Positions 1 to 36,685 of a DNA stretch of 36,685 nt are shown here, one piece after another. This stretch comes from a virus: the IMG/VR virus record IMGVR_UViG_3300043434_001038, positions 1 through 36,685 of that record, one strand, 5' to 3'. How positions within the stretch are numbered: the first letter of the stretch is position 1; each line of letters begins with the position of its first letter. The translations under genes and the position numbers were made by a program. The notes under the pieces are model-generated. The model saw only the letters and a program-made list of their open reading frames with translations. It ran no database searches and was not told the origin of the DNA.

Positions 1-96
1 CTTCGCCAGACGGGCGACAAGTGGCAAGACTGGAGCTGGAAGAAGGCATTCGAGGCGCCTGAAGTTCCGCCGGATGAAGGACATGAGCGGCCATGA
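1..96 (+). CDS. C-terminal 31 codons of an unidentified gene (5' end outside window)
   Basis: Frame 1 is open from the first base to a TGA at 94-96. The visible peptide is hydrophilic, rich in Trp and Lys (KWQDWSWKKAF), and ends in an acidic, proline-rich tail. Its stop overlaps the next start as ATGA, so the two genes are probably translationally coupled. If the downstream PIN-like protein is a toxin, this would be the expected place for its antitoxin, but the visible tail is too short to assign a family. Confidence 0.6.
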   Translation, partial: LRQTGDKWQDWSWKKAFEAPEVPPDEGHERP

Positions 97-482
97 TTGC
101 TGAAATTCTGGAGGATGAAGCGGTCATCATCGCCGATGGCAGCGCCCTGCGCGCGGCCGCAGCTGCTGGACTGCGCGGGACCCGTGTCATTGTCCCGGAC
201 GTCGTTCTTTTCGAAGCAAGGCGGCGCGGGTTCGAAGACGCGGATGCGCTGGTGGAGCGGATCGGCGCTACCGTTTTTTCCACGGAAGATCTTGATGAGC
301 TGCTGCAGATCCGAAAGCTTAAGCCTGCATATCGTGGTGACGGGATGATCATCTCAGCGATCACCGCGGCCGCAACGTCGCTCGGAGATGCTCCAACGGT
401 CTTGCTGTATGACCCCGCCGAGATCAGAGACAGCCGCTACTACGTGAGCGGGTCAAAGTCGCTGCGTGTCGTCGAGATCTGA
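93..482 (+). CDS. PIN-domain-like protein (possible VapC-type ribonuclease)
   Basis: 129 residues, close to the usual VapC length. Acidic residues fall where PIN nucleases carry their metal ligands: Asp in IIADGSAL near residue 15, Glu in VVLFEARRRG near 42, Asp in GDGMIISAI near 83 and Asp in LLYDPAEIR near 106. The first strand starts later than in typical VapC proteins, so the match is divergent. ATGA overlap with the upstream partial gene fits an antitoxin-toxin pair. The fold is inferred from motif spacing only; a non-toxin RNase or a degenerate PIN scaffold is possible. Confidence 0.55.
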   Translation: MIAEILEDEAVIIADGSALRAAAAAGLRGTRVIVPDVVLFEARRRGFEDADALVERIGATVFSTEDLDELLQIRKLKPAYRGDGMIISAITAAATSLGDAPTVLLYDPAEIRDSRYYVSGSKSLRVVEI

Positions 483-575
483 CCGAAAAACATCTCTTGC
501 GCGGACGCAATCGGCTGTAACTGGATGGACAAAACTCCCCAGATGTAGTCTTTTGCGTGGAAACGGAGAGCGCAC

Positions 576-1271
576 ATGACGGGTGGACAACAGGCGGCCG
601 CAGAGCTGCGCAACTTTTTGGGCGACCAGCGCTTCGCAACCGTCATGGCGGACCCGCCGTGGCGCTTCCAGAACCGCACGGGCAAAATCGCGCCTGAACA
701 CAAGCGGCTCGCCCGATACCCGACCATGGAGCTCGAGGAAATCTGTGCGCTCCCCGTCGCAGAGCACGTTGAAGACCGAGCGCATTGCTATCTGTGGGTG
801 CCGAACGCGCTGCTGCCTGAGGGGCTGCAGGTCCTGAAGTCCTGGGGCTTCGAATACAAATCGCATATTGTATGGGAGAAGGTCCGCAAAGATGGCGGCC
901 CGGACGGCCGCGGCGTTGGCTTTTACTTCCGGAACGTGACCGAAATCCTACTGTTCGGCGTGCGCGGAAAAGGCATTCGAACGCTTGCGCCTGGTCGTTC
1001 ACAGGTGAATTTCATTGAGGCGCCAGAGCCGGTTGATACGAAAACTGAACCGAACGGCGACTTGCTGAAGATGCGGAAGCGCGAGCATTCCCGGAAGCCT
1101 GACGAGCAGTATCAGATCATCGAAAGTTGCTCGTGGGGCCCGTTCTTGGAACTTTTCGGGCGCGGCCGGCGCAAGGGCTGGACGGTGTGGGGCAACCAGG
1201 CTGACGACGATTACAAGCCGAGCTGGCCAACATATGCGCACAACTCTGGCGTTGAAACGGCAGCTGAATGA
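576..1271 (+). CDS. MT-A70 family adenine-N6 DNA methyltransferase
   Basis: 231 residues. The catalytic DPPW tetrad lies at residues 26-29 (VMADPPWRF) and is followed by the family's YP..ELE segment and a CYLWVPN-like strand, as in MT-A70 enzymes that transfer a methyl group from AdoMet to N6 of adenine. The start is supported by CGGAG 8 nt upstream. The gene runs convergently into a BglII/BstYI-type endonuclease ending 8 nt away, so it probably protects the endonuclease's recognition site (a GATC-containing site would be expected). It could instead be an orphan phage methyltransferase protecting packaged DNA from host restriction. Confidence 0.88.
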   Translation: MTGGQQAAAELRNFLGDQRFATVMADPPWRFQNRTGKIAPEHKRLARYPTMELEEICALPVAEHVEDRAHCYLWVPNALLPEGLQVLKSWGFEYKSHIVWEKVRKDGGPDGRGVGFYFRNVTEILLFGVRGKGIRTLAPGRSQVNFIEAPEPVDTKTEPNGDLLKMRKREHSRKPDEQYQIIESCSWGPFLELFGRGRRKGWTVWGNQADDDYKPSWPTYAHNSGVETAAE

Positions 1272-1278
1272 TCCGCGA

Positions 1279-2013
1279 TCAAGTGTAAGGCGTCCCGTCC
1301 CATGTCGCTTCAGTCGCTGCAACTATCAAAACTGGGCATGACCCCATGACTCCACGCCGAACCCTCATCTCTGCTTTATCGAAGGCGGTCACGGTCGAGG
1401 TCGTCAGATCGATAGGCAGCTTCTTGACGCGGTCAGCTTCCGCAAATGTGAGTTGATAATCGCTCCACAGTTGGCGTGCGAGGCTGAGCAGCGCCGGCCT
1501 GTCTTTCGTTATGATGACGCCTGCAGAGATGACGCCGGCTTCGAACCAACTGCGGTAAGAAGCGAGGTCACGGTCGAGATTTCCATCTTTCGCGTTCCAT
1601 TCCACATCCAAAACGATCCTGTTCTTGAAATTGTCGACGAGGTATCCTTGCTGGTAAATCGGTTCAAGTTCACCGACTTTAACGCCATCTTTTGAGAAAA
1701 GAATACCGTGTGTGGACAGGTCTAGGCGCGTCTCTCTCCACCCTCTGACGTGAAACTCTGAGTCGATCTGCTCAGCAATGTCACCGCGGTTTCCTCCTGC
1801 GCGGAGCCAAGACTGCGGGTTCAAACGGTAAGTTGAAAGCACTTCAACAATATCAGACCATTCAGAGGGGCATACCGCTTTCATGACCGCGCATGCGCTG
1901 TTCGTTTCCATGAAGCGCCAATGATCTCGCGCGGCGGAGGGCAAGATTGTTGGATCGTCGTAGCTATGTGTCTCGAACAATATGTCACCCCGAAAAGCTA
2001 TATGCAGAGACAT
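1279..2013 (-). CDS. BglII/BstYI-family type II restriction endonuclease
   Basis: 244 residues, the usual size for this PD-(D/E)XK subfamily. The core is at about 127-170: Asp127/Asp136, DVEWNAKDG (Glu138 and Asn140), DRDLASYR, then a GVIITK strand. Near the C terminus STVTAFDKAE..RRGVMGSCPVL corresponds to the family's STTHM..L..R...GGCPvL block. Known members cut within RGATCY or AGATCT; the exact site cannot be read here. It converges on the MT-A70 methyltransferase, forming a probable type II system. No clear Shine-Dalgarno precedes the ATG, so initiation may be weak, which would limit toxicity before methylation. Confidence 0.78.
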   Translation of the reverse strand: MSLHIAFRGDILFETHSYDDPTILPSAARDHWRFMETNSACAVMKAVCPSEWSDIVEVLSTYRLNPQSWLRAGGNRGDIAEQIDSEFHVRGWRETRLDLSTHGILFSKDGVKVGELEPIYQQGYLVDNFKNRIVLDVEWNAKDGNLDRDLASYRSWFEAGVISAGVIITKDRPALLSLARQLWSDYQLTFAEADRVKKLPIDLTTSTVTAFDKAEMRVRRGVMGSCPVLIVAATEATWDGTPYT

Positions 2014-2075
2014 AGCAAGTCAGGAAAAACAGATCCACATCAAAGGCTTGCGGCAAACATCGAGACTCGGTCGCG

Positions 2076-2105
2076 TCAAAAGAAAAAGGGGCCGCGAGGC
2101 CCCTT
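2076..2105 (-). terminator. Rho-independent terminator of the minus-strand operon
   Basis: An 8-bp stem AAGGGGCC/GGCCCCTT with a 4-nt loop. On the minus strand it is followed by TTTTTCTTTT. It lies about 145 bases beyond the last gene of the 4911-2251 operon, with no other minus-strand gene between. Confidence 0.8.
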
Positions 2106-2250
2106 CTCTGTCGGCTCACCCCCACGGAACATAAGGGCACCGACTGCTGGTGTTTTTTCATGTAGAACCACGGCCAGCTCGGTTCCCCGCACCTATGCCC
2201 CTCAGGGGTCCCCGTGCGGCGGGGTCAATTTTTCTCAAGATACCACAACG

Positions 2251-2553
2251 CTATTCGACGCCGACCGGGCTCGCAGTTGGGAAGACGCCTTCGAACGGGT
2301 CTTTGCCACGGCGGATCGCGGCGAGGATCCGAGATCCATCCATCTTCCGTGCCATGCCAGCCAGCATGCGCGCCTTCCGATCGCCGCTACCCTGGCGTCG
2401 GACTTCCTCCCACATCGTCTCGATATGCTGACCGATAGCCGAGACAGCCTCTTCAAACTCCTCGCGCGTCCTTGCTTCACGTGCCATCGACATGCAGTTG
2501 TCGAACGACCGGCGGCTCTGCTGTTCTTTCTCCAGTTTTTCAGCCCGCGTCAT
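2251..2553 (-). CDS. Small charged hypothetical protein
   Basis: 100 residues, mostly helical and highly charged; the first half (TRAEKLEKEQQSRRSF..EFEEAVSAIGQH) looks like a short coiled coil. The start overlaps the stop of the preceding gene as ATGA, so it is translated as the last cistron of the operon that terminates at 2076-2105. No family recognised. Position in an early-type operon of small genes suggests a host-takeover or accessory role, but that is inference. Confidence 0.7.
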   Translation of the reverse strand: MTRAEKLEKEQQSRRSFDNCMSMAREARTREEFEEAVSAIGQHIETMWEEVRRQGSGDRKARMLAGMARKMDGSRILAAIRRGKDPFEGVFPTASPVGVE

Positions 2554-3059
2554 GCCGCCACCTCATCTTCTTTGGTATCATGAGCCCCATAGACTGCGTC
2601 AAAGAGTGCCAGTTTCGCCGCGTCGAGGTCCCGGTGCCATCCGTCAACGCGCTGCCAGACATCATCGCCGCGGCCCGTCCAAGACCCTGCCCAGGACCCG
2701 TATTTGCTGCAGTTCAGCGCGAAAATCCGGCCATCTTTCTTGATGATAAGCCCGCCCTTGCGGCCGACTCGCCAGCCCTTGAGCGTGCACCAGTTGGACC
2801 GCCGCGCCGAGATATTGCGTGCGGCTCGGTCCAAGGCTTTCGCGCCAAGCTCGTCACCAGTGAGCTTTCCAGCGCAGATGCACCCAACTTCCTGCCTCGG
2901 CCATCCACCGTCTGGGTGGTCGATCTTATGCAAATACCGCACCCATTCCTGGCCGCAGTATCCGCAGAGTTGATGGTCGTCCTCGTCTTTTCCCAGGTCC
3001 TCAACTTCGACTTCGATCCATCCTGTCGTTGGGAAACCTTCCACGCCGATCATGCCCAT
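2550..3059 (-). CDS. Cys-rich hypothetical protein with a probable zinc-binding knuckle
   Basis: 169 residues. CGYC at about residues 32-35 and CIC near 60 could bind one metal ion. The rest is rich in Trp, Gly and Asp, with no recognised domain. The ATG at 3059 is chosen over an in-frame ATG at 3053 because GGAGGT lies 5 nt upstream of it. The coding region overlaps the upstream gene by 10 bases and the downstream gene by ATGA, giving tight coupling across three cistrons. Confidence 0.75.
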   Translation of the reverse strand: MGMIGVEGFPTTGWIEVEVEDLGKDEDDHQLCGYCGQEWVRYLHKIDHPDGGWPRQEVGCICAGKLTGDELGAKALDRAARNISARRSNWCTLKGWRVGRKGGLIIKKDGRIFALNCSKYGSWAGSWTGRGDDVWQRVDGWHRDLDAAKLALFDAVYGAHDTKEDEVAA

Positions 3060-3379
3060 TTTGCACCTCCGTCGAGAAACTCACGGTAGAGCTCCGAGCC
3101 GAGGCGCTCAGGGTCGTGACGCAGACTGACAAGCCAGCCCAGCTCGCGCGGCGCAAGGCGGACATATCCCGTCTGGGGCGGAACTTCGGGCGTCGTCACG
3201 GTCAAATCGAAAACCCAGTCCGCGATCTCACCGATCGCGCAGCCGGAGGACACATCGACCGTCACGAGAGCCCTCAGGTCGACATTTCTCAGCGCGAGAT
3301 CGTGCCAAGCGACACGGGACAGCGACAGCGCCAGCCGCCGAGCCTCCACATCGTATTCATTCTCTTTTCTTTTCAGCAT
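3050..3379 (-). CDS. Hypothetical protein, about 109 residues
   Basis: The reading frame is open to 3436, but those first codons run into the repeated hairpin element at 3411-3462, so the in-frame ATG at 3379 (MLKRKENEYDVEARRLAL) is preferred; its ribosome site (GGAC) is weak and an ATG at 3412 is an alternative. The protein has a basic N terminus and then a mixed alpha/beta core with the strands LVTVDV and WVFDLTV. No family recognised. Its end overlaps the next gene by 10 bases. Confidence 0.6.
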   Translation of the reverse strand: MLKRKENEYDVEARRLALSLSRVAWHDLALRNVDLRALVTVDVSSGCAIGEIADWVFDLTVTTPEVPPQTGYVRLAPRELGWLVSLRHDPERLGSELYREFLDGGAKWA

Positions 3380-3410
3380 CTTGCTTGTCCGTGTTTCGGT
3401 GATGTGTCGC

Positions 3411-3462
3411 ATTCTGCGGCCTGGGGTGCGCCCCAAAAAAGGGGCGCACTGGCAGGCAGCAG
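3411..3462 (-). repeat. Intercistronic hairpin element, copy A
   Basis: Stem TGCGCCCC/GGGGCGCA around a T6 loop (minus-strand view), with an outer helix GCCTG/CAGGC. It starts 7 nt after the stop of the 3469-3843 gene. It shares the TTCTGC, TGCGCC and GCACTG blocks with copies B and C. It could act as an attenuator, an RNA-stability element or a protein-binding RNA. Confidence 0.7.
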
Positions 3463-3468
3463 CGCTGG

Positions 3469-3843
3469 TCAGCTGAAGTTTTCCTGGAGATTCACAGACC
3501 AGAACCGGTACTCTGCAGTCATGACGCCGGGGCTGCCGCAGGCGTTGCGCTTATCGTAGCGCGGCATGCCGAGGCGCTCCCAGAGAGCTTGGCTTTCGTG
3601 GTTCCACTCAGGAAGAGCGCCGCCTGGCAGGCCTTTGCGGTGGTTAAGGTAAATTTCGACGTCCATCTCGTGGCCGTCGACCGTGAAGCGCAGCTCCCAG
3701 CTGTAGTCCGGGTGGACAATATCTGCGAACCTATTGCGGATCTCGTCTGCGACAAGCTCGGCGATGCGGTCGAACGGGGCGCCGTCTGGGATATCGCCGG
3801 ATGCATCGAGAGAGGTGAAGGGGCTGTTGTCGGTTGCGAACAT
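3469..3843 (-). CDS. Hypothetical protein, about 124 residues
   Basis: Start set at the ATG at 3843 (MFATDNSPF), which has AGAGGAA 6 nt upstream; a longer reading to 3933 would run through hairpin copy B. The middle, SWELRFTVDGHEMDVEIYLNHR, looks like a beta-rich domain and the C terminus is YRFWSVNLQENFS. No family recognised. It lies between hairpin copies B and A, so each such gene in this operon seems to form a cassette of hairpin, ribosome site and coding region. Confidence 0.72.
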   Translation of the reverse strand: MFATDNSPFTSLDASGDIPDGAPFDRIAELVADEIRNRFADIVHPDYSWELRFTVDGHEMDVEIYLNHRKGLPGGALPEWNHESQALWERLGMPRYDKRNACGSPGVMTAEYRFWSVNLQENFS

Positions 3844-3877
3844 TTTTCGTTCCTCTTTTACATGGTTGGTAGCCGCT

Positions 3878-3927
3878 TCTGCAGCCGGGGATGCGCCCCA
3901 CCTCTGGGACGCACTGCCGGGCGGCAG
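3878..3927 (-). repeat. Intercistronic hairpin element, copy B
   Basis: Inner stem TGCGTCCCA/TGGGGCGCA (one G-U pair in RNA) with a 4-nt loop GAGG, and an outer helix from GCCGCC and GGCTGC. It begins 3 nt after the upstream stop at 3930. The pairing is kept although the bases differ from copies A and C. Confidence 0.72.
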
Positions 3928-3929
3928 CG

Positions 3930-4472
3930 TCAAGACAGGAAGCAGCCGCGACCGGGCTCGGTCAGCGTCGGATACGGCTCAATCCCAGGGTGCTTTCCGG
4001 TCACTCTGCATGCCTCGATGCGGCACCATTCAGCCTCGATTTCGTCGCGTCCGCGGCGCATGCCGGTGATGCGAAGATACTCCTCCCATGTCGACGCATG
4101 CAGCTCATCGTGGCGAGGGTCACCCCTGGTCATGTCCCACAGCATATCGAGCGACCCGCCGTAGATCGTGCCGCGGGGGTATTCCTTGCGGATCTGCCTG
4201 GCACCGGAAGCCACCATTTCAGTGAGCGCACGCTCGTCGGCGCTTTCGGTCTTGCAGGTGCCGCCGACCATAGGCCCGACGAGCAGACGCGGAACGTTCA
4301 GGTCGTGAGACCCACAAGCCGGCTGCACCCATTCGTCGTATTTGAGCCGCGGCGTCAGCATGCCGCTGAGGCGGACCTCGACAGTGCGGGCGTCGAGGTC
4401 AATGTGAATGAAGTCGCATTCGTCCGGATGGACCGACAAGGAGAGATCTGGGCGGATCGGAGCTTCGAACAT
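3930..4472 (-). CDS. Hypothetical protein, about 180 residues
   Basis: Start placed at the ATG at 4472 (MFEAPIRPDLSLSVHPDECDF), preceded by AAGGA 7 nt upstream; the open frame continues to 4637 but would run through hairpin copy C. An N-terminal beta segment (FIHIDLDARTVEVRLSG) is followed by a helical region with conserved-looking Trp and His residues (LDMLWDMTRGDPRHDELH). It shares the opening MF with the next gene downstream. No family recognised. Confidence 0.72.
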   Translation of the reverse strand: MFEAPIRPDLSLSVHPDECDFIHIDLDARTVEVRLSGMLTPRLKYDEWVQPACGSHDLNVPRLLVGPMVGGTCKTESADERALTEMVASGARQIRKEYPRGTIYGGSLDMLWDMTRGDPRHDELHASTWEEYLRITGMRRGRDEIEAEWCRIEACRVTGKHPGIEPYPTLTEPGRGCFLS

Positions 4473-4507
4473 CTGATGTTCCTTTTGGGGTGGTTGAGGT
4501 GCTGCAT

Positions 4508-4558
4508 TCTGCCGCCGGGGATGCGCCCTCGCGATGGAGGGCGCACTGCCGGGCGGCA
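4508..4558 (-). repeat. Intercistronic hairpin element, copy C
   Basis: Inner stem TGCGCCCTC/GAGGGCGCA and outer helix GCCGCC/GGCGGC, starting 3 nt after the stop of the first operon gene. It is the best-formed of the three copies and serves as the reference for the A and B comparisons. Confidence 0.75.
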
Positions 4559-4560
4559 TG

Positions 4561-4911
4561 TCAGTAGGGGAGTCTGGTCGCTGCCATGACGAATTCATGA
4601 TCGCCGTCGCAGGACTGCAGAAAGAGGTCGTTGTCACCGGATTCCAGGAGGCCGACGCGGCAGCACTCGGAGCTGGTCGCTTGGTAAAGGCAAGGCTCGT
4701 TTCCAGACCGAAGTGCAGCCATCAATGCATCCAGTCCCTCGATGACGACCCTGATGCGGGCTTCTCCGTCATAGAATTCTGGAGACACGAGAACGTCAAA
4801 ATCCTCAGCTTCAAGCTTGTCCGAAATCTCTTCTTCGGTCGGCTCCGGCATGTTTGTCATGGTGTTTTCCAGAGCATCTGCAGTGTTTGCGATCATGTGG
4901 CGGTATGCCAT
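4561..4911 (-). CDS. Acidic hypothetical protein, first gene of the leftward operon
   Basis: 116 residues, acidic (EPTEEEISDKLEAEDFDVLV), with a central IRVVIEGLDALMAAL segment. AAGGA lies 8 nt before the ATG. As the first cistron downstream of the divergent operator region, it is probably the most highly expressed of the operon. Acidic small phage proteins are often DNA mimics or host-protein inhibitors, but nothing specific supports that here. Confidence 0.72.
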   Translation of the reverse strand: MAYRHMIANTADALENTMTNMPEPTEEEISDKLEAEDFDVLVSPEFYDGEARIRVVIEGLDALMAALRSGNEPCLYQATSSECCRVGLLESGDNDLFLQSCDGDHEFVMAATRLPY

Positions 4912-4977
4912 TTTTCTTGTCCTTCAGTTTTGTCACGTATTGAGCGCTCATGCGCCGTGACTCCAATCTCTCACCCC

Positions 4978-5096
4978 AACCTTTAGAAGTTCTGAACTTT
5001 TTAAGAAAATCGTAACGATCTGCGAATTTCGCGTTGAATGCATGGAAAAGTTCATAACTTCTAAAGGTTTGCGAAAAAGTATTTCCAACCTTTAGG
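4978..5096. promoter_or_regulatory. Divergent control region with paired operator-like sequences
   Basis: AACCTTTAGAAGTT followed by CTGAACTTTT at 4978-5001 recurs inverted at 5046-5070 with one mismatch in 24. A third half-site, AACCTTTAGG, is at 5087-5096. The first copy contains the palindrome AAGTTC-T-GAACTT. The region separates the leftward operon (starting at 4911) from the rightward HTH gene (5203), as operators of a phage switch do. The HTH protein is the obvious candidate ligand. Confidence 0.6.
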
Positions 5097-5143
5097 CGAG
5101 ATGAACGAAAACGGCATTTCGGGGCCGCAGCCACTTCCCGCGC

Positions 5144-5171
5144 TTGAAATGTCAAGCAATCGGCGTATGCT
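5144..5171 (+). promoter_or_regulatory. Probable sigma-70-type promoter for the HTH regulator
   Basis: TTGAAA and TATGCT separated by 16 bases. A start near 5178 would give a leader of about 25 nt containing the GGGAG ribosome site of the gene at 5203. It lies just downstream of the operator-like half-site at 5087, consistent with autoregulation. Confidence 0.5.
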
Positions 5172-5202
5172 TTACATATGAGCACGCACGGGAGCACGCG
5201 AA

Positions 5203-6339
5203 ATGACGAAGATGACGGCGGAAGAGTTCGAAAGGGCGGCGCGGCGGCTGGTCGGTGTTGCTGAGACAGGGAAGGCCCACGGCTGGCAGACCAAGGCGCA
5301 TGAAGCCCTTGGAGTCAGTCGCCAAGCCCTTGGCGTTGCTCTGAAAGACGGTCCGAGCAAAAACATGGTCGAGCGGCTCGATGCGCTGCTGAGCGGTGTC
5401 AAAGATATGGAGGCTGGAGAGGATTTTGGCGCGCAGGCAGGAATGTGGTTCGTCGGCGAGCCGGAGAGCAGGAAACGCGCGACGGAAGTCCTGGGCGAGG
5501 TCGTCGTGACGCACCTGGGCTTCCCGAGGTTCTTTCTTTATGCCGAGCGCGTCAGAGGAAAAGACGATGTTCGCTTCACCGCGCGTTGGCTTGACGAGCC
5601 ATCGACACGCGAGCGAAAACTGAAGCTTCTCGACCGCGCGAAAGACAAGGCTTTGACGCGGCTGCACGACAGCGCGAAAGCGACTGCAGAGCGGCAGACG
5701 TCGGAGCGCATGCAGCGTGCTGCACGGGCGGCATGCGGACTGGCCCAGGCTGACCTTGAGGTCATGTCGGCTGCCGGCCTGCAGGTGTCTCGCTATGCCG
5801 CAGATCCGGAAGGTCTCGCGCGCGCGTATAGAGCAGTGGGCGAAGAGGCTGCCGATCTGCTGGAAAAGACGCGCGACATGAGCCCTGCTGAGCTGCGCGC
5901 TTTCCGCCTCGGCTTGGCCGCAGGGAAGCTCCAGCAGCAAGAGAAGGTCTATTCGGTAGCGTGGGCCCACGCCGGGGCGGACGTCATGCAGTCCATCGCC
6001 GCTCAGCCGTATAAATACCTGCCGCTCGCGCACAAAGAGACCACCCGCGGGAAGACGCAGGAGGAGCTTGAAGCGGAAAAAGATTTTCGCGAAATGGGGG
6101 AGTTGGAATGGGGTGACGAGGACGAAGAGCTGTCGGAAGAAGAAACTGCGGTGCTTGAAGCATATTCGCGCGGCGAGATGAGCGAGCGGCAGGCGTGCGA
6201 CGCAGGCGGATATCGCGACGGCGCTGAGCTGCTCCTCGCACTCGCGCAAGCCGGACTCACCTTCCCTCGCCCGCCGCACGACATTTCAGAAGCGCAAGCA
6301 GATGTTTTCGTGAGCGTTTTACGGGGATTTGAAAGGTGA
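5203..6339 (+). CDS. HTH-containing phage regulator-like protein
   Basis: 378 residues. The N terminus holds a probable helix-turn-helix at about 25-60 (AHEALGVSRQALGVALKDG..NMVERLDALL). The middle is long, helical and Arg/Glu-rich, resembling a coiled coil. Near the C terminus VLEAYSRGEMSERQACDAGGYRDGAELL resembles the second-helix pattern of small HTH or antitoxin-like proteins, so there may be two DNA-binding ends. GGGAG precedes the ATG. It is transcribed away from the leftward operon across the operator region, so it may repress that operon and itself. It is not a canonical CI (no LexA-type peptidase motifs seen). Confidence 0.65.
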   Translation: MTKMTAEEFERAARRLVGVAETGKAHGWQTKAHEALGVSRQALGVALKDGPSKNMVERLDALLSGVKDMEAGEDFGAQAGMWFVGEPESRKRATEVLGEVVVTHLGFPRFFLYAERVRGKDDVRFTARWLDEPSTRERKLKLLDRAKDKALTRLHDSAKATAERQTSERMQRAARAACGLAQADLEVMSAAGLQVSRYAADPEGLARAYRAVGEEAADLLEKTRDMSPAELRAFRLGLAAGKLQQQEKVYSVAWAHAGADVMQSIAAQPYKYLPLAHKETTRGKTQEELEAEKDFREMGELEWGDEDEELSEEETAVLEAYSRGEMSERQACDAGGYRDGAELLLALAQAGLTFPRPPHDISEAQADVFVSVLRGFER

Positions 6340-6345
6340 TGACTG

Positions 6346-6531
6346 ATGGATGTGCGGGTGGTGCGCGGGGTGCCGCTGACGAGCGTGACCCGGATTCTGG
6401 AGGCGTATCAGCGCGGCGATGTCGGGCATGAATACGCGATGCGGAGGCTCTACATGCAGACTTTTGAGCAGCTCTTGTGCGCGCTCGATGATCGACAAAT
6501 GCAGATTCAGGAATACGAAGATCAGGAGTGA
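6346..6531 (+). CDS. Small hypothetical protein, 61 residues
   Basis: Begins 6 nt after the regulator's stop. AAGG is about 9 nt upstream of the ATG. It is short and helical (RILEAYQRGDVGHEYAMRRLYMQTFEQLL) with an acidic end. The phrase AYQRGDVG echoes AYSRGEMS of the preceding protein, so it may be a related small DNA-binding or partner protein. Otherwise unrecognised. Confidence 0.55.
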   Translation: MDVRVVRGVPLTSVTRILEAYQRGDVGHEYAMRRLYMQTFEQLLCALDDRQMQIQEYEDQE

Positions 6532-6559
6532 AGGGGCACCGCACTGGCGCCCTTCCATT

Positions 6560-6922
6560 TTACCGACCCGCGGCGCGCTGCCAGTTCTTGATGACCGTCT
6601 CAGCGGGAAAATCGACGATCTCGACATCGACAACGTCAAGCGAGATTCCTGCCCGTTCGACCGCTTCCAGGAATTTGATCTGCCGCAGCTGCGCGGCGTG
6701 CAGATCCGAAATTCCGGCCTCACAGGCTTTCTCTGTCGCAGCGTGCGGCGGCACATCTTGACAGAAAAAGTCCCGCGTTTTTACGTACAGCCAGTCGCTC
6801 CATGATCCGGCCAGCTGGTGGCGAAAGCGAATGGCGAAGCGGTCTTTGCTGGTAACCCCCGCCGCGCTGGCGAGGGTTTCCTGATCTTGAACGTCGGCGG
6901 TCGAGGCGTTCCAAGCGGTCAT
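6560..6922 (-). CDS. Hypothetical protein, 120 residues
   Basis: Overlaps the upstream phosphoesterase gene as ATGA, so it is its coupled second cistron. Sequence features include the aromatic stretch GSWSDWLYVKTRDFF and a C-terminal alpha/beta segment ending VEIVDFPAETVIKNWQRAAGR. No domain recognised. Its conserved-looking coupling suggests a function together with the phosphoesterase. Confidence 0.7.
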   Translation of the reverse strand: MTAWNASTADVQDQETLASAAGVTSKDRFAIRFRHQLAGSWSDWLYVKTRDFFCQDVPPHAATEKACEAGISDLHAAQLRQIKFLEAVERAGISLDVVDVEIVDFPAETVIKNWQRAAGR

Positions 6923-8283
6923 GCTGCGTCTCCATCGAAAACCGACAGCCAGGGCGAACCAAGATCCGCATTTTTCCGACCGGACGGGCAGTTCTCGTCG
7001 CGCAGGAACACGGGTTGGCGAAAGGTCACGCCGTGTTCCGGGTGGACAAGCAGCAGGGTTTGCGAGGGGTCTTCTACGGGGGCGCGGAGGAGGCGGATGG
7101 CGTATTCATCCGGACCCTTGAGACAACCGGACACAGTCACGCGAGGGAGGTAAAGCTGCTGGTGGTAATGGCCCATCAAAATATGGTCGATCTCGAGATC
7201 CAGAGTTGCGAGACTGCGGAACACCTTCATCTGGCCTCTCATAATCGGCCCGATACTTCCGATCAGACCATCCCCGCCCTTGGCGCCGATTTGATCACCG
7301 TGCGTCAAAAGGAAGGTTTTGTCGAAAATGCGGAAAATGGTTTCCCCGGATTTCGCGGCGGCGATGGTGACAGACGGATCGGTGGCGTAATGGCTCTCGA
7401 GGAGCTTATACACCATGAAATCTGCATTTCTTTCCGCGTAGCCTTTTGCGCGCGGGCGTTTGTCCATGATGCGGCCATGGTTTCCGGTAGCCGTCGGGAC
7501 GAAGACGCGGCCGAATTCGAATTTCATTTTGTCGATCACGGCGATCATAAGATCCCGCGCGCGGATGATGCTGGGCAGGATTTCCAGTTCGTCGGTTTCT
7601 GCAAGCTCGGAGTGAATCGAGCCGGACACAAGATCTCCTACGCACGCCAGGACGATTCCGGGGTAGCGCGTGCCGGTGATGTGGCCGCGCAGAAGACGGA
7701 TGGAGCGGTCAACCGTTTCTTTGATGCGCTGTTCGGCCACGCTGACGTTGTAGCGGTATCCGTATGCCTGAGCGGGATCGACAACTTCTCCCAGATGCCA
7801 ATCAGCGAGCATGAGAACCGGCACAGACGGGACGTCGACATGAGGAATGTAATCGTCATCCAGCCATGCCGGCGGAGCGGCGGGCTCGTCATGCAGCCCT
7901 GCCAGCACTTCGGAAATGCGGCGCGCGTCATCGAGTTCGATTTCAGCTTCCCTGGCGCGGGTGCGGTATTTCGTGACTTCCCTGCGGGCTTTATCAAGCT
8001 CGCGCTCTGATGCGGCGTCACCGGATTCCAGATCGGGTGTGACGACTTCGCCCAGGCGGTCGTAGATGGTCGAGATGCTGGAAAAGCGGAGCAGTGACTG
8101 AGGGGCGAGGCCGGATTTGACCATTTTCGCGAGGCGGCTGTAGACACCGTTTTTCTGCGTGCGCGGGAGGCCGAGGGCGGCGATGAGGGCGAGGAGGCTG
8201 ATCTCTTCACTGTCGAGCTGGGCGATCAGGGTTGAGGGTATGACGTCGGCTTTGAGAAGCACGGCGGGAGAAGAATGTGTCAT
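6919..8283 (-). CDS. Calcineurin-like metallophosphoesterase with helical N-terminal domain
   Basis: 454 residues from the ATG at 8283, which is preceded by AAGGG. All five metallophosphoesterase blocks are present in order: DWH at 161-163, GD at 216-217, GNH at 267-269, HGD at 328-330 and GHYH at 371-374, i.e. a two-metal active site. Residues 1-80 are helical, possibly winged-helix-like, and 95-125 form a charged coiled coil. Such phage enzymes act on phosphodiesters, possibly DNA ends or nucleotides; the substrate is unknown. The longer frame to 8490 was rejected because it overlaps the next gene and lacks a ribosome site. Confidence 0.8.
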   Translation of the reverse strand: MTHSSPAVLLKADVIPSTLIAQLDSEEISLLALIAALGLPRTQKNGVYSRLAKMVKSGLAPQSLLRFSSISTIYDRLGEVVTPDLESGDAASERELDKARREVTKYRTRAREAEIELDDARRISEVLAGLHDEPAAPPAWLDDDYIPHVDVPSVPVLMLADWHLGEVVDPAQAYGYRYNVSVAEQRIKETVDRSIRLLRGHITGTRYPGIVLACVGDLVSGSIHSELAETDELEILPSIIRARDLMIAVIDKMKFEFGRVFVPTATGNHGRIMDKRPRAKGYAERNADFMVYKLLESHYATDPSVTIAAAKSGETIFRIFDKTFLLTHGDQIGAKGGDGLIGSIGPIMRGQMKVFRSLATLDLEIDHILMGHYHQQLYLPRVTVSGCLKGPDEYAIRLLRAPVEDPSQTLLLVHPEHGVTFRQPVFLRDENCPSGRKNADLGSPWLSVFDGDAA

Positions 8284-8357
8284 ATAACGCCCTTTATGGC
8301 GGTTAATGTGTCCTGTGTGGGACATGCGTGACATTCTGTCCGCGGTCGGCGTGGTTG

Positions 8358-8663
8358 TTACGGCTGGCCGGTGCCGGTCGAGATGATGCGCCAAATTGCA
8401 AAAAGCGCGGCGGTTGTGAGGGATCCGATGATCGTTGTTTTCATGCTCATAGAGAGCCTGCGGCTGCCCTCGCGGGCTGATCTGGTCCACAGCTGATCGG
8501 CGTGCCAGTCTCTCAGATGATCCGGATTCATGGGATCGAGTCCGAGATTCCCAAACGCGCGCGCCACCGCTTGTTCTGCCGCTTTTGCAGCCGCAGCGTC
8601 GATCAGACGCTCGATATCGGCATCTGAAAGTCTGCGGGAAGAGGGCTGCGCGGTGCTGGTCAT
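8358..8663 (-). CDS. Small tail-anchored-type membrane protein
   Basis: 101 residues from the ATG at 8663. A helical, alanine-rich N-terminal half (LSDADIERLIDAAAAKAAEQAVARAF) is followed by LGLDPMNPDHLRDWHADQLWTRSAR and one hydrophobic segment near the C terminus (TTIIGSLTTAALFAIW). This pattern is common in small phage membrane proteins of unknown role. There is no ribosome site. Instead, a TATAGT hexamer ends exactly 7 nt before the ATG, suggesting a leaderless mRNA. Confidence 0.72.
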   Translation of the reverse strand: MTSTAQPSSRRLSDADIERLIDAAAAKAAEQAVARAFGNLGLDPMNPDHLRDWHADQLWTRSAREGSRRLSMSMKTTIIGSLTTAALFAIWRIISTGTGQP

Positions 8664-8670
8664 AAGAGCG

Positions 8671-8746
8671 ACTATAGCAGCGCGCGCGAAAATGCCGGCC
8701 GGGGCCGGAGGAGGTCTAGGAATTCTGGGCAAGAGGAAGGAAGAAT
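8671..8746 (-). promoter_or_regulatory. Degenerate relative of the late promoter module (minus strand)
   Basis: Read on the minus strand: C/T-rich motif (8746-8727), CCTAGACCT, CCCCGGCCGGCATTT, then TATAGT (8676-8671). The same order of blocks occurs on the plus strand at 22772-22850. The spacing between CCCCGGCC and TATAGT is 5 bases longer here and the palindrome is absent. It would drive the 8663 gene and the phosphoesterase operon. Confidence 0.5.
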
Positions 8747-8943
8747 GGCGGAAGTCTTCAGGCGTCAGTGCTTGAAGTGGAGGGCGGCTGGATTGCTGAG
8801 AGGGCGGTATCAGGTCTAGTCTAGTCGAGACTGTGAGGTTGGTAACGGAATGTTTCAGTCTGTGAGTTGGCTTCTGTTTCTAGTTCTTGCCTTCGGTCGG
8901 TTTTTGGTGCTGACTTTCGTTATTTTGCTGGTTATTTCTGCCC

Positions 8944-8963
8944 ATTCCTTCTTCCTCTCGCCC
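8944..8963 (+). repeat. C/T-rich dispersed 20-mer, copy in the divergent region
   Basis: ATTCCTTCTTCCTCTCGCCC. Other copies with 0-4 differences lie at 8727-8746 (minus), 22772-22791, 30041-30060 and 33849-33868 (minus). The last shares 18 consecutive bases with this copy. Confidence 0.65.
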
Positions 8964-9204
8964 AAATCTTGCATCAATCCGATAAAGTTTTGTTTCAATC
9001 CCTTGACAGGCTTCGAATCGATTCCTACCTCTAGACTTAAGCTCTTCTCTTAACGGAGTTCGGATTAAGATGAAAAATCAGCGCGACAGCAGCTGACTTT
9101 TTCACTCTTAAGCCAGAAGAAGAGCTTTCTAGAGGAAGAATCTAGATTCTAGAAATTACATTTCTAGAACAGCACTCTTAAAAATCATCAAAGGCATCAA
9201 AAAG

Positions 9205-9248
9205 GTCAAAAGTGGCCTTGCTGGCGCAGGCCATTTTGACTTTTCTTG
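9205..9248 (+). terminator. Strong hairpin with T-rich tail
   Basis: GTCAAAAGTGGCCT (9205-9218) pairs with AGGCCATTTTGAC (9228-9240), with one bulged base, followed by TTTTCTTG. No gene ends just upstream, so it may terminate a small RNA from the 8830-9200 region or insulate the packaging operon. Confidence 0.6.
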
Positions 9249-9338
9249 CCTGATCTACGAGTGACATAAGACTCCTACCCCGCATTTCGTCGCCGCGAGC
9301 CCGTCCGGTCGAAATCCCGGTTGCGTTATTCTGCTGTC

Positions 9339-9638
9339 ATGCAGCAGATCGCCCCATCCCTCACCACCCACCGCATCCCAGACCCGATTTTGCGGGACAT
9401 CCTGGCGCGCCGCATCGCCGGCCAGCCCCTGACCCGCCTCGCTTCCGATCTCGGGCTTTCTCTCAGCACCCTGCACCACGTCACTGCCGATTTGTGCGCG
9501 ACAAAAGACGATGTGGCCGCGCTCGATGACCGGGCCAAGATCCGCTCTTGCATGTGCTGCCGCCGCCCCCTGCTCTCACAGCACTCGGGGCACCGCATGT
9601 GCCGTTCCTGCGCATCTGGGGTTGAGCCGCAATGCTGA
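9339..9638 (+). CDS. Small HTH plus zinc-ribbon protein
   Basis: 99 residues from the ATG at 9339. Residues 20-60 contain an HTH-like segment (GQPLTRLASDLGLSLSTLHHVTADL). The C terminus has CMCCRRPLL..HRMCRSC, a CxxC...CxxC zinc ribbon. No ribosome site is present; a TTATTC hexamer ends 7 nt before the ATG, so the message may be leaderless. It is the first gene of the rightward packaging block, overlaps the next gene by ATGCTGA, and could regulate late transcription. Phages often place such small Zn-HTH activators just ahead of late genes, but that role is inference. Confidence 0.7.
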   Translation: MQQIAPSLTTHRIPDPILRDILARRIAGQPLTRLASDLGLSLSTLHHVTADLCATKDDVAALDDRAKIRSCMCCRRPLLSQHSGHRMCRSCASGVEPQC

Positions 9639-10330
9639 CGCTGGACGCACGCCCCTTCGTCAAAGACATGCGATCCCTGGATGGCTACGTCAGGAAGGCC
9701 ACTGTCTACGCTCTGACCGATGCCGCAAAGGATATCCACTCTGCATCAAAAGCAAGAATCGCGGAGGCCTTCGACCGCCCGACGCCATACACGCGCAACA
9801 GCCTTATGACGCGGTTCGCACGGCTTTCTGACGCGACTCCGGCGGCGGAAGTGCGACAGAAGCCGACTTCTGCTGGAAGGCATTACCTTGCTGTTGAGGA
9901 GGAAGGTGGGACGCGTCCGCAGACCGGAGTTGAGCGGCTGCTTTCACGTCTGCTGCGGGGATCGGGGCGTTTGGAAGCCATGACACCCGCGCGTGGTGCG
10001 AGGCTGGACAAGTCGGGATCCTGGTCTCGCGGAGAGCGGTCCGCGGCGCTGGAAGCACTTAAGCGCCACCGCGGAGCGTCTACCACTCAAACTGCCACCT
10101 GGAGCCGCCTTGCCTACTTCGCCGCCCGTCCCGGTGGCCAGCTCTCGCCCGGCATCTACGCCAGAAAAGCCGATCGGACGATCAAGAAGGTCGCGCACAT
10201 CACAGACCGAGCGCCGCGCTACAAGCCGCTTCTCGGCCTGCATGACCGCGCCGCGCAGGTCTTCGCGCGGCGATACCCGGAGCACTTCGCACGCATCCTC
10301 GACCGCCTCAGATCAAAATCCGGAAAATGA
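9632..10330 (+). CDS. Minor tail protein Z-like (prophage minor tail family)
   Basis: 232 residues, highly basic, opening LTLDARPFVKDMRSLDGYVRKATVYALTDAAKDI. This resembles lambda gpZ and HK97 gp10-type proteins that act at the tail-to-head end of the tail. The central part is Arg-rich and a helical domain closes the protein. The start overlaps the stop of the zinc-ribbon gene. Its position ahead of the terminase genes, far from the other tail genes, is unusual. The assignment rests on overall pattern, not on a catalytic motif. Confidence 0.55.
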   Translation: MLTLDARPFVKDMRSLDGYVRKATVYALTDAAKDIHSASKARIAEAFDRPTPYTRNSLMTRFARLSDATPAAEVRQKPTSAGRHYLAVEEEGGTRPQTGVERLLSRLLRGSGRLEAMTPARGARLDKSGSWSRGERSAALEALKRHRGASTTQTATWSRLAYFAARPGGQLSPGIYARKADRTIKKVAHITDRAPRYKPLLGLHDRAAQVFARRYPEHFARILDRLRSKSGK

Positions 10331-10332
10331 CC

Positions 10333-10431
10333 ATGAGCAAAAATCCGGAAAACTCCCGTGGGTCCTCCCGGCCACCCTACCCCATGCGAGGTGGTTATTC
10401 GGACCTCGTTCGCTTTCCACCTATGAACTGA
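10333..10431 (+). CDS. Possible 32-residue small protein
   Basis: ATG at 10333 with GGAAAA 7 nt upstream, ending TGA at 10429-10431, almost abutting the upstream stop. The peptide is Pro/Arg/Ser-rich (SRGSSRPPYPMRGGYSDL). It fills most of the 134-base gap before the terminase small subunit gene. It may be a real small gene or a chance frame in GC-rich DNA. Confidence 0.3.
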   Translation: MSKNPENSRGSSRPPYPMRGGYSDLVRFPPMN

Positions 10432-10464
10432 AAAAATTCAGACTTATTTGCTCGGAAATGAAAA

Positions 10465-11106
10465 ATGGCAATCCGACCGGCTCGCGGCCAACACGACAAC
10501 GGCAAGCAACGCACGGTTGAGCTGCGCGCGGACGGCTCTGTCACGATCGCCGACGCTTCCGCGCTCCTCGGCGTGACGTCACAGACTGTCCGCGACTGGA
10601 TCGAGCGTGGTTGCCCGCATACGCCTGGGAGCCGTGGCCGCAACAACCCGACAACCGTTTCCATGGCGGCTGTCATGCAATGGCGCATTGATGATCGGGG
10701 CGGCCGTGGCGCAGGGCCCGCGCCGGTCGGCGAGGACGGTCAGATCTATGATGAAGCTCTCGCGAAAGCTGCGGATTGGCATTACCGCGCGATCCGCCGG
10801 CAAGCCGATGCTCGCAAAGAGCTTGGCAGCCTCCTCGCGGTAGATGTGGTGGCCGATGTCGTAGAGGCAGAGTACCAAGCCGTTCGCGCACGTCTGAATT
10901 CCATCCCGGCACGCCTCGCCGTCCGCATCGCTGCGGAATCAGATCCGGCTGTTGCGCGGAAAATGATCGAGCACGCTATCGCTGACGCTCTTGAGCATCT
11001 GAGTGCGCCGGAAGCCGTGATCGAGCGCGCTGGCGGGGAACCTCTGGCATCCGTGCATGACGCAGTTGAAATCGATGGTGAGGCCGTTCATGGCGACGAT
11101 GCTTGA
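10465..11106 (+). CDS. Terminase small subunit, Nu1-like
   Basis: 213 residues. The N-terminal 25-75 segment (VTIADASALLGVTSQTVRDWIERGCP) is a MerR/Nu1-type winged helix that recognises packaging sites. A helical region follows (ALAKAADWHYRAIRRQADARKELGSLLAVDVV) and then a C terminus likely to contact the large subunit. The gene immediately precedes and overlaps the GpA-like large subunit gene, the standard order. The start is supported by GGAA about 9 nt upstream. Confidence 0.85.
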   Translation: MAIRPARGQHDNGKQRTVELRADGSVTIADASALLGVTSQTVRDWIERGCPHTPGSRGRNNPTTVSMAAVMQWRIDDRGGRGAGPAPVGEDGQIYDEALAKAADWHYRAIRRQADARKELGSLLAVDVVADVVEAEYQAVRARLNSIPARLAVRIAAESDPAVARKMIEHAIADALEHLSAPEAVIERAGGEPLASVHDAVEIDGEAVHGDDA

Positions 11107-13141
11107 CCTCCTCGCGCCGCCGCAGCGCTTGGTTGATGCCATGGCCACGCGGCGTCGTCGCGCCTTCCAGCCGCCGCCACAGCTGTCGGCTGATCAATGG
11201 GCTGACACGTATCGCATTGTCCCGACCGAGAGTTCTGCGATTTCAGGACCTTGGAGAACCGCTCAGATCGAGATCGCCCGCGGCCCCATGCGTGCGGTCT
11301 CTGACCCAGCCGTAAGGCGCATCAGCATAATGGCGTCAGCCCAGATCATGAAGACAACCGTCCTTGAGACGGCTGTCGGGTATTTCATGCATCTGGATCC
11401 GTGCCCGATCCTCTTCTACTCGTCATCACAGAACACGATCGATGCGACGATCACGCAAAAGCTCGATCCAATGATCGTGAACACGAAAGAGCTGGCCGAG
11501 CTATGGGGTGGCGCCAAGGCTCTTGAAACGAAGCACGAGAAGTTCACGCGCTATAAGAAGGTGTTTTCCGGCGGCTTTCTTGAGCTTCTGACCATCAATT
11601 CAACATCAAATTTGCGCAACCGCGCCGCGAAAGTCGTTCTGATCGATGAAGTCGATGATTGCGCGGCCGTGGCAGACGGTGACCCCCTCGACCTGGCTGC
11701 CGCACGCGCGATCAGCTTCAAAGGGGAGGAAAAGATTGTCGCTGTCTCGACTCCGACCGTGCGCGGATCCTCAAAGATCGAGGAGGCATACGGCAAGTCA
11801 GACATGCGCAAGCCATACCTTTCCTGCCCGACATGCGGGCATGAGGAGTATCTGAAATGGGCCCAGGTCGACTTCAAGGATGATGAGGGCAAAATTGACC
11901 CCGCGCGCGCGCGATACGTAGGGGAGTGCGGGCATGTATGGACAGAGTCCGACCGCATCAAAGCCCTGACAACGGAAAACGCGATATCTTGGCGCCAGAC
12001 AAAGCCGTTCAGGTGCTGCGACGAGCTGCAGCATCCGGAGCAAGAACAGCTCTGGACGAAAGATGGCTTGGCGATCTGTAAAAACTGCGGCGAAATGCCG
12101 GTGCCCGTGACCCATGCCGGCTTCTGGGGGTGGATTGCATACCATCCGCGGTGGAGCCTTGAAGACATTGCGCGCGACTTCCTCGATCGGAAAGGCAATC
12201 GCCAGAAGCTTCAGGAATTCGTTAACAATCGCTTGGCTGAAACGTGGGTTGAAGATGCCGAAGATGCCCTGGAAATCGACCCGACGAGCTTCGCGGCGCG
12301 CGTCGAGCCTGCCTGGGACCGCGTTCCAGCTGCTGTCCGCGTGATCACAGTCGGGGTTGACGTTCAACCGGCCGGCAAAAAGGGTGGCTTGCATGTCGAG
12401 GTGGTGGGTTGGGGCGACGGAGAGGAGTCATGGAGCCTCGAGCACCACCATATCGCGGGTGACCCAGACTCCGCAGAAGTGTGGGCAGAGCTCGATGAGA
12501 TCAGGATGCGCCGGCGCGAGACCGAAGACGGCCGCCATTTGATGGCGCAGGCGGTCTGTGTTGATACCGGCGGGCACAATACAGATGCAGTTATGGCCTA
12601 CTGCGGCGCAAGGAAGACGCAGAGGGTGTGGGCAATCAAGGGTGGGTCAGAGACGCCTGGGAAGCGCGCACCGATCTGGCCGACAACACCTCCCCAGACG
12701 ATCAAGCATGGCGCGAAACTGCATATCGTTGGGACGCAGGCGGGGAAAGATTGGGTCGCGAGCTGCATAGGCAAGGCGCAGCCAGGCCCCGGCTTCATGC
12801 ACGTGCCATCTGACCGCGCGTCAATCTGGTTTACTGAAATGACGAACGAAAAGAGGAAAACCTTGATGGTCAACGGGCGGCCGGCAACGACATGGCGTCC
12901 GCGCTACGACGGAGTGGACGTCGAAGCCCTGGATTGCCGCGTCTACGCCAAGGCCGCGTTGGAAGGTCTCAAGCGCCTCGGCGTCCGTCTCGGCGTCTCC
13001 TCGGCCGCCGCGACCGCCGCCCCTACCCAGCAAACCGCTCAGCCCGCCGCCACGCCCGACACCACGCGCCTGCAACCGGCCCCGCCACCCCCGGTCAAAA
13101 AGCGCCCCGCGCCGCGTCCGAGGTCCAGCTTCTGGGCGTGA
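11090..13141 (+). CDS. Terminase large subunit, GpA family
   Basis: 683 residues from the ATG at 11090, which has GGTGAGG 6 nt upstream; an ATG at 11099 overlapping the upstream stop as ATGCTTGA is possible. The N terminus matches GpA proteins (PPQLSADQWADTYRIVPTESSAISGPW). A deviant Walker A region lies at ASAQIMKTT and the Walker B is VVLIDEVDDC. Zinc-type pairs CPTCGHE and CKNCGEM sit between the motor and nuclease parts. The nuclease half has VGVDVQ and VDTGGHNTDAV. It drives ATP-dependent DNA packaging and cuts the concatemer. The Pro/Ala-rich C-terminal tail would bind the portal. Confidence 0.93.
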   Translation: MATMLDLLAPPQRLVDAMATRRRRAFQPPPQLSADQWADTYRIVPTESSAISGPWRTAQIEIARGPMRAVSDPAVRRISIMASAQIMKTTVLETAVGYFMHLDPCPILFYSSSQNTIDATITQKLDPMIVNTKELAELWGGAKALETKHEKFTRYKKVFSGGFLELLTINSTSNLRNRAAKVVLIDEVDDCAAVADGDPLDLAAARAISFKGEEKIVAVSTPTVRGSSKIEEAYGKSDMRKPYLSCPTCGHEEYLKWAQVDFKDDEGKIDPARARYVGECGHVWTESDRIKALTTENAISWRQTKPFRCCDELQHPEQEQLWTKDGLAICKNCGEMPVPVTHAGFWGWIAYHPRWSLEDIARDFLDRKGNRQKLQEFVNNRLAETWVEDAEDALEIDPTSFAARVEPAWDRVPAAVRVITVGVDVQPAGKKGGLHVEVVGWGDGEESWSLEHHHIAGDPDSAEVWAELDEIRMRRRETEDGRHLMAQAVCVDTGGHNTDAVMAYCGARKTQRVWAIKGGSETPGKRAPIWPTTPPQTIKHGAKLHIVGTQAGKDWVASCIGKAQPGPGFMHVPSDRASIWFTEMTNEKRKTLMVNGRPATTWRPRYDGVDVEALDCRVYAKAALEGLKRLGVRLGVSSAAATAAPTQQTAQPAATPDTTRLQPAPPPPVKKRPAPRPRSSFWA

Positions 13142-13253
13142 AATGTCAAGCTGGCGCAGAGAAATGCAAAGCCGTTTCCGCCAACGCTTACAAGCACTTA
13201 ACGCCGCGCCGCCTTGGATTTGGGTGGTGCGGCTACGCTTGGGCGAGGTGACC
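13141..13253 (+). promoter_or_regulatory. Bipartite leader module, copy 1
   Basis: Two conserved blocks: AAATGTCAAGCTG..GCAGAGAAATGCAAAGC at the left and TGCGGCTACGCT..GGC..GGTGACC at the right. The right block starts 87 nt after the left one. The same two blocks occur on the minus strand at 32793-32681 with the same 87-nt offset. The module starts on the last base of the terminase stop and ends 61 bases before the Toprim gene. It could be a structured leader RNA or a phage protein-binding site. Confidence 0.6.
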
Positions 13254-13314
13254 GCTTCGGGGAGTCGGGCGACGCTGAAGGCATCGAAACCCTTCAGCAG
13301 ACGGAACGACAACA

Positions 13315-14480
13315 TGACTGGAACGACACAAGACGCGGAGCTTGACTATTACAAGCGACAGCCGATCGGACGCCTTGCCGTCCAGCTTGGCGCAGCCGCC
13401 AAAAACCCAAAGCCGAAACCGACGCGCGGCGGCGACATCGATGCGGAAAACTTCGTACTGAATGGCTGGAAATTCCAATGTTTCCAAGCCAGTTCCGGCC
13501 ATTATATGTGGAAATCACATGACGGGTCTTTGACTGTGCGCGGCCGCAATGCCGGGACGATCGTTGATATTGCGGTTGAACTGGATGGTTCAATCGGAAA
13601 AGCTCGCCAGCGCCTCCGCGCTTTGACCGGCTATAGCCCTTCCTCGACCACCTCGACCACTACTGTTCAGCAAGAAACAACGCCTGCAGCTGCTGCCGCA
13701 ATTCCTCTTTCCTCTCGCCCTGTCTCGCCTCCCGCTCAAGCGAACATTCGTTCTGCCGCCGATCTCTTGGCAGAATACGAATCCGAAGGTGTCACATGGA
13801 CCGACGATCAGCGCTTGCCGTCGTATCTGGTGTCCCGCCATCTGGACGCAATCCACCCTGTGTTTTCTCAGACGTTTCGCCATTCCTGCGGCCAGCGCAA
13901 GAATCTTGCGTTCCCGTATCACCGCTTCAACGACGACGGCACTCTTGAGTTTTCCGGTCGCGAAACGAAAAATTTCGGCGGGTTCGTCGGATACTCGGAA
14001 AGCGGACGCGCCGGGATCTTCATGGCGTATCGCGGCTTTCCGAAGACTTTCGTTGTGACCGAGAGCGCAGTTGAGGCGATGAGCTACGCCAGGCTCATGA
14101 CCGATTATGACGATTATTCCGTGGGCTTCATCGCCATCCGTTCTGGCGGAGAGGCTTCCGCTGTCGAGCTACTGAAAAGGATCGCTGGGTGCGGTGAACT
14201 GCGCTTTGTGGTCCTTGCGACTAACCAGGACGCCGCCGGCTTTCTTTACGCGCATAAAGTCTCCCTTGGACTTTCAAAAGTGCCCGATCTGACAGTTCGT
14301 TTCGAGGCCCCTTTGCACGCGCAAAACGATTGGAACGATGCGCTTCGCGAAGATCGGAAACACCGCGCTTCATCTGCGGGAGGCGGGCCTCGCCCTGACG
14401 TCATCGAGGCGGAACGACCCGAAGAGAAATCGAAATCACCAGCCGAAATCGACCCGCGCGACGGCATCGAACTTGGCTGA
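13315..14480 (+). CDS. Toprim-domain protein (DUF3991/Toprim_2-like)
   Basis: 388 residues from the ATG at 13315; the frame is open back to 13143 but that part is the leader module. The N terminus (LDYYKRQPIGRLA..NFVLNGWKFQC..GHYMWKSHDG) resembles a degenerate CHC2/DUF3991 domain without its cysteines. After a Thr/Ala/Pro linker comes a DUF3991-like block (LPSYLVSRHLDAIHPVF). The Toprim core then has FVVTESAVEAMSY (Glu) and VVLATNQDAAG in place of the usual DxDxAG, so one acid is missing. Such proteins are primase or relaxase-associated. Its place between terminase and gpW is odd. Confidence 0.75.
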
Positions 14481-14529
14481 AATCTCAGGCGCAGAAAGCG
14501 CCACAAATCCTCAAATCGGAAAACACAAA

Positions 14530-14931
14530 ATGCCAAAAGATCACATCTCAGAGCTCGACATCAGCGAGTGCGTCCGCGCGCTTCGTCAGTGCCGCGGCGT
14601 CACGCTTCCGGTCATCACCGGCACCGACATCATCCTCCAGCGACCCGATTTCGCAAAGCTCTGCGACTTTTGCGACGAAGACATGATCGTCGGCGCATGC
14701 AAGACATACCGCGGCAAGACTGCCCTTCTGGCGGTGTGCGACCCTATCCTCTGCCGCGCGACCGTCTACCATGCCACTTTGAGCTGGCATCTTCACGCCG
14801 CTGGGCTTGATCCGACGCTCCACCCGCCGCGTCCGATCATCGCAAGGGATGTCCCGGAGTTGTCGATGGACGCGCTCGAGCACCTCCTCGACCTCGCTTT
14901 TGAGGTGCATCGAACTAAATCCTGTTTGTGA
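14530..14931 (+). CDS. Hypothetical protein with clustered cysteines
   Basis: 133 residues from the ATG at 14530. Seven cysteines occur, including CDFC near the centre and CDPILC. The N terminus SELDISECVRALRQCRGVTLPV is helical and the C terminus (LSMDALEHLLDLAFEVH) is an amphipathic helix. GGA lies about 11 nt upstream, a weak ribosome site. No family recognised. It is probably cotranscribed with the Toprim gene. Confidence 0.65.
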   Translation: MPKDHISELDISECVRALRQCRGVTLPVITGTDIILQRPDFAKLCDFCDEDMIVGACKTYRGKTALLAVCDPILCRATVYHATLSWHLHAAGLDPTLHPPRPIIARDVPELSMDALEHLLDLAFEVHRTKSCL

Positions 14932-14959
14932 AATACTTTTTCCAAGCAACTGACAACGC

Positions 14960-14993
14960 AAGAAAAAATCGCACGCTGATCGATTTTTTTCTT
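14960..14993. terminator. A/T hairpin after the Toprim operon
   Basis: AAGAAAAAATCG (14960-14971) pairs with CGATTTTTTTCTT (14981-14993) around a 9-nt loop. The right arm supplies a T run for the plus strand, so it may terminate the upstream genes. It abuts the promoter-like TTGACC at 14992 and might instead act as an operator. Confidence 0.45.
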
Positions 14994-15021
14994 GACCGCA
15001 TGCCGATGACTGAGGCATGAT
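14992..15021 (+). promoter_or_regulatory. Possible promoter for the 15090 gene
   Basis: TTGACC and CATGAT separated by 18 bases (4 of 6 match at -10). The predicted leader of about 60 nt carries AAAGGAA ahead of the gene. Confidence 0.35.
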
Positions 15022-15089
15022 TTACTGACCGGCACAGAAGCGCCGTATCTCGCAGAACGCGTTCCCCACAAATCAAAGGAACGCACGAC

Positions 15090-15575
15090 ATGGACAAAGT
15101 CCAACTCCCACACCCCGTCATCGCCATGGCAGCTACGGCTATGGAAACCGCAATCCACTTCGAACTCGTCGATCCGATCGAGATGCAGTCTTACTGCATC
15201 GACCCGATCGCCGATGGCATGGCAATGATCGGCAATCACGGCATCGATCTCCGCAAGTTCCCCGCAGCAGCTTTTGTGACTTGGGACGGCGCATCTTATC
15301 TCGCCATTTCATATCCGGATGAACAGATGGTGCACGTTGTCGACGTGACGACAAACCTCACCTGCAAGTCGATCGGAGATGAAGAGACGTCGAAGATCAT
15401 GGTTCCCGTACATCGCGGGTCGCGGACATGCTACCGCCCCGACATGCGGGAAATGCGCAAGTTTCTGATCGATACGGTGTTTGATGTCATTGATATGCGG
15501 CAAAGGCGCACCGAGTTCATGATCGCTGACATGGATGCAGATGCGGCAGATGCTCTTGAAGACACAAACGCCTGA
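15090..15575 (+). CDS. Hypothetical protein, 161 residues
   Basis: AAAGGAA lies 9 nt before the ATG. The first half is beta-rich (AAAFVTWDGASYLAISYPDEQMVHVVDVTTNLTC); the C terminus is helical and acidic (FMIADMDADAADALEDTNA). It sits alone between a hairpin and a strong terminator with its own promoter-like sequence, so it behaves as a single-gene insert ('moron'-like) between packaging and connector genes. No family recognised. Confidence 0.7.
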   Translation: MDKVQLPHPVIAMAATAMETAIHFELVDPIEMQSYCIDPIADGMAMIGNHGIDLRKFPAAAFVTWDGASYLAISYPDEQMVHVVDVTTNLTCKSIGDEETSKIMVPVHRGSRTCYRPDMREMRKFLIDTVFDVIDMRQRRTEFMIADMDADAADALEDTNA

Positions 15576-15597
15576 CACGACAAAAGTGAAGAGCACC

Positions 15598-15625
15598 AAG
15601 GCCGCCCTCCCGGGCGGCCTTTTCC
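15598..15625 (+). terminator. Strong Rho-independent terminator
   Basis: AAGGCCGCCC (15598-15607), loop TCCC, GGGCGGCCTT (15612-15621), then TTCC. It ends the 15090 gene's transcript just before the first late promoter-like module, isolating the connector/capsid operon. Confidence 0.85.
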
Positions 15626-15632
15626 ATTCCGC

Positions 15633-15670
15633 GACCCCGGCCCAAGTTTCACGGCGTTATAGTATAACGT
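15633..15670 (+). promoter_or_regulatory. Late promoter-like module, copy 1
   Basis: GACCCCGGCC at 15633, 13 bases, then GTTATAGTATAAC at 15656-15668 and GT. A TATAAC -10 hexamer at 15663-15668 ends exactly 7 nt before the gpW start codon, so transcription could begin on the A of the ATG. Confidence 0.65.
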
Positions 15671-15675
15671 CCGGC

Positions 15676-15888
15676 ATGACCCAGCCAGTTTCCCAGTCCA
15701 CCCTTGCCGCGCTCGAGTCCGCCCTCTTCAAGGGGGTGCGGACCGTCGTTTACGATGGAAATTCGGTCACTTACGCATCGACCGCGGAGATGATGCGGCT
15801 GCGGGACATGCTGCGCGCAGAGTTGGGCATGCCGCCTGCCGCATCGTCACGCAGGCCCAAGCCACGCCGTGCCGTGGTGAACCTCTGA
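15676..15888 (+). CDS. gpW-like head-to-tail joining protein
   Basis: 70 residues. TLAALESALFKGVRTVVYDGNSVTYASTAEMMRLRDMLRAELG follows the gpW pattern of helix, beta hairpin and helix, and 70 residues is the family size. Known gpW plugs the portal after packaging. It lies upstream of the portal gene as in lambda, though a resolvase gene is inserted between. The start has no ribosome site and is 7 nt from a TATAAC hexamer, so the mRNA may be leaderless. Confidence 0.78.
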   Translation: MTQPVSQSTLAALESALFKGVRTVVYDGNSVTYASTAEMMRLRDMLRAELGMPPAASSRRPKPRRAVVNL

Positions 15889-16388
15889 TGCGTGTCGCCG
15901 GTATTGATCCCGGGCTGCATGGCGCCCTTGCGTGCGTCGACCTCACCACCGGTGAGGTGATCGGCATGGAGGACATGCCGACCTGCCGTTTCGCAGATGA
16001 CCGCCAGATCCCAGACGCGCGCGCAATCGTCGAAACGCTGCGCTCCTGGTCCCCAGATCTGATCGTTCTCGAGCATGTCGATGCCATGCCGCGCGATGGC
16101 GCCAAGGGTGGCTTTCGATTTGGCACGATCTTCGGAGCCACCATCGCGGCCTGCCAGACCTCTTCAGGTGAAGAGCGCCGCTTGACCCTCGTTCGCCCAA
16201 AGATCTGGAAGGACGCCCTGGGGCTGACAAGCGACAAGGCCCTGAGCCTGGAAATGGCCCGCCGTCTCTTTCCCTCCGTCTCAGACATGCTGTCGCGCGT
16301 CAAAGACGATGGGCGCGCCGAAGCCCTTTTGCTTACCGAATATCACCGCCGGATCGTAACCCCGCGCGGAACAGTGGAGGTCTACTGA
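15888..16388 (+). CDS. RuvC-like Holliday junction resolvase
   Basis: 166 residues. The RNase H-fold acids are in place: Asp7 in GIDPGLHGA, Glu62 in VLEHVDAM, and Asp/Glu in DDGRAEALLL near the C terminus. FGxxxGA-type helix (RFGTIFGATIAAC) is as in RuvC. Such enzymes resolve branched DNA so that concatemers can be packaged. It overlaps gpW upstream and the portal gene downstream, both as TGATG, so it is translated at a fixed ratio with packaging proteins, an unusual place for a resolvase. Confidence 0.85.
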   Translation: MRVAGIDPGLHGALACVDLTTGEVIGMEDMPTCRFADDRQIPDARAIVETLRSWSPDLIVLEHVDAMPRDGAKGGFRFGTIFGATIAACQTSSGEERRLTLVRPKIWKDALGLTSDKALSLEMARRLFPSVSDMLSRVKDDGRAEALLLTEYHRRIVTPRGTVEVY

Positions 16389-17827
16389 TGGGCCTGTTTG
16401 ACTTTCTCCGCCGTTCGCAACCCGAGAAAAAGGCTACCCGCCTGCAGACCCGGCGCTACCGAGCACCGCTTGACAAGACATCCCCCGGCGGCTGGCTGCC
16501 GGCCGGCGGATCGGTCGAGCGCTCACCCGCTGCACTGCCGCTTATCCGGTCCCGGGCCCGCGACCTCGCGCACAACAACCCATACGCGAGCCGCGCAGTC
16601 AGCGTATTGACGAGCCACACCGTCGGTTCAGGCATCCGCTTTTCGATCCGGGGCGACGAAGCTTACGAGGAAGCCTTCCGTGCCTGGGCCAGCTCGACAG
16701 AGTGCGACTATGAAGGCCGACTGAATCTCTATGGTATTCAATCGGTTGCGTGCAGGACCATGTTCGAGGCTGGAGATGCATTTGTGATCATCCGGCAGTC
16801 TAGGACGGCTGCAGGACTTCGCCCGACGCTCCAGCTCATTGATCCGGACCAGCTGGACGAGTCCGCATCCCCGCGCGGCGGATCAGATCATAAAGTGATC
16901 GCTGGTGTTGAGGTGGATCGCGGTGGACGGATCGTGGGCTACCACGTGCGGGCAGATCTTGAGCTTGGAAATTCCAAGGCGGAATACATCCGCGCATCAG
17001 ACGTCATCCACCTTTTTGAACAGATGCACCCGGGCCAAGTCCGTGGGATTCCTCGCGGCGCCCAGGCCCTCGTGAAAGCGAACACGGTCGACAGCTTCCT
17101 GGCCGCTGCACTCGCGAAAGCGCGGACAGAGGCTTGCTTTGTTGCTTTCGTGACCGGCCCTAGCCTTGACGACGGCGCGGGGATCATCGGAGAAATTGAC
17201 GAGTCCAGCGACGAATACACGCTCCCCGAGATGCTCGAACCCGGCACTATCGTGCCTCTACCCGACGGGCATGATGTAAAAATAGCGGTTCCATCCGGCT
17301 CAGGTGGCCTGCGCGACTACGTTGAAATTGGACTGCAGGCGGTAGCGGTCAGCTACGGCGTGACATATGCGCAGCTGAGCGGCGATGTGTCGAAAGCCAA
17401 TTTTTCCAGCGAAAAAGCATCCCGCCTCGAATTTTACAGGGGGGTTGATACGGTGCGCGCGCATTTTGTCATGCCTGCCCTCTCGCGCGTCGAGGCGGCT
17501 TTCAGGGTTGCATATGAGGCATCCGAAGGCCGTGACGTCGAAGCACGTGTCTCGATGACGGCGCCGGGCCGGGAATCCATCGAGCCGGCAAAGGACGCCC
17601 TCGCGGAAATGACCGCCCTGGCATCCGGCGGCCTGACTTTTGGTCAGTATTGCCTCGCACGCGGACTCGATCCCGAGGACCAGATTCAAGCTCTTGTCGC
17701 CGAGCGTCAAAAAATGGCTGCGCTCGGTCTCAGCTTGAAATTCGGGTCCGTGGATATCGGCGCCCTTGCCGCCGCCGCAGCAGCTGAAGACCAGCACGAC
17801 CCCACAGAAGACCCGCCCGCAGTTTGA
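16388..17827 (+). CDS. Portal protein, lambda gpB family
   Basis: 479 residues. Hallmarks of the family: RARDLAHNNPYASRAVSVLTSHTVGSGI at 60-85, LQLIDPDQLDE, the ADVIHLFEQMHPGQVRGIP-type block (ASDVIHLF..RGIPRGAQ), and KANFSSEKASRLEFYRGV near residue 340. It forms the dodecameric ring at the capsid vertex through which DNA is packaged. The start overlaps the resolvase stop. The C-terminal tail is Ala/Asp-rich and ends at the second late promoter-like module. Confidence 0.92.
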   Translation: MGLFDFLRRSQPEKKATRLQTRRYRAPLDKTSPGGWLPAGGSVERSPAALPLIRSRARDLAHNNPYASRAVSVLTSHTVGSGIRFSIRGDEAYEEAFRAWASSTECDYEGRLNLYGIQSVACRTMFEAGDAFVIIRQSRTAAGLRPTLQLIDPDQLDESASPRGGSDHKVIAGVEVDRGGRIVGYHVRADLELGNSKAEYIRASDVIHLFEQMHPGQVRGIPRGAQALVKANTVDSFLAAALAKARTEACFVAFVTGPSLDDGAGIIGEIDESSDEYTLPEMLEPGTIVPLPDGHDVKIAVPSGSGGLRDYVEIGLQAVAVSYGVTYAQLSGDVSKANFSSEKASRLEFYRGVDTVRAHFVMPALSRVEAAFRVAYEASEGRDVEARVSMTAPGRESIEPAKDALAEMTALASGGLTFGQYCLARGLDPEDQIQALVAERQKMAALGLSLKFGSVDIGALAAAAAAEDQHDPTEDPPAV

Positions 17828-17863
17828 CCCCGGCCGGCATTTCGCCGCGTTATAGTATAACGT
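17826..17863 (+). promoter_or_regulatory. Late promoter-like module, copy 2
   Basis: GACCCCGGCC at 17826 (its first two bases are within the portal TGA stop), 13 bases, GTTATAGTATAAC at 17849-17861, GT. It continues into ATTTGCACA, shared with copy 3. Predicted start near 17869 gives a leader with GAGAGAC before the capsid gene. Confidence 0.7.
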
Positions 17864-17887
17864 ATTTGCACACACGAGAGACAGCTC

Positions 17888-19915
17888 ATGACCATCCGCG
17901 CCCCCTCGAATCCGACAACGACACGCGCCCTTTCGGTGCGGTCGGCGTCTTTTGACGAAGCGGAAAACACCGTCGAAGTGGTTTACGCCACTGCCACTCG
18001 GGCGCAGCGCGATGGGTATCTCGAAGAGCTGGTGATCAGCGAAGAGGCGATCGACGCGACTCGGCTCGACGCCGGAGCCGTCCCGCTTCTCGTCGACCAC
18101 ATGCCGTGGGGCACGGCTTTCGGCACTGTCGTTGGTCACCGTATCGAAGGCGGCCAAGCGATTGCGACGGTAAAGCTGTCCGTTGCTGAAGAGCATCGCG
18201 GGATCGTCGAAAACATCAAAGCTGGCGTGATCCGCACGGTTTCTGTTGGTTACCAGATTCTTGGTTGGGATGAAGTTCCGACCGAGGACGGCGCTCCGGT
18301 TATGCGCGTCACGCGGTGGATGCCTGCTGAGATTTCCCTGGTCACGATCCCTGCCGATCACCTCGCGCAGATCCGTTCCACCTCCTCCGCCGACCTGGTG
18401 CGGCGGACCATCACTGCTGCACCCAAGAAAGAGGCAAGCATGACTGTAAAAACGAAGGCAAAGACGGGGCAGCGCTCTGCCGCCGCCGCCGCGGCTGAAG
18501 TTCTTGACGAGGTGGCGGAAGCCGCAGGCGTCGAAGCAACGCAAGAGCTGGAAGCAGCTGTTGAAGAGGCAATCCAGGGCGCGGTTGACACCGTGGCCGA
18601 GGAAGCAGCTGCGGAGTCCGAAGAAACCGCAGCAGACGAAACCGCGGCGGAAGATGACGGCGAAACCGTCGATGAAGCCCCGGCCGAAGCTTCGCGTGCC
18701 GCGGCCATCCTGGAACTCTGCACCCGCCATGGTCTCAGCCTGGCATTCGCTACCCGCCACGTAAAGGCGGGCACTTCCATTCACCAGGTCCGCGCCGCTG
18801 TGCTGGACTCTATTGCTGCGAGGTCTGCACCCCCGATGACTACCGCCCGTATTACCCGCGATGAGCGCGAGACGCTCGTTTCCCGCGCCTCTGACGCGAT
18901 CTATTCGCGCATGTCTGGGGAGGCTCCCACCGCACAGGCTCGCGACATGCGCTACCTCTCCGTCGTCGAGATGGCCCGCGCTTTCGTCGGCGCAGACGCT
19001 GCAGGCATGAGCCGCTCGCAAGTCGTGCAGGCTGCTCTGCAGACCCGCTCGGGCATGCACACCACCTCGGATTTCGCTGCCGCACTCGGCAATGCCGCAT
19101 CCCGCACCCTTCGGCGTGCCTACGAAGCTGCGACCCCGACTTACGGTCCGTTCGTCCGCGAAGTGACGCTGCCTGACTTCCGCGCAACCGACCGCGTTCA
19201 GATCGGCGACGCGCCCATCCTCGAGCGTCGGGCTGAAGGCTCGGAAACCAAGCGCGGCACGCTGTCTGACTCGAAAGAGAGCATCCAGCTCGCCACCTTC
19301 GCGAAGGCGCTTTCGATGAGCCGGCAGATGATGGTGAACGACGATCTGGACGCGTTCTCGCGCATCCTGACCTCGTTCGGCATGCGTGCCGCCGAACTGC
19401 AGTCCGATCTTGTCTACGGCAAGTTGACCGGCAATCCCAAAATGTCGGACGGCAAGTCGCTGTTCCACGCGTCTCACAACAACATCTTGAACGTCGCACT
19501 TGACGTGAACGGGCTGAGCGAAGCTCGCAAGGCGATGCGCAAGCAGACTGGACTGGACGGCGCCAAGCTGAACATCTCTCCCGTCACGCTGATCGTCGGG
19601 CCGGAACTCGAAACCGAGGCACAAAAGATCATCGCCCCGATCTCGGCCGCCCTGGCCGGCGATGTGAACCCGTTTGCGGGCTCGAGCCTCCAGCTGGTCG
19701 TGGACAGCCGCATCGAGGACGCCGCATGGTTCCTCGCTGCAAACCCGGCGCTGATCGATACGATCGAGCTTGCGTTCTTGGACGGCGCTCGCGGCGTGCA
19801 GACCTCGACGATCGACGCCCCGATGCTCGACGGCGTGGACGTGCTGGCTCAGATCGACTGCGAGGCGGGCGTGATCGATTTCCGCGGCTTGCTGAAGTCC
19901 GCCGGCGGCCAGTGA
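17888..19915 (+). CDS. Fused prohead protease, scaffold-like linker and major capsid protein
   Basis: 675 residues. Residues 1-165 form an HK97-type (U35) prohead protease: His71 in LLVDHMPWG and Ser119 in RTVSVGY are the likely catalytic pair, followed by AEISLVTIPAD. Residues 185-270 are an Ala/Glu/Thr-rich helical stretch such as a scaffold delta domain. From about 290 the capsid part begins (TTARITRDERETLVSRASDAI), with FAKALSMSRQMMVNDDLDAF and LFHASHNN late in the chain. Cleavage between parts is expected during maturation. It has its own promoter-like module and GAGAGAC ribosome site. A fused arrangement is known but less common. Confidence 0.88.
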   Translation: MTIRAPSNPTTTRALSVRSASFDEAENTVEVVYATATRAQRDGYLEELVISEEAIDATRLDAGAVPLLVDHMPWGTAFGTVVGHRIEGGQAIATVKLSVAEEHRGIVENIKAGVIRTVSVGYQILGWDEVPTEDGAPVMRVTRWMPAEISLVTIPADHLAQIRSTSSADLVRRTITAAPKKEASMTVKTKAKTGQRSAAAAAAEVLDEVAEAAGVEATQELEAAVEEAIQGAVDTVAEEAAAESEETAADETAAEDDGETVDEAPAEASRAAAILELCTRHGLSLAFATRHVKAGTSIHQVRAAVLDSIAARSAPPMTTARITRDERETLVSRASDAIYSRMSGEAPTAQARDMRYLSVVEMARAFVGADAAGMSRSQVVQAALQTRSGMHTTSDFAAALGNAASRTLRRAYEAATPTYGPFVREVTLPDFRATDRVQIGDAPILERRAEGSETKRGTLSDSKESIQLATFAKALSMSRQMMVNDDLDAFSRILTSFGMRAAELQSDLVYGKLTGNPKMSDGKSLFHASHNNILNVALDVNGLSEARKAMRKQTGLDGAKLNISPVTLIVGPELETEAQKIIAPISAALAGDVNPFAGSSLQLVVDSRIEDAAWFLAANPALIDTIELAFLDGARGVQTSTIDAPMLDGVDVLAQIDCEAGVIDFRGLLKSAGGQ

Positions 19916-19922
19916 TCATACC

Positions 19923-19944
19923 GGGACCGGTGAAAGCCGGTCCC
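19923..19944 (+). other. Intercistronic hairpin after the capsid gene
   Basis: GGGACCGG/CCGGTCCC around a TGAAAG loop, 7 bases after the capsid stop, with no T run. It probably stabilises or partly terminates the capsid mRNA. The hairpin after the tail tube gene (23896-23919) shares the GGTGAAAGC core. Confidence 0.6.
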
Positions 19945-19975
19945 ATTCACCTCAAACTTTGAAGGGCCTCTTCAC

Positions 19976-20314
19976 ATGAAGAACTTCGTTTCGACCGGTG
20001 ACGTGGTCACCATCTCTGCACCGATCGCCGTCACCAGCGGGCAGTTTCTTTCGGTCAGCCTCCTGCGCGGATTCTGCCAGACCGATGCCGAGCTTTACGC
20101 TCCGGTTGCGCTCGTGACGCGCGGTGTGTTCTCGGCCACCGTTTCCGCTCCAGAAGGCGAAGTGGTTGTCGGTCAGGCTGTCTATGCGATTGATGGCACC
20201 ACTCTTTCGACTGTCGCTCCGGAAGGCACCGACGCCAGGGAATATGTCGGCGTCGCCGTTTCCGCGGCGCTGGCGCAAGACGGTGTCGCGACTGTCGACG
20301 TCAAGCTCGGATGA
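19976..20314 (+). CDS. Capsid decoration (DUF2190-like) protein
   Basis: 112 residues, beta-rich: MKNFVSTGDVVTISAP..VTSGQFLSV, then VGQAVYAIDGTTLSTV and a short C-terminal strand. This is the length and pattern of DUF2190 cement proteins, which sit at capsid symmetry axes and stabilise the shell. It directly follows the major capsid gene. The ribosome site is AAGG about 7 nt upstream. Confidence 0.82.
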   Translation: MKNFVSTGDVVTISAPIAVTSGQFLSVSLLRGFCQTDAELYAPVALVTRGVFSATVSAPEGEVVVGQAVYAIDGTTLSTVAPEGTDAREYVGVAVSAALAQDGVATVDVKLG

Positions 20315-20321
20315 CCGAACA

Positions 20322-20384
20322 CCGGCGGCGCGCTCCTCGCCGCCGGACCTGCGCCAGCAGCGCTGATCCTTTCGCTGCTGGCGC
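20322..20384 (+). other. Two consecutive GC hairpins
   Basis: Hairpin 1: CCGGCGGCG/CGCCGCCGG (20322-20346). Hairpin 2: a perfect 12-bp stem GCGCCAGCAGCG/CGCTGCTGGCGC (20351-20384) with a 10-nt loop. No T run. They separate the highly expressed capsid/decoration pair from the next genes and probably lower downstream expression or protect the 3' end. Confidence 0.6.
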
Positions 20385-20419
20385 CACCTTCCCCCGAAAA
20401 AATTTGAGGCTTTGACTCC

Positions 20420-20746
20420 ATGGCGCGCATCCGCACCCCCGAAAATCAGGACCTCCACGCGCTCCAAGTTGGCCGCCTGGACGCATCGCGCGGCCTGCGC
20501 ATTGCCGCTGTGACCGGAGAAAGTTCCGCATCTGAGCCGCTTTCCGAGGGCGTCTATCTCCTTTCCTCGACCGTCCCTGTGTTCATTTCTGCCGGCCCTG
20601 TCGCTGTTGCGGGTGACATTGCTGGCTCGCTGCTGCTCGGGCCCGGAGCCGTTTTCCCGCTTTACATGGAAGATGGTGACCAGCTTGCGGTGCGGGCGGT
20701 TGACCAAGATGGCGCACTTCTCGCTGTCCCCTTCTTTGCTGCGTGA
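20420..20746 (+). CDS. Small beta-rich virion-type protein
   Basis: 108 residues. The chain is almost all predicted beta (VYLLSSTVPVFISAGPVAVAGDIAGSLLLGPGAVFPLYMEDGDQLAVRAV). The VFISAG..DIAGSLLLGPG..FPLYMEDGDQLAV pattern is typical of small accessory virion proteins with a jelly-roll or Ig-like sandwich. It sits in the same operon as the collagen-like protein and may be its capsid anchor. No specific family assigned. Confidence 0.65.
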   Translation: MARIRTPENQDLHALQVGRLDASRGLRIAAVTGESSASEPLSEGVYLLSSTVPVFISAGPVAVAGDIAGSLLLGPGAVFPLYMEDGDQLAVRAVDQDGALLAVPFFAA

Positions 20747-20755
20747 GGTCTGACT

Positions 20756-21136
20756 ATGCTGAGCATGACATCGGCAGGGGCTATCGGCCTTCGCGGCCCG
20801 CAGGGTGAACCCGGGCAGCCTGGCGCGGACGGTATTCCAGGGCCGCAGGGTCTGCCAGGACCGGCTGGCGCAGACGGCGCGCAAGGTCAGATCGGCCCCC
20901 AAGGGCCAGAAGGTCCGCAGGGTCCGCAGGGACCAGCAGGCGCAGACGGCGCGCAGGGCCCGGTCGGCCCACAGGGGGCGGAAGGTCCGCAGGGTCCGCA
21001 GGGTCCGCAGGGTCCGCAGGGTCCGCAGGGTCCGCAGGGAATACAAGGGCTTCAAGGCATTCAGGGTCCAGCTGGACCGGCCGGGGCACCAGCAGTCGGG
21101 GCCGTTTCAATCGGCCTGCTCATCGCTCTCTCGTAA
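20756..21136 (+). CDS. Collagen-like Gly-X-Y repeat protein
   Basis: 126 residues. From about residue 8 to 112 nearly every third residue is Gly (GPQ, GAD, GPA triplets), a collagen-type triple helix of about 34 triplets. A short hydrophobic tail ([11 protein letters not shown]) follows. Phages use such rods in fibres. GAGG lies 8 nt upstream of the ATG. Its place between decoration and connector genes suggests a head-attached fibre instead of a tail fibre. DNA repeats (20984-21037) make its length prone to change. Confidence 0.88.
20984..21037 (+). repeat. Six perfect 9-bp tandem repeats (GGTCCGCAG)
   Basis: GGTCCGCAG repeated six times in frame, encoding GPQ triplets. A longer duplication with a 72-bp period is also visible: the GGCGCAGACGGCGCGCA segment occurs near 20868 and 20940. 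Whole-unit slippage would keep the frame and change fibre length. Confidence 0.9.
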
Positions 21137-21153
21137 ATTGAAAGGCCGAAACC

Positions 21154-21507
21154 ATGGCTGAAGTCTTCAGAAACGCCCGCCTCTCCCCGCTCCCGAGCAT
21201 CGGAACGACTGGTTTTTCAGCGGTTTACACGGTCCCAGCCGGAAAAACTGCCATCGTCATTGCGGCGCAGGTCGTCAACACAGAGGCCTCGCAAGTAGGT
21301 TTTTCGCTGCGCTGGACTGACGCTTCCGCCGCAGCAGCGGTGACGTATCTCGCTGACGAAGTCCAAGTTCCTGCCGCAGCAGCGCTTAATCCTCTCGCCG
21401 GCAAGTTGGTCTTGGAAGCTGGAGACGCGCTGCAAGTCGGACAAGAGGGAACCCCGACTGGCGCCCTGGCGATCACAATTTCCGTGTTGGAGATCGACAA
21501 TGTCTGA
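21154..21507 (+). CDS. Small beta-sandwich virion-type protein
   Basis: 117 residues: GFSAVYTVPAGKTAIVIAAQVVNTEASQVGFSLRWTDAS..LVLEAGDALQVGQEG..ALAITISVLEI. The VYTVPAGKTAIV...VN motif is typical of small phage surface beta-sandwich domains that sit on fibres. It starts 17 bases after the collagen-like gene and overlaps the lectin-like gene, so the three are likely one surface appendage module. Confidence 0.65.
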   Translation: MAEVFRNARLSPLPSIGTTGFSAVYTVPAGKTAIVIAAQVVNTEASQVGFSLRWTDASAAAAVTYLADEVQVPAAAALNPLAGKLVLEAGDALQVGQEGTPTGALAITISVLEIDNV

Positions 21508-22369
21508 TCAGCGCAACGGGGGATATTTGGGGGCGCGTAACCTCCCGCAAGCGACAAAAGCGGGCGGGATCTGGCAAGCCGATGAGATTTATAACGCGAA
21601 CCGCGACTCCGTGTGGCCTCGCTGGCCGGGGAATATCGGGATTCCCTTTGATGAGCGGCTCAGGGTCTGGGTCGAGCACGACTACGGGCTTTATCAGGAC
21701 GTAGACGCGACTGTGCCTGTGACGGCCAACCTGCAAAACGTCCGAAGCTGGGTGAATCGTGGGAACTCTGGGAGGCTAGTGTGCAATCTTCCCGTTCCTC
21801 CAGTCCGCGCATATGCCGTTCAAGCTGACGGAGTCGCGTTCTACGCGTCGCAGATGCGACATTTTGATCCGCAGATCGTTGATCGGCGCGCATATAACTA
21901 TGTTTTTTCGGTAGATTTCGTCGCAAACACCAACGCACGAGCCAAGATTTCGAACAGCCTTTGCGCAAATGAAATCGCGACTTCTATGCGTTCAGCTCCT
22001 GCAATTTCGTCCGGAACGACGGCCGGCGCGGCCGGAAAGAACGACACTTCTTGGCTTGTCTTGCCGGCGCCGAGTCCGTCTGCGCTGAACATCTTCGCGC
22101 AATTGTCGAGCGTAAATTTGGCAGCTGGTCAAAGTCTTGTCGGTTCGTCTGGCGCAAGCATTGTCACAGCAGAGCCGCTCGCGGTGAATCCTGGAGCAGC
22201 AGAAATCACGGTCGGCGGCGTGAAGAATGTCGTCGCTCCGTCGTCTCTCATGACGTTGTTCGCGATGATCTGGTATTCGAGCGACACGCCAATGACGAAA
22301 GCCGAGCTCAATCAAGTCTACGCGTACCTCGGCGCGAAGTATAACCGACCGTTCCCGGTGCTTGCATGA
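21500..22369 (+). CDS. LamG/concanavalin-like putative host-binding protein
   Basis: 289 residues. The segment LYQDVDATVPVTANLQNVRSWVNRGNSG is the usual opening of phage LamG-like (concanavalin fold) domains, and MTKAELNQVYAYLGAKYNRPFP is their usual ending. Between them lie beta-rich stretches (TLFAMIWYSSDTPMT). Such domains bind sugars on the host surface. It overlaps the upstream gene (ATGTCTGA) and the downstream gene (ATGA). With the collagen-like rod it could form a receptor-binding head fibre. Confidence 0.7.
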   Translation: MSDQRNGGYLGARNLPQATKAGGIWQADEIYNANRDSVWPRWPGNIGIPFDERLRVWVEHDYGLYQDVDATVPVTANLQNVRSWVNRGNSGRLVCNLPVPPVRAYAVQADGVAFYASQMRHFDPQIVDRRAYNYVFSVDFVANTNARAKISNSLCANEIATSMRSAPAISSGTTAGAAGKNDTSWLVLPAPSPSALNIFAQLSSVNLAAGQSLVGSSGASIVTAEPLAVNPGAAEITVGGVKNVVAPSSLMTLFAMIWYSSDTPMTKAELNQVYAYLGAKYNRPFPVLA

Positions 22370-22719
22370 GCAACTTTGCGGGGATTTTTGGCGATCTTTC
22401 CGGCGTGATTTCAGACGTTTTTGACGGAAGATCCTTTGATCTGGTGACAGCGGACGGGGTGGCGATCAGCTGCCCCGGCGTCTTCAAGAAGAGTCACAGA
22501 GAGCTGTCTGTTGGGGAATACGGCGCGAAGTCCTGGGTGGCTGTTCCTCGTCTGGACCTCGCCAGACCTGCCCTTGCCGATCTGGAAATTTCAGATCCTG
22601 CGGTGCAACTGCACGGCGCCTCGGTGACGATCGATGGCACGCATTTTCTTGTTGTAGAGGTGCGGGATGGGGAAGTTTTTGCCCGCTGTCTCTTGTCTCT
22701 TGACCTCGACCACGCCTGA
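22366..22719 (+). CDS. Head-tail joining protein (lambda FII-like position)
   Basis: 117 residues: SNFAGIFGDLSGVISDVFDG..FDLVTADGVAISCPGVFKK..., with LEISDPAVQLHGASVTIDGTHFLVVEVRDGEVFARCLLS. Size, beta content and position between head and tail-terminator genes fit a gpFII-type head completion protein, which provides the surface for tail attachment. It overlaps the lectin-like gene by ATGA. Confidence 0.6.
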   Translation: MSNFAGIFGDLSGVISDVFDGRSFDLVTADGVAISCPGVFKKSHRELSVGEYGAKSWVAVPRLDLARPALADLEISDPAVQLHGASVTIDGTHFLVVEVRDGEVFARCLLSLDLDHA

Positions 22720-22771
22720 CTTTCACTGAACTTTGAAAGCTTGGAACTGGCATCGACACTTGCTCCTGCCG

Positions 22772-22850
22772 ATTCCTTCTTCCTCTTGCCCTGCCTAGAC
22801 CTGATCGCGCGCGACCCCGGCCCGAGTTTCCGTGCGTTATAGTATAACGT
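22772..22850 (+). promoter_or_regulatory. Late promoter-like module, copy 3, with upstream C/T-rich motif
   Basis: ATTCCTTCTTCCTCTTGCCC at 22772-22791, CCTAGACCT, then GACCCCGGCC at 22813, 13 bases, GTTATAGTATAAC at 22836-22848. TTTGCACA follows as in copy 2. Predicted start near 22855; the leader carries AAGGA. It lies in the only sizeable gap of the morphogenesis block and would restart transcription for the tail genes. Confidence 0.7.
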
Positions 22851-22872
22851 CTTTGCACAGCAAGGACGTCTC

Positions 22873-23301
22873 ATGCACCCGCGCCAGATCCTCCGCGACG
22901 AACTGAAGGCCGCCCTGGAAGCATCGCTTACTGGCGTTCCTGTTCTTGTCTCGCGCGCCCGTGCGCTCAAGCCTGGCGAAGATTCAGCGGTGCTGGTCTA
23001 TGTCATGCGCGAAACCATCGCGCGCCCACCGGCCACAAAGGGCCGCGCGGGTGGTCCGATCCAGCGCCAGATGACGGTGGAAGTTGTGGCCATGCGCGAC
23101 GGCCGCGACGGTGAAGTTGTCGACCAGCTCGACGATCTCTGCCGAACAATTGAGCTGACACTTTCCGCACGCGCTGACCTGACTTTTCAAAGCACCACCA
23201 CGGAAGTGGACGGCTCCGCGCAGTCCGTCAGGGCGGTCACGGCCATGACGTATCTCGCCGAAAAATTTGACAATCTTTCAACAACTGGAGGCTCGCAATG
23301 A
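22873..23301 (+). CDS. Tail terminator protein (lambda gpU-like)
   Basis: 142 residues. It opens HPRQILRDELKAALEASLTG and contains a strand-rich core (QRQMTVEVVAMRDGRDGEVVDQLDDLCRTIELTLS), the usual gpU alpha/beta pattern. It forms the hexameric ring that stops tail tube growth and joins the head. AAGGACGTCTC precedes the ATG and copy 3 of the late module lies just upstream. The stop overlaps the tail tube start. Confidence 0.7.
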   Translation: MHPRQILRDELKAALEASLTGVPVLVSRARALKPGEDSAVLVYVMRETIARPPATKGRAGGPIQRQMTVEVVAMRDGRDGEVVDQLDDLCRTIELTLSARADLTFQSTTTEVDGSAQSVRAVTAMTYLAEKFDNLSTTGGSQ

Positions 23302-23888
23302 GCGTTCTCGATCCCCTCAGCAACGACTTCTATGTGATCCCGGTTGCTGAACTCTACTTCAAACCTGCGGGTTCTGTGGAGCACATCAACCTTGGTTCCG
23401 CTGATGCCATCAGCTTGGAAATTCAGGTCCAGGAGCAAGAAAAATACGCGGCCGTGCGCGGCGTGCGGACGCTCGTCAAGCGCTCTGTGACGCAGGTCAA
23501 TGCCAGCGTTTCCATGACGCTCGCCCAGATGACTCCTTTCGCTCGCGCTGCGTCGCTTATGTCGACTGCGGAAGTGTCTGAGCCTGCCGAATTTTTCCTT
23601 CTGGGCGACCAAGTTCTGGAACTGGAAGTCGGCGGCCACAAGTCGGGCATTGCGAACAACACTTCGCTGCGCGGCGAACTTGTCATCCGTGGAACGAACA
23701 CCGACGGGCCGAAAAGCTTGGTCGTTCTTTGGGATGTCGAGCTGCGCCCTGCAAGCGCGCGCAGCCTGACCGGCGAGGAATTCGGCAGTCTCGAGTTGAC
23801 CGGCTCGGCATACCCCGCCTCCGGCAAACCGGCTGGCTATGAACTCGGTCAAGAGGCCACGCTGACAGGTGTTGTCACGCTCGACTGA
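23298..23888 (+). CDS. Major tail tube protein
   Basis: 196 residues, beta-rich, with the expected size and place between the tail terminator and chaperone genes. The ISLEIQVQEQEKYAAVRGVRTLVKRSVTQVNASVSMTLAQMTP block is typical of tube proteins with an exposed loop, and GGHKSGIANNTSLRGELVIRGTN..LVVLWDVELRPA follows. It overlaps the upstream gene by ATGA. A hairpin (23896-23919) follows, as after the capsid gene. Confidence 0.78.
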   Translation: MSVLDPLSNDFYVIPVAELYFKPAGSVEHINLGSADAISLEIQVQEQEKYAAVRGVRTLVKRSVTQVNASVSMTLAQMTPFARAASLMSTAEVSEPAEFFLLGDQVLELEVGGHKSGIANNTSLRGELVIRGTNTDGPKSLVVLWDVELRPASARSLTGEEFGSLELTGSAYPASGKPAGYELGQEATLTGVVTLD

Positions 23889-23895
23889 CCAAAAC

Positions 23896-23919
23896 GCGCG
23901 GCGGTGAAAGCTGCCGCGC
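23896..23919 (+). other. Intercistronic hairpin after the tail tube gene
   Basis: GCGCGGC/GCCGCGC around a loop containing GGTGAAAGCT, 8 bases after the tail tube stop, followed by TTCCCGCTTTT. Weak terminator or mRNA stability element. Confidence 0.55.
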
Positions 23920-23954
23920 TTCCCGCTTTTGCCTGAAAAAAGGAGCATTATCAG

Positions 23955-24350
23955 GTGTCTGCATCCCTTCTCGACCTGGCCGGCGTCGGCCGAACTGTCG
24001 CCGTCCGTGGCCTCGAAATCCCGGTGACTGGCATTTCCGCAAAGGGTCTCGCCGTTCTTTTCGCCCGTTTCCCGCAGCTCGTTGAGGCTGTGACTGGCTC
24101 TGGCCTGGACCTTTCCAGCCTCGCGGACCTCGGCCCCGACGTCCTTTCCGCCGTCATTGCTGCGGGCACCGGCCACCCCGGCGACGCAAAAGCCGAAGCA
24201 GTGGCCGCCAGCCTCAGCATGTCGGACCAGCTCTCGCTCATCGAAGCGATCGGCACCGAAACATTCGCGGGTGACCCCGGAAATTTCATGGCGCGCCTCG
24301 AAAAACTGGCGTCCGGCGTCGGGGTGCAAGTCGGAAAAGCGGACTCTTGA
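23955..24350 (+). CDS. Tail assembly chaperone, G-like
   Basis: 131 residues starting at GTG, with AAGGAG 9 nt upstream. It reads as a helical protein (LAVLFARFPQLVEAVTGS, DVLSAVIAAGTGHPGDAKAEAVAASLSMSDQLSLIEAIG), typical of chaperones that coat the tape measure. It lies between the tail tube and tape measure genes. The next gene overlaps in the -1 frame, as in lambda G/GT; a GGA-AAA-G tract near 24333 is a weak slip candidate. Confidence 0.7.
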   Translation: MSASLLDLAGVGRTVAVRGLEIPVTGISAKGLAVLFARFPQLVEAVTGSGLDLSSLADLGPDVLSAVIAAGTGHPGDAKAEAVAASLSMSDQLSLIEAIGTETFAGDPGNFMARLEKLASGVGVQVGKADS

Positions 24351-24568
24351 GCGACGTCGCGGCGGCGGTCCACGTCGCCGCGCGGGCATACGGCTCACTT
24401 GAGCTGGCCCTGTCTCTGACGCCGCGCCGCCTCTCCGCCGTCCTGCAGCTCGAGAGCGACACGAGGGCCCGCGAGCTGTCAGAGTCCTTCTCTGTCGCGC
24501 GCGTGGCGGCACACGGCGAGCAAAAAGACTGCCAAAAGTTCCTGAAAGATCTGCAACATGACAGCTAA
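24347..24568 (+). CDS. Second tail assembly chaperone (T-like), -1 frame
   Basis: 73 residues if started at the TTG at 24347, overlapping the first chaperone's stop. The frame is open further upstream, at least to 24302, so it may also be made as a -1 frameshift extension of the first chaperone. The helical content (ARAYGSLELALSLTPRRLSAVLQLE) and basic C terminus fit a T-type domain that contacts tail tube subunits. It overlaps the tape measure start. Confidence 0.6.
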   Translation: MSDVAAAVHVAARAYGSLELALSLTPRRLSAVLQLESDTRARELSESFSVARVAAHGEQKDCQKFLKDLQHDS

Positions 24569-26888
24569 AAAGCCCGCTCCGATCGTCATCCGCCTGACCG
24601 CTGACGGCTTGAAAAATGTCAAGTCTGCGCTCTCCGGTGCTTCGAAAAGTGTGAAGGCGCTGGCCTCGGCAATCGGAAAAATCAACACTGGAATCAAAGC
24701 GACGAGCAAGAGTTTTGCTGTTGCTGGCGGGGCCGTGAGCGGCCTCGCTGCGGCGTTCGCTGCGACCACGCGCGCTGGCGTTGAAAGCGTGGCGGAGCAG
24801 GGCAGATTTGCGCAGCAGGTCGGCATGTCTGCTGAGCAATATCAGCGTCTGCGTTACGCTGCTGAGCAGGCTGGTCAAGACGTAGACGGGTTGAATGGCT
24901 TTCTGATAAATTTGGCCGACAAAGCCGCTGACGCGGCGAACGGGAGTGAGGGCGCGGCGCAACAGTTGGCCGATCTTGGGATTTCTGCGGTCGATTCAAA
25001 GGGCCGCTTGAAGTCCATGCCGCAGCTCGTGGAAGACCTCGCGGACGCCGTCGCACGGATGCCGGACGGGGCGAAAAAAACCGGTTTGCTGTCCATTTTT
25101 GCGGGCGACGACGGAGCGAGGGCGATTGGATGGCTCAATCAAGGTTCGCGCGGCTTGAAGCGCATGGCCGGCGAAGCGGAGGCGCTGGGGCTCGTCATTT
25201 CTGACGAACAGACCGCGTATGCGCAAGCCACCAAGCGTGACGTGGACCAGCTTTTTTCTGTCGTAAAGTCCGTCCGCGATGAGCTCGCAATGGTCTTTGC
25301 GCCTGAGCTGCGCTACCAGTCTCAGCAGCTGACGGATGCCATTCTGCGCAACAAAGAAGCGATCAAACAACTTGCTGTTGACGCTTACAACGCTGCGTGG
25401 GCGATTGGCGAAGAGCTTTACAACGTCCTGTATCTGAAGAAAAATCCGACAACCGGGTGGATGCAGACGGCGCTTGATATTGCGTCCGATCTGCAGACGA
25501 TTTTCTCAGGATCTGGCGGCCCTTTGAAGCTGGATTTTCTCGAAAATGCGCGCACCAGCTTTCTGGATTTCAAGGCTCAGGCAGAAGAAGTCTTCGATAT
25601 CGTGACGACGCGCGCCATCGAGGCGTTCGACAAAGCAAAAGTTGTGCTGGACGATTTTGTCAGCGAAGTCATGCCAGCTGTTCGCACGGTGACGGGTGCA
25701 ATCGAAGCCGCTGACCGGATCGTGACGGACTTTTTCCGCCTCTTTTCCGGTGCTGGCGGCATCGAAACTGGCTGGATTCGCGATCTGGAAGATGATTGGC
25801 GGTCATTTTCGGACACCTTCAACGCCGCTTGTCGCAACATTATTTCGCCAGCGCTTAGCGCATTCAGGGGTGCGTTGGACGGCCTCGCAGCTCTTGTGAA
25901 CGGCGTCTTCGGAAAAGAGGGAGAAGACCGCTGGACTGGCGGGCAGATCGCCATCGCAGCGGCAATCGCGAAAATAACTGGCTTGGCTTCGCTTCTTGGC
26001 CGCGCGCTGCTTGCAGTTTCGGGTGCCGCAGGTCTTGCGGTTGCTGGAGTCCTTGCCGTCGCTGGAGCGGTCAAGAGCACCTCAGATGTTGCGGCGACAC
26101 AAGAAGAGGTGGCGCAGCGCGTCGAGAAGATCTCGGCGGAACAAGGTCAAGCAGCCGCAGCCGCTTATCAAAAAGCGTATCTTGAGCAATACGAGCAAGC
26201 CTGGGGCTACTCTGCTGCAAACAGCGTGGCGCAATTTTTCGGGCTTGGGACGGACATCGAAGCGACGAAAATTCAACTTGATGCGATCATCAACGCAGAC
26301 AAAGCCGGCGCAAAACTCGGAGCAGATCTTGCCGCGCAAGAGCTGAGGATTCCCGCAACTGTTGAAGTTCAAAGCGCCGAAGTTTCTGACAAGATCGCCG
26401 AAGAACTCAGCGCAGTTGAAGCGTCGCTGCTCGTCACGGATGTAGAGGTCAGCGATGACGCGAAGAAGAAGCTTTCTGGAAGCTTGACGCTTTCCGCCCC
26501 TGGCCTGCCAGGTTTCTCTGGTGGAGGTGCCGTTCGTGGCCCTGGCACCACCACATCCGACAGCGTCTTGGCGCGGCTTTCCACCGGCGAATTCGTCATG
26601 CGCGCAGCGGCTGTCAAGAAATGGGGCGTCGGCATGCTGTCCGCGCTCAACAGCGGTATCCTCCCCGCCTTCGCGTCTGGCGGCCTCGTCTCTATGCCAG
26701 CCCCGGCCGGCATTTCCAGCGCCTCGGCTATGCTTGGTGGAAGCAGCGGTCGGCCGGTTCTTTTGCAGCTGCCTGACGGCTCGACAACTGAGCTGCGCGG
26801 GCAGCCGGACGCAGTTGCGCAGCTCGAGCGCAAGCTACGCCGCAGCGTCACGGCACAAGCGACACGCAAGCCAGGGTGGTATAAGTGA
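24558..26888 (+). CDS. Tail tape measure protein
   Basis: 776 residues, the longest tail gene. The N terminus has the standard pattern ALSGASKSVKALASAIGKIN..SFAVAGGAVSGLAAAF and then AEQYQRLRYAAEQAGQDVDGLNGFL and GRLKSMPQLVEDLADAVARMPDG. A hydrophobic stretch lies near residues 465-510 and the C terminus has FSGGGAVRGPGTTTSDSVLARLSTGEFVM, a common tape measure ending. It sets tail length and may form the DNA channel. It overlaps both neighbours. Confidence 0.92.
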   Translation: MTAKKPAPIVIRLTADGLKNVKSALSGASKSVKALASAIGKINTGIKATSKSFAVAGGAVSGLAAAFAATTRAGVESVAEQGRFAQQVGMSAEQYQRLRYAAEQAGQDVDGLNGFLINLADKAADAANGSEGAAQQLADLGISAVDSKGRLKSMPQLVEDLADAVARMPDGAKKTGLLSIFAGDDGARAIGWLNQGSRGLKRMAGEAEALGLVISDEQTAYAQATKRDVDQLFSVVKSVRDELAMVFAPELRYQSQQLTDAILRNKEAIKQLAVDAYNAAWAIGEELYNVLYLKKNPTTGWMQTALDIASDLQTIFSGSGGPLKLDFLENARTSFLDFKAQAEEVFDIVTTRAIEAFDKAKVVLDDFVSEVMPAVRTVTGAIEAADRIVTDFFRLFSGAGGIETGWIRDLEDDWRSFSDTFNAACRNIISPALSAFRGALDGLAALVNGVFGKEGEDRWTGGQIAIAAAIAKITGLASLLGRALLAVSGAAGLAVAGVLAVAGAVKSTSDVAATQEEVAQRVEKISAEQGQAAAAAYQKAYLEQYEQAWGYSAANSVAQFFGLGTDIEATKIQLDAIINADKAGAKLGADLAAQELRIPATVEVQSAEVSDKIAEELSAVEASLLVTDVEVSDDAKKKLSGSLTLSAPGLPGFSGGGAVRGPGTTTSDSVLARLSTGEFVMRAAAVKKWGVGMLSALNSGILPAFASGGLVSMPAPAGISSASAMLGGSSGRPVLLQLPDGSTTELRGQPDAVAQLERKLRRSVTAQATRKPGWYK

Positions 26889-27424
26889 CTGCGGAATCTC
26901 AAGTTTTGGTCACGCGGGACGGCGAAACGCTGTCCCTCTTTTTCCCGCCCGGGGCCGCCCGCGGTATTCAAACGAATATCGCGCAGCTTTCTTCTGGCGA
27001 GCTTCGGCGCACTGTCAACGGAAGTCTCATCGACCTGACGCGCGCCGCCCTGCGCAAATATTCGGTCAGCCTCTCCGCAGACGGCCAGGCTTTTCCAGAT
27101 CTGAGGGGCATGTGGCGCGGGCAGAAAGTGACCGTGGCGCCACCGGTATGGTGGACTGCGCATGTTCCAGAAGGCACTCAAACTGTCCAGCTCGAGCGCC
27201 CGGCTGCCGACGGAAGCTGGACGCTGCGCGACGCCGCGACCGGCGAGACTCTGGCCCTCGGACGCGCGAGCGACGGCCTGAGCTTCTCTTCGCCGTATCC
27301 TGTGACGCCGGAATCCGTGCTCGAATACCAGCCGGTGTTCACCTGCCGCGTCGTTTCCGTGACGTTCTCCGGCGACGAATGGGAAGCAAGCGCCACCTGG
27401 TCGCTTGAGCTCGAGGAGGTCTAA
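26885..27424 (+). CDS. Distal tail/tail tip protein
   Basis: 179 residues starting at GTG, which overlaps the tape measure stop. Beta-rich (YSVSLSADGQAFPDLRGMWRGQKVTVAPPVWWT..EYQPVFTCRVVSVTFSGDEWEASATWSLELEEV). Position right after the tape measure gene fits a distal tail or minor tail protein of the lambda M/L or Dit type. The exact family is not certain. Confidence 0.62.
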   Translation: MTAESQVLVTRDGETLSLFFPPGAARGIQTNIAQLSSGELRRTVNGSLIDLTRAALRKYSVSLSADGQAFPDLRGMWRGQKVTVAPPVWWTAHVPEGTQTVQLERPAADGSWTLRDAATGETLALGRASDGLSFSSPYPVTPESVLEYQPVFTCRVVSVTFSGDEWEASATWSLELEEV

Positions 27425-27425
27425 C

Positions 27426-29279
27426 GTGGCAGTTGGAAAGCTGTATTTTGCGTGGGTTGCGGCCGACGAGGTGTTCAATCCGGCAGTTCATGCGCGGGAA
27501 GATGAAGACGTTTTCTCTATCCGGATTACGGAATCCGAGGGCGAGTTTGCCCTGGCGACTGTTGAAATCCGGAATCCGAAACGGGGGCTGCTGGCGCCGG
27601 CGCGGAAGCAACGGTGTTTCATCTCGGTGGAAATCGTGGGCTCTGTCTCGACATCCGTAAAACTTCTTTTCTCGGGCCGGGTTGTCGGGATTCCAGTTTC
27701 GCTGGGTCGCGAGACATGCGAGCTGGAGTTCATCGGCCGACCGGATGACTGGTCATCGCAGCAATCGGCGCTGCTCGAAGAGCTTAAGGCATCCCCCAGG
27801 CATCACGCGGCGCTTGTTTCGGATGAGTCCGACTTGACGCAAGTTCTGGAAGGCTTTGCGGGGTTGCCGCAGTGGAGCCGGACGACTGGCGCAGTCAAGC
27901 TGGCCGATATCGATGCGAAGAGGGCTCTTTCCGGAATTTACGAAACCTCGACTTTCGACTTGACGAGCAGCGCGCTGGAAGACTCGCTTGACGTGACGGT
28001 GTCAGGATCGCCTCTCTCTGCCGTAAAAGTCGAGCTTGATGTGAGCTGGACGCAAAGCGTTCCTGTTTTTTCCGTACCGCTGAGCGCAGCACCGGGGCAC
28101 GGCGTTTCCGGCAGCATTTCTGAGCTTTTTACCGGTCGTCCAGCAAGCCTCACTGGCGACGACTTCGCCGCGTCGTGGCCGCAAAAAGGGTCTTCGCTGG
28201 GCGGCGGATGGAATATCATCAGCTCGTATCTCGTCAGCGAGAAATCAGAATTTTTTTCTCGATTCATCGACGTTGAGGACGCGCCTCCGAAGGTCCGCTG
28301 GGAGGAACCGCAGTATAGAGCGCAATTTGAGGTATTCCGGTTCTACGGAAATCTTGCGCTCGAAGGGCGATATGAACAGCCGCGGCGCGAGAATATTTCG
28401 CTTCTGATCTCTGCGGACGTTCAGCCGCTCGTTGAGCCGCCTGACCCTGAGTTGCTTCAGTATTCCGTTGACGGCGCAACGATTGCACCAATTTCCGAAA
28501 AAGTCATCTCCTGCACGTTCCAAGATTACGATGCGGAAACAAAGGATTACACAGCGCAACAGGTGTCATATCGTATCTCGAAAGGTCAGCTCACATATCC
28601 TGCGATGTCCGGAAATCCGGATGTCATCGGGCCTGTGCTGACGGCCTCTGTCGCTCGTGCGGAATCCCGTCTTCGTTTGGCCGCGCGGTGCGTTGATGTG
28701 TCGCTCGATGTGTCTTTTGAAAAAGCGATCAATTTGGATACTTCATCAGTCGTCAGATTGACGGATGACCGTTTGCCAGGCGGAAGCGCAACAGGAAAAG
28801 TCACTGAGGTCGAGCTATACGCCGACGGCGACGGGCAATTCTATGGACGAGTCACTTTCTCTTGCAGCGTCGGCCGGTCTTCAGTTTTGACCGCCCCGAC
28901 GGCATCTGTTGATCCGTTCGAAATTCCTGGTGAGCCGTCGGTTGTGTCGCACTGCCGCGACTTCGGCACGTCAGATGATGGTACATATGCGATAGCTTCA
29001 GCTTCTTTGAAAAACAGCTTGGAGCATCAGTTTGCGGCCATGCAAGACGTCGACCTCACGGCGGAAATCAGCAAGTTCTCATCAATGGGGTACACTTGGG
29101 CGAAAGAGAAGGACGCTACTGCAGTTATTCAAGCTCTTGAAGAGGCGCTGGCGGAAATACCGACGGAGCTTCAGATTGAGCTCGTTCCGATCGAGGGTGG
29201 CGAAGAGACGGTGACAGACGTCACCGCCACAGCTTCTGGCGCACTGCATATTTTCCGCGGAATAGACTTGGAGGCATGA
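27426..29279 (+). CDS. Putative tail tip hub/baseplate protein
   Basis: 617 residues from the GTG at 27426, which has GAGGAGG 6 nt upstream. The first 110 residues (FSIRITESEGEFALATVEIRNPKRG...KLLFSGRVVGIPVSLGRETCELEFIGRP) resemble the opening of phage hub proteins. The rest is beta-rich with a helical C terminus (AVIQALEEALAEIPTELQIEL). It would cap the tail and carry the tip. No lysozyme motif is seen and it is shorter than lambda J, so receptor binding may lie elsewhere. Confidence 0.6.
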   Translation: MAVGKLYFAWVAADEVFNPAVHAREDEDVFSIRITESEGEFALATVEIRNPKRGLLAPARKQRCFISVEIVGSVSTSVKLLFSGRVVGIPVSLGRETCELEFIGRPDDWSSQQSALLEELKASPRHHAALVSDESDLTQVLEGFAGLPQWSRTTGAVKLADIDAKRALSGIYETSTFDLTSSALEDSLDVTVSGSPLSAVKVELDVSWTQSVPVFSVPLSAAPGHGVSGSISELFTGRPASLTGDDFAASWPQKGSSLGGGWNIISSYLVSEKSEFFSRFIDVEDAPPKVRWEEPQYRAQFEVFRFYGNLALEGRYEQPRRENISLLISADVQPLVEPPDPELLQYSVDGATIAPISEKVISCTFQDYDAETKDYTAQQVSYRISKGQLTYPAMSGNPDVIGPVLTASVARAESRLRLAARCVDVSLDVSFEKAINLDTSSVVRLTDDRLPGGSATGKVTEVELYADGDGQFYGRVTFSCSVGRSSVLTAPTASVDPFEIPGEPSVVSHCRDFGTSDDGTYAIASASLKNSLEHQFAAMQDVDLTAEISKFSSMGYTWAKEKDATAVIQALEEALAEIPTELQIELVPIEGGEETVTDVTATASGALHIFRGIDLEA

Positions 29280-29280
29280 A

Positions 29281-29946
29281 ATGTCTGCACTTGAAAGATA
29301 CGTAAGAGCGGCGCAGGCCCCCGAAAAGACAGAGAAAAAGCTCGCAGCGACAGGCACCGCGACCGCTTCTGCAGGTGCTAAGATCGGGCGCACTGGTAAA
29401 GCGGTCATCAAGCCGAAGGGCCAGCTCCCTTTCGATGAAACGGACGGCCGGTCGACGCAGACAGAGACGGGCGCTGAAGTCATCATCGACATCTCGAATA
29501 CGGAAATCGCGTTCGTCAACTCGATAGCGTCTGTTGTCAGGATCCGCCTGCGCTGCTCGGGATATGACGCCCAAGCGCCAGGTAACCGAGTCCTGCACGC
29601 TTCTGTTTTCGCGCAGATTTCCGGTGGCCCGGTCAGGGTGGAGATCGCCGGGGCGAACGACACGACATACTTGTATGCACTCGGGCTTGACCCTGAAGTG
29701 GGCGTGGTGCGCGGGCCCGCGTCGGTGCTGAACCCAGCTACGCTTGCTCATGCGAGGGCTGCTGGTGGTCTGTCTGCTGCGGCTCACGTCTTGACAGCCG
29801 GTGGGCGTTCTTGGACGGGAGATGCGGTGCCGACACCAATTCCGGATTCTCGAGTTTATCCTTTTGCCGCCCGTCTCAATATCACGTTCATCGAAAGCCT
29901 CGGGCTGTGGCGCATCGACTCCCCGGAAAGCTGGGCTTTTGGATGA
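29281..29946 (+). CDS. Tail tip-associated hypothetical protein
   Basis: 221 residues, starting 1 base after the hub stop. An Ala/Thr/Lys-rich N terminus (1-45) is followed by a beta-sandwich-like region (TEIAFVNSIASVVRIRLRCSGYDAQAPGNRVLHASVFAQISGGPVRVEIAG). The C terminus ends SLGLWRIDSPESWAFG. As the last late gene before a terminator it may be an exposed tip or fibre protein. No family recognised. Confidence 0.6.
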   Translation: MSALERYVRAAQAPEKTEKKLAATGTATASAGAKIGRTGKAVIKPKGQLPFDETDGRSTQTETGAEVIIDISNTEIAFVNSIASVVRIRLRCSGYDAQAPGNRVLHASVFAQISGGPVRVEIAGANDTTYLYALGLDPEVGVVRGPASVLNPATLAHARAAGGLSAAAHVLTAGGRSWTGDAVPTPIPDSRVYPFAARLNITFIESLGLWRIDSPESWAFG

Positions 29947-29951
29947 CGAAA

Positions 29952-29971
29952 AGGGCGGCCTGCGCCGCCCT
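29952..29971. terminator. Bidirectional terminator between late and replication operons
   Basis: AGGGCGGC (29952-29959), loop CTGC, GCCGCCCT (29964-29971). On the minus strand the stem is followed by TTTCGTC; on the plus strand by TCATTCTT. It sits between two convergent operons, so it can serve both. Confidence 0.75.
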
Positions 29972-29973
29972 CA

Positions 29974-30077
29974 TTCTTGCCTTCTGTCTCGTCTCGTCTG
30001 GTCTGGGTCCTGGTGCTGTCCTTGCAGCCTGCTCCCTACCATTCCTTCTTCCTCTTGACCAATTCTTGCCTTCCGTC
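29974..30077 (+). repeat. Cluster of C/T-rich repeats
   Basis: TTCTTGCCTTCTGTC (29974-29988), ATTCCTTCTTCCTCTTGACC (30041-30060) and TTCTTGCCTTCCGTC (30063-30077). The pairing of the two motif types is also found at 8884-8963, at similar distances (60 and 67 bases). Confidence 0.6.
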
Positions 30078-30080
30078 AGC

Positions 30081-30509
30081 TTAAGCGTTGTTGGCCTCGA
30101 AGAACCACATCTGTGCGATTGAATCCCACTGCCCTTGCCCTGTCCCGCCCGCCAAATTTCTCTTCGCAGGTGGAGGCATATCAAGGCAGTCGAAAGCCGG
30201 ATCTTCATCGTCGAAGACACCGCGCCGGACCTCTTCATCGTATACGATGCGGTCAGCTGCGCTCTTGAAGGTCACGTAGACATAGAGCGTATAGCCGCCA
30301 TTTTGCTCGAAAAAGCTGATCGAGCGGCTGAAGCGGTGGTCTTTGTGCGCTTCAAACTTCGCCTCCAGCGCAGATGCGAGGGCTTTCATGCCGTCGTCGA
30401 GCGACATGCCGTCGAAAGAGTAGAAGCCTTCATCTCCAATGAGACGGTCGAAAATGTTGGCGGAAGTTGCGACCGTTGCGGCTGCTGTGGTGTTCAAGAT
30501 GGCATTCAT
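30081..30509 (-). CDS. Hypothetical protein, last gene of the replication operon
   Basis: 142 residues. It begins MNAILNTTAAATVATSANIFDRL. The core (SRSISFFEQNGGYTLYVYVTFKSAADRIVYDEEVRRG) is alpha/beta, the C terminus is QMWFFEANNA. AAAGGA lies 8 nt upstream of the ATG. The opening MNA(I/L) is shared with the two upstream genes, which may reflect a common start region. No family recognised. The 74-base gap before it holds a GC hairpin (GCGGC...GCCGC). Confidence 0.68.
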   Translation of the reverse strand: MNAILNTTAAATVATSANIFDRLIGDEGFYSFDGMSLDDGMKALASALEAKFEAHKDHRFSRSISFFEQNGGYTLYVYVTFKSAADRIVYDEEVRRGVFDDEDPAFDCLDMPPPAKRNLAGGTGQGQWDSIAQMWFFEANNA

Positions 30510-30583
30510 TTGCTGATCCTTTCAGCGGTGTTTTTGATGATCGCGGCAGCACTTCTGCGCGGCCGCGGAAGAAGATTTACTTG

Positions 30584-32020
30584 TCAGAACGGGATGACTT
30601 CGTTCGGGTCCGAATCCCGGATGTCTTCATCGCGGCGGCGATCGACACGCGGTTTGTATTCCGGAGCTTCGTCACCGCGCCGGACATTCGAGTTATTGCG
30701 TTCATCGCGAAGCTGCTGCAGCTCAGCTTCAAGCCGCTCTGACAGCCTGCCGATATCAGGCGCGCCTTTTTTGAACACAGGCGGCTTGCCTGTCGTTTTG
30801 TCGAGATTTGCGTCTGGGTCCGCGAAGGGTCCGCCTTCGACGTCGAGAAGAGGCATACCTGTGGCGGTCAAACGAGCGACTTTAACCAGCTCGCGACGGA
30901 TGAGGTTTTCTGTCGCACGCTCGACCTGGCGCTTCGTCGCGCCAGCCGGCAGAGCAGGTGCGAGAAGGTCGGTGTAGAGCGATGCCGGGGACATTTTTCC
31001 GGATTCAGCGAACGGCTGCAGGCTCTCGGCCGCAAGCTTAACAAGGCAGAACACATAGTCTTCAAGGTCGGAGACCATTGCGGCGTCGCGGTCGGCAGAA
31101 AGCTCGCTGAAAGCTTGTCCGGATGCGGAAAGGGCAGAGAATGTTCGCCGCGACGAAGACCGGATAACCGGCAAAGTCTTCCCAGCAAGATGCGGGGCGA
31201 CGTTGGACTTCACGCCGGCAAGCCAGACATCGTCTCCCTCCGCCGTCTCCAAACCGGGGAACGCCCCCGACGGTGCGGGAACCATGACCACGGCATGCCG
31301 AGCCGCATTTACCATCGCGGCGGATCCTCTCGAAAGGGAGATCAAATCGTCGGCAGTGGCCTTTTCATCGATCTTGCCGGCGCCCCCTTTGACAAGATGC
31401 GCAGTCATAACAACAGTCGCGCCGGTCGCAGCGGCCAGGCCGTTAAGCTCCCGCAATGTCGTATATGCGACGCGGTCTTGGAGGTAGTCACCATCCGAGA
31501 GACTGCTCAGGGTGTCGAAGAAGACGAAGTCTGGACGCCACTGCTTGACAGCGTTCCATAACTGCCGACCGCTTTCAGTCAGCGCGCCTTTGTCGTCAAA
31601 CAGCTTCTCTGGCGTCGGCTGCCGCATGGCATATTCCAGCCAGCTGACGACAGCCAGATTCCCGAGCGCAACGCCTTCCTGAAACTGCGCGACGCCGCCG
31701 GGCAACTCATGTGCGAGTTTCCTCGAGACGATGTCCGCAGTCTCCTCGCCCAAGACGACCAACGCCCGCAGCGGTGCGGTGTAGTGACGTTCACCGAAGA
31801 GCTCGCACCGGCCGCTGGCGGCAAGGTCGATGGCGAGTTTCAGTCCGGAAGTGGTCTTGCCGGACCCGCCGGCCGTGGAAAGCAAAGTGCAGACACCGCG
31901 TGGCAACATGAAGCCGTCGAGGAAGTCCTGCTGTGGGATGTCTGACGTGACGCGGCGCGGGTCGATGCAGGCGCCGAGGAGGAATTGCGGCATGGTTGCC
32001 GTTGCGTTGAGCGCGTTCAT
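30584..32020 (-). CDS. RepA/AAA_25-like replication ATPase (probable helicase or loader)
   Basis: 478 residues. RecA-type fold: Walker A STAGGSGKTTSG at about 49-59, Walker B FVFFD at 165-169, and VVMTAHLVKGG after it, with SRGSAAMVNAARH as in RepA-like hexameric helicases. The C-terminal 110 residues include a possible winged helix (TKRQVERATENLIRRELVKVARL) and a charged tail. The likely role is unwinding or loading at the phage origin. A GGAACG ribosome site precedes the ATG. It is the centre of the minus-strand operon. Confidence 0.82.
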   Translation of the reverse strand: MNALNATATMPQFLLGACIDPRRVTSDIPQQDFLDGFMLPRGVCTLLSTAGGSGKTTSGLKLAIDLAASGRCELFGERHYTAPLRALVVLGEETADIVSRKLAHELPGGVAQFQEGVALGNLAVVSWLEYAMRQPTPEKLFDDKGALTESGRQLWNAVKQWRPDFVFFDTLSSLSDGDYLQDRVAYTTLRELNGLAAATGATVVMTAHLVKGGAGKIDEKATADDLISLSRGSAAMVNAARHAVVMVPAPSGAFPGLETAEGDDVWLAGVKSNVAPHLAGKTLPVIRSSSRRTFSALSASGQAFSELSADRDAAMVSDLEDYVFCLVKLAAESLQPFAESGKMSPASLYTDLLAPALPAGATKRQVERATENLIRRELVKVARLTATGMPLLDVEGGPFADPDANLDKTTGKPPVFKKGAPDIGRLSERLEAELQQLRDERNNSNVRRGDEAPEYKPRVDRRRDEDIRDSDPNEVIPF

Positions 32021-32044
32021 GATTTTTCGTTCCGATTGAGATGT

Positions 32045-32629
32045 TTACGCGTTCTGCGAAAGTGGAAGGGTGCCTGCGTAGTCGTGTTCCTCAGCTATAA
32101 ACTGGGCGTCGCCGACGATGTCGCGTGAGGCAGGCTGTATGCCAGCAAAGCACGCATATGTTGGAACTTGGAAAGCGCTGACGGCATCGAGCGCGAGGGC
32201 GCAAAGAGCCACGGAGCGCTTGAGACTGGGATGTATGCGGGCATCCTGCATGACGCGGCGCACATACCGATCAGCCGCCGCGAGCTCCGCGCGAAGGGCG
32301 TCAAGGTGTGCCACAACATCGCGGCCTCGCTTGCTGTCCTCTTCGACGACTTCGAGACGCCAGAGATCGCCGGGGCGGCGGTATCCGACAAGAGATGCCG
32401 TTGCAGCCGATGAGATGATCATTTCCGCAATCTCGTCGCGCGATGCTTCCATAGAGTCGCTCTGTCCGAGGGGGCGAGAAAGGCGCCGGAAACGCTCCGT
32501 CAAGAAGTTGATGTCAACGAGGATCCGCTCGTATATCGGCGAGTCCGGCGAGCGGGGTGGAGAATATGGCTTTGTCAGCGTCTCAGCTGTCACTACCTCC
32601 TCTTCTCCGAAAAATGTCAGGGCGTTCAT
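32045..32629 (-). CDS. Hypothetical protein, first gene of the replication operon
   Basis: 194 residues, largely helical (AADRYVRRVMQDARIHPSLKRSVALCALALDAVSAFQ). The ribosome site CGGAG lies 9 nt upstream. It is preceded by the bipartite leader module (32793-32681). Its position ahead of the RepA-like ATPase suggests a replication role, such as an initiator or helicase partner, but no initiator motif is visible. Confidence 0.68.
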   Translation of the reverse strand: MNALTFFGEEEVVTAETLTKPYSPPRSPDSPIYERILVDINFLTERFRRLSRPLGQSDSMEASRDEIAEMIISSAATASLVGYRRPGDLWRLEVVEEDSKRGRDVVAHLDALRAELAAADRYVRRVMQDARIHPSLKRSVALCALALDAVSAFQVPTYACFAGIQPASRDIVGDAQFIAEEHDYAGTLPLSQNA

Positions 32630-32680
32630 GGGCTTGGCTCCGTGTTCTCATGCTCACAGAGTCACGCATGCGGGTGTTTT

Positions 32681-32793
32681 GGTCACCGTGCCTGAGCGTA
32701 GCCGCAGTCCGCAAAAGCAGGCAAAGACTCGCAGAAATCCCTTATTTCATTGGCATTTTCAGCTTTGCATTTCTCTTCTGCAGCTTGACATTT
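32681..32793 (-). promoter_or_regulatory. Bipartite leader module, copy 2
   Basis: On the minus strand, AAATGTCAAGCTG..AGAGAAATGCAAAGC begins at 32793 and TGCGGCTACGCT..GGC..GGTGACC begins at 32706, exactly 87 nt later, matching the copy at 13141. It ends 51 bases before the start of the replication operon. On the plus strand its edge forms TTGACATTT near the lysis genes, so it could serve both directions. Confidence 0.6.
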
Positions 32794-32833
32794 GCCGGAG
32801 CGAGGTCGGCCAGCGTTTCGCGTGCGGGTGATA

Positions 32834-32851
32834 CCCTCTTGTCAAAGAGGG
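32834..32851 (+). promoter_or_regulatory. Hairpin covering the endolysin ribosome site
   Basis: CCCTCTT/AAGAGGG around GTCA. The 3' arm contains most of the GAGGGAG Shine-Dalgarno of the amidase gene at 32861. Folding would hide it and delay lysis protein synthesis. Confidence 0.5.
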
Positions 32852-32860
32852 AGCGCGAGC

Positions 32861-33322
32861 ATGGCGAAACGGCAAGAGATCAGGCAGGGATCGGCGGGCT
32901 ATCTTGTAACCGAAGTCGTGGTGCATTGCTCCGCAACTGGTGCCAGCTGGTATACCGGCAAGAAGAGCTCGGAGAAGCTGGCAGAGATCAAGCGCTGGCA
33001 TGTGCAAGACCGGGGATGGCGGGACATCGGGTATCACTACGTCATCGATACCGATGGCACGGTGCTGCCTGGACGTGCGGAAACGGTCATCGGGGCAGGC
33101 GTCGAGGGGCACAACAGAGGCGTGATCCATGTGTGTCTGATCGGCGGCGGCGGGTCCGCGGCCACGGATCCTTTCGAGCGGAATTTCACGGCACACCAAG
33201 CGGCCGCATTGCGGAAGGTGCTTGCGTCGATCCGGCTTCGGACACCCATCGCGCGCATCAGCGGGCACAACGAACACGCCGCGAAGGCTTGCCCCGGATT
33301 CCAAGTCGGCAAATGGCTTTGA
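32861..33322 (+). CDS. Endolysin: N-acetylmuramoyl-L-alanine amidase (Amidase_2)
   Basis: 153 residues, the size of T7 lysozyme. Zinc ligands His22 (VVHCSAT), His136 (ISGHNEH) and Cys144 (KACPGF), with Tyr58 (GYHYVI) and Lys142, match the T7-type amidase site that cuts the bond between MurNAc and the peptide stem. There is no signal peptide, so it needs a holin. The ATG at 32861 is preferred over an upstream one because of GGGAG 7 nt before it. It is followed directly by holin and spanin genes. Confidence 0.9.
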   Translation: MAKRQEIRQGSAGYLVTEVVVHCSATGASWYTGKKSSEKLAEIKRWHVQDRGWRDIGYHYVIDTDGTVLPGRAETVIGAGVEGHNRGVIHVCLIGGGGSAATDPFERNFTAHQAAALRKVLASIRLRTPIARISGHNEHAAKACPGFQVGKWL

Positions 33323-33324
33323 GA

Positions 33325-33531
33325 ATGAACATGAAGAAGACGGGAAAGCGGGAGGTTGCACTCGGCTGCCTCGCATATTGCGCTGGACTCGGCGGCTATG
33401 TCGCTGCGAGCGGATCACAGTCTGGGCTTGCAGTGCTGCAACTCTGGCTCCCTGCGGCTTTCCTTTTCTCCGCAGGCGCATGGGGATTGGACGCATGGGC
33501 GAAGCAGCTCGGCGGAGGGAAACAAGAATGA
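33325..33531 (+). CDS. Putative holin, two transmembrane segments
   Basis: About 68 residues from the ATG at 33325; ATGs at 33313 and 33331 are alternatives and none has a strong ribosome site. Basic N terminus (MNMKKTGKREV), then ALGCLAYCAGLGGYVAA and LWLPAAFLFSAGAWGL, a two-helix holin-like layout. It lies between endolysin and spanin genes. Its stop overlaps the next start as ATGA. Confidence 0.65.
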   Translation: MNMKKTGKREVALGCLAYCAGLGGYVAASGSQSGLAVLQLWLPAAFLFSAGAWGLDAWAKQLGGGKQE

Positions 33532-33830
33532 TGGCGCTGATGAACTTCCGGATATTCGGCGCGCTTGGGATCGCCGCCGCAGTCACAGCGGCGTGGGTCT
33601 ACGTCATGTCACTGCAGCACAGCCTCACACGCGCGCGCGCGGAAATAGAGAGAACAGCAGATTTGGTGGACGCATACAAAGCCGCGGGAGAGACTGCCGT
33701 GCGGCAAGCGGCGGCGCTTGATGCGTCACGCGAAGCGGCGGAAGCTGACCGTCGCAGCGCGGAAGACAGGGTGCGCGCGGCGCAGGATTCATGTCTCGAA
33801 CAGCCGTTGCCCGCCGGTCTGCTTGACTGA
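33528..33830 (+). CDS. Rz-like inner-membrane spanin
   Basis: 100 residues. An N-terminal membrane anchor (IFGALGIAAAVTAAWVYVM) is followed by a long charged helix (RARAEIERTADLVDAYKAAGETAVRQAAALDASREAAEADRRSAEDR), typical of i-spanins that span the periplasm. GGAGGG lies upstream of the ATG. Near its end is one Cys (QDSCLEQPLP), which may form a dimer disulfide. Confidence 0.75.
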   Translation: MMALMNFRIFGALGIAAAVTAAWVYVMSLQHSLTRARAEIERTADLVDAYKAAGETAVRQAAALDASREAAEADRRSAEDRVRAAQDSCLEQPLPAGLLD

Positions 33831-33846
33831 GAAAGTGAGGTCAAGA

Positions 33847-34104
33847 ATGGGCGAGAGGAAGAAGGATTTGGGAAGGGCGATTGCGGCAATGTCAGTGCTT
33901 TTTCTGACAGCGTGCGCGAGCGTTGAAGTTGGCGAGAAAGTCCAGATTCCGGAATTGCAGATTCAGTGCCCAGATCCGGCGGAACGCAAAAGACTAGAGC
34001 AAGGCGCAACGTATCGCGACCTTGCTTTGTCGAGAGCCGAGGCTATCGCAGGGTGGAGCCGTTGCTTTGATGCTCTTAATATCACGCAAGCCACTCCCCA
34101 ATAA
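33847..34104 (+). CDS. Lipoprotein, probable outer-membrane spanin (Rz1-like)
   Basis: 85 residues. Basic start, hydrophobic core AIAAMSVLFL and a lipobox LTAC with the lipid Cys near residue 23. The remaining chain is short with two Cys. Location right after the Rz-like gene fits an o-spanin, here separate and not nested. GAGG lies about 7 nt upstream. Its first codons contain the C/T-rich repeat in reverse. Its 3' end overlaps the convergent membrane gene by 23 bases. Confidence 0.65.
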   Translation: MGERKKDLGRAIAAMSVLFLTACASVEVGEKVQIPELQIQCPDPAERKRLEQGATYRDLALSRAEAIAGWSRCFDALNITQATPQ

Positions 34105-34447
34105 CAAAGACGGCAAATGGCGCGAAAAATACCAGAACGCAGATAACATATGGGATTGAAATTCCAGCGACAAGGTAAATCAACAGCGCTGGCAATGCGT
34201 GAAAAAATAAGAACAAAGCCATGATTACCGTGGAAATAGAGGACATGACATTGCAATACCACGGCTCATCCTGCCACAGCACGAACGACCGGCAGTAAAG
34301 CGCGAGCGAAATAAATTGAAGCGCGATTGCATAAGACAAGGGCAACACGTCAGGGCCCTGCGGCAGTGAGTGTCGCAAAGTAGCCGCCCATCCGTACGCA
34401 AATCCAACTGCGAAAATGGGCGAAAAGAACTGCATCATTTTTGCCAT
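34082..34447 (-). CDS. Small multi-pass membrane protein
   Basis: 121 residues from the ATG at 34447, which has AGGAG 8 nt upstream. Three to four hydrophobic segments: FFSPIFAVGFAYGWAA, YAIALQFISLALY, VIMALFLFFHALPALLIYLVAGIS and VICVLVFFAPFAVFVIG. It starts 16 bases after the AAA+ ATPase stop on the same strand, so the two form an operon. A membrane partner of an ATPase is consistent with superinfection exclusion or an abortive system; no known family recognised. Confidence 0.65.
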   Translation of the reverse strand: MAKMMQFFSPIFAVGFAYGWAATLRHSLPQGPDVLPLSYAIALQFISLALYCRSFVLWQDEPWYCNVMSSISTVIMALFLFFHALPALLIYLVAGISIPYVICVLVFFAPFAVFVIGEWLA

Positions 34448-34463
34448 CTTAAGCACTCCTGAC

Positions 34464-35792
34464 TTAATGAAGAATGGGCCGGCGCATGACGTCGCGCAGC
34501 CTCGCTTTGACTTTGTCGATAGCCCTCAAAGTCATCCCGCCACTCTCGATTTCTTCGACCACCTTTTCGATGACGGCATAATCCACGGCATCCTCCGCGA
34601 GCGCCCTTTCAACAGTCCTCCGCAAATCATCGCCAACTGGATATCCGACGTGAAAAATGGTGACGCGGTCGAGCAGCGGCGCGGGGAGATTCTCGACGCT
34701 ATTAGCGAGGAGGATCCACCCGACGCTAGAAAGGTCGATTTTAGCTTGCAAATATGGGCAGGAGAAATCGGACGCAGTTGACCGCTGCAGAAGTGGCAGC
34801 AAAGCATTCTGCGGGCTTCCTGCTGAACTGTTTCTGACCGCCTTTTCCACCTCGTCGAACAGGATCACAGGATCGGCTGTCCCCGTCGTCGAGATAAGCC
34901 GGACGGCTTCCGACGGATGCGACGATCTCCAAAGAAAATCAGAGCCGCCAACGGGCCATGGGGCGGTCATGGTCCCGCCTTCAAGTCGCACCCACGCGCG
35001 ATGTAGAAGCTCCGCAAACGCCTGCGCGAAAAAGGTTTTGCCGCAGCCGGGCGGGCCGACGAGCAGGAATGGTTGGAAGGAAAAGCCACGCCCCTGCTCG
35101 TATCCGTCACGCAGCTGCGACCAGATCCACGAAACAACCTCGCGCATCCATGGTGAAATTTCGAGAAGCTGTGACACGAGAACGTCAATCTCATGCGCGC
35201 TCTTTGGCGCAGAAATTCGCTTCGGTTTCGCCAACTCAACACGCATTTTGTCACGGATATCTGTGTGCGAGTCCCCGAACTTCTTGTCGATCGGCAGGCC
35301 GGAAGCGTCATGAATTTTCACGGTTCCGTGCGGCAACCCCATGATCTCATCAGCGATCTTCTGAGCCTTTTCGCCGTCCAGAACCTCAGCAGAGTTTTCG
35401 GAACTTTTCGCCTTCTCTGCGTCAACTTCTCGGTAAAGATTGCAGATATCCAGAAGCTGCTCGCGGCTCTCTTTTGCATTGCGAAGTTGATAGCCGGAGA
35501 TGAACATCTTGCCCAACTCAGTGACCAGATCAGCGTAATCTTTTCGGCAATTCTCGCGGAAGTTTTCGCGAAACTTTTCCGGAGAAGTGCTGTTATATTT
35601 CTTCATGAGGGTGAAGAGCTGTGCGGCCTCGTGATGCGCGCTCAGGGAGAAATCTTTCGTGGAACTCCACCACGATCTGAAGTGGACCGGATTGAGTCGC
35701 CGGATGCGGCGCTCTTCATCTCCGAAATCCTCGAGCTCGTCTAAGTATTGCCAATCGGCCATTTGCAAAACCGCAAGCGCGGCCCCCACCAT
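34464..35792 (-). CDS. Lon-like AAA+ ATPase without a protease domain
   Basis: 442 residues. Walker A GPPGCGKT at 246-253, Walker B VILFDEVEK at 309-317, sensor Asn in LLANSVENLP near 364, and LLDRV with an arginine finger at 376, as in Lon. The chain ends after the lid (AIDKVKARLRDVM), so the Lon protease part is absent. The first 200 residues are helical and unlike the Lon N domain. An in-frame ATG at 35762 is an alternative start; neither has a strong ribosome site. The tRNA-like gene ends only 19 bases upstream and the membrane protein follows. Confidence 0.8.
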   Translation of the reverse strand: MVGAALAVLQMADWQYLDELEDFGDEERRIRRLNPVHFRSWWSSTKDFSLSAHHEAAQLFTLMKKYNSTSPEKFRENFRENCRKDYADLVTELGKMFISGYQLRNAKESREQLLDICNLYREVDAEKAKSSENSAEVLDGEKAQKIADEIMGLPHGTVKIHDASGLPIDKKFGDSHTDIRDKMRVELAKPKRISAPKSAHEIDVLVSQLLEISPWMREVVSWIWSQLRDGYEQGRGFSFQPFLLVGPPGCGKTFFAQAFAELLHRAWVRLEGGTMTAPWPVGGSDFLWRSSHPSEAVRLISTTGTADPVILFDEVEKAVRNSSAGSPQNALLPLLQRSTASDFSCPYLQAKIDLSSVGWILLANSVENLPAPLLDRVTIFHVGYPVGDDLRRTVERALAEDAVDYAVIEKVVEEIESGGMTLRAIDKVKARLRDVMRRPILH

Positions 35793-35811
35793 TGTTTCAA
35801 GAAGAGCTGAC

Positions 35812-35902
35812 TGGTAGGAGGCCCGGGGCTCGAACCCGGCCGATCGCGCTTATCTGGCGTCTCGGGGATATAAATCCCGACTGCACACCCGTGCTGCCTC
35901 CC
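35812..35902 (-). tRNA. Unusual class II tRNA or tRNA-like RNA, CCA encoded
   Basis: 91 nt. Acceptor GGGAGGC/GCCTCCT (first pair G-U), discriminator A and encoded CCA. T arm CCGGG-TTCGAGC-CCCGG is canonical. The D arm is abnormal: GCAC/GTGC with only a 4-nt loop GGGT, as in tRNA-Sec and some allo-tRNAs. The anticodon stem TCGGG/CCCGA encloses a loop best read as TTTATAT with a closing A-C mismatch, giving anticodon TAT (reading AUA), but this is not secure. A long variable region (CGC/GCG stem) makes it class II, unusual for tRNA-Ile. It could be a degenerate tRNA or a tRNA mimic. Confidence 0.55.
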
Positions 35903-35998
35903 ACTTTCGGAAGTTCAGCGTATCGAGCGGTGGCGGATCGTAGTTTGCATGGACGCAGATTCTCACAGCCGAGTCGCGACGTCAATCCGTATTCTACT

Positions 35999-36034
35999 AA
36001 GCGCTAACAACCCATTTTTGGGTTGTTGGCGCTT
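35999..36034. repeat. 15-bp inverted repeat between tRNA-like and prtN-like genes
   Basis: AAGCGCTAACAACCC and GGGTTGTTGGCGCTT around a 6-base ATTTTT loop; one T-G pair. No T run follows on either strand. It is placed between two divergent genes and overlaps TTGACG (36033), a possible -35, so an operator role is more likely than termination. Confidence 0.6.
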
Positions 36035-36176
36035 GACGTGCTTGGCTATGATCTGTATTGCTCTGAAAAGAATTGTGGATTTACCACTTTTTCCGATTCT
36101 TTTCGCTTGCGAAGCCGAAATCGGCTCATATGCTGTTGTTAAGCGTTACTACCACGCAACAAACAACAGGAAAGAA

Positions 36177-36446
36177 ATGGACACCCAGTTCCTTCTCCTC
36201 GCAAGATACAACGCCCGGGCGATCCTTCCGCTCGACACTGTGTGCAAAGATTTCTTCGGGCACCTTTCTCCGCAAAAGCTGCTGCTCAAAGTCGACAAAG
36301 GCGAAATCGCGCTGCCGATTGTACGGATGGAAACCTCGCAGAAATCCGCAAAAGGGGTTCACATTTCCGATCTCGCGAAGTGGATCGACGACCGTCGCGC
36401 CGTTGCTCAGCGGGAGTGCCAAGCCCTCACCGGCCGCGCGGCCTGA
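36177..36446 (+). CDS. prtN: PrtN-like pyocin/prophage activator
   Basis: 89 residues from the ATG at 36177, which has AGGA 6 nt upstream. TQFLLLARYNARAILPLDTVCKDFFGHLS, then KVDKGEIALPIVRMETSQKSAKGVHISDLAKWIDDRR, follows the PrtN family closely in length and motif order. In Pseudomonas aeruginosa PrtN activates pyocin genes after SOS relief. Here it may activate the phage's own late genes or the tRNA/AAA+ block. It is transcribed outward and ends at a strong terminator. Confidence 0.85.
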   Translation: MDTQFLLLARYNARAILPLDTVCKDFFGHLSPQKLLLKVDKGEIALPIVRMETSQKSAKGVHISDLAKWIDDRRAVAQRECQALTGRAA

Positions 36447-36491
36447 CACCACCTACGGCGGGTGACACCGCATCATCCCTCTGCCATGCTC

Positions 36492-36519
36492 GGCCGTCCC
36501 ATAACCGGGGCGGCCTTTT
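36492..36519 (+). terminator. Rho-independent terminator of the prtN-like gene
   Basis: GGCCGTCCC, loop ATAACC, GGGGCGGCC, then TTTT. It begins 45 bases after the stop. Confidence 0.85.
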
Positions 36520-36527
36520 CCATTTCA

Positions 36528-36606
36528 GGGACTACGGGCCGGCTCGCCCCGGCCTATTCTCCGCCGCCGTGGAACTACCAGAAGTGCGGGACTACTTTGG
36601 GACTAT
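36528..36606 (+). repeat. Short direct repeats GGGACTAC (possible integrase arm sites)
   Basis: GGGACTAC at 36528 and 36588, GGGACTAT at 36599 and GGAACTAC at 36571. Clusters of short direct repeats at the edge of a prophage often bind the arm domain of a tyrosine integrase. No integrase is in the window, but its gene may lie just beyond the right end. Confidence 0.4.
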
Positions 36607-36646
36607 CCGTCTTTTCAGGCCCGCCTCAACCGATTGACAGATAAGG

Positions 36647-36652
36647 TATAAT
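36647..36652 (+). promoter_or_regulatory. TATAAT hexamer near the window end
   Basis: Perfect -10 consensus, but the nearest TTGACA (36634-36639) is only 7 bases upstream, so no standard promoter is formed. It may start transcription of a gene beyond the window. Confidence 0.25.
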
Positions 36653-36685
36653 ATTCTCAGTCGCTCCCATCCATCATCGGGGCCA

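Follow-up and report, generated by a model that had tools for sequence, protein, structure and literature searches.

Candidate control of a class II tRNA(UAU) of phages and plasmids by its own cognate codon in a short leader reading frame

What a tRNA-like gene does directly in front of an AAA+ ATPase gene in a phage genome, and whether the two belong together, is the question raised by the locus described here. The locus lies within a stretch of 36,685 nucleotides (hereafter the window), which comprises positions 1 to 36,685 of the IMG/VR virus record IMGVR_UViG_3300043434_001038, a record of 36.7 kb that includes terminase, tape measure and amidase genes. The initial annotation, made from the sequence alone, had described a tRNA-like gene, an ATPase and a membrane protein as one minus-strand unit with a presumed role in defence, and all three were recovered at the positions that it gave:

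35812..35902, minus strand: class II tRNA-like gene, anticodon UAU at 35872-35870, CCA encoded (from sequence and covariation)
34464..35792, minus strand: AAA+ ATPase reading frame of 442 amino acids, a Lon-type AAA module without protease domain
34456 (GTG) or 34447 (ATG) to 34082, minus strand: small hydrophobic membrane protein, not kept with the ATPase or the tRNA

The tRNA-like gene can be folded into an acceptor stem of 7 bp with a G1*U72 pair, a minimal D arm with a GG-containing 4-nt loop, an anticodon arm with the loop TTTATAT, a variable arm CGC[CAGATAA]GCG and a T arm CCGGG-TTCGAGC-CCCGG that is followed by A-CCA, and its 3' end is separated from the ATG of the ATPase (35792) by 19 nt. 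It was called neither by ARAGORN nor by an Rfam scan, and its single-sequence fold is moderately better than that of shuffled sequences (z -3.0), hence the reality of the window tRNA rests on its relatives. On Cereibacter plasmids, the same tRNA was found 5' of ATPase homologues by nucleotide similarity, with no tRNA feature used in the search, and ARAGORN identifies one of these tRNA copies (L002) as tRNA-Ile(tat) and misses the L003 copy. When eight homologues were aligned by fitting to the cloverleaf model, which somewhat favours the result, 98.4% of the pair cells were standard, and 13 of the 24 pairs were doubly changed, with 32 doubly changed cells. None of 500 shuffles reached any of the covariation measures, and the signal was abolished by sliding the pairing partners. 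The acceptor, anticodon, T and variable stems are backed by covariation in these homologues, whereas the window and the plasmid group depart from the canonical D arm (U8, A14), having A/G8 and a 4-nt loop; many viral relatives, in contrast, have a canonical D arm. Judged by these comparisons, the tRNA-like gene of the window is real and conserved, and the earlier description of an aberrant class II tRNA gene immediately preceding the ATPase is borne out, with the linkage being kept on the Cereibacter plasmids. A resemblance to initiator tRNA (weak 1-72 pair, GGG/CCC anticodon stem) was considered and dropped, as it is not general among the viral relatives.

Further plasmid copies of the tRNA are found in Sulfitobacter indolifex, S. 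faviae, Falsihalocynthiibacter arcticus and Roseomonas mucosa, and an intact copy is present on plasmid pC of Cereibacter sphaeroides 2.4.1, with the tRNA at about 70083-70174 of NZ_CP030275.1. Constant features are the anticodon loop YUUAURN with UAU, the variable-arm hairpin with a (C/T)AGATnA loop, G1*U72 and A73, and CCA is encoded in all plasmid and window copies except that of Roseomonas. A pattern search of IMG/VR with the anticodon, variable loop and T arm returned at least 120 matches, nearly all of them evident tRNAs, most of which are Ile(tat) according to ARAGORN and many of which sit among 5-20 other phage tRNAs. At least 120 further matches were obtained with a second pattern for the subtype with a canonical D arm, and pooling of both sets with removal of identical leaders left at least 204 loci. 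Since both patterns demanded the UAU region, these matches are no proof of anticodon invariance; the plasmid copies, which were found without an anticodon constraint and have UAU in every case, are free of that bias. Short-D-arm viral members score with E-values near 1e-14 against the window model, as compared with 1e-4 or worse for most ordinary tRNAs of the same contigs. Named relatives include Ile tRNAs from Vibrio phages, among them henriette 12B8 and Luma, and a clear class II relative with CAGATTA in Latilactobacillus phage TMW 1.1393 P1, where an annotated hypothetical protein (L284, 749-895) overlaps the class II tRNA(UAU) and is probably a mis-annotation of a tRNA cluster. The RNA model and the tRNA pattern gave no match in 398 evenly drawn genomes of one phylum, a search in which few candidates per genome were scored by the model and from which groups with known copies were possibly absent. 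One candidate, L037, was rejected as an ordinary phage leucine-type tRNA that matches the 3'-end pattern. By its sequence features, the viral tRNA family is large, distinct and class II, and it should read the rare codon AUA.

The UAU anticodon has been stated in a review to be absent from bacteria and from phage-encoded tRNAs (PMC8007984), which is contradicted by the at least about 200 non-redundant viral, plasmid and phage UAU loci. UAU has also been recorded in 19 bacterial species in tRNADB-CE (PMC4013482), and tRNA-Ile with a UAU anticodon, encoded like the present family by bacterial or phage genes, is known from prophages and lactic acid bacteria, including one L. curvatus prophage (PMC10688831, which also refers to work on tRNA-Ile with UAU by Tomikawa et al., 2018). 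The tRNA-Ile(UAU) of Mycoplasma mobile is likewise bacterial and reads AUA with its unmodified UAU anticodon, but is chromosomal, occurs in a host without tilS and, as far as tested, falls outside the viral and plasmid family (Taniguchi et al., 2013, in the account given in PMC4013482). Nematode nev-tRNA-Ile(UAU) shares the variable arm and the UAU anticodon, yet is nuclear, leucine-misacylated and of unrelated origin (PMC4300185), and allo-tRNAs, which are also non-canonical bacterial class II tRNAs with unusual arms, have 8/4 or 9/3 acceptor/T stems, in contrast to 7/5 in eight of eight sequences here, so that the present tRNAs are not allo-tRNAs (PMC7609411). No report of the class II viral tRNA(UAU) family as such, or of control by an AUA leader, was found in the literature searched.

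The ATPase carries the Walker A motif GPPGCGKT and the Walker B motif ILFDEVEK, and the AAA module of Lon protease is its nearest domain by sequence and its best structural sequence match. Unlike Lon, it has its own N-terminal region, and the reading frame stops at 442 amino acids, after the AAA lid, with no match to the Lon protease domain, in agreement with its first description as a Lon-like ATPase lacking the protease. Comparison with homologues suggests that the true start may lie slightly downstream of 35792; a single-sequence structure model was unusable (pLDDT 39). Homologues with ~40% identity over 93% of the query were found by tblastn on ten Cereibacter plasmids, and the pairing of tRNA and ATPase is kept in the window and on all ten. 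Single-protein scans of viral and genome contigs gave no close relatives of the ATPase, and a phylum-wide search returned mostly Lon. The membrane protein, which starts 7 or 16 nt behind the ATPase in the window, has no counterpart behind the Cereibacter ATPases, and the distant ATPases on Paracoccus and Qingshengfaniella plasmids (L004, L005) have no such tRNA upstream. Reading frames of other, unrelated kinds lie behind the tRNA in Sulfitobacter and Falsihalocynthiibacter, and the next gene in Roseomonas runs in the opposite direction.

The proposal that the tRNA-like RNA, the ATPase as sensor and the membrane protein as effector form one anti-phage defence unit could draw on gene order, on spacing and on the accessory position within the phage genome. 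It is nevertheless unsupported as a joint unit because the membrane protein is not conserved and the tRNA stands elsewhere before unrelated or no co-directional genes; most replicons carry the tRNA without the ATPase, and the only resemblance to PADLOC defence families consists of generic, weak P-loop matches (best E 4e-4 over 25 residues), so that nothing points to a phage-defence role and we regard this reading as very improbable. AUA codons do not occur in the ATPase or the other downstream reading frames, and the idea that the tRNA supplies AUA decoding to the genes behind it was therefore rejected.

A different clue is provided by the sequence directly 5' of the tRNA, where a short reading frame had been overlooked:

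35957..35985, minus strand: promoter-like sequence TTGACG-N17-GAATCT, inferred from sequence, with the expected transcript start on or close to the mini-ORF AUG
35915..35950, minus strand: leader mini-ORF ATG CAA ACT ACG ATC CGC CAC CGC TCG ATA CGC TGA (MQTTIRHRSIR*)
35921..35923, minus strand: AUA codon, cognate of the tRNA's UAU and second-last sense codon of the mini-ORF
35893..35920, minus strand: anti-tRNA hairpin CGCUGAACUUCC[gaaagu]GGGAGGCAGC, in which the left arm, from the leader, pairs with the 5' acceptor strand and some of the D arm

Clearer promoter-like sites are found at L042 (TTGACA-N17-TATTTT-6-ATG) and in Cereibacter L002 and L003 (TTGACA-N17-CAGAAT-6-ATG). These sites would place the transcript start at the AUG and make the mini-ORF leaderless; as no Shine-Dalgarno sequence is evident before the mini-ORFs, their presumed translation rests on this leaderless reading. 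Upstream of the promoter-like site of the window, an inverted repeat CAACCC-AAAAAT-GGGTTG (36006-36025) could serve as operator or terminator.

The plasmid and window tRNAs share a conserved upstream box, CTCGATACGCTGA in the window, which corresponds to the end of the mini-ORF. Within group A (window, L002, L003 and L038), CATG and ATACGCTGA are invariant, so that the start codon and AUA-CGC-UGA are unchanged and the remainder of the mini-ORF diverges. The curated mini-ORFs of the window and of ten plasmid and phage loci read as follows, with isoleucines encoded by AUA set off by hyphens:

Window: MQTTIRHRS-I-R*
L002 (Cereibacter): MSNQHAHHS-I-R*
L003 (Cereibacter): MSIQNAHHS-I-R*
L038: MNRPPALNP-I-R*
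L041 (Sulfitobacter): MTHDLRTNPFAYPR-I-SD*
L039 (Sulfitobacter): MTYNPRTNHVACPR-I-SS*
L166 (Sulfitobacter): MSSHLHTNHIPYPR-I-SS*
L042: MIRNVLISNTQ-I-SA*
L147 (phage): MKTFTIKR-I-R-I-SY*
L080 (phage): MNHFTFKR-I-H-I-TH*
L126 (phage): MSHLTFKR-I-R-I-S*

AUA is among the final four codons in all eleven, and their isoleucine codons comprise 15 AUA, 2 AUU and 3 AUC; in the genes of the window, AUA accounts for 20 of 401 isoleucine codons and 20 of 8,973 codons overall. This common design recurs in leaders that are unrelated in sequence, namely those of group A, of Sulfitobacter (L039, L041, L166), of L042, of a phage group with MKTFTIKRIRISY (L147, L080, L126) and of L140 and L150, in which the AUA-bearing reading frames run on into the tRNA. 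At L112, L119, L174, L197 and L239, AUA is instead among the last codons of the gene upstream. Many relatives have no AUA leader, chiefly those in tRNA clusters or with their own promoter, and the copy in the L. sakei phage TMW 1.1393 P1 is also without one.

The last codons of the mini-ORF overlap the left arm of the anti-tRNA hairpin, and the leader pairs with the 5' acceptor strand of the tRNA, and often with the D arm, in all seven of the first plasmid and window copies. Among the matches listed, 96 tRNA(UAU) loci that do not lie directly behind another tRNA were folded, with capture defined as pairing of 8 or more of 12 nucleotides in the MFE structure, and the leader captures the tRNA in 21 of them. 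With related sequences included, AUA is found at the end of the leader reading frame in 17 of these 21 as compared with 20 of the 75 uncaptured loci (p = 1.7e-5) and with 5 of 52 control tRNAs that lie on the same contigs and are likewise captured (p = 6e-9). Counted by lineage, AUA is present in 9 of 11 leader lineages, for which the probability is near 5e-8 at a control rate of 10%, the lineages having been grouped by eye and both the grouping and the capture threshold chosen after seeing the data. In the leaders of other phage tRNAs, the codon read by the respective tRNA is not enriched (8/52 vs 107/724). The anti-tRNA stem also displays a compensatory change, from GGCGTA/TACGCC to GGCATA/TATGCC (L197, L239).

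Refolding was predicted on transcripts that begin at the mini-ORF AUG, with the footprint of a ribosome holding AUA in the A-site masked. The predicted probability of the acceptor stem is 0.00-0.05 with a free leader in 13 of 13 cases and rises to 0.64-1.00 with a stalled ribosome in 11 of 13 (window: from 0.05 to 1.00), the two Sulfitobacter leaders L039 and L166 giving no switch in this simple mask model. Composition-matched shuffled leaders equal the predicted switching in 13% of cases for the window and in up to 34% for its close kin, but in only 0-3% for L147, L080, L126, L140 and L041. The hairpin of the window and its close kin is likewise no more stable than in 13-34% of such shuffles, and the window cloverleaf is restored in the predicted fold when the leader is extended to 75 nt to include promoter sequence. 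As judged from sequence, evidence for the AUA codon is thus strong across the family, while the window hairpin rests on its relatives. A further pairing of the leader with the variable-arm loop, seen by eye, was dropped as it is inseparable from the leader hairpin.

A window hairpin that does not exceed shuffled leaders, together with the many relatives that sit leaderless in tRNA clusters, would also be expected if this were an ordinary, constitutive phage tRNA gene whose AUA mini-ORF and leader pairing are coincidental or relics. Such an explanation has to contend with the recurrence of AUA at the same place in unrelated leaders, at a frequency far above that of the captured controls (17/21 vs 5/52), and with the invariance of the start codon and AUA-CGC-UGA amid diverging mini-ORF codons, and we consider it unlikely.

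Ribosome-mediated attenuation by leader peptides is well established for the his, trp and ilv operons, in which a short leader reading frame contains codons related to the product and stalling selects between mutually exclusive RNA folds. The present leaders likewise carry a codon tied to their product, and exclusive folds are predicted for 11 of 13 of them, but the alternative fold would be the tRNA itself rather than a terminator or a ribosome-binding site, only one or two AUA codons are present, and the codon sensed would be the one that the product tRNA reads. The tRNA family, the leader codon, the hairpin in many members and the predicted refolding are results of sequence analysis and statistics, all computational, and suggest a scheme, reasonably probable in our judgement, in which ribosomes that stall at the codon read by tRNA(UAU) govern the production of this tRNA, in the manner of attenuation but with tRNA folding as the output. 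That the mini-ORF is translated, that ribosomes stall on it, which way the switch works, and that the tRNA is processed, is charged and affects the ATPase are inferences from these results. Transcription would begin at or near the AUG of the short reading frame. If AUA is decoded promptly, the ribosome would complete the mini-ORF and depart, upon which the sequence at its end would pair with the 5' acceptor and D strands of the tRNA and no tRNA would be made. When tRNA that decodes AUA is scarce, the ribosome would wait with AUA in the A-site and cover the left arm, the 5' strand of the tRNA would be left to pair with its own 3' strand, and the resulting cloverleaf would be a substrate for RNase P and 3' processing, by which the tRNA is freed. 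More tRNA would improve the decoding of AUA and close the switch, which amounts to negative feedback. The downstream gene, here that of the AAA+ ATPase, would be part of the same transcript, so that excision of the tRNA gives its mRNA a processed 5' end; a single transcript processed at both tRNA ends, as the initial annotation had envisaged, is plausible. The sequence speaks more for a tRNA regulated through the codon that it reads than for defence.

We know of no bacterial tRNA gene that is regulated by decoding of its own codon, and no precedent for an attenuator that yields the fold of the tRNA reading the sensed codon was found in the literature searched, from which subscription papers were mostly absent. 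To our knowledge, leader-peptide attenuation with such an output would be new. If true, codon demand would feed back directly on tRNA supply by way of a leader hairpin that competes with the tRNA fold; the tRNA would be made only when needed, and the carriage of a lone tRNA by mobile elements would be explained.

Charging of the class II UAU tRNA by IleRS is uncertain, and tRNAs with a UAU anticodon can reportedly be poor substrates of this enzyme. The class II shape, the minimal D loop and the anticodon, which make charging by bacterial IleRS doubtful, together with the lack of AUA in the ATPase and other downstream reading frames, would fit an uncharged, non-decoding RNA that serves as a decoy or sensor, for instance for an anticodon nuclease, with the AUA leader merely tuning its level. 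The anticodon loop, the T loop and CCA are retained, however, relatives occur among ordinary tRNAs in phage clusters, and a cognate-codon leader is easiest to explain for a tRNA that reads AUA, which leaves the decoy with little probability.

AUA stalling and the tRNA fold might instead mainly control the cargo gene, here the ATPase, for example if cleavage by RNase P and at the 3' end sets mRNA stability, and thereby sense when AUA decoding falls short, for instance once host tRNA-Ile2 has been damaged. A reading frame starts 20-50 nt past the tRNA in Cereibacter, Sulfitobacter, Falsihalocynthiibacter and the window, and the ATPase pairing is kept on ten of ten Cereibacter plasmids, as would be expected for such a function; the cargo, on the other hand, is unrelated from lineage to lineage, the gene after the Roseomonas tRNA is on the opposite strand, and L112, L140, L150, L174 and L197 share no downstream gene, so that control of cargo as the main role appears improbable. 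Cognate-codon control of the tRNA may nonetheless extend to cargo in some lineages: that viral and plasmid tRNA genes regulate themselves through a cognate codon in a mini-ORF or at the end of the upstream gene, and that this phage and alphaproteobacterial plasmids couple the same AUA-hunger sensor to cargo such as the AAA+ ATPase, seems to us slightly more probable than the contrary, and would suggest a sensor for lost AUA decoding (host tRNA-Ile2 or TilS).

Several other genes were observed next to members of the family. PP-loop enzymes include ones that modify tRNA, such as TilS, and a PP-loop protein with an SGGADS motif (about 370-412 amino acids) that starts 3-14 nt behind the tRNA(UAU) at L080, L126 and L129 is therefore possibly tied to the tRNA; at L080, its reading frame begins 3 nt past the tRNA (4601-4692, plus strand) and has no Pfam or PHROG match. 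A plasmid protein of Sulfitobacter beginning M(T/S)(Q/K)AIALAAV... lies directly behind the tRNA at L039, L041 and L166, with the frame of the L039 copy broken by an early stop, and on IMG/VR contig L152 a class II UAU tRNA is located 41 nt 5' of an aspartyl-tRNA-synthetase-like reading frame of 596 amino acids. Elsewhere in the window, an Rfam Proteo-phage-1 RNA (RF03044) is present at 2142-2224 on the minus strand, with 43.1 bits, just over the gathering score, and a collagen-like protein with Gly-X-Y repeats is encoded at 20756-21136 among the structural genes.
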